NCBI GenBank assembly: GCA_025354605.1
Contig: JANXMN010000236.1
Coordinates: forward strand, 1-51,853
Reading direction: 5' to 3'
Length of the DNA: 51,853 nucleotides
Source of the DNA: Hymenobacter sp.
GTDB taxonomy: Bacteria > Bacteroidota > Bacteroidia > Cytophagales > Hymenobacteraceae
Shown here: piece by piece, positions 1-51,853 of the stretch
Position numbering within the stretch: the stretch's first letter is position 1
Layout: each line of letters opens with the position of its first letter
Position numbers and translations under genes: made by a program
The notes under the pieces: model-generated
What the model saw: only the letters and a program-made list of their open reading frames with translations
Told to the model about the DNA's origin: nothing
Databases searched by the model: none

Positions 1-10
1 ATTTCGACCG

Positions 11-1129
11 CTACTCATAGCGCCTGCCCTTCCACACCACCGCCCCGCCCCGGAGCTGGAACACCAGCATGGCCACGGTCAACGCCAGCGTGTAGAGCTC
101 GAAGAGTGGCAGCAGCGCCCAGCGCAGGCGCAGGCCGGCCCGGCGGTGGGCAGCGGCGGCCAGCGTGCCCTGCACCAGCACTTTCGCCCCCCAGCAGCCC
201 AATGCTACGGCCGGCCCACCAAGCAGCCCCACGGCCGCCAGGGCCGGCCAGAAACCACTGAAAAACAGCAGCTCCAGCCGCAGCCGCCGTGGTAGGTCCG
301 CCACCCCGCGCAGCCAACGCTGCCGCTGCCGCAGCAAGGTAGCCCAGGTGAACATGGGCAGCGAATCGGCCCGGATATCAGCCTGAAATACCTGCCGGAA
401 CCCGAACCCTACCGCCAGCACCGCCCGGAAAAGCGCAAAGTCTTCGGTTACGGAAAAGGGCAGGGCCTCATAGCCGCCGGTGGCCTCGTAGGCGGCGCGG
501 GTCACGAGCATGTTGTTGCCCATGGCCGTCACGGGCCGGCCCAGGTCACTCACCACCTGCACCATGCTCAACGACAGCAGCCAGTCGATGCCCTGCAGCT
601 GATGAAACCACCGGGGCCCGCCTACCGCCGTGATGCCTGTAACGGTGCCCACCGCCGGCGCGGTGTGCGCCAGCAACCCGGTTATCCAGGTGGCGGGCAG
701 GCTGATGTCGGCATCGGTGATGAAGTAGTGGTCGGTAGAGGCCACCCGGGCCAGGTGGGCCAGCACGTTGGCCTTGCCCCGCGCCGCGCCCAAACTGCCA
801 ACAATGGGCACCACCCGAAACTGCCCGCCAAAGCCCCGCATGGCCGTTTCCGCCGCTGCCGCCGTGCCATCGGTGCTGCCGTCGTCGCCCACGAGCACCT
901 CCAGCAGCCCGGCCGGATAGCGCAAGGCGCGCAGGCTGGCCAGACAGCGCGGCAGGGCAGCCGCCTCGTCACGGGCCGCAATCAGAATGCTCACGCGCGG
1001 CAGGGGCGCGGGCAGCGGCAGCGCGGCAGCGGCCCCACGCCGACGGGCGAAGCGGCCGGCCGTGTAGGCCATGCCCAGCAGCCACAGCGTCAGGTAAACC
1101 AGCAGCCCTTTCAGCAGCAGCCCGCTCAT
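11..1129 (-). CDS. Glycosyltransferase family 2 (membrane-associated)
   Basis: VSILIAARDEAAALPRCLASL, VGDDGSTDGT, TDADISLP and QRQRWLRG motifs; C-terminal hydrophobic segments. Confidence 0.9.
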   Translation of the reverse strand: MSGLLLKGLLVYLTLWLLGMAYTAGRFARRRGAAAALPLPAPLPRVSILIAARDEAAALPRCLASLRALRYPAGLLEVLVGDDGSTDGTAAAAETAMRGFGGQFRVVPIVGSLGAARGKANVLAHLARVASTDHYFITDADISLPATWITGLLAHTAPAVGTVTGITAVGGPRWFHQLQGIDWLLSLSMVQVVSDLGRPVTAMGNNMLVTRAAYEATGGYEALPFSVTEDFALFRAVLAVGFGFRQVFQADIRADSLPMFTWATLLRQRQRWLRGVADLPRRLRLELLFFSGFWPALAAVGLLGGPAVALGCWGAKVLVQGTLAAAAHRRAGLRLRWALLPLFELYTLALTVAMLVFQLRGGAVVWKGRRYE

Positions 1130-1821
1130 AAGGCAGCAAACTGAAAGCCCTGCGCCGCCAGATGCGCCAGCAGACGCGGCAGCACGTAGCGCAGCCGGGG
1201 GCCGGCCTTCTGGCTATCGTGAAAAACGACCACGTCACCGGCCCGCACGGCTTCTACAGTGAAGCGCAGGCAGTCTTCGGGGCGCAGGCCGGAGTCGTAG
1301 TCGCGCGTCAGCACCGACCACATAATTACCCGGTAGTCGGGCGGCAAAGCCCGCAGCAACGGCCAGGTGAGTCTGCCATAGGGCGGCCGGAACAAGGGTT
1401 TTCCCGGCGCTTGGGCTTGGTCCGTGGGCAGCAAAGGGGCCAACAGGGCATCCAGGGTGCGCTCGCACGCCGCCACTTCGGCCAGGTAAGCGGGGCGGGC
1501 AGTGGCCCAGGCGCTGCGGTGGTGCTGGGTATGGTTGCCAAGGCGGTGGCCGGCGGCCAAAGCGGCGCGGGCAATTTCGGGGTAGCGCAGCAGGTTTTCG
1601 CCCACGCAGAAAAACGTCGCCTTCGCCTCGTGAAGCGCCAACTGTTCCAGCACCCAGGGGGTTTCGTCGGGCACGGGGCCGTCGTCGAAGGTGAGGTACA
1701 CCAGTGGGATGCCGGTGGACGTAGCAGCGGGGCCGCACCATTCGCAGCCGGGCAGCAGCGTGTGCAGCAAGCGAGGCGGGCGGGTCAGCAAAGCCGCGTC
1801 GAGCCGGGCACGCATGAGCAT
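1126..1821 (-). CDS. Polysaccharide deacetylase family protein (NodB domain)
   Basis: VYLTFDDGPVPDET, ATFFCVGENL, GNHTQHH and FRPPYGRL motifs; overlaps preceding gene by 4 bp. Confidence 0.92.
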   Translation of the reverse strand: MLMRARLDAALLTRPPRLLHTLLPGCEWCGPAATSTGIPLVYLTFDDGPVPDETPWVLEQLALHEAKATFFCVGENLLRYPEIARAALAAGHRLGNHTQHHRSAWATARPAYLAEVAACERTLDALLAPLLPTDQAQAPGKPLFRPPYGRLTWPLLRALPPDYRVIMWSVLTRDYDSGLRPEDCLRFTVEAVRAGDVVVFHDSQKAGPRLRYVLPRLLAHLAAQGFQFAAL

Positions 1822-2366
1822 CAGGAGCGCACGATGCGCATGAAAGGCACGTTGGAATTGGGCTGCGGCCCAAGCACGCCGGCCAGGGCTTCAAGGAAGG
1901 CTTCGGCGGTGTTGGGGCGGCCGCCGGCGGGGCCCCGGCCCAGGTGGCGGTGGTGCTCGCCGGCCCATTCGCCCACCACGGTGGGGGTGCCGGCGGGGCC
2001 GCTCAGGCCCAACGTAGCTTCCAGGGTGAAGTAGCGGGGGCGGGTTTCCTCGGCTTCGGTTTCGGCAGGCTCGTCGTCTTCCTCATACACCAGGGCCGAA
2101 AAATGGGCCTCCATCGTGGCCTGGGGCGCGGGCAGGTGAAACAGCGCCGTGGTGCGACCGGCCACTTCGTGCCAGGTCAGGCGCAGGCCTTTGGGGTTCA
2201 CGCGGTCGGCGGGGGCGACGTTTTCGGCCGCCTTGTCCCACACGTACAGCAGCAGTTCGCGCGCCAGGTAGGGGTCGCTCAGCTCGCGGCGCACCGAGGC
2301 CGGGCGGCGCCAGGCCAGCTGCGGCAGCAGTACGTGGGTGAAGTTGTAGGGGTGCAGTCGGGCCAT
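1821..2366 (-). CDS. Conserved hypothetical protein
   Basis: Start MARLHPYNFTHVLLPQL; abuts the deacetylase gene. Confidence 0.7.
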   Translation of the reverse strand: MARLHPYNFTHVLLPQLAWRRPASVRRELSDPYLARELLLYVWDKAAENVAPADRVNPKGLRLTWHEVAGRTTALFHLPAPQATMEAHFSALVYEEDDEPAETEAEETRPRYFTLEATLGLSGPAGTPTVVGEWAGEHHRHLGRGPAGGRPNTAEAFLEALAGVLGPQPNSNVPFMRIVRS

Positions 2367-2412
2367 ATCGGGGCACAAAGGTAAGCGGGGGGTAGGTGTT
2401 GGGAGTTAAAAG

Positions 2413-2516
2413 AAACGTCATGCTGCATGTAGTGAAGCATCTCTACCGCGCAACGCAATCCAACCAATTGGCTTACGAATGCGACAAAGTGCTTTACTAC
2501 GTACAGCATGGCGTTT
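2413..2516. repeat. MITE/REP-like imperfect inverted repeat (about 104 bp)
   Basis: AAACGTCATGCTGCATGTAGTGAAGCA on the left; reverse complement of the right end is AAACGCCATGCTGTACGTAGTAAAGCA. Confidence 0.7.
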
Positions 2517-2534
2517 TCATTGCCCCGAATGCCC

Positions 2535-3671
2535 CTACCCTGCCACTGCCGCCAGCACCGCCTGCCACAGCACCTCCGCGCTCGTGGCCCACGAAAACCG
2601 GGACAGATTTTCGTGGCCCCGTGCCACCAGCGCAGCCCGAAGCGCCGGCTCCTGCCACAGGCGACGCAGACCGGCCGCAATACTGCCCACCTCGTGCGGG
2701 TCGACCAGCAGGGCGCCCCCCTCGCCCGCCACCTCGGGCATGGAGCTGAGGTTGCTGGTGAGCACCGGACAGCCGCTGGCCTGTGCTTCGACAATGGGAA
2801 TGCCGAAACCTTCGAAATAGGGCACGTACACCGTAGCAAGGGCCGCCGCGTACAGTTCGGCCAGCTCGGCATCGCTCACCCGGCCGGTGAACTGTACGGC
2901 TTCGGGGTAGCGCATCTGCTGGTAGGCTTCGAGAATGGGACCGGACTTCCAGGCTTTGCGGCCCACGATGAGCAGCCGCGCCGCCTCGGTGCCGGGGGCG
3001 ACCTTAAAGGCATCGAAGGCCCGCAGCAGCTGCCCCAGGTTCTTGCGCGGCTGAAGTGCTCCCACAAACAGAAAATACGGCTGCCCGCCGGCAAATCGCT
3101 GCCGCACAGCGGTCTGTGCTTCGGCCGGCAGGGGCCGAAACCCTTCGGACGGAGCATTGTAGGCCACGCTGATTTTGGCCGAGGCAATGTCGTAAGTCTG
3201 CACGATGTCGGCTTTCGTGGCTTCCGATACGGCCACCAGCCGCTCGGAAGCGCGGGCGAAGCGCGGAACAAAGAAGTGGTAGTATTTGCGTTGCAGCAGG
3301 CCCACGTCGAGCGGGAAATGCTCGAAGGCCAGGTCGTGCAGCACCGTCACGCGGGGCACGCGGGTATTGAGCGTCGTAAAGCCGTCGGGGCTAAGGAAAG
3401 CCGCCGGCCGGTGCCGGGCCAGCCAGGCCGCCACCGCCCCCTCGAACCAGGCCACGAACAGCAGCGGGTGCCGGGCGGGGGGCCGCAGCACGTGCGGCAC
3501 CACGTTCGGCCCAAACAGATAGCGCGTATCAAAAGCTCGGTCGAACAGAAAGTGAAACGTCACCTCCGGGTGCTGAACCACCAGTTCCCGCAGCGTTTCG
3601 TGGGTGAAGCGCCCGATGCCTTCGAGGTGCCCGCCGGGCAGCAAAAAGCGGGTATTGACGGCAACGTGCAT
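2535..3671 (-). CDS. Glycosyltransferase family 4/1 protein
   Basis: GHLEGIGRFTHETL, FVGALQPRKNLGQLL and PYFEGFGIPIVEAQASGCPVLTSNLSSMPEVAGEGGALLVDP motifs. Confidence 0.92.
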   Translation of the reverse strand: MHVAVNTRFLLPGGHLEGIGRFTHETLRELVVQHPEVTFHFLFDRAFDTRYLFGPNVVPHVLRPPARHPLLFVAWFEGAVAAWLARHRPAAFLSPDGFTTLNTRVPRVTVLHDLAFEHFPLDVGLLQRKYYHFFVPRFARASERLVAVSEATKADIVQTYDIASAKISVAYNAPSEGFRPLPAEAQTAVRQRFAGGQPYFLFVGALQPRKNLGQLLRAFDAFKVAPGTEAARLLIVGRKAWKSGPILEAYQQMRYPEAVQFTGRVSDAELAELYAAALATVYVPYFEGFGIPIVEAQASGCPVLTSNLSSMPEVAGEGGALLVDPHEVGSIAAGLRRLWQEPALRAALVARGHENLSRFSWATSAEVLWQAVLAAVAG

Positions 3672-3810
3672 TTTCAATTAACAATTAACAATGAGCAATT
3701 AACAATGAGAAGTGAGCAAAAGCGCGGGCAGAAGCAGGTTGAAGCAGCACGCTGTTCGGGCTCAGTAATGCCTTGTAATCAGCTGCTTGCTCTTTGTTAA
3801 TTGCTAATCC
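3672..3810. repeat. AATTAACAATGAGC-type low-complexity interspersed repeat
   Basis: caattaacaattaacaatgagcaattaacaatgag at about 3675-3710, with a reverse-complement-like partner ttgctctttgttaattgctaat near 3787-3808. Confidence 0.6.
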
Positions 3811-5182
3811 GTTTCCCCGGCAGCAGCTGCGCAATTTCCTTGCGCTGCACCAAGCCCGTACCCAGCACCACCAGCCCAAACACGACTGCCATGAGGCCGG
3901 CTTCTACCCACCAGCGCAGGTACAGCCCGTATTGCAGCCCAAACCATACGCCGCATAGCAACCCAAAAGCCAGCAGCAGCCGCGCCAGCAGCTGCGCCGG
4001 GATGCCCACGCCGGTGCGCCGAGCCACCAGCACTACGTAGCCCACCGAGACGGCCGCCGCGCATACAAGGGTATCAACCGCGGCGGCCACGGCCCCGAAT
4101 TTCGGCAGGAAAACCAGGTTCAGCCCAATGTTGAGCCCGATGCTGGCCGCTACCAGCCAGCCCACGGCGCGTTCGTGGTTGGTGCTGGTGAGCAGGGTAC
4201 TGTAAATGGCAAAGAACCCATGGACCAGCACGTTAACGAACAGAACTTTCAGGCAGAGCGTCATGCGTGCCACTTCAACCGGGCTGCTGTGCTTGAATTG
4301 CCAGAACACCACCTCGCCCCGAAACAGCACGAAGGCCACGATGAAGAGCAGCGGCAGCGTGACGACCCGCTGCCCGAAGCGTAGCAGCTCGCGCTGGGCC
4401 CCGGCATCGCGCACCACGCTGGCAAAGCGGGCAAAAAACAGCGGCAGCACCGTCCAGGCGTACATCATCACGGCGTCGACCCAGCGGTAGGCACCGGCAT
4501 AGTAGCCGGCCTCGGTGCGCGAGGCCAGCCGTTCCAGCATCACCATGTCCACTCGCTCATTCACGCCGTAGAGCAGCGTCATCAACGCAAAGGGCAGGCT
4601 GGCACGCAGGGCCGTGCGGGCCACCGGCCACCGCCAGCGGTAGCGGATGCGGCCGAAAAACCGCGTCATCAGCCCGTAGGTGAGGGCCGTGGTGAAAACA
4701 ATGGCCGCCAGCCGGGCGCCTACGTAGCGCGGCAGCGTCAGGCCCAGCGGAATAAGCACCAGCAAGGCCCCCAGCAGCAGAAATTTCTCGACCACCGACA
4801 GCACGGCATCGGTGTTGAATTTCTGGTGGGCCTGCAGCGTGCCCCGCAGAAACTGCCCGTACTGGGTCAGCACCATCACTACGCCCAGCACTGCCAACAG
4901 GCCTAGGTCGGCGCCGCGATAGTGCAGCAGCCAGCCCAGGCCCAGCAGCACGGGCAACACCAGTAGGCAGAGCAGCCCGCGCAGGGGCAGTAGCGTGGGG
5001 AAGGTTTCAGCCAGGAAGCCCGGCTCAGCGGCAACCCGCTGCAGGGCGAAGGGCGTCAGGCCCAGGTCGAGCACGGCGGCTACCACCAGCGCTAGCGCTA
5101 GCTGGGCCGACAGCAGCCCGAACGTGGCGTGTCCGAGCTGGTCCTGCACCAGGTTTTCGACTACTATCCAACCGGGTTTCAC
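3797..5182 (-). CDS. Oligosaccharide flippase / Wzx-like polysaccharide export protein
   Basis: Polytopic protein; VKPGWIVVENLVQDQLGHATFGLLSAQLALALVVAAVLDLGLTPFALQRVA. Start uncertain; N-terminus may extend to 5251. Confidence 0.85.
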   Translation of the reverse strand: MKPGWIVVENLVQDQLGHATFGLLSAQLALALVVAAVLDLGLTPFALQRVAAEPGFLAETFPTLLPLRGLLCLLVLPVLLGLGWLLHYRGADLGLLAVLGVVMVLTQYGQFLRGTLQAHQKFNTDAVLSVVEKFLLLGALLVLIPLGLTLPRYVGARLAAIVFTTALTYGLMTRFFGRIRYRWRWPVARTALRASLPFALMTLLYGVNERVDMVMLERLASRTEAGYYAGAYRWVDAVMMYAWTVLPLFFARFASVVRDAGAQRELLRFGQRVVTLPLLFIVAFVLFRGEVVFWQFKHSSPVEVARMTLCLKVLFVNVLVHGFFAIYSTLLTSTNHERAVGWLVAASIGLNIGLNLVFLPKFGAVAAAVDTLVCAAAVSVGYVVLVARRTGVGIPAQLLARLLLAFGLLCGVWFGLQYGLYLRWWVEAGLMAVVFGLVVLGTGLVQRKEIAQLLPGKRISN

Positions 5183-5344
5183 CAGCAGGTTGAGCAGGAC
5201 GACGAAGCTGATATTGCCGAAAAAGCGTTTGATGCGAAAGGAAGGCTGAATCCAAAATCAACAAAACCGCGCCCGGCGCGGGGTTGCAAAGCTACGCACC
5301 GCGCCGCGCTGCTCATTTTTTGCGCCGGGGCGGCCCCGTGCGGC

Positions 5345-5352
5345 TATCTTTG
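5345..5352 (+). promoter_or_regulatory. Candidate Bacteroidota -7 box TATCTTTG upstream of the Wzz-like gene
   Basis: TATCTTTG matches TAnnTTTG; a TTTG lies at 5319-5322 (spacing longer than the usual ~19-20). Confidence 0.4.
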
Positions 5353-5418
5353 CCAGCCCTTGCCCGGTGGTATTCCTTTTTTGCTAAGTGCACCCGGCCA
5401 ATGGTCTGATTTCTCTTT

Positions 5419-6501
5419 ATGTCTGCACCTGCATTTTCCCTAGTGGGCCTAGGCCCCATTATCAACCGCTGGAAGTATTTCGTGGCTGGAGCCGTGGTAC
5501 TAGCCGGCATTGTGAGCGTGGTGGTATCCCTGCTCATGCCCAACGTGTACCGCTCCACGGCCGTTTTCATCCCTACCAACCCGCAAACGGCCGACCCTGA
5601 CCGCCTGCTCGACGACAATGCCCAGCAGCGCGTGAAGCTGGAGCTGGGCAGCCGGGCCGAAGACCTGGACCGCGCCATCACCATCGGCGAGTCGCTGCCG
5701 GTGGCCGAATTCATCATCCGGAAATTCAAGCTGCACCAGCATTACAAGTCCGGCGCGCCCGGCAACGACATCGCCGATAACAACGTTCTCAGCGAGTTCA
5801 ACAGCAACCTGAGCCTGACCCACAACGAGCACGATGCCATCGAGCTCACTTTTGCCGACCAGGACAAGCTCCTGGCTGCCGCCATCGCCAACGAGATGGT
5901 ACATGTCATCGACTCGGTGAACCAACAGCTGACGTTCGAAAACCGGCGCACCGTGCTCGACCTCTACCGTCAGCGCTACGAGTATCTGAGCACCACCTTC
6001 GAACGTAGCCGCCGGGAGCTGTACGGTGCCCGCAAGCGCTACGGCGTGTTCGGGCTTGAAATGCAGGGTCGCTATATGGCCAAGCAGATTATCGAAACCG
6101 AAGCGGCTCTGCGCCAAGCCGAGGCCAGCGGCGGCGACGCGGCCGGCCTGCGCCGGGCCCTGCGCGGCCTCACCCGCGCCGACGGCGGCAACCTCATCAA
6201 CCTTGAGAATTGGGTGCGGGGGGCCGACTCGGTGGGCATGTTCTCCTCGCGGGTCAACGACTTGCAAAACCGCCTCATTGCCGCCCGCTCGGCCTTTGAA
6301 TCGGCCGGGCTGAGTCTGAAGGGCCACGTGGCTAGTCTCTACCTGGTGCAGAAGGCGTACCCGGCCACCCGCAAGTTCAAGCCCGTGCGCTCACTCATCG
6401 TGCTGGGCTCGGTGCTGGCCATGTTTGCCCTGTCGGTCATCTTCATTGCCCTCGTCGAGTTGTACCGCTATAACCGCCCCGGACCCGGGCAACCGGCGTG
6501 A
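5419..6501 (+). CDS. Wzz/chain-length-determinant-like polysaccharide biosynthesis protein
   Basis: N- and C-terminal transmembrane segments around a periplasmic coiled region; VYRSTAVFIPTNPQTAD; located between flippase and ligase genes. Confidence 0.8.
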   Translation: MSAPAFSLVGLGPIINRWKYFVAGAVVLAGIVSVVVSLLMPNVYRSTAVFIPTNPQTADPDRLLDDNAQQRVKLELGSRAEDLDRAITIGESLPVAEFIIRKFKLHQHYKSGAPGNDIADNNVLSEFNSNLSLTHNEHDAIELTFADQDKLLAAAIANEMVHVIDSVNQQLTFENRRTVLDLYRQRYEYLSTTFERSRRELYGARKRYGVFGLEMQGRYMAKQIIETEAALRQAEASGGDAAGLRRALRGLTRADGGNLINLENWVRGADSVGMFSSRVNDLQNRLIAARSAFESAGLSLKGHVASLYLVQKAYPATRKFKPVRSLIVLGSVLAMFALSVIFIALVELYRYNRPGPGQPA

Positions 6502-7973
6502 ACCCACCCCTGAACGAGCGCCTGCCCCGCGCACTGCGTTACCTGGATGGGCCGCAGTGGCTGTTCGTCGGGTTTGTGGGGCTGGTCCTGCTGGGGGGCG
6601 CGCTGGCCGGGTTCCGCCAGCAGCCGGCGCTACTGGCGCCGGGGTTGGTGGTGGTGGGCGGCCTGCTGGCTTTCATCGAGTGGCGCTGGCTGTACTTCGG
6701 GCTGTTTGCCGTACTGCCCTTCTCGCAGGAAATTGGTCTGCTGGGCGGTTTCAGCATGGATGTTCCCTCCGAGCCACTCATGCTGGCTCTCACGGCCTGC
6801 GTGGGGCTGGCGCTGCTGCTGCGGCAGGGGCGGCTGCAAGCGCGCGAGTGGCGGCATCCTTTGCTCCTTATTCTGGCCCTGATGCTGCTGTGGACGGCCC
6901 TTGATGCCGCCTTTTCGGTTGATACCACCAAATCGCTCAAGTACCTGCTGGCCAAGGTGTGGTACCTCACGCCCTTTGTGTTGGGTACGCTGCTGGTGGT
7001 GCGTCGCCCCGGCCAGGCCTGGCGCTTTGCCGCCGTGTACGCGGCCAGCGCCACGCTAAGCGTACTGTACGTGGCCAGCCGGCACGCCACCCGCGGGTTC
7101 AGCTTTGCCGACATCAACTGGGCGCTGCACCCGTTTTTCCGCAACCACGTCATCTATGCCACCATGCTGGCGCTGCTGCTGCCCTGCATCTGGTTTGGGC
7201 GGCGGGCGGCTACTACGCGGGTGGCGCGACTGGGCTGGGGCATCGCGCTGGGCGTGCTGCTATTCGGCCTGCTCACGTCCTACACCCGGGCCTCCATCCT
7301 GTCGGTACCCATCGCGGCGCTGTATTTTCTGGTGCTGCGCCTGCGGCTCACCCGCGTGCTGCTGTTGGTAGTAGCCGTGGCCACCAGCCTCACGGTAAGC
7401 TACTTTGTGGTGGGCGACCGCTACATGGAATACGCGCCCGACTACGAGCATACCGTGTTCAACGGCCAGAACTTCGAGCAGCACCTCGAAGCCACCTATA
7501 AGTTTAAGGACGTGTCGGGCATGGAGCGGGTGTACCGCTGGGTGGCCGCCGCCCGCATGATTGGCGAAAAGCCCTTGGTCGGCAGCGGCGCGGCTACTTT
7601 TTACCCCGAATACAAGCGCTACACGGTCAAGAGCTTCCGCACCTACGTGAGCGCCAACCCCGAAAAATCGACCACCCACAACTACTTCCTGCTGCAGTTG
7701 GCCGAGCAGGGGCTGCCGGGCTTTTTGCTATTTCTCACGCTCATTGCCACGGCCCTGCTACTGGCCGAACGCCTCTACCACCGCGCGTCTGGCCGGCCTG
7801 AGGTACGCCGCGTGGTGCTGGCCGCCACGCTCTCCTTCGTCATCATTGTGTTCCACCTCACCCTCAACGAGCTGGTAGAAGTGGACAAAATTGGGCCGGT
7901 TTTCTTCGTTTGCCTGGCCCTGCTGGTGCGCTGCGAAACCTGGCTGGCCGAGGAAGCCCTTACCGCGACTTGA
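6498..7973 (+). CDS. O-antigen ligase family protein
   Basis: Polytopic; Wzy_C-like region RVYRWVAAARMIGEKPLVGSGAATFYPEYKRYTVKSF...STTHNYFLLQLAEQGLPGFLLFL; 4-bp overlap with wzz-like gene. Confidence 0.87.
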   Translation: MNPPLNERLPRALRYLDGPQWLFVGFVGLVLLGGALAGFRQQPALLAPGLVVVGGLLAFIEWRWLYFGLFAVLPFSQEIGLLGGFSMDVPSEPLMLALTACVGLALLLRQGRLQAREWRHPLLLILALMLLWTALDAAFSVDTTKSLKYLLAKVWYLTPFVLGTLLVVRRPGQAWRFAAVYAASATLSVLYVASRHATRGFSFADINWALHPFFRNHVIYATMLALLLPCIWFGRRAATTRVARLGWGIALGVLLFGLLTSYTRASILSVPIAALYFLVLRLRLTRVLLLVVAVATSLTVSYFVVGDRYMEYAPDYEHTVFNGQNFEQHLEATYKFKDVSGMERVYRWVAAARMIGEKPLVGSGAATFYPEYKRYTVKSFRTYVSANPEKSTTHNYFLLQLAEQGLPGFLLFLTLIATALLLAERLYHRASGRPEVRRVVLAATLSFVIIVFHLTLNELVEVDKIGPVFFVCLALLVRCETWLAEEALTAT

Positions 7974-8072
7974 GTAGTCAGCTTTAGGCTTTAACCGATA
8001 AGCTGCAAGCTGTTTCTCTGCTTAGCCAATAGTCGCTGGTCAGCCAATGCGCGGTTGCCAATGGCCAGTGGC

Positions 8073-8645
8073 TCAGAAGCCATTCTGCGCCTGATATTCG
8101 GCCGCTACTTTTTCAATCTGGGCTACGTGCCGTTCGGCGTGCTTGGCCAGGAAGTAGACGAAATCGTACACGTCGAGCTTGCCCAGGTCATTCACCGACA
8201 TGGTGGTGCGGTGCAGCACGCCTTCGCCGTGGGGCAGGCGGGCCAGCACGGCCCGGCACTGGTGCAGCTGCAGGTGCAGCGTGGCCGCTACTTCCGGCCC
8301 CGTTTTCAGCCCGCGCGGCTCCATATGCTCGGGCCGCACCCAGGTGAATGCGCCGGGCCGGCCAATCTCATCGAGGTGGGCGCGCACCGATTGGCGGTTG
8401 GCCAGCTCGGTGGCCAGGTCCAGATTGTGCACGTTTTTCAGCGCCTTCAGCGCGCTTTTTTCGATGAGAATGAGCAGGTAATGATTGGTGAGGGTGACAT
8501 GCTCCAGAATCTGGGCAATAGACCAGCCGCCACTGGCCGGACGGTAATCCCGCAGCGCCAACGGGGCCGCAATCCACTCATCAAACAAGCCGAAATCGGC
8601 GACCAGCTTTTGGTCAGTTTCGGCAATCAGCTGGGTGATATCCAT
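8073..8645 (-). CDS. DinB family protein
   Basis: PASGGWSIAQILEHVTLTNHYL and FVYFLAKHAERHVAQIEKV motifs. Confidence 0.8.
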   Translation of the reverse strand: MDITQLIAETDQKLVADFGLFDEWIAAPLALRDYRPASGGWSIAQILEHVTLTNHYLLILIEKSALKALKNVHNLDLATELANRQSVRAHLDEIGRPGAFTWVRPEHMEPRGLKTGPEVAATLHLQLHQCRAVLARLPHGEGVLHRTTMSVNDLGKLDVYDFVYFLAKHAERHVAQIEKVAAEYQAQNGF

Positions 8646-8653
8646 GCCCGCAA

Positions 8654-9958
8654 CTATTTAAACCGGCAGCTGAGAATGGTCACGTCGTCGGCGAAACGGG
8701 TGCCGCGGGAGCTGAACTCCTCGATGCGGCGCATTAGCTCCTGGTGCAGCCGGGGCAGCGGCAGGTAGCGGCTGCGGTGCAGCACCGCCAGCACGCCTTC
8801 TTCGCCAAACTCGTTGCCGTCGGCATCGAATACTTCAGTCAGACCGTCGGTGTAGAGCAGCAACAGCGAATGGGGCGGAATTTCGACCTCGCCAACCCGC
8901 AGCATCGGCAGGTCCTCCATAATCCCCAGCATTACGGTGCCGTCCTTGAGGGTGCGCACCGTGCCATTGTCGGCCAGCAGCAGCGGGTCGTTGTGGCCGG
9001 CGTTCACAAATTCGAAGCGGCGCGTGCGGCGGTGGTAGATGCCCAGAAAGGCCGTGATAAACTTCTCGCCGCCCGAATTGCGAAACAGCAGGTGGTTGAG
9101 CTCGGGTACCACCGTGGCCAGCGGCACGCCCTGGCGCAGCAGCGTGCGCAGCCCGGCCTGGAAGTTCGACATGAGCAGCGAGGCCGGCACGCCCTTACCG
9201 CTCACGTCGGCCACGCACAGCATCACGCGGTCCGCGTCGATTTCCACCACGTCGTAGTAGTCGCCGCCGATTTCGGTGTGGGGCACGTAGGTGCGCTCCA
9301 GGGCCACGTCGGTATCGTTGGGCAGCTCGCGCGGAAACAGCAGCTTCTGCACTTCTTGAGCAATCTCGATTTCCTTGCGCACGGCTGCATCGGCCACGCG
9401 CTGGGCCTGGAGGCGGTGGTTTTCGACGGCCCCCATCAGGGTATTGGCCAGCGAGGTGAGGAAAGGGATGAGCTGCTCGCGGTCGTAGTTGGAACGAAAG
9501 CCCCCCACGAACACGTAGGCCACTACCCGGCGCTGCTGGAGAATGGGCAGAATCAATTCATATTTTTCCCAGGCCACCCCCATATTGAGGTCTTCCACGG
9601 CCTGGGGCTCGCGCACTTCCGCATCAAGCAATGGGCCAGTCAAGGGGAGCTTTTCGGCCGATGCCAGGTCGCCGCCCAATACCAGCCGGGCGCGAAAACG
9701 GTCGTTTTCACGGGCAAACAGCACCAGCTTTACCACGTTGGGCTGGCCCTGCAGGGTCAGGCGCATCATGTGGTAGAGCTCGTCGATGGTATGGTCACGA
9801 GCCGTCATGTCGTGGGCGACGCCCAACACGGTATCGAGCTCGAACTGCTTAAGCATCAGTTGGCGCTTGAGCTGTTTGAGTTGGGCATCGCGCGCGGCGA
9901 GCAGGGCGGCCGAATCGGCTGGGTGCGGGGTAGGCGAATCGGGGACGGCGGTAGCCAT
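8654..9958 (-). CDS. PP2C-type SpoIIE serine phosphatase with N-terminal sensor region
   Basis: IAQEVQKLLFPRELP, YYDVVEIDADRVMLCVADVSGKGVPASLLMSNF, FVNAGHNDPLLL and LLYTDGLTEVFD motifs. Confidence 0.9.
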   Translation of the reverse strand: MATAVPDSPTPHPADSAALLAARDAQLKQLKRQLMLKQFELDTVLGVAHDMTARDHTIDELYHMMRLTLQGQPNVVKLVLFARENDRFRARLVLGGDLASAEKLPLTGPLLDAEVREPQAVEDLNMGVAWEKYELILPILQQRRVVAYVFVGGFRSNYDREQLIPFLTSLANTLMGAVENHRLQAQRVADAAVRKEIEIAQEVQKLLFPRELPNDTDVALERTYVPHTEIGGDYYDVVEIDADRVMLCVADVSGKGVPASLLMSNFQAGLRTLLRQGVPLATVVPELNHLLFRNSGGEKFITAFLGIYHRRTRRFEFVNAGHNDPLLLADNGTVRTLKDGTVMLGIMEDLPMLRVGEVEIPPHSLLLLYTDGLTEVFDADGNEFGEEGVLAVLHRSRYLPLPRLHQELMRRIEEFSSRGTRFADDVTILSCRFK

Positions 9959-10233
9959 ATGCGGCAAGGTACACTATTGCGTTCGAAAGCTGGAACACGG
10001 CAGGCAAACACAGGACATTGCCGAGAAACTATCCGTCTCGTCCCCGGCAGTTAAAGCGCAATAGCGGCATAATCCGTCCATTTTACACTTGAACCGATTG
10101 GATTACAGCCAGCGGAAGGGCGATTGAAAACGACCTGCTTCGAGGCAGTAATCCGGGGGCTCGGCGCAAGTTTGGCCCAATGTTGGGCGGCAGGGTGTGG
10201 CAGAGAGGGGCGCGACGCGGCAGCGGCTTCATC

Positions 10234-11424
10234 CTACCCGGCTACCGGGGTTTTGGGGTCGTAGGCGTCGCGCAGGCCGTTGCCGAGCAGGTTGAAGCTG
10301 AGCACCAGCAGCGAGATGGCCAAGCCCGGCAGCAGCGTAAGCCACAGGCCGGCCTCAGTACCGAGTAGGTCATATCCCTCCTTCACCATCAGGCCCCAGC
10401 TCGGTGCCGGTGGCTGCACCCCCAGGCCCAGAAAGCTCAGCCCCGCTTCGAGCAGAATGGCGGAAGCGAAGTTGCTTGTGGCCAGCACGATGAGCGGCCC
10501 GCGCATGTTGGGCAGCAGGTGCCGGGCAATGAGGCGAGAAGTGGGCAAGCCCAATACGCGGCCGGCCTCTACGAAGGTGGCCGCGCGCAGGCTCAGCATC
10601 TGCCCGCGCACCACGCGCGCCACATCCACCCACATGGTCAGGCCCACGGCCACGAAGCTCACCCACACCCCTTTGCTATCGAGGGCCAGCGAAATAGCGA
10701 TAACGAGCATGATGCCGGGAATGCTCCACACCACCGTCATCACACCCAGCAACAGCGAGTCGACCCAGCCGCCGAAGTAGCCGGCCACCGCGCCCACGGC
10801 CATGCCCAGCACCAATGAAATGAGCACCGCCACTAAGCCGATACCCAGCGAGATGCGCGTGCCCAGCAGCAGCCGGCTCAGCTCGTCGCGCCCGGCTTTG
10901 TCGGTGCCCAGCGCGTAGCGGCGGGTAAGGAGGTGGCTTTGGCGGATTTCGCCCTGCAGCTCGGCGCGCGGGCCGGCGTGGCCCGTCACGGCCGAGAGCA
11001 GCAGGCGGCGCGGCCGGCCGGCTTCGGCCGAGTGCTGGCCCAGCGGCTTTAAGATGAGGGAGTCGCCGGCAAATGCGTAGCCGCCGATGGGCGTTTCCTG
11101 CCATTCGGGCTCGCGGCCGCCCAGCCAGGTGCTAAAGATGTTGGCCGGCGACGCGCCCAAACGGGCCGAATCGGGCAGCGGCTGGCGCAGCAGCAGCACC
11201 CGCAGCCCGGGGCTTTCCTTCTGCACCTGCACGAAGCCGTGGTTGGCGTTGGGGGAGTTATCGGGCAGTACCCAGTAGCCCAGCAGGGCCACCAGCGCGC
11301 ACAGGACAATAAAGGCCAGGCCGGCCACGGCTGGGCGGTTCTGCCACAGGCGCTGGCGCACGTAGTAGCCGGGCGGCCGGGCGGCGGCCAGGGCAGCCCC
11401 GGGCGAAACGGCCGTGGTTGCCAC
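10234..11424 (-). CDS. ABC transporter permease (DppC/OppC-like)
   Basis: GTDKAGRDELSRLLLGTRISLGIGLVAV, EAGRVLGLPTSRLIARHLLPNMRGPLIV, LLEAGLSFLGLGVQPPAPSWGLM. Confidence 0.93.
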   Translation of the reverse strand: MATTAVSPGAALAAARPPGYYVRQRLWQNRPAVAGLAFIVLCALVALLGYWVLPDNSPNANHGFVQVQKESPGLRVLLLRQPLPDSARLGASPANIFSTWLGGREPEWQETPIGGYAFAGDSLILKPLGQHSAEAGRPRRLLLSAVTGHAGPRAELQGEIRQSHLLTRRYALGTDKAGRDELSRLLLGTRISLGIGLVAVLISLVLGMAVGAVAGYFGGWVDSLLLGVMTVVWSIPGIMLVIAISLALDSKGVWVSFVAVGLTMWVDVARVVRGQMLSLRAATFVEAGRVLGLPTSRLIARHLLPNMRGPLIVLATSNFASAILLEAGLSFLGLGVQPPAPSWGLMVKEGYDLLGTEAGLWLTLLPGLAISLLVLSFNLLGNGLRDAYDPKTPVAG

Positions 11425-11426
11425 CG

Positions 11427-11684
11427 CTAGCGGGTGTTGTGCTGCAGCAGGCCTTCCTTCGAGGCCAGGTAAGCAGCATCGCGGGCAATGGCACCGAACG
11501 AATTGGTTTCGTAGGCCAGCTCGGTGTCAGGGTCGGGCCAATAGCTGCGGATGAGGCCCTGCTCCAGTAGAGCGCGGAGCTGGTTTTCGAGCTCGGGCGC
11601 GGGCAGCCCGGTTTTCTGGAGCAGCGCACGGAAGGGGGTGACGAAGTACAGCTCGTCGAGCAGGTCGAATTCGGGGTCAGTCAC
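11427..11684 (-). CDS. Small conserved hypothetical protein
   Basis: VTDPEFDLLDELYFVTPFRALLQKTG..., GTG start candidate; directly upstream of the permease gene. Confidence 0.55.
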   Translation of the reverse strand: MTDPEFDLLDELYFVTPFRALLQKTGLPAPELENQLRALLEQGLIRSYWPDPDTELAYETNSFGAIARDAAYLASKEGLLQHNTR

Positions 11685-11850
11685 GGCAGGATAATCAGGC
11701 AAATGGTGGGGTTGGGGCAAATGTAAGCCGGGGAGCGAGCTTTGCCGCTGGTCGGGCCAGCCGTTTATCTTCGTGGTGCCGGCCCGCAACAGCGTCTTCA
11801 GGGGTAATATCGTGACCCATTTTTCTTGCCCTTCTCTGCCCCTACGCCCA

Positions 11851-12582
11851 ATGGTCCGCAACCTACCGGACGTGTTGCTGGCGGTATTTCTTTTGGCGCT
11901 GCTGCCGGGCTGCCAGCCCGCTCCCGATAAGCCAGAGACCAACTACGTCAGCTACCGCGCCGACCCGCGCCGACAGGCACTATGCCTGTACTGGCGCGAT
12001 GCGCAAGGCCACCGCTACGGCAGCGTGGGCCAGCTGCGCCAGTGCATAACGGCCCAAGGCGACAGCCTGATTTTTGCCATGAATGGCGGCATGTTCAACC
12101 CCGCCTTCGTACCTAAGGGCCTGTACATAGAAGATGGCCGCGAGCTGGCACCGCTCGATACGAGCGCTGGGGCCGGCAATTTCTACCTGAAGCCCAACGG
12201 CGTGTTTTATCTTACGGCCACGGGGGCGGCGGGCATTTGTCCCACGGTGGCGTGGCCGACCGTCGGCCGGGTGCGCTACGCCACGCAATCCGGCCCGCTC
12301 CTGGTGCTGAATGGGCACATTCATCCGGCCTTTCGCCTCGGCTCGGCCAACGTGCAAATCCGCAACGGCGTGGGCCTACTGTCCGATGGCCGGTTGCTGC
12401 TGGCCATGTCGAAAACCAAAGTCAACTTCTACGAATTTGCCGATTATTTTCGGCGAGCCGGGTGCCGCACCGCCCTGTATCTGGATGGCTTCGTGTCGCG
12501 CACCTACGCCCCGTCCGCCGGTTGGAATCAGTTGGATGGCGACTTTGGCGTTATCATCGGTGTCAGTGAGCCGCAACGCTAG
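11851..12582 (+). CDS. Phosphodiester glycosidase (NAGPA-like) family lipoprotein
   Basis: Lipobox LLPGC; FAMNGGMFNPAFVPKGLYIEDG, QSGPLLVLNG, RNGVGLLSDGRLLLAMS, CRTALYLDG motifs. Confidence 0.85.
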   Translation: MVRNLPDVLLAVFLLALLPGCQPAPDKPETNYVSYRADPRRQALCLYWRDAQGHRYGSVGQLRQCITAQGDSLIFAMNGGMFNPAFVPKGLYIEDGRELAPLDTSAGAGNFYLKPNGVFYLTATGAAGICPTVAWPTVGRVRYATQSGPLLVLNGHIHPAFRLGSANVQIRNGVGLLSDGRLLLAMSKTKVNFYEFADYFRRAGCRTALYLDGFVSRTYAPSAGWNQLDGDFGVIIGVSEPQR

Positions 12583-13090
12583 CCTCGTAAGCCACCACCC
12601 GGCCTTCATTGGAGCTGATGTAAGCCACTATCGATGCGATTTCCTTGTCCGACAGGACAAAGGATGGCATTTGCTGCTTGTTAAATTTCGTGAACAGCGC
12701 CTCAGCATAGACATCACCGCTGGCCACCACTTTGCTGGAATTTTTCACCCATGGCAAAATCCACGACATTGGGCGGCGCATGCTGAGGCCAGCCAGGGCC
12801 GGGCCCACCACCTGCTCATGTAGCGCGTGGCACTGGGCGCAGTTATTTTTAAAGAGGGCATCGCCTGCCACCACGGCCGCCATTTCTGGCCCGGCTGCCG
12901 ACCGGTTGAGCGTACTGGTTGATTCAGCGGGCAACGCAGGGCCAGGAGTCGGTCCGGGAGCGGCGGTCGTGGCGGTTTCCTGCGCCGCGAAGCCCGCCAG
13001 GCCGGCGGCACTTAACAGGGTGAAACCAAAAAGCACGACTATCAAAGCCATGCCCACCGTCAGGGCAAACCGGACCGAACTGAGACGCAT
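12563..13090 (-). CDS. Cytochrome c, class I
   Basis: N-terminal transmembrane segment; LFKNNCAQCHALHEQVVGPAL (CxxCH) and distal QQMPSFVLSDKEIASIVAYI. Confidence 0.9.
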   Translation of the reverse strand: MRLSSVRFALTVGMALIVVLFGFTLLSAAGLAGFAAQETATTAAPGPTPGPALPAESTSTLNRSAAGPEMAAVVAGDALFKNNCAQCHALHEQVVGPALAGLSMRRPMSWILPWVKNSSKVVASGDVYAEALFTKFNKQQMPSFVLSDKEIASIVAYISSNEGRVVAYEASVAAH

Positions 13091-13198
13091 AATACGTTGG
13101 GCTTGGGTGGAATATATATGCCGCAAATTTACCATCCAAGCCCACAGAGACGGTTTTTGCCTGGTATTTATTTGCCATCGCGTCCTCTCCCTCTCCCG

Positions 13199-14455
13199 CT
13201 ACCGCACGGCCCGCCCCTTCCACTGGTAGCCGCCGCGCCAGCCGGCCAGCCCCACTGCCAGCGCATATGGCGCATACAGAAGCTGCAGCGGCAGCAAACC
13301 CCAGAGCCACTTTTGCCGCTCGAAAAACCGCAGTACCGGTTCCAGAAACCATACGTCGCCGCCCAGCTTCAGCACCCACGCGCCGGCCACCCAGGGCCAC
13401 AGTGCCGGCTGCCAGACCAGCATCATCGCGCCGGTGGCCAGCGCCACGTTGGCCCCCAGCACCAGCAGCGCCAGCCGGCGCGGCGCCGAGCTGCGATAGT
13501 ACTGCCACTTGCTGGCCCAGCGCACCCGCTGTCGCAGCAGCGCCCGCAGCGTGAGCGGCGCGTCCGTGCGAACAATGGCCGCCGCATCGCGCAGGAAATA
13601 CGCCGTGCCGGGAAAGGCCGCGTGAATGGCGTGGAGCAGGAATTCATCGTCGCCGCTGGCCAGGTGGGCGTGGCCGGAAAAGCCGCCCACAGCGGCGAAG
13701 GCCGCCCGGCGGTAAGCCAGGTTGGCCCCGTTGCACATGGTGGGCTGCTGCCGGCTCAGGCAGGCCGCCCCCACTCCCACCAGCCCGGCGAATTCCAGCC
13801 CCAGCAACGTGGTGAAGGCAAAACCCGGCCCGGTGAGCAGCACCGGCCCACTGATGAAATTGGCTGTCGGCTGCTGGCTGAGCAGGTTCTCATAAGCCGC
13901 CAACCAGCCGGGGCCGAGACGGCAGTCGGCATCGGTGCATACCAGCCAGGGGGCGTGGGCCTGCTGCAAAGCCGCGTGCAAAGCAGCTTTTTTGCCGGTG
14001 AAATCGGCAGGCAGACGCACCAGACGCAAGCGAAACGGCGTTTCCAGGGCTGCGGCCGCTACGAAAGCAACTGTGGCATCAGTCGAATGGTCGTCGGCGA
14101 TGAGAACTTCGAAACGGACGGTGGGAAGCGTCTGGGCGGCGAGGTCGCGCAGCAGCTGCGGCAAGCTGGCATCCTCGTTGCGAGCGGCAATGAGAACGGA
14201 GAATTGTGGCATGGCATCGGTCTCGCGGGCCACCTCACCTCCTAGCCCCCTCTCCAGCGGAGAGGGGGAACTAGCTTTTAGCACTGGTTCAGCGCTGGCC
14301 GAACCAGGAATAGTCGCCCCCGCTCCCGCGGAGAAGGGGGCCAGGGGCCGTGCCCGGTAGGGGGTGAGGCGACCCGCCTGTTCAAACCCGCCGCGCAGCC
14401 ACCCCATCAGCCCCGCGTACAGCGCGGGCAGTACCAGCAGCAACGGCCCCAGCAT
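13199..14455 (-). CDS. Glycosyltransferase family 2 (membrane)
   Basis: PQFSVLIAARNEDASLPQLLRDL, IADDHSTDAT, CTDADCRLGPGW, LRQRVRWASKWQYY; start ATG at 14455. Confidence 0.9.
   Translation of the reverse strand: MLGPLLLVLPALYAGLMGWLRGGFEQAGRLTPYRARPLAPFSAGAGATIPGSASAEPVLKASSPSPLERGLGGEVARETDAMPQFSVLIAARNEDASLPQLLRDLAAQTLPTVRFEVLIADDHSTDATVAFVAAAALETPFRLRLVRLPADFTGKKAALHAALQQAHAPWLVCTDADCRLGPGWLAAYENLLSQQPTANFISGPVLLTGPGFAFTTLLGLEFAGLVGVGAACLSRQQPTMCNGANLAYRRAAFAAVGGFSGHAHLASGDDEFLLHAIHAAFPGTAYFLRDAAAIVRTDAPLTLRALLRQRVRWASKWQYYRSSAPRRLALLVLGANVALATGAMMLVWQPALWPWVAGAWVLKLGGDVWFLEPVLRFFERQKWLWGLLPLQLLYAPYALAVGLAGWRGGYQWKGRAVR
14233..14369. repeat. Palindromic interspersed repeat inside the GT2 CDS
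   Basis: CCTCACCTCCTAGCCCCCTCTCCAGCGGAGAGGGGG ... CGCGGAGAAGGGGGCCAGGGGCCGTGCCCGGTAGGGGGTGAGG. Confidence 0.75.
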
Positions 14456-15483
14456 CAGCGACGAGCGCGCTTTTCGCGCAGCACGCGCAGGCCCGGCACC
14501 AGCAGCAGGCCGGCCGCGCTGGGCAGCGCAATATTGATAACCCACAGGCTGAGGCTGGCCGAGAGCACCGGCAGTGCCGGCTGCCCCAGCAGCCCAAACA
14601 GGTGCGTGGCCGACAGCTCGCGCACCCCCACATCGGCCAAGGCGTTGAGCGAAGGCACTAGCGACTTCAGCAGGAAAGTGCCCGCCACCGCGGCCAGGCC
14701 CGGCCCGAGCGGCCCACCCACCCCGTAGCCATGCAGCAGCAGCAGAAACTGCGCGCAAAACACCCCGTAGCGCAACCCTGAAATAGCTAGCACCGCATGA
14801 ATGGCCCGCGCCCGGTAAGTGGGCATAATAGCCAGCGCCGGCCGGAACCGCCGTAGCGGCCGCCACACGCCCAGCACCGCCAGCAAAAGGCGCGAGCGGT
14901 ACAGCGGCAGCAGCAGCGCCGCGCTCAGCAGCAGCGCTGAGGCCCCGATGCCTGCTTCGGCGGCCGGGTAGCCGGCCAGGTAGAACTTCAGCCCGAACCA
15001 GAGCAAGCCCGCCAGCCCGGCCAGCACCGTAACGACCAGCTGGCAGTAGCGCCCCAAAAAAACGGCCCCCAGCGCACTCACGCGGCGGCTTTTCAGCTCG
15101 ATGATGCGGCCGGCATAATCGCCCACGCGGTTGGGCGTGGCGAAGCCCAGCGTGAGCCCGACCAGCACCGCCCGGAAGCTGCGCCCGAACGTGACCGGCT
15201 CCAGATGCCGGGCCAGGCGGTACCACTTCCAGGCCTCCAGGCCCCAGTTGAGGGGCACCAGGGCCAGGGCCAGCAGCACCGGCCCGCGCCCGGCCCCACC
15301 CAAAGTGGTAGCCAGCAGCTGCTGCCAGGCCCGGGCGGTATCGGGCGCGGCGAAAATGGAATTGTAGAGCAGCCCCAGCGTCAGCAGCGTCACCCCAACC
15401 TTGCCCCAGAACACGAGGCGCCGCCAACGCTTTTGCCGGCCGTTGTCCGGCTCCGCTGGGCTGGGTGCCGGGCCAGCTGGCAT
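14455..15483 (-). CDS. Lysylphosphatidylglycerol synthase transmembrane-domain (UPF0104-like) family protein
   Basis: Polytopic; NRVGDYAGRIIELKSRR, FLLKSLVPSLNALADVGVRELSA; stop overlaps GT2 start by 1 nt. Confidence 0.82.
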   Translation of the reverse strand: MPAGPAPSPAEPDNGRQKRWRRLVFWGKVGVTLLTLGLLYNSIFAAPDTARAWQQLLATTLGGAGRGPVLLALALVPLNWGLEAWKWYRLARHLEPVTFGRSFRAVLVGLTLGFATPNRVGDYAGRIIELKSRRVSALGAVFLGRYCQLVVTVLAGLAGLLWFGLKFYLAGYPAAEAGIGASALLLSAALLLPLYRSRLLLAVLGVWRPLRRFRPALAIMPTYRARAIHAVLAISGLRYGVFCAQFLLLLHGYGVGGPLGPGLAAVAGTFLLKSLVPSLNALADVGVRELSATHLFGLLGQPALPVLSASLSLWVINIALPSAAGLLLVPGLRVLREKRARR

Positions 15484-15612
15484 GGTTGGGAGGGCCGTTT
15501 TTTCGTCGCTACTAGTTTCGCGATTAGCTATATCCGCACCCGAAGCCGCAGTTGCCGGCACAGCAGCAGCTGCTACCGGCCCAGGCTGGCGGGGGGCGTA
15601 ACTTTGCGCCTG

Positions 15613-16257
15613 ATGCCCGCTCCCCTTCGCCCCCGCCCCGCGCCCGCCACCGACCTGCTGCCCAAAATCATCATGGGCGTCGACCCCGGCACGCAAATTA
15701 TGGGCTATGCCCTGATTGAGGTGCGCGGTCAGCGCGTTGACGTGCTGTGCTACGACGTTATCAATATGAAGGCCTTGGGCTCGAATCACGCCGTAAAGCT
15801 AAAGCGGATTTTCGACCGCATGCTCGAGCTCATCGACGAGTACCTGCCCGACGAGCTGGCCATCGAGGCCCCCTTTTTCGGCGTCAACGTGCAGAGCATG
15901 CTCAAGCTGGGGCGGGCCCAGGGCGTGGCCATTGCGGCCGCCCTGAGCCGCCAGATTCCCTACGTGGAGTACGCCCCCACTAAGGTAAAACAGTCGGTGA
16001 CGGGCTCGGGTAATTCCACCAAGGAGCAGGTAGCCCACATGCTGCGCCAGACCCTGAAGCTGCCCCCCCTGGCCGAAGCCAGCACCTTCCTCGACGCCAC
16101 CGATGCCCTGGCCGTGGCCCTGTGCCACCATTACCAGAAAGGCAACAACGCCACCGTGAGCGGCGGCAAAAGCTGGGGCAAGTTTCTGGCTGAGAACCCC
16201 GAGCGGCTGGGGGCGAGCACCACGGCGGGCAAAAAGAAAGCCTCTACGAAGTCGTAG
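15613..16257 (+). CDS. ruvC: Crossover junction endodeoxyribonuclease RuvC
   Basis: IIMGVDPGTQIMGYALIEV, ELAIEAPFFGVNVQSMLKLGRAQGVAIAAAL, YAPTKVKQSVTGSGNSTKEQVAHML, DATDALAVALCHHY. Confidence 0.97.
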   Translation: MPAPLRPRPAPATDLLPKIIMGVDPGTQIMGYALIEVRGQRVDVLCYDVINMKALGSNHAVKLKRIFDRMLELIDEYLPDELAIEAPFFGVNVQSMLKLGRAQGVAIAAALSRQIPYVEYAPTKVKQSVTGSGNSTKEQVAHMLRQTLKLPPLAEASTFLDATDALAVALCHHYQKGNNATVSGGKSWGKFLAENPERLGASTTAGKKKASTKS

Positions 16258-16298
16258 CGAGCGGGGGTCTTAAAGGATGCCAATGGGTAGAGTACTCA

Positions 16299-16604
16299 TT
16301 AGGCATCATATTCGGCGTAGTGAATGACGGCCGCCATTCTCTCGTCCAAGGGTACGGGCTGAGCAGAATTATCAAAGTCCGCAACCATCTCCTGCACGAT
16401 AAAAACATCCAAGAAGTAGTCCAGGCCTGGGCATTTCAGCGCAGCCATTTCATCGGTTGGCAGGTCGAGTTCTTCCTCGGTCAGTTCCAAAACCACCGCT
16501 TCGGAATCAGGTCGAAATTCCTTTTCCACTCTTTTGGCAAAGATGGGAGCCTCCTCTTTGAAGGCAGCAATATTGATTATTATCTCTTGCAGGCTTAATG
16601 GCAT
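16299..16604 (-). CDS. Hypothetical protein (about 101 aa)
   Basis: MPLSLQEIIINIAAFKEEAPIFAKRVEKEFRPDSEAVVLELTEEE; non-random acidic composition. Confidence 0.65.
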   Translation of the reverse strand: MPLSLQEIIINIAAFKEEAPIFAKRVEKEFRPDSEAVVLELTEEELDLPTDEMAALKCPGLDYFLDVFIVQEMVADFDNSAQPVPLDERMAAVIHYAEYDA

Positions 16605-16668
16605 AACGTGCTGACAAAGTAAAATTTGTAACAGATAGGCGGCGGACATACATAACCGTCGAGCAGCT

Positions 16669-17475
16669 TCAGCCGGCCCCAATCAGCAACTCCCCCACCG
16701 CATACGTCACGGCGTAGCCGCCAATGTCGACCCGGCCGCCCTCGCGCAGGCGGCACCAGAGCTCGCCGCCCCGGGCCGAAATCTGGCGGGCACGCAGCTC
16801 GGTCCGGCCCAGCTCGGCGGCCCAAAAGGGAATAAGCGTGCTGTGGGCCGAGCCGGTGACGGGGTCTTCGTTGACGCCTACCCGCGGGCCGAAAAAGCGC
16901 GACACGAAATCGACCTCGCCTGCGCCGGGGGCAGTGGCGATGATGCCCGTATAGTCCAGCTGACCCAGCGCCGCAAAATCAGGTTGCAGCGCCGCTACTT
17001 CGGCTTCGGAAGCGAAAACGGCTACTAAGTCGCGGGCGGCCAGTACGGCCTGGGGCGTGCCGCCCAGGGCTGCCGCCAGCCCCACTGGCACCTCGGCCAG
17101 CAGTTGGGGCGGGCGCGAGGGGAAATCGAGTACGAGGCGGCCGTCGGCCTCGCGCGATACGCGCAGCGGCCCGCTCTGACTGTGGAAACTGACTGCTGGC
17201 CCGGCCAGGTGCAGGTGGTTGAACAGGACGTGGGCCGAAGCCAGGGTGGCGTGGCCGCAGAGGTCAATTTCGACAGTTGGGGTGAACCAGCGGATGTCGT
17301 ATTCGGCGGCCGGGCCGGGGCGGGATACGATGAAGGCGGTTTCGGCGAGGTTGTTTTCGGCGGCGATGCGCTGCATCAGCGCGGCGGGCAACGGGGCGGC
17401 TAGGGGGCACACGCCGGCGGGGTTGCCGGTAAAAGGTATTTGGGCGAAGGCATCGACGTGGTAGTAGGGAATCAC
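16669..17475 (-). CDS. PhzF family isomerase
   Basis: VIPYYHVDAFAQIPFTGNPAGVCPLA, AAENNLAETAFI, YDIRWFTPTVEIDLCGHATLASAHVLF, NEDPVTGSAHSTLIPFWA; GTG start. Confidence 0.93.
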   Translation of the reverse strand: MIPYYHVDAFAQIPFTGNPAGVCPLAAPLPAALMQRIAAENNLAETAFIVSRPGPAAEYDIRWFTPTVEIDLCGHATLASAHVLFNHLHLAGPAVSFHSQSGPLRVSREADGRLVLDFPSRPPQLLAEVPVGLAAALGGTPQAVLAARDLVAVFASEAEVAALQPDFAALGQLDYTGIIATAPGAGEVDFVSRFFGPRVGVNEDPVTGSAHSTLIPFWAAELGRTELRARQISARGGELWCRLREGGRVDIGGYAVTYAVGELLIGAG

Positions 17476-17539
17476 GGGAACACGAAGAAAAAAGTGAGTT
17501 TCGAAGCGTAAGAATACGGCGAGCAGGTAAATCTTCGCG

Positions 17540-17706
17540 GTACGCGACCAAAAACCTCGTGTACGCAAGCAAAAACCTGATGTACGCGACCGAAAACCTC
17601 GCGTACGCGACCAAATACCTCGCGTACGCGAGCAAATACTTGATGTACGCGACTAAAAACCTCGTGTACGCAAGCAAAAAACTGGTGTACGCGACCGAAA
17701 CCTGGG
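17540..17706. repeat. Degenerate 21-bp tandem repeat, about 8 copies
   Basis: Units GTACGCGACCAAAAACCTCGT, GTACGCAAGCAAAAACCTGAT, GTACGCGACCGAAAACCTCGC and so on, at exact 21-bp phase. Confidence 0.93.
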
Positions 17707-17863
17707 GTATGCCCTTCGTGCAGGCCGGCAGGCCGGGCGGAGTAGTCAGTTTGACGAGGATAAATTAATTTGCGGAGCGCGCAACCCCGGCCGCGTCCGG
17801 CCGGTCAGGGGTGTACAAGGCGGGACGGTACTGCCCGCCTTCACCTTTCCTTCCCGTTTCTGC

Positions 17864-18436
17864 ATGCCGCCTCCCGTGACGACGGTCGACGATGCCCTGC
17901 TGCTGGCCTGCCGGCGGGGCGAGCCGGCTGCCCAGCACCAGTTATACCGCCTGCTGGCCTACCGGCTGATGGGGGTTTGCCTGCGCTATTGCCCCAGCCG
18001 CAGCGAAGCCGAAGATGCTTTGCAAAACACGTTCGTCAAAATCTTCACCCGCCTCGACCAGTACCGCGGCCAGGGCCCTTTCGAAGCCTGGGCCCGGCGC
18101 ATTGCCGTGAACACTTCCCTGCATGCCGTGGAGCAGCATCGCCTGCGCCACCCCGTGGCCGGGGGCGACGTGCTCGACGACCTGGCCCACGACCTGCCCT
18201 CAGCCGAGCCTTCGGCCTTAGAGCATTTGGCCACGGCCGACCTGCTGGCCCTGCTGGCCAAGCTGCCGCCCGGCTACCGCACGGTGCTCAACCTCTACGC
18301 CGTGGAGGGCTACTCGCACCAGGAAATCGGGCAGCTGCTGGGCATCAGCGCGGGCACTTCCAAATCGCAGCTGGCCCGGGGCCGCCGCCTGCTCGAAACC
18401 CGCCTGGCGGCCCAGCATTCCCCTCAATTGCCATGA
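17864..18436 (+). CDS. RNA polymerase sigma-70 factor, ECF subfamily
   Basis: YCPSRSEAEDALQNTFVKIFTRLDQYRGQGPFEAWARRIAVN and LPPGYRTVLNLYAVEGYSHQEIGQLLGISAGTSKSQLARGRRLL. Confidence 0.95.
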   Translation: MPPPVTTVDDALLLACRRGEPAAQHQLYRLLAYRLMGVCLRYCPSRSEAEDALQNTFVKIFTRLDQYRGQGPFEAWARRIAVNTSLHAVEQHRLRHPVAGGDVLDDLAHDLPSAEPSALEHLATADLLALLAKLPPGYRTVLNLYAVEGYSHQEIGQLLGISAGTSKSQLARGRRLLETRLAAQHSPQLP

Positions 18437-20340
18437 CTGAGCGCGAACCCGACCCTTTATATGACGCCCTGCGCGACCGACTGGCCGACTACGGCCAGGA
18501 GCCGCCCGCGCCGCTGTGGGCCACTATCCGGGCGCAGCTGCCGCCGCCGGTGGCCGTCCCGGTGCTCCGCCCGCGCCGCCGCTGGCGACGGGCGCTACTA
18601 AGTTTGCTGCTCCTGCTGGTAGCGATTGGCGGCTGGCGGTGGTGGCCGGTAGCCGGGCGCTACGCCGGGCGCGATGAGGCCCGGCCGGCACCCGCAAGCA
18701 AGCCAGCGAGTGCCGGCGGGGCCGGGTCTGCCGAACGCGGAGTAGGTGCGCCGGCATCCTCGGCTACTACAGGTCCGGCGGTTGCTACGCAACCATCGCG
18801 GGCCGCCCAAACCGGGCTGTTTGCAGAAGTCAGCACTCCCACAAATAAGCAGTTAGCGGAAGACTACAGCGGGCCACAAGGCGGCAATACGCCAGCCAAT
18901 GGTACCAGACCGGTTGCTTTGGTGATGCGCAAACAGTCCGACGCGGCCCAGGCCGGCGCCATTGCCGCCAGCCCAATGGCCACCATGCCAGGCAGCCGGA
19001 CGCGCGGGCAGTCGCCCCGGGCTCTGAGCGAAAAGGGGGCTTTGGCAACTGCGACTGCGAGCCGGACCACCGGCGGCAGCACCAGCACTCGGGGCACCAG
19101 CAGCCAGGCCGCCGCTCCGCTGAAACCCGGGCTGACGACGACTTCAGGCCAGGCAGCGCGCTTAGTAGCGGCCGCCCATGACACTGGGTTGGCGCAGGGC
19201 AGCAGCCCTGACAAACCGGCAACCCCGCCCACTGCCTATTCAGGGGCACCAACGGTGAAGGCTAGCCCGGCCGCAACAGTCGCCGGAGCTGCGGTAGCTG
19301 TTTCGGCCGCGGCCGTACCTGCTGCTGCTTCAGCTGCTCTTACGGTGCCAGCCACCTCCGGAGCAGCTGCCGACACGAAGTCGCGGGCGGTATCCGTCGT
19401 CAGGAACCCGCCCGAAGCTGGTTCGGCAGCGGGCAGCCGAAGAAGCCATTCCTTGGCGGTGGCCAGGAGCCGGGCGCGGCCGGCAGGCGGTCGGGCCCAG
19501 GGCGGCGCAGCCGTGGCCATGGGGCCGGCGGAAGCGTGGCGGCCCCTCGCCGGCCGGCCGGCGGTACTGCTGCCAACTTCGTCGCTCACCCGGCCCGGAG
19601 CGCTGGCGGGCGTCGACACGCTGCCGCGGCTGCCGGCCCTGGCCCCGGCGCGCTGGGCCATTCAAGTGCTGGGCGGGCCGAGCCTTTCGTACCGGTACCT
19701 GGGCTCGGCTTCGCAGCTCAATGCCCCTGCCCCACCGAGGGTCAATTACAGCTTAGCGGCCAACCCCGACGTGGCCACGCTGGAGCGGCCCGCCCTGTCC
19801 GGGGGCGGGGAGTTGAGCATCCGGCGCCAGCTGCCCGGTCCCTGGAGCATTTCGGCCGGGCTGGGCTACGTTGAATACGCCACCCGGCTGGCAGTGCAGC
19901 TTGTGAAGCCCGCCGCAGCTTCCAGCTTCGTACCCTTCTCCGATTCGACCATTGCCAGTTTTCACCGGCGCGACACCTACCGCTTCGTGACCATCCCCGT
20001 GCGGCTGGGGTACTCCCGGGCCGTATCGAACCGCTGGCGGGTGGGGGTGCTGGCCGGAGCCGATGCCGCCATCTACGTGGGTGGCCGCACCACCGAGGGC
20101 AGCGCCTGCGCCTGCCAAACCCAGACCTGGGGACCGGACAATAGCCCCTACCGCCGCCTGAGCCTAGGCCTGAGCCTCGGAGTAGAGGCCCGCTATCGTT
20201 TGAACGGCCGGTGGGAGCTCCTGGCGCAGCCCGCTGCCTCCTACCTGCTTTCGCCGCTGAACAAGCTTTCGACCACCGACTACGAGCGGCACCTTTTCGG
20301 GGCTACCGCCCTGCTGGGAGCCGCCTGGGATTTGCCCTGA
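18433..20340 (+). CDS. Membrane-anchored protein with low-complexity linker and C-terminal outer-membrane beta-barrel-like domain; putative anti-sigma partner
   Basis: 4-bp overlap with ECF sigma; TM RALLSLLLLLVAIGGWRWWPV; A/S/T/P-rich linker; barrel-like GELSIRRQLPGPWSISAGLGYVEYATRL ... YRLNGRWELLAQPAASYLLSPLN. Confidence 0.8.
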   Translation: MTEREPDPLYDALRDRLADYGQEPPAPLWATIRAQLPPPVAVPVLRPRRRWRRALLSLLLLLVAIGGWRWWPVAGRYAGRDEARPAPASKPASAGGAGSAERGVGAPASSATTGPAVATQPSRAAQTGLFAEVSTPTNKQLAEDYSGPQGGNTPANGTRPVALVMRKQSDAAQAGAIAASPMATMPGSRTRGQSPRALSEKGALATATASRTTGGSTSTRGTSSQAAAPLKPGLTTTSGQAARLVAAAHDTGLAQGSSPDKPATPPTAYSGAPTVKASPAATVAGAAVAVSAAAVPAAASAALTVPATSGAAADTKSRAVSVVRNPPEAGSAAGSRRSHSLAVARSRARPAGGRAQGGAAVAMGPAEAWRPLAGRPAVLLPTSSLTRPGALAGVDTLPRLPALAPARWAIQVLGGPSLSYRYLGSASQLNAPAPPRVNYSLAANPDVATLERPALSGGGELSIRRQLPGPWSISAGLGYVEYATRLAVQLVKPAAASSFVPFSDSTIASFHRRDTYRFVTIPVRLGYSRAVSNRWRVGVLAGADAAIYVGGRTTEGSACACQTQTWGPDNSPYRRLSLGLSLGVEARYRLNGRWELLAQPAASYLLSPLNKLSTTDYERHLFGATALLGAAWDLP

Positions 20341-20398
20341 TTTGTTCGCACCCGGCCCTTTCGGCTGGCTGGCCAGCGGCTGAAAGCGGGTAGCGGCA

Positions 20399-20582
20399 CT
20401 GCTTACTAACTGCTGTTACGCAGTGGCTGCCGAAACCCGGGTTTTGTTTCGGGTTGCTCGTTGCTTGTTTCTGGTTCACCCTAGATAATCAACCATCAAC
20501 CAGGAACAAGCAACGTGGAATGAGCAACCAGAAACAAAAACACGGGCTGCTTTAGCGGCTGCGTAACAGCAGGTAGTAACCG
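20399..20582. repeat. MITE-like long imperfect inverted repeat
   Basis: Left CTGCTTACTAACTGCTGTTACGCAG...GTTTCGGGTTGCTCGTTGCTTGTTTCTGGTT against right CCAGGAACAAGCAACGTGGAATGAGCAACCAGAAAC...CTGCGTAACAGCAGGTAGTAAC. Confidence 0.75.
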
Positions 20583-20602
20583 TTCTTTTTCCTCCGAATT
20601 TT

Positions 20603-21616
20603 ATGAAGCATTTCCCCTTGCTGAGCCTTGGCCTGGCGCTACTGGCCGCCTGTAATAAAGAAGATGACATCATCAATTGCGGACCCTTGCCCACCGCTGA
20701 CCTGACCACGGGCACGCTGGCCGATTTGCGCAGGGCCTCCCCGGCCCTGCAAACGTTCACCTTCGACCTGGGCCAGCCCCAGAGCCTGCGCACCCTGAAA
20801 GGAGCCACGGTCACCTTTGGGGCGGGCGTATTTCTGCTGCCCAACGGCTCGGTAGCGACGGGCCAGGCCCAGCTGCGCCTGCGCGAGATTTACGAGGTGC
20901 CCGACATGCTATTAGCCGACCTGCCGACCATCACCTACGTGGGTTTCAATAACCGGCGGGTGCTGCTGTCCGGCGGCGAATTCAACCTGCAGGTGTGGCA
21001 GGGCAGCACCCGGCTGCGGCTGGCGGGCACCAGCGTAGCGGGCAGCCCCCAGCCGCCCCGCATTGACCTGAAATCGCCTCTGCCCACCGTCAACCCCGAT
21101 ACGGCCAGGATGCTGCTGTGGAACCAGCCCGCCGTGAGCCTCGGCACCGCGCCGCGCGATTCGGCCGGCTGGCAGCTGGTTTACGGCCCGGCCGTAAGCC
21201 CGAATAGCACATCCATTCCGGTGCCTTTAACGGCGGGCTACTACTCGGCGGCGCTGCCGCTCGACTCGATTGGCTACTGGAATATCGACCGTATCTGGCC
21301 GGCCTACCAGAGTATGGCTTCGGGCTATATCAGTGTGGAAGTGCCCAACGCGGCTACCGCGGCGGGTATGCGGGTGTACTTCCGGCCCGTGGGCCTCAAC
21401 GGGCTGGCCCGCGGCGTGCTGGCCTACCCATCCCCAACCCGCTGGTCCAGCACCCTGCCTTACGGGGTTGATGTGGTGGCGGTGGTGTTGCAGGAGCGCG
21501 CCGGCCACCTGTATTTCGGCACCCAGCGCGTCACCACGGCAGCCGGCCTCGTCGTCACCCCCACGCTGGAAGCTTTGAGCGTGGCCGAGATTGTGCGGCG
21601 CATCCGGCTACTGTAG
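20603..21616 (+). CDS. Hypothetical lipoprotein
   Basis: MKHFPLLSLGLALLAACNKEDD lipobox; secreted protein character. Confidence 0.75.
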   Translation: MKHFPLLSLGLALLAACNKEDDIINCGPLPTADLTTGTLADLRRASPALQTFTFDLGQPQSLRTLKGATVTFGAGVFLLPNGSVATGQAQLRLREIYEVPDMLLADLPTITYVGFNNRRVLLSGGEFNLQVWQGSTRLRLAGTSVAGSPQPPRIDLKSPLPTVNPDTARMLLWNQPAVSLGTAPRDSAGWQLVYGPAVSPNSTSIPVPLTAGYYSAALPLDSIGYWNIDRIWPAYQSMASGYISVEVPNAATAAGMRVYFRPVGLNGLARGVLAYPSPTRWSSTLPYGVDVVAVVLQERAGHLYFGTQRVTTAAGLVVTPTLEALSVAEIVRRIRLL

Positions 21617-22879
21617 CGCGCCGCCAATCACCACGTCGCGCACCGGGTTTTCGCCCAGCCAGTACGGGATTTCGGCCACACTGCCCAGGTTCAGCACCAG
21701 CACGTCGGCGCGCTTGCCCGGCTCCAGGCTACCGCAGTCGGCGGCCCGATTGATGGCCCAGGCCGCGTTGAGGGTGGCGGCGGCCACGGCCTCGGTGGGC
21801 GTGAGGCCCATTTTGAGGCAGGCCACCGACAGGGCCAGCCACAGGTTTTTGCTAGGGCAGGAGCCGGGGTTGAAATCGGTACTCACCGCCACCGGCAGCC
21901 CGGCATCGATGAAAGCGCGACCGGGGGCGTAGGTTTCCTGGCGCAGAAACAGCGGCACCAGCGGCAGCAGCACGGCCACGGTACGTCCCTGGGTTTGCTG
22001 CGCGATGCGGCCGGCGGCGGCCGGCGTGAGGTAGTCGCAGTGGTCGACGCTGATGGCCCCCAGCCCGGCGGCCATCTCGCAGCCGCCGAGGTCGTGCAAC
22101 TGCTCGGCATGAATTTTCAGGCCGAAGCCAAGGGCCCGGGCCTGCTCCAGGTAGCGGCGCGCCACGTTGAGCGGGAAAGCGCCTTCCTCGCAGAAAATAT
22201 CCACGAACTCGGCTTCACCGCGCAGCTCGGGCAGCACTTCGCGCAGCAGAAAATCGGCGTAGGCGGCCGGGCCGGCGGCCTTGAACTCGGGCGGCACCAC
22301 GTGCGCCCCCAGAAAGGTAGGCACCACCCGCACCGGCTGGCAGCGGCCGGCCTCGGCGGCCACGCGCACCAGCCGCAGCTCGGTGTCGCGGTCGAGGCCG
22401 TAGCCGCTTTTGGCCTCGACGGTGGTGACGCCGTAGCGCCGGAATCCTTCCAGGTGCTGCAGGGCATTGGCCAGCAGCTCGCCCCCGGAAGCGGCGCGGG
22501 TGGCGAGCACGGTACTCAGGATACCGCCGCCGCTGGCTAGGATGTCGAGGTAGCTTTCGCCGCGCAGCTTGCGCTCGAATTCGTGAGCCCGGTTGCCGCC
22601 GAACACCAGGTGGGTGTGGCATTCCACCAGCCCGGGCAGCACCACGCGCCCGCTGGCATCAAGAGTGCGCGTGGCGGGCGTGAGGCGGGCCGCGTCGAGC
22701 TCGGCCATGGGGCCGACGGCGGCAATGGTGTCGCCTACGCAGGCCACGTAGCCGTTTTCGATGATGCGCCAGCGGCCGAGGTCGGGGCCGGCCAGGGGGC
22801 GGCCGGTGGGGCCGCCGGCCAAGGTGAGTACCTGCGCGGCGTGCTGAATAACGAGGGAATACGGAGCGGAAGCAGCCAT
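21608..22879 (-). CDS. hutI: Imidazolonepropionase
   Basis: GLVECHTHLVFGGNRAHEFERKLRGESYLDI, VEAKSGYGLDRDTELRLVRV, FLGAHVVPPEFK, AVSTDFNPGSCPSKNLWLALSVACLKMGLTP. Confidence 0.96.
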   Translation of the reverse strand: MAASAPYSLVIQHAAQVLTLAGGPTGRPLAGPDLGRWRIIENGYVACVGDTIAAVGPMAELDAARLTPATRTLDASGRVVLPGLVECHTHLVFGGNRAHEFERKLRGESYLDILASGGGILSTVLATRAASGGELLANALQHLEGFRRYGVTTVEAKSGYGLDRDTELRLVRVAAEAGRCQPVRVVPTFLGAHVVPPEFKAAGPAAYADFLLREVLPELRGEAEFVDIFCEEGAFPLNVARRYLEQARALGFGLKIHAEQLHDLGGCEMAAGLGAISVDHCDYLTPAAAGRIAQQTQGRTVAVLLPLVPLFLRQETYAPGRAFIDAGLPVAVSTDFNPGSCPSKNLWLALSVACLKMGLTPTEAVAAATLNAAWAINRAADCGSLEPGKRADVLVLNLGSVAEIPYWLGENPVRDVVIGGALQ

Positions 22880-22962
22880 GCGGGAAACAACGGGTGGGAC
22901 GGCAAAGTACGGCCGCCCCCGCCGGCTTTGCGTACCTACCGGCTCCGCCCAGCTTTGTTCCG

Positions 22963-23511
22963 ATGCCCGACGCTGCCCCTGCCCCGCTCATTCTCACCCT
23001 CGCCCTCGACAACGCGGCCCAGACATATTTCGACGCCCTGCGCCGCCGGCACTTCCCGCCGCGCCTCAACTACCTGGCGGCCCACCTCACCCTGTTTCAT
23101 CACCTGCCCGGAACTGAATTTGAAGCCGTGCGCGCCCGGCTGGCGGCCCTGGCCAGCGCCCGGCGGCCGCTGCCGCTGCGCGTAACGGGCCTGCGCTCGC
23201 TGGGTCGCGGCGTCGCCTTCACCCTCGAAAGCGCCGCGCTGCGGGCCCTGCACCGGGAGCTGCAGGCCGGGTTTGCCCCCCACCTCACGCCGCAGGACCG
23301 GCAACCGCTACAGCCCCACGTCACCATTCAGAATAAAGTAGAGCCCGAAACTGCCCGGCAGCTGCTACTGGAGCTGCAAGCCGATTTCGCGCCGTTCGGG
23401 GCCGTGGGCACAGGCCTGCACCTGTGGGCCTACCAGGGCGGCCCCTGGGAAAGCCTGGCCGAGCTCGGCTTCCATAACGACAATATTCCCATAGCTGGGC
23501 CGGGCGGTTGA
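22963..23511 (+). CDS. 2'-5' RNA ligase / 2H phosphoesterase family protein
   Basis: Two HxT motifs: LAAHLTLFHHL and QPHVTIQNKV. Confidence 0.82.
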   Translation: MPDAAPAPLILTLALDNAAQTYFDALRRRHFPPRLNYLAAHLTLFHHLPGTEFEAVRARLAALASARRPLPLRVTGLRSLGRGVAFTLESAALRALHRELQAGFAPHLTPQDRQPLQPHVTIQNKVEPETARQLLLELQADFAPFGAVGTGLHLWAYQGGPWESLAELGFHNDNIPIAGPGG

Positions 23512-23559
23512 AGCCTGGTATACGGTATGGCTGGCTAAACCATCGGCATCAGCCGGCTC

Positions 23560-24029
23560 ATGCGCTGGTGCAAAAGCATGGCCGCAGTCGCTGACTTCGG
23601 CAACGCGACCACTCCGCACCAGCCGGGCGGCGCGCTGGCTAGGGGCGCGCTGGCCGGCCCGGCTCCAGCCCAGCGAGCGCTGCTGCCACCACCATGCCCC
23701 GAAGCCGAACAGCACCGGGTAGTAGCCCAGGGTGTAGCAGTTTTTGCCGTGCAGGGCAGCTAAAGCGGGCCCACACCCAGACGGCCCCGCAGCAGGCGGC
23801 GCGCGGGCGTGAGCAGCAGCGCCCCGCCCAGCGCGGCAATAAAAAACAGGGTGATGTACTCATTCAGCAGCCCCAGCCCGAGGCCCAGGCCCAGCAAGTA
23901 GAGAAACCGCAGCCGCGCCTCCCGCAGGTAGCGTACCCGCCAGTAGAGGCAGAACACGAAGCCGAAGACTTCAAACGAGTTAGGCTGAAACAGCCAGGCA
24001 AAGCAAGGTCGAAGCCCGTGGTTTGCCAA
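23560..24029 (-). pseudogene. Decayed glycosyltransferase-39-like (ArnT/PMT-type) membrane protein gene with central deletion and frameshift
   Basis: LFQPNSFEVFGFVFCLYWRVRYLREARLRFLYLLGLGLGLGLLNEYITLFFIAALGGALLLTPARRLLRG, stop, then in another frame ALHGKNCYTLGYYPVLFGFGAWWWQ. Confidence 0.65.
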
Positions 24030-24089
24030 TCACTGCTTTATTTTACCTGCTTACCTTTTCACGCCCCAGCGGCCCGCTTTCTTTTTCGC

Positions 24090-24704
24090 ATGATTCTCTA
24101 CGGTTATAAAGGCTCGCTCGTGCGCACGACAGCCCTGCCGGGCGCGGTCTGTCCCGCCTGCAACTCCTTCAACACGATGCAGGCCAGCGTGTACAGCCAG
24201 TACGCCCACGTGTACTACATCCCGTTCTTCCCCTTCAGCAAGAAAGCCATTGCGCAGTGCACCAGTTGCCAGCAGGGCTGGGAAGAAAAAGGCCTGCCCG
24301 CCCAACTGCACACCGCCGTGCAGTCGGCCAAGCAAAGCACCCGCTTGCCGCTCTGGAACTGGGCCGGCGTGGGCGTGGTGGCCGTAGGCATTGCCTGGGC
24401 CGCCGTGGCCGGGCAGCGCCACGAGCGCGACCGCAACGCCTGGCTGGTAGCACCGCGCGCCGGCGACCTCTACACCGTGCACTCGCCCGGCGACAGCACC
24501 AAGTTTTCGCTGCTCAAAGTGGTGAGCGCCCACGGCAACACCGTGGAAGTGGTGCAAAACGAGTACGAAATTGATAGCAACGACCCGGTTTCCGAGCTCA
24601 ACGCGCCCAGCAAATACAGCAAGGAGTCAGAGTCGCTCACCCAGCTCGACCTGCAAATCATGCACAACAAAGGCCAGCTGACCGACGTGACCCGGCTGGA
24701 TTGA
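24090..24704 (+). CDS. Zinc-ribbon-containing membrane protein, unknown function
   Basis: VCPACN...YAHVYYIPFFPFSKKAIAQCTSCQQGW (two CxxC), one TM segment. Confidence 0.75.
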   Translation: MILYGYKGSLVRTTALPGAVCPACNSFNTMQASVYSQYAHVYYIPFFPFSKKAIAQCTSCQQGWEEKGLPAQLHTAVQSAKQSTRLPLWNWAGVGVVAVGIAWAAVAGQRHERDRNAWLVAPRAGDLYTVHSPGDSTKFSLLKVVSAHGNTVEVVQNEYEIDSNDPVSELNAPSKYSKESESLTQLDLQIMHNKGQLTDVTRLD

Positions 24705-24720
24705 TTGGCACCCGCCGGCG

Positions 24721-25734
24721 CTACTTGTCCGGCCAAAGGCCCGCCCAGCGCAGGAAGTCCTCCCCCACCTGGTCCCAGTAGAAGTCATCGTAGTCGGGCT
24801 GGCCGTTTTTGACGCCGAAGAAATTGTGCTCGCGCCCGGGATATTCGCGGAAGGTGAAGTTGGTGCGGTGCTGCCGGATGGCTTCCAGGCGCAGGTAGTC
24901 GTCGCCGGCCACCCCCCGGTCGAGGGTGCCGAAACCGATGAACATGGGCACCCGCGTGCGCAGCAGCTCGGGTATTTCCGATGCCGCAAAGCCGTAGGAG
25001 TTGCGCGGGTCGTCGCCCAGGCAGTCGGTGCGGGTAGGGTCGGCCACTACTTCCTGCCAGCGCCGGAAAGTGCCGGCCACTTCGGCCGTATCGGCGGCTT
25101 GCCGGCCCAAGGCCAGCATCGACATCTGCCGGCCCAGCGGGTTGCCGCTTAAGTACACCGCCCGGCTCACCAGGCCCGGCACGGCGGCCAGGTGCGCCAC
25201 CACGGCCGCGCCCTGCGAGTGCCCAGCGATGACGACGCGCCCAGCCTCCACCCAAGGCTGCTTTTTGAGGAAGCGCAGCACCGCCTCGTCGCGCCGCAGG
25301 TAGTAGCCGAGGTAGTTGCGGGCGCAGTAGTAGGCCGGCGGCCGGCGCTCCCTGAAAATGGTGTTGGGGTTTTGGCCAGTCACATCGAAGGTTAGCGGTA
25401 TGCCCGGCTTGCTGATGATGGCTAGGTGACAGCTTTCGAGCACCTTTTTAGGGTGAAACGGAAACACCGGGTAAGTCCCGCCTTCCTTATAGAGCAGCAG
25501 CGGCGTAGGTATCGAGCCCTGCTCCCACAGCAACAACGGCTTCTTGCGTTTCTCCTCCCCCGGTTTCGACATGAGCAGCACCTGTACACTGTCGCGGCCG
25601 AACATGACCGTGAGGCGACGGTAGCCGAAGCTTTCGGGGGTGCGGGCGGCGGCGGGGGTTGTTTGGGCGGGGCTGCGGAGGGAGAGCAGCAGGAGCGAAA
25701 GGAGTAGCAACCTTCTCAGTTGAGCCAAAAGCAT
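24721..25734 (-). CDS. Alpha/beta hydrolase family protein (secreted)
   Basis: Signal-like N-terminus; AGHSQGAAVVAHLA nucleophile elbow; GREHNFFG C-terminal His region. Confidence 0.82.
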   Translation of the reverse strand: MLLAQLRRLLLLSLLLLSLRSPAQTTPAAARTPESFGYRRLTVMFGRDSVQVLLMSKPGEEKRKKPLLLWEQGSIPTPLLLYKEGGTYPVFPFHPKKVLESCHLAIISKPGIPLTFDVTGQNPNTIFRERRPPAYYCARNYLGYYLRRDEAVLRFLKKQPWVEAGRVVIAGHSQGAAVVAHLAAVPGLVSRAVYLSGNPLGRQMSMLALGRQAADTAEVAGTFRRWQEVVADPTRTDCLGDDPRNSYGFAASEIPELLRTRVPMFIGFGTLDRGVAGDDYLRLEAIRQHRTNFTFREYPGREHNFFGVKNGQPDYDDFYWDQVGEDFLRWAGLWPDK

Positions 25735-25834
25735 CAGGAGCAATAAAGCTCCAGCAACTGAAAGTAGGTGCCGGAGTTTGGCAAGGACCAGTGCCGTTGC
25801 GCAGTGGTTGCGCTCAGCAATTGTGGTGCTGGTG

Positions 25835-26593
25835 TTATTCCCCCAGCAAATCTTGCACAAACTGCATGTAAGCCTCCCGCACGGGCAGCTCCAAGTCAGT
25901 CACTAGTTCCCGGCGCGTGGTTGTGGTGGCTTGCTGCGTCACCGGGTTGAAGCCTTCGCGCTCCACGTCTTGCCAGTACACGCCCAAGCCCCGGCGCTGC
26001 CAAGCCGGCAGGTTGTTGAAATTGATTCCGCGCTGAAACAGCAGCTCATTTTTGTCAGCCGTGCTCAGCCCACGAATATGGTTTGTAGCCCCAACTTCAG
26101 TGGCACCTTCGCCGCGCAGTAGCCAGTAGCAGTGTGCGTTCAGCGCATTGCGCAGGGCATCTTCGGCTCGCCAGCGGAAGTAGTCAACCACATCGCCGGA
26201 CCGGGGTAGTTGGGCGATACGACAGTCGAACACGCCCATATCGCCGAGTAGCAGGGAGAATTTGGCCGAAGCTTCACCCGCCAGAATGCTGTGGTACTTG
26301 CGCAGCTTGCGGCCGAAGGTATTTGCGTCAGTATCGAAAAGCAGCGAAATCTCGTCGCTCTGGGCGTAGCCGTAGCGCACCGGAAACCCGCTTTGCAGCA
26401 GGTGGCGCACGGTGCCCGCCATACAGTCACGAAACCGTTCGTCGAAGGGCCGCGCGAAGTCGTGCGTTTCCTTGGTAAGGCGGGTAAAGTTGCGGCCGTC
26501 GAGCCGGGCCACCAGGTAAAGACCGGGCAGGGCACAGTGGTCGTGGGCCGTTTCGAAAACCCGCAGGCGCGAGTCGAGGTCGTCAAATTTCAT
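25835..26593 (-). CDS. Thg1-like protein (tRNAHis guanylyltransferase / 3'-5' polymerase family)
   Basis: VARLDGRNFTRLTKETHDFARPFDERFRDCM, VRYGYAQSDEISLLFDTDANTFGRKLRKYHSILAG, NELLFQRGINFNNLPAWQRRG. Confidence 0.88.
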   Translation of the reverse strand: MKFDDLDSRLRVFETAHDHCALPGLYLVARLDGRNFTRLTKETHDFARPFDERFRDCMAGTVRHLLQSGFPVRYGYAQSDEISLLFDTDANTFGRKLRKYHSILAGEASAKFSLLLGDMGVFDCRIAQLPRSGDVVDYFRWRAEDALRNALNAHCYWLLRGEGATEVGATNHIRGLSTADKNELLFQRGINFNNLPAWQRRGLGVYWQDVEREGFNPVTQQATTTTRRELVTDLELPVREAYMQFVQDLLGE

Positions 26594-27033
26594 ACTTGCC
26601 AGGGTTCGACCACAAACTGACCGTGGTCGTCGATGCGCACAAAGTAAAGCTCATCGAACCCTTCCTCGTAGCAGGGCAGTTTCAAGCGGGCGCGGGTACC
26701 CCTAATTCCCCGCTCGGGCACTTGCTCGGCCGGCGGACGGAGCTGGTTGCGCAGAAGCGCCGCCTCGGCTGCTGAGTTAAAATAGTAGCCTACCACGGCA
26801 TATCCGGCGGCTTTGGCCGGCCCCAGGTAGCGGGCGCGCTCGGCAACCGTGGGGTTGGTGTTGTCGACGACGAACCGGGCTTGAGTGGTGAGGCAAAACT
26901 GAAGAAGCAGCGCCTCACGGTGGCGGGTACGCAGCAAATCGAGGCTGATGCGCACGTGTGAGTTGAGCAGGCGCTGGCAGTAGTACGTGCTTTTGCCAGT
27001 GGCCTGAATCCCGCAAAAAATAATAGCCTGCAT
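26590..27033 (-). CDS. P-loop polynucleotide kinase-like NTPase
   Basis: MQAIIFCGIQATGKSTYY Walker A; VVDNTNPTVAERARYL motif typical of PNK-type kinases; ATGA overlap with Thg1-like gene. Confidence 0.85.
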   Translation of the reverse strand: MQAIIFCGIQATGKSTYYCQRLLNSHVRISLDLLRTRHREALLLQFCLTTQARFVVDNTNPTVAERARYLGPAKAAGYAVVGYYFNSAAEAALLRNQLRPPAEQVPERGIRGTRARLKLPCYEEGFDELYFVRIDDHGQFVVEPWQV

Positions 27034-27102
27034 GAGGGGCTGAAAGAAAAGTGAGCCGGCAAAATTGAGCCGGCAAAATTGAGTCAACGGCCCAAAAGCG
27101 GC

Positions 27103-27363
27103 CTAGCTGCCCCACTCCGGCAGCTGTACCCGCGCCAGGTACTCGCCCAGCCCGGCCGGCTTCTGGAACACGTGGATGAACAGCACGGCCTCTTCGCCTC
27201 GGCTGCGCCAGGTTTCGGCAAAAAAGCCCTCCACGGCATATAGCGCCAGGTCGAAGCTGTCCTCGGCTCGCTCGGCCAGGCGAGTGCCGTGCCGGGCCAG
27301 GTAGTCGAGCTGGCGGCGCTGGTGCAGGGCTTTGAAGGCGGTGATGGTCAACTCCTTTAACAT
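27103..27363 (-). CDS. Hypothetical protein (86 aa)
   Basis: MLKELTITAFKALHQRRQLDYLARHGTRLAERAEDSFDLALYAVEGFFAETW; same strand, 70 bp upstream of the kinase gene. Confidence 0.65.
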   Translation of the reverse strand: MLKELTITAFKALHQRRQLDYLARHGTRLAERAEDSFDLALYAVEGFFAETWRSRGEEAVLFIHVFQKPAGLGEYLARVQLPEWGS

Positions 27364-27509
27364 TTATCAATTAACATTTAACAGCCTGACTGGCGGCCCT
27401 GCGTCATTGGCTAGCCTATCTTGCCGCCAACTCTTACCGAAAGATAACGGCACGCGAAGTTTTGTCGGCCTTTGATGAACCTGTTAAATGTTAATTGATA
27501 AATGTTAAA
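27356..27509. repeat. 29-bp perfect inverted repeat flanking a 96-bp divergent promoter region
   Basis: CTGTTAAATGTTAATTGATAAATGTTAAA at 27481-27509 (+) and as its reverse complement at 27356-27384. Confidence 0.95.
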
Positions 27510-28863
27510 AGGATTCCGTTTTCCGCATCCGCTGGTGCTTATCGTGGGCTTTATCATCCTGGCCGCCGCGCTCAGCTACGTGCTGCCGGCCGGCGAATTC
27601 AGCCGCCACCTCGATGCGGCCACCGGCCGGCAGGTGGTGGTAGCCGGCTCGTACCACGCCGTGCCGGCCACGCCCGTGGGCCCGCTCGATATGCTAGTGG
27701 ACATCCCCAAGGGCCTGGCTGATGCGGCGGCGGTGGTATTCCTGATTTTCCTGGCCGGCGGGGCCTTCACGGTGGTCGACCAGACCGGGGCGCTGCGCTT
27801 CGGCGTCGACTGGCTGCTGCGCCGCGCCCACGGCCGCGAGGTACTCGTGATTCCGCTGGTGGGTACGCTCTTCGCCACCATGGGCGCGCTGGAGAACATG
27901 GGCGAAGAAATTATTCCGCTGGTGCCCGTGCTGCTGGTGCTGATGCGCCGCCTGGGCTACCCCGTGCTCACGGCGGTGGCGGCCAGCGTGGGGGCGGCCT
28001 TTGTGGGGGCAGCTTTCAGCCCGATTAATCCCTTCCAGGTGGGCATCGCCCAGAAGCTGGCGCAGCTGCCGCTGCTTTCGGGCGGCGGCTACCGTCTGGG
28101 CTTCCTGCTGGTGGCGGTGGGCGGCTGGCTGTGGGCCACCACCCGCCACGCCGTGCGCCACCGCCAGGTCCCCGACCTGGCCCTCGACCAGAACGAGGCC
28201 GCCGCTGCCGGAGTGGCCCCGGCCAGCGCCCGCCCCGGCCTGGTGCTGCTGCTGATGCTGGCCGCTTTTGCCGCCTTCGCCTACGGCGTGGTGCAGCTGC
28301 ACTGGGAATTCGAGCAGATGTCGGCGCTGTTTCTGGGGCTGGGCATCGTGGCCGGGCTGCTGGGCGGGCGGGGCTTCACCGGCACGGCCGAGGGCTTCAT
28401 CGCGGGCTTCCGCGACATTGCTTTTTCGGCCATTCTGGTGGGGTTTGCCCGCGCCATTTTCGTGGTACTGGAGCAGGGCCACATCGTCGATACCATCGTG
28501 AACGGGCTGGCCGCCCCGCTGGCCCACCTGCCCGTGACGCTGGCCGCCCTGGGCATGATGGGCGTGCAAACCCTGCTGCACGTCCCCGTGCCCAGCGGCA
28601 GCGGGCAAGCCACGCTCACCATGCCGCTGCTGGTGCCGCTGTCCGATATTCTGGGCCTCTCGCGCCAGGTTACGGTGCTGGCGTTTCAGTACGGGGCCGG
28701 TCTGTGCGAGCTCATCACGCCCACCAACGGTACGCTCATGGCCATGCTGGCCGCCACCGGCGTGCGCTTCGAGCAGTGGGTGAAGTTTGCCGCGCCGCTC
28801 TGGGCGGCCCTGTTCATGCTGGGCGCGGTGGCCGTGGTGGTAGGCATCGCGGTGGGGGTGTAG
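27502..28863 (+). CDS. YfcC/AbgT-like ion-transporter superfamily protein
   Basis: FRFPHPLVLIVGFIILAAALSYVLPAGEF, AFSPINPFQVGIAQKLAQLPL, PVPSGSGQATLTMPLLVPLSDILGLSRQ, LITPTNGTLMAML. Confidence 0.88.
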   Translation: MLKGFRFPHPLVLIVGFIILAAALSYVLPAGEFSRHLDAATGRQVVVAGSYHAVPATPVGPLDMLVDIPKGLADAAAVVFLIFLAGGAFTVVDQTGALRFGVDWLLRRAHGREVLVIPLVGTLFATMGALENMGEEIIPLVPVLLVLMRRLGYPVLTAVAASVGAAFVGAAFSPINPFQVGIAQKLAQLPLLSGGGYRLGFLLVAVGGWLWATTRHAVRHRQVPDLALDQNEAAAAGVAPASARPGLVLLLMLAAFAAFAYGVVQLHWEFEQMSALFLGLGIVAGLLGGRGFTGTAEGFIAGFRDIAFSAILVGFARAIFVVLEQGHIVDTIVNGLAAPLAHLPVTLAALGMMGVQTLLHVPVPSGSGQATLTMPLLVPLSDILGLSRQVTVLAFQYGAGLCELITPTNGTLMAMLAATGVRFEQWVKFAAPLWAALFMLGAVAVVVGIAVGV

Positions 28864-28998
28864 TTTATATTACTGGCCGTCTGCATGCCCCTGCGTGGGT
28901 CCCACCTGTCCATCGAGGGATGGAGCCGAAGGGACAGCACCAGTAGTTGGGCGATGAGCCTCCTCACCATGACGGTAACCAACGCTTAAACTAAGCTG

Positions 28999-29400
28999 TC
29001 AGGCAAGCAACGCGACGGCGGCTACTGCGGCCGCGCCGATGGCCTGGTCCTGCTCAAAATTGCCCCCGGCAATGCCTACTCCACCAACTACCCCGTTTTC
29101 CCTAACCAACGGAAATCCGCCCGGTAAGCCGGAAATGGCTGGGTTGGTGACAAACGATGCCTGAAGGGCTGGAAATTTCTGGCCAAGCTCGCCCACCACG
29201 TGGCTAGGAATGCGCAGCTGAGAGGCCGTTATGGCTTTGAGCCGACTACTTTCCAACGCGAAGTAGCTGCATCCTTCCTGGCGCACCAGGGCCCGCACGT
29301 GCCCCCCGGTGTCGACCACGGTTACGGTAACAGGTATGTGCTGGCGCTGCGCTTCTTGCTGCGCGGCCAGTAAAATGGCCTCTAAGAATGCTTGGGTCAT
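28999..29400 (-). CDS. GlcG/HbpS heme-binding-like family protein
   Basis: VTVVDTGGHVRALVRQEGC, GGFPLVRENGVVGGVGIAGGNFEQDQAIG. Confidence 0.88.
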   Translation of the reverse strand: MTQAFLEAILLAAQQEAQRQHIPVTVTVVDTGGHVRALVRQEGCSYFALESSRLKAITASQLRIPSHVVGELGQKFPALQASFVTNPAISGLPGGFPLVRENGVVGGVGIAGGNFEQDQAIGAAAVAAVALLA

Positions 29401-29411
29401 GATGCAGGAAA

Positions 29412-30044
29412 CTAACGGGTACCTGGGAAAAACTTTTCGTCCTCAATGACAAACGTGTCGGTGGTGCGGGCGTAGCGGGAGCCAGCCATGCGGCCAATGG
29501 CGCGCAGCTGGCTAAAATCTACCCGGAAACGGTTATCGACCAGGGCATCATCCACGTACAGATACACCACTTCCCCGACAACTAAACGCGAACGGCCGAC
29601 CTCAACGACGTGCAGCGTCCGGCACTCGAACGACACCGACGCCTCGCCGATGCGCGGGGGCCGCACCACAGCGCTGGCTGCGGGCGTCAGGCCCGCGAAG
29701 TCGAACTCCGATATATCGGCCGCCAACGGCGTGGCCGTGCGTGCCATTTGCTTGGCGTAGTATTCCGTGGCGATGTTGACCACAAACTCGCCGGTTCCGC
29801 CCTCGGTGGGTAGCTGCGCGTTGCGCAGCGTGTCTTTCCAGGTACCATCAGGCTTGGGGCCCGCCACGGCAAACGACAAGGCCATCGGCGCGTGGCCGAC
29901 GATACTGAAGTAGGAGAACGGGGCCACGTTCAGCACTCCGTTGGGCGAAATGGTCGAAATCACGGCCACCGGACGCGGTATTATGGTACCGGTCAGCAAC
30001 TTGTAGCGGGCCTCAATGGGCAATTCGTGGGCGGGCAGGTGCAT
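29412..30044 (-). CDS. Flavin reductase family protein
   Basis: YKLLTGTIIPRPVAVISTISPNGVLNVAPFSYFSIV, KDTLRNA, GEFVVNIATEYYAKQMART. Confidence 0.92.
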   Translation of the reverse strand: MHLPAHELPIEARYKLLTGTIIPRPVAVISTISPNGVLNVAPFSYFSIVGHAPMALSFAVAGPKPDGTWKDTLRNAQLPTEGGTGEFVVNIATEYYAKQMARTATPLAADISEFDFAGLTPAASAVVRPPRIGEASVSFECRTLHVVEVGRSRLVVGEVVYLYVDDALVDNRFRVDFSQLRAIGRMAGSRYARTTDTFVIEDEKFFPGTR

Positions 30045-30115
30045 AGCAGGGGGTTAGCAAGGGCAATAGTAAGCAATACTGACCAAATAGTAACCTAAGC
30101 TGACTACTTTTGTTT

Positions 30116-30589
30116 ATGACTGCTCACGAAGAAACAACCCGACAGATTGCCGAAAAGAACCTGGCGGGCCACGTGCATTACTTTTCGCGGCTGTTGGCGC
30201 AGCTCAGCGAGCACCGCTGGGCGGCTGATGGCTACCCCGAGCTGCGCAGCGGCCACGTACAACTGCTGCGCAATCTCGACCCGGCCGGCACGCGTGCCAC
30301 GGTGTTGGCGCACCGCGCCCACGTCACCAAGCAAACGATGGGACGATTGGTCAAGGAGCTGGTTGGCGCGGGCTACTTGGCCCTGATGCCCGACACGGCC
30401 GACAGCCGCGCCCAACTCGTGCAGCTGACGCACCGGGGAGAAACATTTTTGGCGTACCTGGCCACCACGCTGCTAGACCTGGAGCAAGCCTTTGGGCAAG
30501 TGCTCGGAATATCCCGGTTGGCCGCGTTCAACACCGCCCTGCACGAACTGACTGCCTTTGCCGAAGCACGACGGCAGCAATTGCCCTAA
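30116..30589 (+). CDS. MarR family transcriptional regulator
   Basis: RATVLAHRAHVTKQTMGRLVKELVGAGYLALMPDTADSRAQLVQLTHRGE; divergent from flavin reductase. Confidence 0.9.
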   Translation: MTAHEETTRQIAEKNLAGHVHYFSRLLAQLSEHRWAADGYPELRSGHVQLLRNLDPAGTRATVLAHRAHVTKQTMGRLVKELVGAGYLALMPDTADSRAQLVQLTHRGETFLAYLATTLLDLEQAFGQVLGISRLAAFNTALHELTAFAEARRQQLP

Positions 30590-30633
30590 AGCGGTTTCCC
30601 GGGCAGCATATTCGGCAAGGCCGTTTTCAACGG

Positions 30634-31065
30634 CTAATCGGCCCGCAGTTCAGCCGCCTGAAACACGCGGGGCAGCTTGCGCTTGCGCTCCACAATCTGG
30701 TAGGTGGCCGTGTCGGTGGCTTCGTCCCAGAACACATCCGAGATGTGGCCAAAGTGGCGGTATTGGCCCGGGGTGGGCGTGGTTTCCTCCACCGAGTCGC
30801 CGAAGCTGAACTTCGGCTTGTGGTAGATTTCCTTGAACAGCTCGGGGCGCACCAGAAACTGCTGCTCGTCGTAGCGAATGGTAATCCACTCGCCTTCATC
30901 GTCTTCAGCAATTTTCTCGAAGAGCTTACCCACCGGCTCCAGCAGCTCAAAGGCGCGGCGGTTGGCGGGGTGAATGTAGCGGAAGCCGTACTCGGGCGAC
31001 CAGCCGTAGAGGCCGAAGATGACGGGTTTGGGACGGGTTTTCAAGGAGCAAGAAACAATCAGCAA
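30634..31065 (-). CDS. Hypothetical protein
   Basis: VIFGLYGWSPEYGFRYIHPANRRAFELLEPVGKLFEKIAEDDEGEWITIRYDEQQFLVRPELFKEIYH; start uncertain. Confidence 0.65.
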   Translation of the reverse strand: MLIVSCSLKTRPKPVIFGLYGWSPEYGFRYIHPANRRAFELLEPVGKLFEKIAEDDEGEWITIRYDEQQFLVRPELFKEIYHKPKFSFGDSVEETTPTPGQYRHFGHISDVFWDEATDTATYQIVERKRKLPRVFQAAELRAD

Positions 31066-31322
31066 TGAGCAATCGCGAAGTCGGCTTCGCCGCTGTAAAG
31101 AAAACGCCCGTTTACCAAATAGCTCCGCAAAAGCTCAAATTGCTCATCGCCGGCCGCCGCCAGCTCCAGCCCGGCCACCGGCTCACGGTGGAAGGGGTTG
31201 TGGCACCGTTCGCGCACCACGAGTACGCGGTAGGCCGCCCCCACCTCAAACTCCAGCGCGCCCAAATTCAGAGGCAGCCGGGCGGAGCGGCCGGAGCGGG
31301 GTACGGACTTCAGTACCGACAC
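31059..31322 (-). CDS. Hypothetical protein
   Basis: LGALEFEVGAAYRVLVVRERCHNPFHREPVAGLEL; short, start uncertain. Confidence 0.45.
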   Translation of the reverse strand: MSVLKSVPRSGRSARLPLNLGALEFEVGAAYRVLVVRERCHNPFHREPVAGLELAAAGDEQFELLRSYLVNGRFLYSGEADFAIAHC

Positions 31323-31425
31323 GCGTTCGGCCGAAAAGCTGCCTGTGCCGTATAGTCAGGCTGCCTACTGCTCATTACCGGCCGCATTTTCGGCTGCCCC
31401 GGCCGTAGGTTGCCCTCTATATTTG

Positions 31426-33393
31426 ATGTCCAAAATTTCCGCTAATCCCGCCCCTGCTGCTGCCGTTACCGCCGCCACCAAAGCCCCTCAAGTCCCTGAT
31501 TCGCTGGCTTCGGCCGCTGCCCCAGCTAGCGAATCCACGCCCGCATTGGCGGCTGCTTCAGCTGCCAATGCGGCGGCCGAGCCGCACCACCTACCGGCCC
31601 CTGCGCCCCAGCCCGGCATGGGGGCCGTGCCCCACGCCAACGGCACCACTTTCCGGGTGTGGGCACCCAATGCCGAGGCGGTCTACCTCATCGGCTCGTT
31701 CAACAGTTGGGATACCGGCAAAAATCAGCTGCATTCTGAAGGCAATGGCTATTGGGCCGTCGATGTGCCCGAGGCCCACCCCGGCGATGAGTACAAGTAT
31801 CACCTAGGCCGCCAGGGCCATTGGTTCGACCGCAACGACCCCTACGCCCGGCAAGTCACCAACTCGGCCGGCAGCTCGGTGGTGCACGAGCCGCACTTCG
31901 ACTGGGGCGACGACAACTTCCAGATGCCCGCCTGGAACGAGCTGGTGATTTACGAGCTGCACGTGGGCACCTTTCACGCCCCCGACGAGGAGCGCGTGGG
32001 CACGTTCCTGAGCGTGGCCGAAAAGCTGCCTTACCTGCGCGATTTAGGCATCAACTGCATCGAGCTGCTGCCGGCTACCGAGTTTCCGGGCAGCCGCTCA
32101 TGGGGCTACAACCCCGCCAACCCCTTTGCCCTCGAAAGCGATTACGGCGGCCCGCAGGCCTTCAAGGAAATGGTGAAAAAGGCCCACCAGCATGGCATCG
32201 CCGTGGTGCTCGACGTCGTGTACAACCACTTCGGCCCTGGCGACCTCGACCTTTGGCAGTTCGACGGCTGGAGCGAAAACGACGGCGGCGGCATCTACTT
32301 CTACAACGACTGGAAAGCCAAAACCCCCTGGGGCGACAACCGCCCCGATTACGGCCGCCCCGAGGTGCGCCAGTACATCCGCGACAACGCCCTGATGTGG
32401 CTGAACGACTACCGCTGCGACGGCCTGCGCGCCGATGCCATTGCCTTCATCCGCAACGTGAACGGCGAGGAAGACCCCGGTGCCGACCTGCCCGAGGGCT
32501 GGAGCCTGATGCGCTGGATTAACGAGGAAATCGACCAGACCATGCCCTGGAAAATCACGATTGCTGAAGACATGCGCGGCAACGCCGGCATCACCGACAG
32601 CGTGGCCAGCGGCGGCCAGGGTTTCGACTCGCAGTGGGACAACTCGTTCGTGTACCCCATCCGCGAGGCCCTTACCACGCCCAGCGACGCCGCCCGCAAC
32701 ATGCCCGCCGTGGCCGCCGCCCTCACCCAGCTCTACAACGACGATGCCTTCCGGCGCGTCATCTACACCGAAAGCCACGACGAGGTGGCCAACGGCAAGC
32801 AGCGCGTGGCCGAGGAAATTATGCCCGGCGATGCCGACAGCTACTTTTCGAAAAAGCGCACCGTGCTCGGGGCCGCCCTGGTGCTCACCGCGCCCGGCAT
32901 CCCCATGATTTTTCAGGGGCAGGAGTTTCTGGCCTACGGGGCCTTCAACGACACCGAGCCGCTACGCTGGGACATGGTGGACGAGCGCCGGGGCCTGGTG
33001 CAGTTGTACCGCGACCTCATTGCCCTGCGCCGCAACCACTCCGGCCACACCCGCGGCCTGGGGGGCCAGCATACCCGCGTTTTCCACGTGAATGATGCCG
33101 ACAAGCTGGTGGCCTTCGCCCGCCAGGCTGGCGAAACCGGCGGCCCCGGCGACACGACCGTGGTGCTGGCCAGCTTCGCTAACCAGGCCCACGAGGGCTA
33201 CACTATCGGCTTGCCCGGCCCCGGCACCTGGTACGTGCGCTTCAATAGCGACTGGCAGGGCTACGATGGCGAATTCTCGAACGATGAAGCCGTGGCCATG
33301 CAGGCCAAAGAAGGCCAATACGATGGCTACGGCTGGCACGGCCACATCAGCATCGCGCCGTATGGCGTGCTGATTCTGTCGCAGGAAGGGTAA
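31426..33393 (+). CDS. GH13 alpha-amylase family protein with N-terminal CBM48 (branching/trehalohydrolase-like)
   Basis: GTTFRVWAPNAEAVYLIGSFNSWD, ELHVGTFHAPDEERVGTF, DVVYNHFGPGDLDLW, CDGLRADAIAFIRN, TIAEDMRGN, IYTESHDEVANGKQ. Confidence 0.93.
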   Translation: MSKISANPAPAAAVTAATKAPQVPDSLASAAAPASESTPALAAASAANAAAEPHHLPAPAPQPGMGAVPHANGTTFRVWAPNAEAVYLIGSFNSWDTGKNQLHSEGNGYWAVDVPEAHPGDEYKYHLGRQGHWFDRNDPYARQVTNSAGSSVVHEPHFDWGDDNFQMPAWNELVIYELHVGTFHAPDEERVGTFLSVAEKLPYLRDLGINCIELLPATEFPGSRSWGYNPANPFALESDYGGPQAFKEMVKKAHQHGIAVVLDVVYNHFGPGDLDLWQFDGWSENDGGGIYFYNDWKAKTPWGDNRPDYGRPEVRQYIRDNALMWLNDYRCDGLRADAIAFIRNVNGEEDPGADLPEGWSLMRWINEEIDQTMPWKITIAEDMRGNAGITDSVASGGQGFDSQWDNSFVYPIREALTTPSDAARNMPAVAAALTQLYNDDAFRRVIYTESHDEVANGKQRVAEEIMPGDADSYFSKKRTVLGAALVLTAPGIPMIFQGQEFLAYGAFNDTEPLRWDMVDERRGLVQLYRDLIALRRNHSGHTRGLGGQHTRVFHVNDADKLVAFARQAGETGGPGDTTVVLASFANQAHEGYTIGLPGPGTWYVRFNSDWQGYDGEFSNDEAVAMQAKEGQYDGYGWHGHISIAPYGVLILSQEG

Positions 33394-33399
33394 TTTACC

Positions 33400-33480
33400 G
33401 TAGTGTGGACTCTGCGAGTCCGCGCGTCGGCACAACCGGCTATAACCGGCCCACGCGCGGACTCGCGGAGGCCACGCTAC
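33400..33480. repeat. Palindromic interspersed element (81 bp)
   Basis: GTAGTGTGGACTCTGCGAGTCCGCGCG ... CGCGCGGACTCGCGGAGGCCACGCTAC. Confidence 0.85.
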
Positions 33481-34829
33481 ATCTCCCGCCCAAAACCTTT
33501 CCCCCTATCAACGCAACACCCACTTTCCACGCCCCGGCCGGCCGCATCATTGGCCGGGCCGATGGCCCAGTCATCCGGGCTACTGGCATTCGCTACGCCC
33601 GGGTGGCGCGCTTTCGGCCGCCGGTAGCTGAGCCCGCCGCCGTCGCGCCCGTCCACGCCACGGCTCCTGCGCCCGCCTGCCCACAGCTGGCCGACCCGCG
33701 CGTGGACCAGGTGATGGGCGACTTATTCGCGGCCTTGGGTTTCGACGAAGACTGCCTGCGGCTTTCCATTACGCTGCCGGCCGATGCCCGCCCCGACGAG
33801 CAGCTGCCCGTCGTCGTGTGGGTTCATGGCGGCTCCTACGTATCCGGGGCTGGCGACCTGGCCATTTACGACCCGGCCACCTGGGTCGCGGAGCAGCGGC
33901 TGGTGTTTGTGGCCGTGACGTACCGGCTGGGCCTGTTTGGCTTTCTGGGCACGGCCTACGCGCCCCCCAACCTCGGCCTGCTCGATTTGCTCGAAGCCCT
34001 GCGCTGGGTGCAACGCAATATCGCCGCCTTCGGTGGCGACGCGCAGCTCGTGACGCTGCTGGGCCACTCCTCGGGCGGCGATGCCATTGCTCAGCTCATG
34101 CTCACCCCAGAGGCAACCAGCTTGTTTCGGCGGGTGATGCTGCACAGTGCTCCGCTGGGCCTCACGCGCAACCGCAGCCATATGGTGCGCGCCATGGCCG
34201 CCGCCGTCGGCCCGGTCGCGCCCGACGCTTCGGCCGAGGAAATAGTAGCCCTTGAAGCTGCCGTAACGAAAGCCGCCCGCTGGCATGGCCTAAAAAGCGG
34301 CATGCCCTTCGGCCCGGAATACGGAGCCGCGCCCCTGCCGCCCGAAACCGAAATTGATAAAGGCTGGGCAGCCGTGGCCCCACAAATCGACGTGCTCATC
34401 GGGGCCACCGCCGAGGAAACCCGCTTTTTTGCCGTCATCGACCCCACCTTCAGCTGGATTGCGCGCCTGCCTGGGCTGGGCGGGCTGCTCATGCGGCGGC
34501 TGGTGGGGTTCAGCTCGCACCGCATTTACCTGGACACGGCCCGGACTTTTGCCGCCCGCCACGCGCGGGCCGGCGGCCGGGCCTGGCGCTTCGTGCTCAC
34601 GTATCAGCCGCCGGGCAGCGCCTTCGGGGCGGCGCACGTCGTCGATTTGCCGCTGCTGCTGGGCACGCGGGCCAGCTGGGCCGCTACTCCGCTGCTGGGC
34701 ACCGCCGATTGGGCGGAGTTCAACGCTACCGGCCGGCGGGTGCGGCAGCTCTGGGCCGATTTTGCCCGCACCGGCCGGCTGCCCGACCGGGTGGAGATTC
34801 CCGGCGTGCTGCTGGTGGAGCGGGCCTAG
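33405..34829 (+). CDS. Carboxylesterase family protein
   Basis: LPVVVWVHGGSYVSGAGD, LVFVAVTYRLGLFGFLG, LGLLDLLEALRWVQRNIAAFGGDAQLVTLLGHSSGGDAIAQL; N-terminal boundary uncertain. Confidence 0.88.
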   Translation: MDSASPRVGTTGYNRPTRGLAEATLHLPPKTFPPINATPTFHAPAGRIIGRADGPVIRATGIRYARVARFRPPVAEPAAVAPVHATAPAPACPQLADPRVDQVMGDLFAALGFDEDCLRLSITLPADARPDEQLPVVVWVHGGSYVSGAGDLAIYDPATWVAEQRLVFVAVTYRLGLFGFLGTAYAPPNLGLLDLLEALRWVQRNIAAFGGDAQLVTLLGHSSGGDAIAQLMLTPEATSLFRRVMLHSAPLGLTRNRSHMVRAMAAAVGPVAPDASAEEIVALEAAVTKAARWHGLKSGMPFGPEYGAAPLPPETEIDKGWAAVAPQIDVLIGATAEETRFFAVIDPTFSWIARLPGLGGLLMRRLVGFSSHRIYLDTARTFAARHARAGGRAWRFVLTYQPPGSAFGAAHVVDLPLLLGTRASWAATPLLGTADWAEFNATGRRVRQLWADFARTGRLPDRVEIPGVLLVERA

Positions 34830-34889
34830 CGCCAGCAACTTCGCGGCCCCTCCCGAAGCCAGCGCGGGACCTCAGCCCCCGCGAAACGA

Positions 34890-34928
34890 AAGAACCTCCG
34901 GCCACACGTTGTGAAGCAGGAGGTTCTT
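34890..34928. terminator. Hairpin between convergent genes, candidate bidirectional terminator
   Basis: AAGAACCTCC ... GGAGGTTCTT inverted repeat. Confidence 0.6.
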
Positions 34929-34970
34929 GCATCAATTCCATCAAAGGAGCTGCCGTTCGTCAGGCGCTCC

Positions 34971-35624
34971 TCACGCCATCTTCAGCAGCTTGAAAGCATG
35001 GGTCCACTGGTTCTGGCGGAAGCCGGGGATGCACCAGAGCATGCACAGCGGCTCGATGGCCCGGGCGGCCTCGACCCCGCCCATGTCCTCCGGCTCGAAG
35101 CCAAAGGCCCGGATAAGCTCGCTGGCTTCGGCTTTGGCCCCGTCGTCGTTGCCGCAGATGAACATGCTGGGCGTGCTGCCGTCGTAGTCGGGGTTCACCA
35201 TCTGGCCTGCCCCAATGCTGTTGAAGGCTTTGACGAGGTGCGCGCCGGGCTGGGCCTGCTGGCTCTGCTCCAGCAGCGATTCGTCGAAATTGGTGAAGTA
35301 GCGCAGCACCCCGTTCTGCGGCGGCTGGGCGTCGTCAATCGGGTTGGTGGTATCGAGCACGGTTTTGCCGGCCACCGTGGCCGTGTCGAGCGTGCGCAGC
35401 AGGTGGGCGGCTACGTGGCCCTTCACGGCCAGCACCAGCAGCTCGCCGTAGGCGGCCGCTTGGGCAAAGTTGCCCACCTGCCCGCTGCTGCCCGCCTTCG
35501 CCTGCCAGTCGGCCAGCTTGTCGGGGTGCTCGGTGCCCAGCATCACGGCGTGGCCGTGTTTGATAAATCCATCGGCCAGCGTGGTGGCCACCGAGCCGGA
35601 GCCCAGAATCCCAATTTTTTTCAT
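34971..35624 (-). CDS. NAD(P)-binding protein, NADPH-dependent F420 reductase-like
   Basis: MKKIGILGSGSVATTLADGFIKHGHAVMLGTEHPDKL Rossmann motif; GQMVNPDYDGSTPSMFICGNDDGAKAEASELIRAFGFEPEDMG. Confidence 0.87.
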   Translation of the reverse strand: MKKIGILGSGSVATTLADGFIKHGHAVMLGTEHPDKLADWQAKAGSSGQVGNFAQAAAYGELLVLAVKGHVAAHLLRTLDTATVAGKTVLDTTNPIDDAQPPQNGVLRYFTNFDESLLEQSQQAQPGAHLVKAFNSIGAGQMVNPDYDGSTPSMFICGNDDGAKAEASELIRAFGFEPEDMGGVEAARAIEPLCMLWCIPGFRQNQWTHAFKLLKMA

Positions 35625-35691
35625 AAGGCGTTGCCAGTGATTCCAGAGAATTAAGATGCCCGAATATAGCTACCAACCCAAAAAGTTCTTC

Positions 35692-36321
35692 CTATACCGG
35701 GGCCTGGTCGTAGCGCTCGCCTTCGGGCGCGGGCCACTGCCCCTCGAACAGAAATTCGGCTAGGGGCTTGCGGGTGCGGGGGGCCAGCTCGCGCTCGCGG
35801 GCGGCTTCGGGCAAAGCCTCTAGGTCGCCGGGGTAGCCCAGAGTAAAGACGACCACGGGCTCGAAGCCTTCCGGAATGCTGAAGGCGGCGCGGAGTTTAT
35901 CGGGCGCGAAGCCGGCCATCTGGTGGGCCTGCACGCCCAGCTCGGCGGCCTGAATGGCGAGGGTGGCCGTGGCCTGGCCCACGTCGAACGTAGCCCAGCC
36001 GTTGGGGTTGCCGTCGTGCGAGAAGTGCAGCTTGGCCACGCCCACCACCAGCACGGGGGCCTTTTTGGCCCAGGCCTGGTTGAATTCAATCAGGCCGTCA
36101 AGGATTTTCGCGTAGGCGGCGGGGCTGCCGTCCTGGGTGCCGATGAGGAAGCGCCAGGGTTGCTCGCCGTAGCAGGAAGCGGCCGATGCGGCGGCGGCGA
36201 AAACCTGGTGCAATACCTCGGCCGGCACGGGCTGGCTGGTGTAGCCCCGGGCGCTGCGGCGCTGCGTGAGCACCGGCATGATGGGGTATTCGGGGGCAAA
36301 AACGTTGGTGGTATCAGCCAT
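35692..36321 (-). CDS. Nitroreductase family protein
   Basis: VLTQRRSARGYTSQPVPAEVLHQVFAAAASAASCYGEQPWRFLIG; ELGVQAHQMAGF. Confidence 0.9.
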   Translation of the reverse strand: MADTTNVFAPEYPIMPVLTQRRSARGYTSQPVPAEVLHQVFAAAASAASCYGEQPWRFLIGTQDGSPAAYAKILDGLIEFNQAWAKKAPVLVVGVAKLHFSHDGNPNGWATFDVGQATATLAIQAAELGVQAHQMAGFAPDKLRAAFSIPEGFEPVVVFTLGYPGDLEALPEAARERELAPRTRKPLAEFLFEGQWPAPEGERYDQAPV

Positions 36322-36513
36322 GAAGCGTCGAAAAAAGGGAGAATGATTGCCGGGTAACCGCCACCGGAGCGCGAAGTTTACCCGGCCCGAATGTAGCGGG
36401 CCGCCGCAACATTCGGAAAAAAGGGCGCTGGCGTGGCCGGCAACGGCCAAATCAGCTTACCTTTCGCCACGTTCTCTGGTCAGTTTTCTGCTTCCTTCTC
36501 CCAGCTTCCGCTT

Positions 36514-38352
36514 ATGCAGCCCACGCCTCACGCCCCCGACGCCCTGTTTCCCGATGCCTTGCTGGTTGAAGTAGCCTGGGAAGTCTGCAACCAGGTAGGC
36601 GGCATCTACACCGTCATTCGCTCGAAGGTGCCGGCCACCATGCCCGTTTGGGGCGAGCGTTATTGCCTGCTCGGCCCCTACTTCCCGCAAATGGCCCAGG
36701 GCGAGTTCGAGCCCTACGACGAGTTGACCATTCACACGGCCGCCGACCCGTTTGGCGCGGCCGTGCGCACCATGCGCGCCCAGGGTTACGACGTGCAGCT
36801 GGGCACCTGGCTGGTCACCGGCCGGCCCCGCGTCGTGCTCATCAACCCCTTCCAGGCCTACCCGCGTCTAGGCGAGTTGAAGGCCGACCTGTGGCAGCGC
36901 CACGGCATTCCCTCCCCCGACACCGACGACCTGCTGCACCAGGTTATCGCCTTCGGGCACCTGAGCACGATTTTCTTTCAGCACGTGGCCGCCCAGAATA
37001 CTGGCTCGCAGCGCCTGCTGGGCCACTTCCACGAGTGGATGACCGGGGTGGCCATTCCGGAGCTGCGCCGGCAGCAGGTGCCCGTGCAGCTGGTCTTCAC
37101 CACCCACGCCACCCTACTGGGCCGCTACCTGGCCATGAACGATGCCGACTTTTACGACCACCTGATGTGGGTGAACTGGGAAGTCGAGGCCCGCCACTTC
37201 AACATCGAGCCGGCCGTGCGCATGGAGCGCGCCGCCGCCCACGGCTGCCACGTGTTCACCACGGTGAGCGAGCTGACCGTGCGCGAGTGCATCTATTTAC
37301 TGGATAGGATTCCGGACGCGGTGCTGCCCAACGGCCTCAACATCGAGCGCTTCGTGGCCCTGCACGAGTTTCAGAATCTGCACCAGCAGTACAAGGCCAA
37401 GATTCACGAGTTTGTGATGGCCCACTTCTTCCAGTCGTACGCCTTCGACCTCGATAAAACCCTTTATTTCTTCACCTCGGGCCGCTACGAATACCACAAC
37501 AAGGGCTTCGACCTGACGCTGGAGGCCCTGGCCCGCCTCAACTACCGCCTGCAGCAAAGCGGCCTGGAAGGCAACGTGGTGATGTTTTTTATCACCAAGC
37601 GCCCCTACACCAGCATCAACCCGCAGGTGCTGGAGCGCCGCGCCATGCTGAACGAGGTGCAGGAAACCTGCCGCGCCATCGAGCGCCAAGTGGGCGAGCG
37701 CCTGTTCTACGCCGCCGCCGCCAGCCAGGACCACCGGCTGCCCGAACTCGGCGCGATGGTGGACGACTACTGGAAGCTGCGCTACCGCCGCCAGCTGCAA
37801 AGCTGGAAAACCAACGCTCTGCCCCCGGTTATCACCCACAACTTAGTGAACGACGCCGACGACGAAATCCTAGGCTTTCTGCGGCGCTCCGAGCTGCTCA
37901 ACCACCGCCACGACCGGGTGAAGATGGTGTACCACCCCGACTTTGTGTCGCCGGCCTCGCCGCTACTGGGTATGGAATACGGGCAGTTTGTGCGCGGCTG
38001 CCACATGGGCGTGTTCCCGAGCTACTACGAGCCCTGGGGCTACACCCCGCTCGAATGCGTGGCCCGCGGCGTGCCCGCCATCACCTCCGACCTGTCGGGC
38101 TTCGGCGACTACGCCCTGCAAAACGTGCCCGACCCCGAAAGCAAAGGCATTTTTGTGGTGCACCGCCAGGAAAAATCCTTCGACGAGTCGGCCGACGAGC
38201 TCTGCGACATGCTTTGGCAGTTCGTGCAGCTCAGCCGCAAGGAGCGCATCGTCCAGCGTAACGCCGTGGAAAGCTCGGCCGACATTTTCGACTGGAAAAA
38301 CCTGCGCGTTTACTACGACCGGGCCTATGCCCTGGCGCTGGACCGGCGGTAG
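36514..38352 (+). CDS. Glycogen/starch synthase, GT3 (eukaryotic GYS-like) type
   Basis: LVEVAWEVCNQVGGIYTVIRSKVPATMPVWGERYCLLGPYFPQ, HFHEWMTGVAI, TTHATLLGRYLA, VFTTVSELTVREC, LPNGLN, PSYYEPWGYTPLECVARGVPAITSDLSGFGDY. Confidence 0.93.
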   Translation: MQPTPHAPDALFPDALLVEVAWEVCNQVGGIYTVIRSKVPATMPVWGERYCLLGPYFPQMAQGEFEPYDELTIHTAADPFGAAVRTMRAQGYDVQLGTWLVTGRPRVVLINPFQAYPRLGELKADLWQRHGIPSPDTDDLLHQVIAFGHLSTIFFQHVAAQNTGSQRLLGHFHEWMTGVAIPELRRQQVPVQLVFTTHATLLGRYLAMNDADFYDHLMWVNWEVEARHFNIEPAVRMERAAAHGCHVFTTVSELTVRECIYLLDRIPDAVLPNGLNIERFVALHEFQNLHQQYKAKIHEFVMAHFFQSYAFDLDKTLYFFTSGRYEYHNKGFDLTLEALARLNYRLQQSGLEGNVVMFFITKRPYTSINPQVLERRAMLNEVQETCRAIERQVGERLFYAAAASQDHRLPELGAMVDDYWKLRYRRQLQSWKTNALPPVITHNLVNDADDEILGFLRRSELLNHRHDRVKMVYHPDFVSPASPLLGMEYGQFVRGCHMGVFPSYYEPWGYTPLECVARGVPAITSDLSGFGDYALQNVPDPESKGIFVVHRQEKSFDESADELCDMLWQFVQLSRKERIVQRNAVESSADIFDWKNLRVYYDRAYALALDRR

Positions 38353-38375
38353 TGAGTGGCCATCTGCCTTTCTGC

Positions 38376-39125
38376 ATGCACCTGACCACCGAGGATAAGC
38401 TCCGGATTTTTATCAGCGATGCCAGCGCGTTTATAGGGATATTATTTAGCGGTGGCGGGTTGCTGTTCGCAAGTCTCACGCTGAATATGACCGATTTCAG
38501 CAGCCTTCCGATGGCATGCGTTCAGTTGGAAGAGACGATGGGCAAGGTCATCACAGCCCTGCCAACCAACGTAAGCGTGAACGACTCAACCGTTATAGAA
38601 TACACCTACCAGTACCGTAGCGGCGGACACCTTTACACGGCCCACTCATTTAGCGAACTAGCGCATCTGCCAGGGGGCAGCCCGGTAACAGTTGAATACC
38701 TGCCGGGACAGCCGTCCTTTGCTCGCATCCGGGGCATGAGCAACGCGGCCCTGCCGCTCTGGAGCCTACTCTTGCTATTGGTATTTGTCTTTATCGGGGC
38801 CGGCATTCTGTATTTGAACTGGCGTCGAATGCGCCGCATGATGGCGCTGGCGGCTAACCCATTCGTCACGCAGGGTATCTGTCACCGGATAGAAGACCTT
38901 GATAAAAAGGATGATGAAGGTCGCAAAACTTACCGCTCCCATTATCAATACTCCGTGGGTGGCCAGTTTTACACGCATTCACTGACCCTGAACTCGACAG
39001 AAACCGCGGAATACGGCGTGGAGGAGCCGCTCGTAGCCCAACTCGACCAGCCGCGTCACGCCTACCTGGCCCGCGACCTGCCTGATTTTATCTGGCAGCG
39101 GCTGCGACGGCAGCGCCGCCGGTAG
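38376..39125 (+). CDS. DUF3592-like membrane protein
   Basis: Repeated YTYQYRSGGHLYTAHSFSE and YQYSVGGQFYTHSLTLNS modules with TM segments; PVTVEYLPGQPSFARI. Confidence 0.7.
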   Translation: MHLTTEDKLRIFISDASAFIGILFSGGGLLFASLTLNMTDFSSLPMACVQLEETMGKVITALPTNVSVNDSTVIEYTYQYRSGGHLYTAHSFSELAHLPGGSPVTVEYLPGQPSFARIRGMSNAALPLWSLLLLLVFVFIGAGILYLNWRRMRRMMALAANPFVTQGICHRIEDLDKKDDEGRKTYRSHYQYSVGGQFYTHSLTLNSTETAEYGVEEPLVAQLDQPRHAYLARDLPDFIWQRLRRQRRR

Positions 39126-39201
39126 CCGCCTAGTGAATCAGGCTCTACAGCCGATTGGGCGTCTCTTGTATCTTTTAGCCTTCCGTTTAATTTTCGACTC
39201 A

Positions 39202-40074
39202 ATGGGCATCCGGTTCTTTTTCCTTTTGAGCGGGCTGGCCGTGTGCGGCGCCGCCCTCGCCCACGAGTTCTGGCTTGAAGCCCCGCGATTTCGCCTGCAG
39301 CCGGGCGATACGGTGAATGTGCATACCTTCATCGGGGCCGATTTTAAGGGAGAGCCCTGGACCACCAAAGCCGCCAAAGTGCACCGGCTCATGCGTTTCG
39401 GGCCCGTCCCGGCCGACACCACCAACCTCACCCCCGCCCCGGGCTTTGCCGAAACCGACACCTTCCGAACCGCTTTCAATTTTGCCCGGCCCGGCACCCA
39501 CCTGGTTCTGCTGCAAAGCACCAGCTCCTTTATCGAGTTGCCCGCCGAGAAATTCAACACCTACCTGCGCGAAGAAGGCCTCGACTTTGCCCAGAAGCTG
39601 CGCCAGGAAAACGAGGAAACCACCAAAGCCGGACGCGAGGCGTACAGCCGCTGCGCCAAAACCCTGCTGCAGGTGGGCGACCCTGCCCTGGTGCCCCTGG
39701 CGGCCGATAGCGCCTGTCGCCACATTTACGGCCTGCCGCTGGAGTTGGTGCCCGAGCAAAACCCCTACCGCCTGGCCGCCGATAAGGCCCTGACGGTGCG
39801 GGTGCTACGCGGCGGCCGGCCCGCGTTTGGGGCGGCCGTGCAGGTGTGGCAGCGCCAGCTCGGGGGCCTGCCCACCACCCATTATACCACCCGGGCCAAC
39901 CAAAGCGGCCGTATTCTGTTACGCTTATCGGGGCCCGGCCCTTATCTTTTGGCTACTGTCGATATGCGCCCGGCCGCCGCCCGCCTGCGCGAGCGGGCCG
40001 ACTGGCAATCGACCTGGGCCTCCCTAACGTTTGCGGGGCCACCTGCCGCGTTGCGGCTTCCGGGGAAACATTAG
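39202..40074 (+). CDS. DUF4198-like periplasmic protein
   Basis: Signal peptide then AHEFWLEAPRFRLQPGDTVNVHTFIGADFKGEPW. Confidence 0.8.
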   Translation: MGIRFFFLLSGLAVCGAALAHEFWLEAPRFRLQPGDTVNVHTFIGADFKGEPWTTKAAKVHRLMRFGPVPADTTNLTPAPGFAETDTFRTAFNFARPGTHLVLLQSTSSFIELPAEKFNTYLREEGLDFAQKLRQENEETTKAGREAYSRCAKTLLQVGDPALVPLAADSACRHIYGLPLELVPEQNPYRLAADKALTVRVLRGGRPAFGAAVQVWQRQLGGLPTTHYTTRANQSGRILLRLSGPGPYLLATVDMRPAAARLRERADWQSTWASLTFAGPPAALRLPGKH

Positions 40075-40144
40075 CCGGCTTCACCTAAAATTTTGGTTTT
40101 TCTCTTTACCTTCGCCGTTCCCTTACTCCTCTTGCCTACGTTGT

Positions 40145-40519
40145 ATGAAGTACACGATTGATAAAAAAGATAGCTACACCATCATCACCATTGAGGAAAA
40201 GAAGCTCGACACCACTGTTGCGCCGGACCTCAAGTCGGAGTTCGTGAAGCTGAACGCTGAAGGGATTAATAACCTGATTCTCGACCTGACCAACGTGAAA
40301 TACACGGATTCGTCGGGCCTCAGCTCTATCCTTATTGCCAACCGCCTGTGCAACTCCACCGGCGGCCTGCTGGTGCTCACCGGCCTGCAGGACCACGTAC
40401 TCAAGCTCATCACCATCAGCAAGCTCGAATCGGTGCTGCACATCCTGCCCACCGTGGAGGAAGGCATCGACCGCGTGTTTCTGCACGCCATTGAGCGCGA
40501 TTTGACGGATAAGGAGTAA
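40145..40519 (+). CDS. STAS domain protein (anti-sigma factor antagonist)
   Basis: VAPDLKSEFVKLNAEGINNLILDLTNVKYTDSSGLSSILIANRLCNSTGGLLVLTGL. Confidence 0.92.
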   Translation: MKYTIDKKDSYTIITIEEKKLDTTVAPDLKSEFVKLNAEGINNLILDLTNVKYTDSSGLSSILIANRLCNSTGGLLVLTGLQDHVLKLITISKLESVLHILPTVEEGIDRVFLHAIERDLTDKE

Positions 40520-40533
40520 TTTTTTCAGCGACC

Positions 40534-40609
40534 AGCTAAAAGCTGCAAGCTGCAAGCTGCTGTTCTGCTTTTAGCCAGAACGACGGCTCGCAGCTTGCAG
40601 CTTTTGGCT
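40534..40609. repeat. AGCTGCAAGC interspersed hairpin, possible terminator
   Basis: AGCTAAAAGCTGCAAGCTGCAAGC and its near-perfect reverse complement GCTCGCAGCTTGCAGCTTTTGGCT. Confidence 0.85.
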
Positions 40610-40626
40610 TGTAGCCTTTTCACCGC

Positions 40627-41538
40627 ATGACGTTTGAGCTGAAGATTCTCGGGTCGGCCTCGGCCACACCCACCGTCGGGCGCCATCCCACGGCGCAGGT
40701 GCTCACCGTGGGCACCTCCCACTACCTGATTGACTGCGGCGAGGGCACGCAGTGGCAGATGCTGGAGTACCGCGTGCGCCCCCACCACCTGCGCGCCATT
40801 TTTATCTCGCACCTGCACGGCGACCATTTTTTCGGGCTGTTTGGCCTGCTGGGCACCATGCACCTGCAAGGTCGCACGCTCCCATTGTGTCTCATCGGCC
40901 CGCCCGGCCTCGACGAGGTGCTCGTGACCCAGGCGCGGGTGTCGGGCCTGCAGCTGAATTTTCAGGTGGAGTTTACTGCCATCGATACCGAGGCCCACGC
41001 CGTGGTGTACGAAGATGAGGTACTGAGCGTGCGCACGCTGCCCATGCGCCACCGCATTCCGTGCGCCGGCTACCTGTTCGAGGAGAAGCCCCGCCGTGCC
41101 AACCTGCTCAAGGAAAAGCTGCCGGCTGGTCTCACCCCCGCCCAGCTGGCCCGGCTGGCGCAGGGCGATGACCTGCCGCCCGACGAGCAGCAGCCCGGCC
41201 TGCGCCACGCCGACGTAGCCGGCCCCGCTCCTACCCCGCGCCGCTACGCCTTCTTTTCCGATACGCTTTATACCCCCGAGCTGGCCCCCCTCATCGCCGG
41301 GGCCAACCTGCTCTATCACGAAGCCACCTTCCTGGACGAGATGCGCGAGCGCGCCACCCAGACCCACCACAGCACGGCCCGTCAGGCCGCGCTACTGGCT
41401 CGGGCAGCGGGCGTGCAGCAGCTCCTGCTCGGCCACTTCTCTAGCCGCTACAAGAGCTTGGAGCCGCTGCTGACCCAGGCCCAGGAGGTTTTCTCCGATA
41501 CTGCCCTGGCGACGGAAGGGCTAACGGTGCAGCTGTAG
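40627..41538 (+). CDS. rnz: Ribonuclease Z
   Basis: LGSASATPTVGRHPTAQVL, YLIDCGEGTQWQM, IFISHLHGDHFFGLFGLLGTM, LLYHEATFLDE, LLLGHFSSRYKS. Confidence 0.95.
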   Translation: MTFELKILGSASATPTVGRHPTAQVLTVGTSHYLIDCGEGTQWQMLEYRVRPHHLRAIFISHLHGDHFFGLFGLLGTMHLQGRTLPLCLIGPPGLDEVLVTQARVSGLQLNFQVEFTAIDTEAHAVVYEDEVLSVRTLPMRHRIPCAGYLFEEKPRRANLLKEKLPAGLTPAQLARLAQGDDLPPDEQQPGLRHADVAGPAPTPRRYAFFSDTLYTPELAPLIAGANLLYHEATFLDEMRERATQTHHSTARQAALLARAAGVQQLLLGHFSSRYKSLEPLLTQAQEVFSDTALATEGLTVQL

Positions 41539-41572
41539 CGCGTGGCGCGCGCAGCAAAGCACCGTAGCGCGC

Positions 41573-41678
41573 CGTAGCACGCAGCCTTTGCTGCGTATGC
41601 GAGCGCAGCGAGCATGCCTACTGCGCCAACGCCCAATGCTCGCTGCGCTCGCATACGCAGCAAAGGCTGCGTGCTACG
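41573..41678. repeat. Perfect 43-bp inverted repeat with 20-bp loop
   Basis: CGTAGCACGCAGCCTTTGCTGCGTATGCGAGCGCAGCGAGCAT (41573-41615) and exact reverse complement (41636-41678). Confidence 0.97.
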
Positions 41679-41701
41679 TCTCCCCTCTTAACTTTTACCC
41701 C

Positions 41702-42451
41702 ATGCCCAACTCCTACGCCCACAAAAAGCAGCAGCTATACCTCGTGCTGAGCGGGATTTTTCTGGTGAATGCCCTGCTGGCTGAAATCATCGGGGTCAAG
41801 ATTTTCTCGGCCGATAAGTTGATGGGGCTACCCGGCAGCCTCACGGCGGGCGTGCTTATCTGGCCAGTGGTGTTTGTCACCACCGACATCATCAACGAAT
41901 ATTTCGGCAAGGCCGGCGTGCTGCGCATCAGCTACCTCACGGTGGTGCTCATTCTGTTCGCCTTCGGAATCATTTACCTGACTACCAAGCTACCCCCGGC
42001 CGATTTCTGGCTCGACGTGAACAAGACCGACAACCTCGGCCGGCCTTTCAACATCGACTTTGCCTACCAGAGCATTTTCCGGCAGGGGCTGGGCATCATC
42101 ACCGGGTCCATTGTCGCGTTTGGGGTGGGCCAGGTGCTCGATGCCACCATTTTCGCGGCCCTGCGCCGGGCCACCGGTGGGCGCTACATCTGGCTGCGCG
42201 CTACCGGCTCGACGCTGGTATCGCAGCTCGTCGATTCGTTTGTGGTGCTCTACGTGGCCTTCTACGTGTTCGGCAACTGGAGCATGGACCAAGTGCTGAG
42301 CGTGGCCAATACCAACTACTGGTACAAGTTCGCGGCCGCCATTCTGCTCACGCCCGTGCTCTACCTAGCCCACGCCCTGATTGACCGCTACCTCGGCCCC
42401 GAGGAAACGGCTGAGCTGCAGGCAAAAGCTGCCGTGAATACTTCCGTTTAA
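41702..42451 (+). CDS. Queuosine precursor transporter (YhhQ family)
   Basis: VNALLAEIIGVKIF, VFVTTDIINEYFGKAGVLR, YIWLRATGSTLVSQLVDSFVVLYVAFYV. Confidence 0.93.
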   Translation: MPNSYAHKKQQLYLVLSGIFLVNALLAEIIGVKIFSADKLMGLPGSLTAGVLIWPVVFVTTDIINEYFGKAGVLRISYLTVVLILFAFGIIYLTTKLPPADFWLDVNKTDNLGRPFNIDFAYQSIFRQGLGIITGSIVAFGVGQVLDATIFAALRRATGGRYIWLRATGSTLVSQLVDSFVVLYVAFYVFGNWSMDQVLSVANTNYWYKFAAAILLTPVLYLAHALIDRYLGPEETAELQAKAAVNTSV

Positions 42452-42487
42452 TTTTAATTCATCCCTCACCCCCAAATTTTCTTTCGC

Positions 42488-43132
42488 ATGCGCTTTTTAT
42501 TCCTGCTGCTGATTGCGGCATTTGCTCCTTTGCTGGGCCGGGCCCAATCGGAATTCGCTCCAGGCACTTACGAGCTGGCCGACGGTACCAAAGGCACCGG
42601 TATGCTGAGCTATGAGAACGGCTATAAGGCCAGGCTAACGGTGAAAGACCCGAAAGCGGACCCCGACAGCAAAGCCGGCAAAAAAGGCCAGGAGTTTGCT
42701 GGCAGCAAGGTGCGTGCCTTCACGATAGTCGGCGACCACTACGTGCTGCTGCACAGCGTTAAGCTTGATTCGGGCATGCCATTTTCTACGATGTCGCTCA
42801 AAAACAACTTCGCCAAGTTGGTGCTCGAAGGCAAGCTGGAACTGCTTGAATTCGACCTGACCCAGATGATGCACTCCGGAGCGTCGCGCGACAACGTAGG
42901 CAACCGCAATGCACCTCTACAGGCCGCGCAATCGAAAACCTACCTGCTGCGCCGCCAAGGCGAAGACGAAGCCGCTTCGATTCCGGTGATTGGCAAGAAA
43001 TACCGTGAAGTGCTCACCTCCTATCTGGTCGGCCGGCCCGACCTCATCAAAAAGGTGGGGCCCAAGCCCACATCAGAAGAAGACCTGCGTGAGCTAATTA
43101 AAGCCTATAATTCGGGCAGCACCGGGCAGTAG
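42488..43132 (+). CDS. Hypothetical secreted protein, paralogue A
   Basis: Signal peptide; FAPGTYELADGTKGTG...KVRAFTIVGDHYVLL. Confidence 0.8.
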   Translation: MRFLFLLLIAAFAPLLGRAQSEFAPGTYELADGTKGTGMLSYENGYKARLTVKDPKADPDSKAGKKGQEFAGSKVRAFTIVGDHYVLLHSVKLDSGMPFSTMSLKNNFAKLVLEGKLELLEFDLTQMMHSGASRDNVGNRNAPLQAAQSKTYLLRRQGEDEAASIPVIGKKYREVLTSYLVGRPDLIKKVGPKPTSEEDLRELIKAYNSGSTGQ

Positions 43133-43170
43133 TCCGGCCCCCCGCTTCCGCCCTTTCATTGTCCGGTCCT

Positions 43171-43782
43171 GTGAAAAACACCCGCTACTGCTTCGCTCTG
43201 CTGCTATTGCTGCTGCCGTGGCCGGGGCGCGCTCAGTTTGCCTTCGCGCCCGGCACCTACGAGCTGGCCACTGGCTCGAAAGGCCCGGCCTCGCTAAAGC
43301 TGGTGCTGGGCGAGGGGGGCCAGCCCACCCACTTGGCCGGGGTGAAAAACGGGCAGCAGCGCAGCTTCAGCCCGGCCGAAGTCCGGGCTTTCACCATCGA
43401 CGGCCACCGTTTCGTGCAGGTTGGCGACTTCCGCTTCCGCAGCGGCACCGATGCCGAAACGACCGGCCCGGTCTGGCTCGAAATCGTGGAAACGGGGCCG
43501 GTGGAGCTTTTCTACTACCACTACCAAGTGGAAATGGGCGTCAACTTCAAAGCCCACGTAAAGCTGCCGGTGCTACGGAAATCCGGCAGCCGGCCGTTCT
43601 TGGTCTACTGCCCCGGCCACACGCCGGGCTTCGACCAAAAACTGGCCCCCGGCGGCTTCGTTGCAGCCCTGTTCCCCACCGACCCGGCGTTGCAGCGGCA
43701 GTTTGCCGTCAACGCCGTGAACCGGCTCCAGCTGCCGGCCGTGGTGCACGCCTACAACCAGGGCACGCGTTTGGCACCTTAA
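43171..43782 (+). CDS. Hypothetical secreted protein, paralogue B
   Basis: Signal peptide; FAPGTYELATGSKGPAS...EVRAFTIDGHRFVQV; GTG start candidate. Confidence 0.75.
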   Translation: MKNTRYCFALLLLLLPWPGRAQFAFAPGTYELATGSKGPASLKLVLGEGGQPTHLAGVKNGQQRSFSPAEVRAFTIDGHRFVQVGDFRFRSGTDAETTGPVWLEIVETGPVELFYYHYQVEMGVNFKAHVKLPVLRKSGSRPFLVYCPGHTPGFDQKLAPGGFVAALFPTDPALQRQFAVNAVNRLQLPAVVHAYNQGTRLAP

Positions 43783-43810
43783 CTATTCCTAACCTTCCGC
43801 TTCCAAATTC

Positions 43811-44458
43811 GTGAAAAAGACCCTGAGCAGCTTGCTGCTTCTACTGCCGCTGCTGGCCGCCGCCCAGGCCGAGCCGGGCACCTACCTTCTGGTCGATAAC
43901 CGGCAGGTGGTGTACCACGGCAAGCTGAAGATTGTGAATGGCGAGCTGCGGGCGCGGGACGACGGCGGTAAGCGGCAGGTATGGAAGCCCGACGAAGTGT
44001 ATTGGGCGCGGGTAGGCACGCAGCCCTACCTGCCCGAGAAAGATTTTCAGATACCCAACGCCCTGAGCTTCCGGCCAGTTGCCTACGGCCTAGCGGCCGT
44101 GCTCGACAGTGGCCGCCTTACGCTGCTCCGCTACGACTATGAGGTTGGCGGGCCTGGTATGGGTACGAATGGCAGCATGGGCGGCATGGGCAGCACTACT
44201 CTCTCCGCCTACCTGCTGCAATTGCCGACCGAAGAAAGCGCGCAGCTCATTCCCATGAATTATTATTCGGGAAAAGGCGCTGATTTCAAGGCTATGCTGG
44301 CTCCGTACTTTGCGTCGCGGCCCGACTTAGTGCAGCTCCTGGAAAAGGGCGAAATTTCGCGCCGCAATCTGGCGGCATTCGTGCACGCTTTTAATACCAA
44401 GCAGCCTTTTGTAGCTCCGCGCTACCCCGGCCCACCGGCCGGGGTAATTCAAGATTAA
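43811..44458 (+). CDS. Hypothetical secreted protein, paralogue C
   Basis: Signal peptide; EPGTYLLVDNRQVVYHGKL...PDEVYWARVGTQPYL; GTG start. Confidence 0.75.
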   Translation: MKKTLSSLLLLLPLLAAAQAEPGTYLLVDNRQVVYHGKLKIVNGELRARDDGGKRQVWKPDEVYWARVGTQPYLPEKDFQIPNALSFRPVAYGLAAVLDSGRLTLLRYDYEVGGPGMGTNGSMGGMGSTTLSAYLLQLPTEESAQLIPMNYYSGKGADFKAMLAPYFASRPDLVQLLEKGEISRRNLAAFVHAFNTKQPFVAPRYPGPPAGVIQD

Positions 44459-44468
44459 CCCCTCCCCC

Positions 44469-45443
44469 ATGTCCCGCATTCTCACCGGCATCCAGAGCAC
44501 CGGCCGGCCCCACCTGGGCAACCTGCTCGGGGCCATCCTGCCCGCCATCGAGCTGTCGAAAAACCCGGCCAACGACTCGCTCTACTTCATCGCCGACCTG
44601 CACTCGCTAACGACCGTACGCGACCCCGAAGTGCTGCGCGCCAATACCTACGCCGTGGCCGCCGCCTGGCTGGCCTGCGGCTTTGATACCGAGAAAAACT
44701 TGTTTTACCGGCAGTCCGACGTGCCGCAGGTGACGGAGCTGACCTGGTACCTCAGCTGCTTCACGCCCTACCCCATGCTGGCCAACGCGCACAGCTTCAA
44801 AGACAAGTCAGACAAGCTGTCGGACGTGAATGCCGGCCTCTTCACTTACCCGGTGCTGATGGCGGCCGACATCCTGCTCTACGACGCCGAAATCGTACCC
44901 GTGGGCAAAGACCAGGTGCAGCACCTGGAAATTGCCCGTGACATTGCCAAAGCCTTCAACTCGCGCTACGGCGACACGCTGGTGGAGCCGCGCGCCCGCG
45001 TCGATGCTGAGCTGATGACCATTCCCGGCACCGACGGGGCCAAGATGAGCAAAAGCTACGGCAACATCATCGACATCTTCCTGCCCGAAAAAGAATTACT
45101 CAAGGCCATCAAAACCATTATTTCGGACAGTACGCCGCTCGAAGCGCCCAAGAATCCGGATACTGACATCACCTTCAAACTCTACTCGCTGCTGGCCTCG
45201 CCAGCCGAGATTGCCACGATGCGCGCCAATTACCTGGCCGGCGGCTATGGTTACGGCCATGCCAAAAAGGAGCTGTACGAGCTGATTCTGCGCCGCTTTG
45301 CTACCGAGCGCGAGCGCTTCGACTTCTACATGAACAACCTGCCCGAACTGGATGCCGCGTTGGCCATCGGGGCGCAGCGGGCCCAGCAGTACGGGGCCGG
45401 CGTGCTTGCGAAGGTGCGACAGAAGGTGGGCTACGGGAAGTAA
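44469..45443 (+). CDS. trpS: Tryptophan--tRNA ligase
   Basis: ILTGIQSTGRPHLGNLLGAI, YFIADLHSLT, ADILLYDAEIVPVGKDQVQHLEIARDIA, KMSKSYGN. Confidence 0.97.
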   Translation: MSRILTGIQSTGRPHLGNLLGAILPAIELSKNPANDSLYFIADLHSLTTVRDPEVLRANTYAVAAAWLACGFDTEKNLFYRQSDVPQVTELTWYLSCFTPYPMLANAHSFKDKSDKLSDVNAGLFTYPVLMAADILLYDAEIVPVGKDQVQHLEIARDIAKAFNSRYGDTLVEPRARVDAELMTIPGTDGAKMSKSYGNIIDIFLPEKELLKAIKTIISDSTPLEAPKNPDTDITFKLYSLLASPAEIATMRANYLAGGYGYGHAKKELYELILRRFATERERFDFYMNNLPELDAALAIGAQRAQQYGAGVLAKVRQKVGYGK

Positions 45444-45447
45444 GCGT

Positions 45448-45639
45448 CTGTCATTGCGAGCGCAACGAAGTGGAGCGTGGCAATCCTTGCTCTCGATGCA
45501 GTTAGCCTTGAGATGTGAAAACTTCCGACTCTGGATATCGGGTCGGGGCTTTTCGCGAAAAAGGTTTGTCACTTCATCAGGCTGGTCGCACAGAAAGGAA
45601 GGATTGCCGCGCTCCACTTCGTTCCGCTCGCAATGACAG
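45448..45639. repeat. MITE-like inverted repeat (TCATTGCGAGCGCAACGAAGTGGAGCG family)
   Basis: CTGTCATTGCGAGCGCAACGAAGTGGAGCGTGGCAATCCTT ... AAGGATTGCCGCGCTCCACTTCGTTCCGCTCGCAATGACAG. Confidence 0.9.
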
Positions 45640-45649
45640 AGCCGACCAT

Positions 45650-46582
45650 TTAAAAGGTCTGCTCGTGCGAGAAGCTGAAGCCGACTTTACTGCCGCGGCT
45701 CACCTGCTGGTTTTCCAGCTTCTGTTTTACACTGATTTTTTGAATCTCGGGCAGCGGCGGGGCAATGAGGTCGTTGTTGACGGCGGCAATCATCGAGCTT
45801 TCCACGAACAGGCGCATGGCTTCGGGCGTGATGGCGTTGTCGCTCATGTCGTTGTCGGGCAGTTCGAGCTGCTGCACACCTTCGAGAAAGTAGTGGCTGT
45901 TGATGTTCACCAGCAGACGGCCCACCAGGTAGCCGGGGTCGTTCAGGCGCTGGTACTTGATGCTGTCGGCCATGAAGTTGTAGGCCATGATGTGGCCGAA
46001 GAAACGCCGGCGGAAGTCTTCCTCGACGTATTTGCTGGGCATGGGGCCGTAGTCGTCGGGGAAGGTGACGACGTTGGAGTGCATCACGAAGACCAGCAAA
46101 TCGCCCGAAAATCGAATGTGAAATTCCATATCGTTGATGGAGCGGTACTCAATCACCACGCTCGAATCGAGGGGAGTGAGCTTGCGGCTAAGCTCCACCA
46201 CCAGCTCTTGCGATACCAGGCGCAGGCAGTCGAACGCAGCCAGCGTGTTGCGAAAAATGGCCTGCTTGGCAGTCGATTTCTGCTTGAGCCCATCAAAAAT
46301 CTGGTTGAGGCGGTCGGCCGGGGCCTGGGTAGGCGAGCCGGCCTCGGCGGTGGGGCGGTTGTCGGTAGCAGTAGCCCCGGAGTGAGCCAGCGACTCGGCC
46401 GCCGGAGTGGCTTGGGCTGCTTGGGCCGGGGCCGTTTTTGAGGGCTTATCGGGCTTGGTTTGGGTGGGGCGGGCGGGCCGCTTGCGCGGCGGCACAGCCG
46501 GGGGCAGCTCGGTGGGTACCGCCGGCACATCGGTGCTGAACAGCTCGGGGTCGACGGATTTCTTGGTGGGTTTTTTGGCCAT
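45650..46582 (-). CDS. Conserved hypothetical protein with Pro/Lys-rich N-terminus
   Basis: Non-random C-terminal domain LVSQELVVELSRKLTPLDSSVVIEYRSINDMEFHIRFSGDLLVFVMHSNVVTFPDDYG. Confidence 0.8.
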   Translation of the reverse strand: MAKKPTKKSVDPELFSTDVPAVPTELPPAVPPRKRPARPTQTKPDKPSKTAPAQAAQATPAAESLAHSGATATDNRPTAEAGSPTQAPADRLNQIFDGLKQKSTAKQAIFRNTLAAFDCLRLVSQELVVELSRKLTPLDSSVVIEYRSINDMEFHIRFSGDLLVFVMHSNVVTFPDDYGPMPSKYVEEDFRRRFFGHIMAYNFMADSIKYQRLNDPGYLVGRLLVNINSHYFLEGVQQLELPDNDMSDNAITPEAMRLFVESSMIAAVNNDLIAPPLPEIQKISVKQKLENQQVSRGSKVGFSFSHEQTF

Positions 46583-46699
46583 AGGAGAAGAAAGTTACGC
46601 CTCCACTTCGGCGGCGGAAGCAAGGTACTAGCGGCCCCGCAAACGGAGCGGGTGGCCCGGCGGCCACCGCCGCAATACGCCGGAAACTGCCATGCGCCC

Positions 46700-47920
46700 C
46701 TACCCGGGCCCATCGCTAGGTACGTCGGCGGCCCCGCCCATAGTTTCAGCCGCCCCCGCCGAATCCGTGCCAAACGCCGCGGGCGCAGCCGTGCCCAGGC
46801 CGGGGGGCGCGCTCAACCCAGCCACCACCGGCCACTGCGGGCTGCGAAATGCCACCGTGCGCAGCCCGGCCGCCACCGACCCAGCTCCTGGCAGCAGCAT
46901 ATCGGCTGCGGATGCCTGACGCAGGGCCTCCCCGACCGAGCGCACGGCCCCGGCCGGTACGCTGCGGCGCTCCAGCTCGCCCAATAGGTCCTCGCCGCTT
47001 ACCTCGGCGATGCGGGCCGTGAGCAGATTTTCCAGCGTTTCGCGGTGCTGCACGCGGGCGGCATTGGTGGCAAAGCGGGCCTGGGTGGCCCATTCGGGCC
47101 GTTCGAGGGCGGCGCAGAGCTGGCGAAACTGCCCGTCGGAGCCCACGGCCAGCACCAACGGGCGGCCGTCGGCGGCGCGGTACACGGTGCCGTAGGGCAC
47201 GATACTGGGGTGGCCCGAGCCCAGCGGCTGCGGGTCGTGGCCCGTCACCAGAAAGGTGGCGGCCTGGTTGGCCAGCGAGGCCAGGGCGCTGTCGAGCAGG
47301 CTCACCTGCACCAGGGCACCCCGGCCGGTGCGCTCGCGCCGAAACAGGGCCGTGAGCAAGGCCTCCTTCAGCTGGTGGGCAGCCAGCAGGTCGACCATGG
47401 CCACGGGCATTTTCTGGGGCGACTGGCCGGGGCCGGCGGCGTTGAGGTGCATGAAGCCGGCCTCAGCCTGGAGCACGGCATCGTAGCCGGCGCGGGCATT
47501 AGCAGGGCCGTAGCCGGTGAGGTGGCCGTAGATGAGGCGCGGGTTGTGGGCCGACAGCGTGGCGTAGTCGGCGCGCAGCTTCTCGGCATCGCCGGGCTTG
47601 TAGCTGGCCAGCACGATGTCGGCCCGGGAAGCCAGGCGGTGCAGCTCGTCCTGGCCGGCGGCGGCGGTCAGGTCGAGTACCAGCGAGCTTTTGCCCCAGT
47701 TGGAAGCGGAAAAGTACGCCGAAACGGAAGGCCCGGCAGAGGCTGCAGGAGCGGGCGTTTCGGCACTGGTTTTCCAGGTGCGGGTCACGTCGCCGGCGGG
47801 GCTTTCAATTTTCAGGACTTTGGCCCCGAGCTCGGCGAAGAACTGGCCCACCTGCGGGCCGGCCAGCACCGAGGCGAGTTCGATGACGCGGAGGTGGGCG
47901 AAGGGCAGTTGCGACGACAT
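46700..47920 (-). CDS. CaiB/BaiF CoA-transferase family protein
   Basis: LRVIELASVLAGPQVGQFFAELGAKVLKIESPAGDVTRTW, SSLVLDLTAAAGQDELHRLASRADIVLASYKPG, LIYGHLTGYG. Confidence 0.93.
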   Translation of the reverse strand: MSSQLPFAHLRVIELASVLAGPQVGQFFAELGAKVLKIESPAGDVTRTWKTSAETPAPAASAGPSVSAYFSASNWGKSSLVLDLTAAAGQDELHRLASRADIVLASYKPGDAEKLRADYATLSAHNPRLIYGHLTGYGPANARAGYDAVLQAEAGFMHLNAAGPGQSPQKMPVAMVDLLAAHQLKEALLTALFRRERTGRGALVQVSLLDSALASLANQAATFLVTGHDPQPLGSGHPSIVPYGTVYRAADGRPLVLAVGSDGQFRQLCAALERPEWATQARFATNAARVQHRETLENLLTARIAEVSGEDLLGELERRSVPAGAVRSVGEALRQASAADMLLPGAGSVAAGLRTVAFRSPQWPVVAGLSAPPGLGTAAPAAFGTDSAGAAETMGGAADVPSDGPG

Positions 47921-47966
47921 ATCCGGTGGGTTAGCAACCGGCAAGCTACGCGGCCGGCCGATAACC

Positions 47967-48656
47967 TCAGCTCGCCAGGTAGCCATAGTCGCGCAGCTGC
48001 TGGCGCACGTCGCCGGCCAGCTGCAGCAGCCGGCCCTGGTGCAGCAGGTACACCACGTCGCACAGCGGCAGCACTTCGGCGTAGCGGTGGTCGGTGAGGA
48101 GCAGACCCTTGCGCTGCTTAAGACGCTGCATTTCCTCGGCCAGGGTTTCGACGTGCACGGGCATCACGCCGGAGAATGGCTCATCGAACAGCGAAAAGGC
48201 CGTGTCGGCGTGCAGCAGCAGCAAAGCCTGCACCAGCCGGCCCGCCCCGCCCGACAGCTCGCCCAGCCGCTGCCCGGCCTGCCGCCGCAGCTCCGGGAAG
48301 CGCGCCGTGGCCTGCGCCCAGTTTACTTGCAGCAGGGCGGCCGCGCGTTGCAGCGTAAGCGCGGGTGGCAGCAGCGGCTCCTGCGGCAGGTAGTTGAGCA
48401 GGCCGGGACGGCGGTAGGCGGGACCGACGGGTTGCCCATTCAGGCGCACCGAGGCATCGGGCACGAAGCGCGCGCCAAACACCGTTTGGAGCAGCACCGA
48501 CTTGCCGCTGCCGTTGCGGCCCAGCAGTCCCACAATCTGCCCGGTTTGCACCCGCAAGTAGATGCCAGCCAGCACCTCGCGCCCGCTAAAGGCCAGCCGG
48601 ATGCCGTCGGCCTCCAGCACCTGCGGGCCGGCCGGGTTGGCTGTATTCCGGCTCAT
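47967..48656 (-). CDS. ABC transporter ATP-binding protein
   Basis: GLLGRNGSGKSVLLQTVFG Walker A; LGELSGGAGRLVQALLLLHADTAFSLFDEPFSG. Confidence 0.9.
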   Translation of the reverse strand: MSRNTANPAGPQVLEADGIRLAFSGREVLAGIYLRVQTGQIVGLLGRNGSGKSVLLQTVFGARFVPDASVRLNGQPVGPAYRRPGLLNYLPQEPLLPPALTLQRAAALLQVNWAQATARFPELRRQAGQRLGELSGGAGRLVQALLLLHADTAFSLFDEPFSGVMPVHVETLAEEMQRLKQRKGLLLTDHRYAEVLPLCDVVYLLHQGRLLQLAGDVRQQLRDYGYLAS

Positions 48657-48985
48657 AACAGTGCCTTCTGCATGAGTAAAGCGCCGCCCAGAAACAGCGC
48701 CGCATCCGCTACCACCACACTGGCCCATAAGCGCCGGCGCGAAAGGTGCAGGTTGAAATAAAACCAGTACTGCCCCGGTCGCAGCTGCTCCGACAGGTAC
48801 CACACCACCGGCGCAGTTGCCAGCTTGGTCAGCAGCAGCGCCGGTAGCAGTCCGCTGCTCCAGCTTTCGAGTATGGCCGGCAGCAGAATGGCCAACAAAA
48901 TCAACCCCGAAATGCCCAGCATAAACGGCGCGACGCTGCGATAAAATAAGCCCACGGCCCGCAACTGGGTAGTCAGAATAGTCAT
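48653..48985 (-). CDS. Hypothetical membrane protein, possibly coupled to the ABC ATPase
   Basis: Hydrophobic segments; 4-bp overlap with ATPase gene. Confidence 0.65.
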   Translation of the reverse strand: MTILTTQLRAVGLFYRSVAPFMLGISGLILLAILLPAILESWSSGLLPALLLTKLATAPVVWYLSEQLRPGQYWFYFNLHLSRRRLWASVVVADAALFLGGALLMQKALL

Positions 48986-49027
48986 CAAAAACACTTGGTT
49001 CGGCGCCTCAACGCGGCGGGCCGACAA

Positions 49028-49774
49028 TTATTCTACCCGCCCGGCCCGGGCAAATACCGGGAACGTGGCGGGCCGCGCTTCTGGCCCCCACAGCCGCGTC
49101 AGCTCATCGGCTACCAGGGCTACCATGTCGGCCCCGGCGTGCTGCCGGGCGTAGTTGGCCGTGGCCGACCAGGTACGCAGGTAGTTCAGCATGTCGTCCG
49201 CCGTCCAGTGCTTCACTACGGCAAAGCGTGCCAATTGCACGTCAGCGAACGGGAAGGGCAGGTTGGCGTACTCGTTTTCGATGTGGCGGCGGTTGGCATC
49301 CCAGTACGGGCCCGAGGTCACGTCGTGAAACTCATCCAGCACCTGGTTCAGCTCGGGTGTTTCGAGGCGGCAGAGCTGGTAGCCCCACTCGGCCAGCAGC
49401 GCCCTGGGGCGGGCCACGCGGCGCACTTCCCGGTGGTAGGCTTCGCTGTCGAACCAATGCACGGCCTGGGCCACGGTAATCAGGTCGAAGCGCTGTTTGG
49501 GGAAGGGTGTGTGCTCGGCGGTAGCGCGCTGGTAGTGGATATTGGGGCGCGGCGGGGCCTGCGCCAACTGGTTTTCGCTGAGGTCGGTGGCATCAACCCG
49601 GATAAAAGAATCGGCCAACACTGCCGCCACCTGTCCGTTGCCGGTGGCGCAATCCCAGGCCCGCTCGCGGCTTTCTACCTGGGGCAGCAGCCAATCATAC
49701 AGCTCGGAAGGATAAGCAATGCGGTAGCGGGCATATTCGGCAGCCTGGGTGGAGAAACGGTCGAGGGTGGGCAT
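49028..49774 (-). CDS. Class I SAM-dependent methyltransferase
   Basis: AWDCATGNGQVAAVLADSFIRVDATDLSENQLAQA, ITVAQAVHWFD. Confidence 0.93.
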   Translation of the reverse strand: MPTLDRFSTQAAEYARYRIAYPSELYDWLLPQVESRERAWDCATGNGQVAAVLADSFIRVDATDLSENQLAQAPPRPNIHYQRATAEHTPFPKQRFDLITVAQAVHWFDSEAYHREVRRVARPRALLAEWGYQLCRLETPELNQVLDEFHDVTSGPYWDANRRHIENEYANLPFPFADVQLARFAVVKHWTADDMLNYLRTWSATANYARQHAGADMVALVADELTRLWGPEARPATFPVFARAGRVE

Positions 49775-49811
49775 GGGCGGGGTGGCGGGTTGGGCAGTAG
49801 TAGCAGCAAAT

Positions 49812-49914
49812 GAACGTCATGCCGAGCGTAGCCGAGGCATCTTGCTCGCATTGTTGAACGACGATGGTTAGTGGTGGCACGCGAGATGCCTCGGCTACGC
49901 TCGGCATGACGTTC
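49812..49914. repeat. MITE/REP-like inverted repeat
   Basis: GAACGTCATGCCGAGCGTAGCCGAGGCATCT ... AGATGCCTCGGCTACGCTCGGCATGACGTTC. Confidence 0.95.
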
Positions 49915-50027
49915 GGTTTATCACGCGTTATACCTCCGCCCGGGCTGCTGTATCTTTACCACAAATCAAGCGGTTTGCTGGCCAATGCATCAGGGTCAGC
50001 CTTTTACCATTCTTACCAAGCTGAACC

Positions 50028-51800
50028 TTGACGTTTCACGAATTCAACCTCCACGACGACCTGCTGGCTGGCATCGACGCCATGAATTACAAGCAGGCCA
50101 CCCCCGTACAGGAGCAGGCCATCCCTAAAATCCTCGACGGCAAAGACCTAATTGCCTGCGCCCAGACCGGTACCGGCAAAACCGCCGCCTACCTGCTGCC
50201 GCTGCTCGACAAGATTTCGCACGCCAAGCACGGCCACACCACCACCCTCATTCTAGTGCCCACCCGCGAGCTGGCCACCCAGATTGACGAGCAGGTGATG
50301 GGCTTCGGCTACTACGTCGAGGCCAGCAGCATTGCCATCTACGGGGGCGGCAAATCCGAGAACTGGGAGCAGCAGAAGCGCGCCCTGACGAGCGGGGCCG
50401 ACATCATCATTGCCACGCCCGGCCGCCTCATCGCCCACTTGCAGATGGGCTACGTGAAGTTCGACCAGATTAAGTATCTGGTGCTCGATGAGGCCGATAA
50501 GATGATGGACATGGGCTTCTCGGACGACATCTTCAACATCGTGCGCCAGCTGCCCAAGGAGCGCCAGACGCTGCTGTTCTCGGCCACCATGCCCAGCAAA
50601 ATCCGCGACTTCTCGCAGCAGATTCTCAAGAATCCGGAAGAAATCAGGCTGGCCGTATCGAAGCCCGCCGCCGGCATCGACCAGCAGATGTACCTGGCTT
50701 TCGACCGCCAGAAAATCTACGTCCTCGAGCACATCATCAAAACCCAGGATGTGCAGAGCATGGTGCTCTTCACCAGCCAGAAAGCGGCCGTGGGCGGCAT
50801 CGTGAAAGCCGTGAACAAGCTCGGCATTGAGGCCCGCGGCATTAGCTCCGACCGCACCCAGGAAGAGCGCGAGGAAATCATGCGGGCCTTCAAAAACAAG
50901 CAGTTCCCCATCCTGGTGGCCACCGACGTGCTCAGCCGCGGCATCGACATCGACTCGCTGAGCCACGTGGTGAACTACGATATCCCCCGCGCCGCCGAAG
51001 ACTACGTGCACCGCATCGGCCGCACGGCCCGCGCCGCCACCAAAGGCACTGCCATCACCTTCATTTCCGACCAGGACCAGGACCGGGTCGTGAAAATCGA
51101 GCGCCTCATCGAGCGCGACCTCGAAAAGCGGAACATCACCGAGGAGCTGGGCCTGGGCCCCGCCCCCGAGTTCGACCCCAAGCGCTTCGCCGGCCTGGGC
51201 GGCAAAATCGGCGGCCGCCCGGCCCGGGGCGGCCACGGTGGCAGTGGTGGCAGCCGCGACCGCGGCCCCCGTCCCGAAGGCGACCGGGGCCCTCGCCGCG
51301 AAGGCGGCGGCGGAAGCTCCCGCGACGGCGGCCGTGACGGCGGCAAGCCCCGCCGCGACGCCCCCGACCCCAAAGACCCCAAGCACCTGGAGCGCCTGGC
51401 CAACGCCAAAAATGCCCTCGCCGCCCTCGATGCGGGCGTGGCCCCCGCCGTGCCCTACCAGCGCCCGCCCCGCCCCGAAGGTGAAGAGCGCCGCGACCGC
51501 GGCCCCCGCCCCGAGCGCACCCCGCGCCTCGAAGGAGAGTCCCGCCCACCCCGCGAGCCCCGCCCGGAAGGCGAAGCTCGCCCCCCGCGAGAGCCCCGCG
51601 CCGACGGCGAACCCCACCCCCCACGTGAGCCGCGCCCCGAAGGCGAACCGAAGGACGGCGCAAGCCAAGCCCGTGAGCCCCGCGCCGACGGCGAGCGTAG
51701 GCGTAGCCGGGGCGGCCGCAACCGCAACCGGGGCCCCAGGACGGATGGTGACGCCGCGGCGCCGGCTTCCAGTGAGACTCCCGCTACCCCAGCAGAGTAA
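50028..51800 (+). CDS. DEAD/DEAH-box RNA helicase with R/G/P/E-rich C-terminal tail
   Basis: ACAQTGTGKTAAYLLPLL, PTRELATQI, VLDEADKMMDMGF, LLFSATMPSK, YVHRIGRTARA; TTG start candidate. Confidence 0.95.
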   Translation: MTFHEFNLHDDLLAGIDAMNYKQATPVQEQAIPKILDGKDLIACAQTGTGKTAAYLLPLLDKISHAKHGHTTTLILVPTRELATQIDEQVMGFGYYVEASSIAIYGGGKSENWEQQKRALTSGADIIIATPGRLIAHLQMGYVKFDQIKYLVLDEADKMMDMGFSDDIFNIVRQLPKERQTLLFSATMPSKIRDFSQQILKNPEEIRLAVSKPAAGIDQQMYLAFDRQKIYVLEHIIKTQDVQSMVLFTSQKAAVGGIVKAVNKLGIEARGISSDRTQEEREEIMRAFKNKQFPILVATDVLSRGIDIDSLSHVVNYDIPRAAEDYVHRIGRTARAATKGTAITFISDQDQDRVVKIERLIERDLEKRNITEELGLGPAPEFDPKRFAGLGGKIGGRPARGGHGGSGGSRDRGPRPEGDRGPRREGGGGSSRDGGRDGGKPRRDAPDPKDPKHLERLANAKNALAALDAGVAPAVPYQRPPRPEGEERRDRGPRPERTPRLEGESRPPREPRPEGEARPPREPRADGEPHPPREPRPEGEPKDGASQAREPRADGERRRSRGGRNRNRGPRTDGDAAAPASSETPATPAE

Positions 51801-51818
51801 GCAGCTACCTCTAAAAGC

Positions 51819-51853
51819 AAAAAGCGCGGCCTCCCGGGAGGCCCCGCTTTTTG
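51819..51853. terminator. Rho-independent (bidirectional) terminator downstream of the helicase
   Basis: aaaaagcgcggcctcccgggaggccccgcttttt stem flanked by A/T runs. Confidence 0.85.

Follow-up and report, generated by a model that had tools for sequence, protein, structure and literature searches.

A conserved polynucleotide kinase and Thg1-like gene pair in Hymenobacter as a candidate RNA 5'-end repair module

The window analysed here, 51,853 nucleotides long, is an entire contig of a Hymenobacter-group genome (G000). At positions 25835-27033 it carries a pair of genes on the minus strand, a kinase gene followed by a gene for a Thg1-like protein (TLP; Table 1). The two open reading frames, their motifs and the ATGA junction reported by the first-pass annotation are all exact in the sequence, with GIQATGKST and VVDNTNPT in the kinase frame and ARLDGRNFTRL and GYAQSDEISLLF in the Thg1 frame. 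The same annotation read the junction as a sign of translational coupling, which the overlap of stop and start codons, conserved among relatives, does suggest. A hairpin with a GCCGGC stem of six G-C pairs and a T-rich tail, one of six terminator-like sites found against a shuffle mean of 3.0 per region, hints weakly that the pair may form its own transcription unit.

Table 1. Features at and near the kinase-Thg1 locus, in window coordinates
Feature	Coordinates	Strand	Details
PNK-type P-loop kinase (predicted), single domain	26590..27033	-	ATG at 27033, TGA ending at 26590; 147 aa
Thg1-like protein (TLP), predicted 3'-5' RNA polymerase	25835..26593	-	ATG at 26593, stop ending at 25835; 252 aa
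ATGA overlap of kinase stop and Thg1 start, 4 nt	26590..26593	-	Read from the sequence
Terminator-like hairpin just upstream of the kinase ATG	27055..27074	-	Consensus scan only
2H phosphoesterase gene	22894..23511	+	2_5_RNA_ligase2, 3.1e-26
ORF of 86 aa directly upstream of the kinase	27103..27363	-	No Pfam match

The pair is flanked in the window by genes for an alpha/beta hydrolase, a DcuC carrier and an imidazolonepropionase, and the window contains neither a structured RNA with an Rfam match nor a tRNA gene. Two further genes nearby deserve mention. One, on the other strand and some 2.3 kb away from Thg1, encodes a 2H phosphoesterase, and homologues of it lie within a few kilobases of the pair at other loci (L025, L041/L003 and L021); enzymes of this type can process 2',3'-cyclic phosphate ends, and a tie to the pair is faintly suggested. 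The 86-residue ORF upstream of the kinase is kept near the pair, at 68-77% identity, in the four nearest Hymenobacter loci (L022-L025).

The kinase is predicted to be a PNK-type polynucleotide kinase. It matches the Pfam family AAA_33 (1.1e-11), and when its single sequence is searched against the PDB, mammalian PNKP (2.2e-9) is the sole match with E below 0.1; a profile built from 45 homologues matches PNKP at 6.5e-20 and also recovers bacterial Pnkp and T4 PNK. The AlphaFold model (pLDDT 95.8) finds PNKP first in a Foldseek search of the PDB (1yj5, E 9.6e-13, TM 0.85), and PNKP fills the top eight matches (TM 0.78-0.85). By sequence and fold alike, PNKP leads the ranking, bacterial Pnkp and fungal kinases follow, and small-molecule kinases come behind them. 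The P-loop, of the form GxxxxGK[ST], is GIQATGKST at residues 8-16, with G8, G13 and K14 invariant across the 45 homologues, as are D32, D57, N58, T59, N96 and R99. Other sites include R35, the run D57-N58-T59-N60 and the pair R95/R99, of which R95 is nearly invariant in the same set. In the alignment with mouse PNKP, D32 matches the Asp of 'NRDTLGS', and we take it to be the catalytic Asp at the position known from PNKP and T4 Pnk; R95 and R99 are presumably the lid arginines.

The second protein is, by profile, fold model and active-site residues, a member of the Thg1/TLP superfamily (PF04446 and PF14413). It scores 98 bits against Thg1 (PF04446, 5.3e-28; cut-off 29.2) and 55.1 bits against Thg1C (PF14413, 1.1e-14; cut-off 26.3), and by the Pfam scores the family assignments of both proteins are far beyond chance and the frames are not chance ORFs. 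Its sequence finds 5axk first in the PDB (3.7e-30), among matches to archaeal-type TLP and to human, bacterial and yeast Thg1/TLP entries that include 3otb and 4kgk; a profile of 66 homologues matches BtTLP at 5e-63; and the AlphaFold model (pLDDT 94.5) again returns the TLP/Thg1 structure 5axk first in Foldseek (E 4e-21). The residues D32, D80 and E81 align with the metal triad D30, D75 and E76 of BtTLP, whose metal- and nucleotide-binding residues have been described (PMC3701042). In the model D32 lies close to where strand 26-34 ends, and D80-E81 occupy the turn between strands 72-78 and 81-86. These catalytic residues are invariant in the 66 aligned homologues. The protein also keeps R30, S79, K99 and R125, aligned to metal- or nucleotide-binding residues of BtTLP, and the DxR motif of the Thg1 family (PMC2904730) appears at the start of strand 4 as D123-C124-R125, with D and R invariant in the 66 sequences. 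The first-pass annotation had proposed structure prediction as a check and had named loss of the catalytic aspartates as grounds for abandoning its reading; both the PNKP fold and the Thg1/TLP fold are predicted confidently, and the catalytic residues are complete, D32, D80 and E81 all being present.

It had likewise proposed a neighbourhood survey, and the pair proves to be conserved far past close relatives. The 80 closest Thg1 relatives, picked from 85,462 species by similarity to the query, share 60-81% identity and come from Bacteroidota, Cyanobacteriota, Planctomycetota, Chloroflexota, Bacillota, Pseudomonadota, Acidobacteriota, Lentisphaerota and Myxococcota. In about 70 of these, a kinase gene lies directly upstream in the same orientation; for about ten of the 80, a kinase is absent nearby. 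Because these relatives were selected for similarity to the query, we further examined 396 evenly sampled Bacteroidota, in which Thg1 occurs in five genomes, four of them with an adjoining kinase, and strong kinase matches occur in four, the same four genomes, each with Thg1 adjacent. Within the genus, 17 of the 61 genomes examined carry Thg1 (one copy is degenerate), and every intact Thg1 locus of the PNK-linked clade in the genus and order has the kinase directly upstream. The module is thus dispensable and patchy in its distribution.

Where the pair occurs, its junction is strikingly constrained. Among the 73 pairs with an alignable start, 72 overlap by 4 nt (9 pairs), 11 nt (57) or 14 nt (6). 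Pairwise distances among the kinases and among the Thg1 proteins are correlated (r=0.78 over 70 pairs; the maximum of 999 permutations was 0.12), and as shared species history adds to this value, it supports co-inheritance of the two genes and not contact between their products. Two of the Thg1 genes that have no kinase are found in other settings: one from Cyclobacteriaceae (L031) overlaps the start of a gene for a type I restriction methylase (HsdM), and one from Anaerolineae (L081) is followed by two genes of the RlaP nucleotidyltransferase family, assigned by clustering with those of two planctomycete loci (L036 and L048).

The converse situation is also found in nature. Three genomes of the genus (G026, G056 and G059; loci L217, L218 and L219) have an intact kinase and no Thg1, and in a fourth (G054, L220) the Thg1 next to the kinase is degenerate, having lost catalytic residues, with Asn in place of the first metal-binding Asp. 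No convincing Thg1 remnant was found beside the orphan kinases of G026 and G056, and in G059 there is only a short MKFDELDS-like start straight after the kinase (E 6.2). Thg1 seems to have been lost first, and the kinase may hold value on its own. That the kinase can persist alone is one of several points in favour of a different reading, in which its substrate is a small molecule or DNA and the two proteins share some other role. The breadth of the AAA_33 family also fits this reading, as do weaker matches to Sep-tRNA kinase and further P-loop kinases and the fact that the kinase's PNKP relatives in mammals work on DNA. However, PNKP, bacterial Pnkp and fungal kinases outrank small-molecule kinases, and the conserved overlap is with an RNA-specific polymerase whose gene keeps company with Hen1, Pnkp and RlaP. 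We therefore regard this reading as unlikely.

That company is seen in other phyla. In seven cyanobacterial loci (L029, L042, L043, L065, L070, L078 and L099) the order is Hen1-kinase-Thg1-Pnkp, the last of about 870 residues, with an additional ORF call between Hen1 and the kinase in L042; in L050 and L052 Hen1 lies upstream and Pnkp is not visible, the contig of L052 stopping there. In two Planctomycetes (L036 and L048) two RlaP-type nucleotidyltransferases come first, giving the order RlaP-RlaP-PNK-Thg1-Pnkp. Representatives of these neighbours were typed by Pfam, the others being assigned by sequence clustering: Hen1_L (PF12623) matches at 8e-115, RlaP (PF10127) at 2e-56 and 4e-45, and PNKP_ligase (PF16542) at 5.5e-180 and 6.5e-185 in Pnkp proteins that also carry kinase and phosphatase domains. 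Judged by these matches, the Hen1, Pnkp and RlaP runs tie the pair to ligase-based RNA repair. No paper describing Hen1, Pnkp and Thg1 together was found in the literature searched, a set outside which Burroughs and Aravind 2016 (NAR) falls, and we make no claim that the extended Hen1/RlaP operons are new. Three Calothrix loci (L034, L045 and L051) have a different neighbour, a conserved ORF of about 300 residues directly upstream that ends 7 nt before the kinase start; it has no Pfam match (L034 tested) and is a possible further component of the module.

The first-pass annotation remarked that no ligase is coupled to the pair. This holds at the present locus, as neither Pnkp nor Hen1 adjoins the pair in the window, but it does not hold in some other phyla, where Pnkp follows the pair directly. 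The genome itself encodes a full-length Pnkp (945 aa, contig C311), Hen1 (C270), two RlaP genes (C366) and RtcB homologues (C275, C542 and C86). Of the two options offered earlier, cooperation with a distant ligase or action on 5'-truncated RNA only, the former is the likelier, because the Pnkp and RtcB ligases sit on other contigs of the same genome. Within the genus, the presence of Pnkp, Hen1 or RtcB is not significantly associated with that of Thg1 (Fisher p 0.11, 0.08 and 0.39), while RlaP accompanies Thg1 in 16 of 16 genomes and is found in 31 of 45 without it (Fisher p 0.007, a raw value from four tests that ignores kinship). As a separate matter, the N-terminal sequence of Pnkp is found at the end of C270 (L216) and again in full on C311 (L212), and a second, small C-terminal fragment lies at C311:3994-4176; these duplicate pieces may reflect contig overlap, strain mixture (contamination of G000 is 5.75%) or partial duplication.

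Taken with the conservation of the pair and its intact catalytic residues, the adjoining RNA-repair genes elsewhere make RNA 5'-end repair the best reading, as first proposed from the sequence, and we put the probability that the two genes form such a module, the kinase acting first and the Thg1-like enzyme second, at roughly 0.7. The kinase would use an NTP to place a phosphate on the 5'-OH of a tRNA or similar RNA, an end of the kind that a metal-independent ribonuclease would leave. By analogy with characterised TLPs, the second enzyme would activate this 5'-phosphate using either ATP or GTP, the latter being perhaps the likelier in the PNK-linked clade, and would then restore missing 5' nucleotides singly in the 3'-to-5' direction, templated by the complementary strand of the acceptor stem. 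Breaks that need sealing would be passed on to a ligase from another locus, which in this genome would be Pnkp/Hen1 or RtcB, or to the Pnkp encoded downstream in some phyla. Characterised bacterial and archaeal TLPs favour repair of 5'-truncated tRNA, with their in vivo substrates unsettled (PMC6471195). The association with Hen1 and Pnkp provides an indirect link to toxin-cleaved tRNA. No enzymatic test of a PNK-linked TLP or of the kinase-Thg1 pair was found in the literature searched.

The founding role of eukaryotic Thg1 (PMC6471195), and membership of the same family, would instead suggest tRNA-His maturation, with the TLP adding G-1 and the kinase as an accessory. We rejected G-1 addition as the reason for Thg1 here. 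The genome's own tRNA-His gene reads g-GTAGATA...TATTTAC-C, which on our numbering of the sequence encodes G at -1 opposite C73, so addition of G-1 is not needed and the housekeeping role would be redundant. Moreover, most genomes of the genus lack Thg1, and RNase P products already have a 5'-phosphate and thus no need of a kinase. This explanation is highly improbable.

Could the pair be chiefly a cassette for conflict with phage, spread by mobile elements and undoing the cleavage of host or phage tRNA? Its patchy spread across phyla at 60-66% protein identity, the occurrence of the linked genes on viral contigs (L102 and L107), the known part of Hen1 and Pnkp in ribotoxin repair (PMC4411300) and discussion of a jumbo-phage Thg1 in terms of RNA repair (PMC7824862) all speak for this. 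Against it, neither protein matches a PADLOC defence model, the flanking genes of the window are metabolic or transport genes apart from the 2H phosphoesterase, and most viral TLPs have no kinase, many of them falling in a separate clade. As the chief role we consider it very unlikely, and it overlaps with RNA 5'-end repair without excluding it. A defence island at the locus was considered separately and rejected, there being no PADLOC match and the flanks being metabolic and transport genes.

How the 5'-phosphate is activated may differ between branches of the family. K43 of BtTLP (yeast K44) touches ATP during the activation step, and the authors of that work regarded this role as likely universal; a K43A change slowed adenylylation about ten-fold and left guanylylation virtually unchanged (PMC3701042). 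The window TLP has R48 at this position, so the lysine is not present, and the alignment there is secure, since the neighbouring P49 is invariant in the 66-sequence alignment. Because K43A spares guanylylation, the lysine, though common in the Thg1/TLP superfamily, is better seen as a variant site than as a criterion of membership. Across 88 PNK-linked TLPs the position is Ala in 69, Arg in 8, Lys in 5, Ser in 4, Thr in 1 and Val in 1, whereas 93 unlinked, mainly viral TLPs have mostly Arg or Lys. The unlinked, distantly related proteins form a separate, well-supported clade in the tree, and cellular members of the PNK clade that are unlinked mostly have Ala too; loss of the lysine is therefore a trait of the clade and not a direct effect of linkage. 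The Arg of the window protein could still contact ATP, and for PNK-linked TLPs as a group the pattern suggests GTP-based activation.

The activation step also bears on the possibility that the main work of the TLP is to furnish the kinase product with a 5'-App or 5'-Gpp, as an activated ligation donor, marker or cap, and not to add missing nucleotides. A 5'-App route to RNA ligation was raised by Anantharaman et al. 2010 (PMC2904730), and a Pnkp with a ligase domain does lie directly downstream of the pair in some lineages. Yet R30, K99 and R125 are retained in almost all sequences, and they correspond to R28, K99 and R131 of BtTLP, which bind the incoming NTP for nucleotidyl transfer. Pnkp brings an adenylyltransferase domain of its own, which would make a separate activator superfluous, and most members of the PNK-linked clade have a residue other than lysine at the site that assists adenylylation. 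Such a role is improbable. A more specific form of the 5'-end repair reading is that the PNK-linked clade has given up ATP-dependent 5'-adenylylation, that GTP primes reverse polymerization on kinase-made ends and that the pair is the 5'-nucleotide-restoring arm of a Hen1/Pnkp/RlaP tRNA repair network. Here Thg1 would supply 5' nucleotides, RlaP would supply other lost nucleotides before ligation, Pnkp would seal and Hen1 would protect the joint. We offer this version tentatively.

Several known systems share features with the pair. The idea of a kinase followed by a polymerase is not new, having been put forward in 2010 on the basis of this gene association: Anantharaman, Iyer and Aravind identified PNK as the most persistent bacterial association of Thg1 and predicted that the kinase supplies the 5'-phosphate that Thg1 requires, a prediction only (PMC2904730). 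The same two families are adjacent across lineages here; among the neighbourhoods of that paper, a subset includes RNA ligase or MACRO genes, whereas the present locus is the pair alone with neither adjoining. BtTLP (PDB 4kgk/4kgm; PMC3701042) shares with the window TLP the fold, metal triad, activation serine and triphosphate-binding residues at 23-26% identity in structural alignments, and differs at K43, where the window protein has R48 and most PNK-linked members have Ala. The nearest solved structures by fold are archaeal and other TLPs and human THG1 (5axk, 3otc and 7cv1; 28-31% identity), the human enzyme adding to tRNA-His a G-1 that is genome-encoded here. Phage TLPs (29-36% identity) fall outside the PNK-linked clade in a tree that does not include BtTLP. 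The Pnkp/Hen1 system acts on broken RNA ends and its PNK kinase domain belongs to the same broad family; it adjoins the pair in cyanobacteria and Planctomycetes and is encoded elsewhere in this genome. In contrast, phosphatase, ligase and methyltransferase parts are all absent from the present pair, and its kinase is a lone domain closer to mammalian PNKP than to bacterial Pnkp.

To the 2010 idea our analysis adds the longer operons with Hen1, RlaP and Pnkp, the presence of Pnkp, Hen1, RlaP and RtcB elsewhere in this genome, the encoded G-1 of tRNA-His, the orphan kinases found in nature and the prediction about the activation site. Synthesis of RNA in the 3'-to-5' direction is rare, and Thg1-like proteins belong to the small group of enzymes capable of it. 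A compact, conserved pair in a cultivable genus that also includes natural strains with the kinase and no Thg1 makes the 2010 prediction directly testable, and the Hen1-PNK-Thg1-Pnkp arrangements point to a class of substrate, tRNA broken by ribotoxins.
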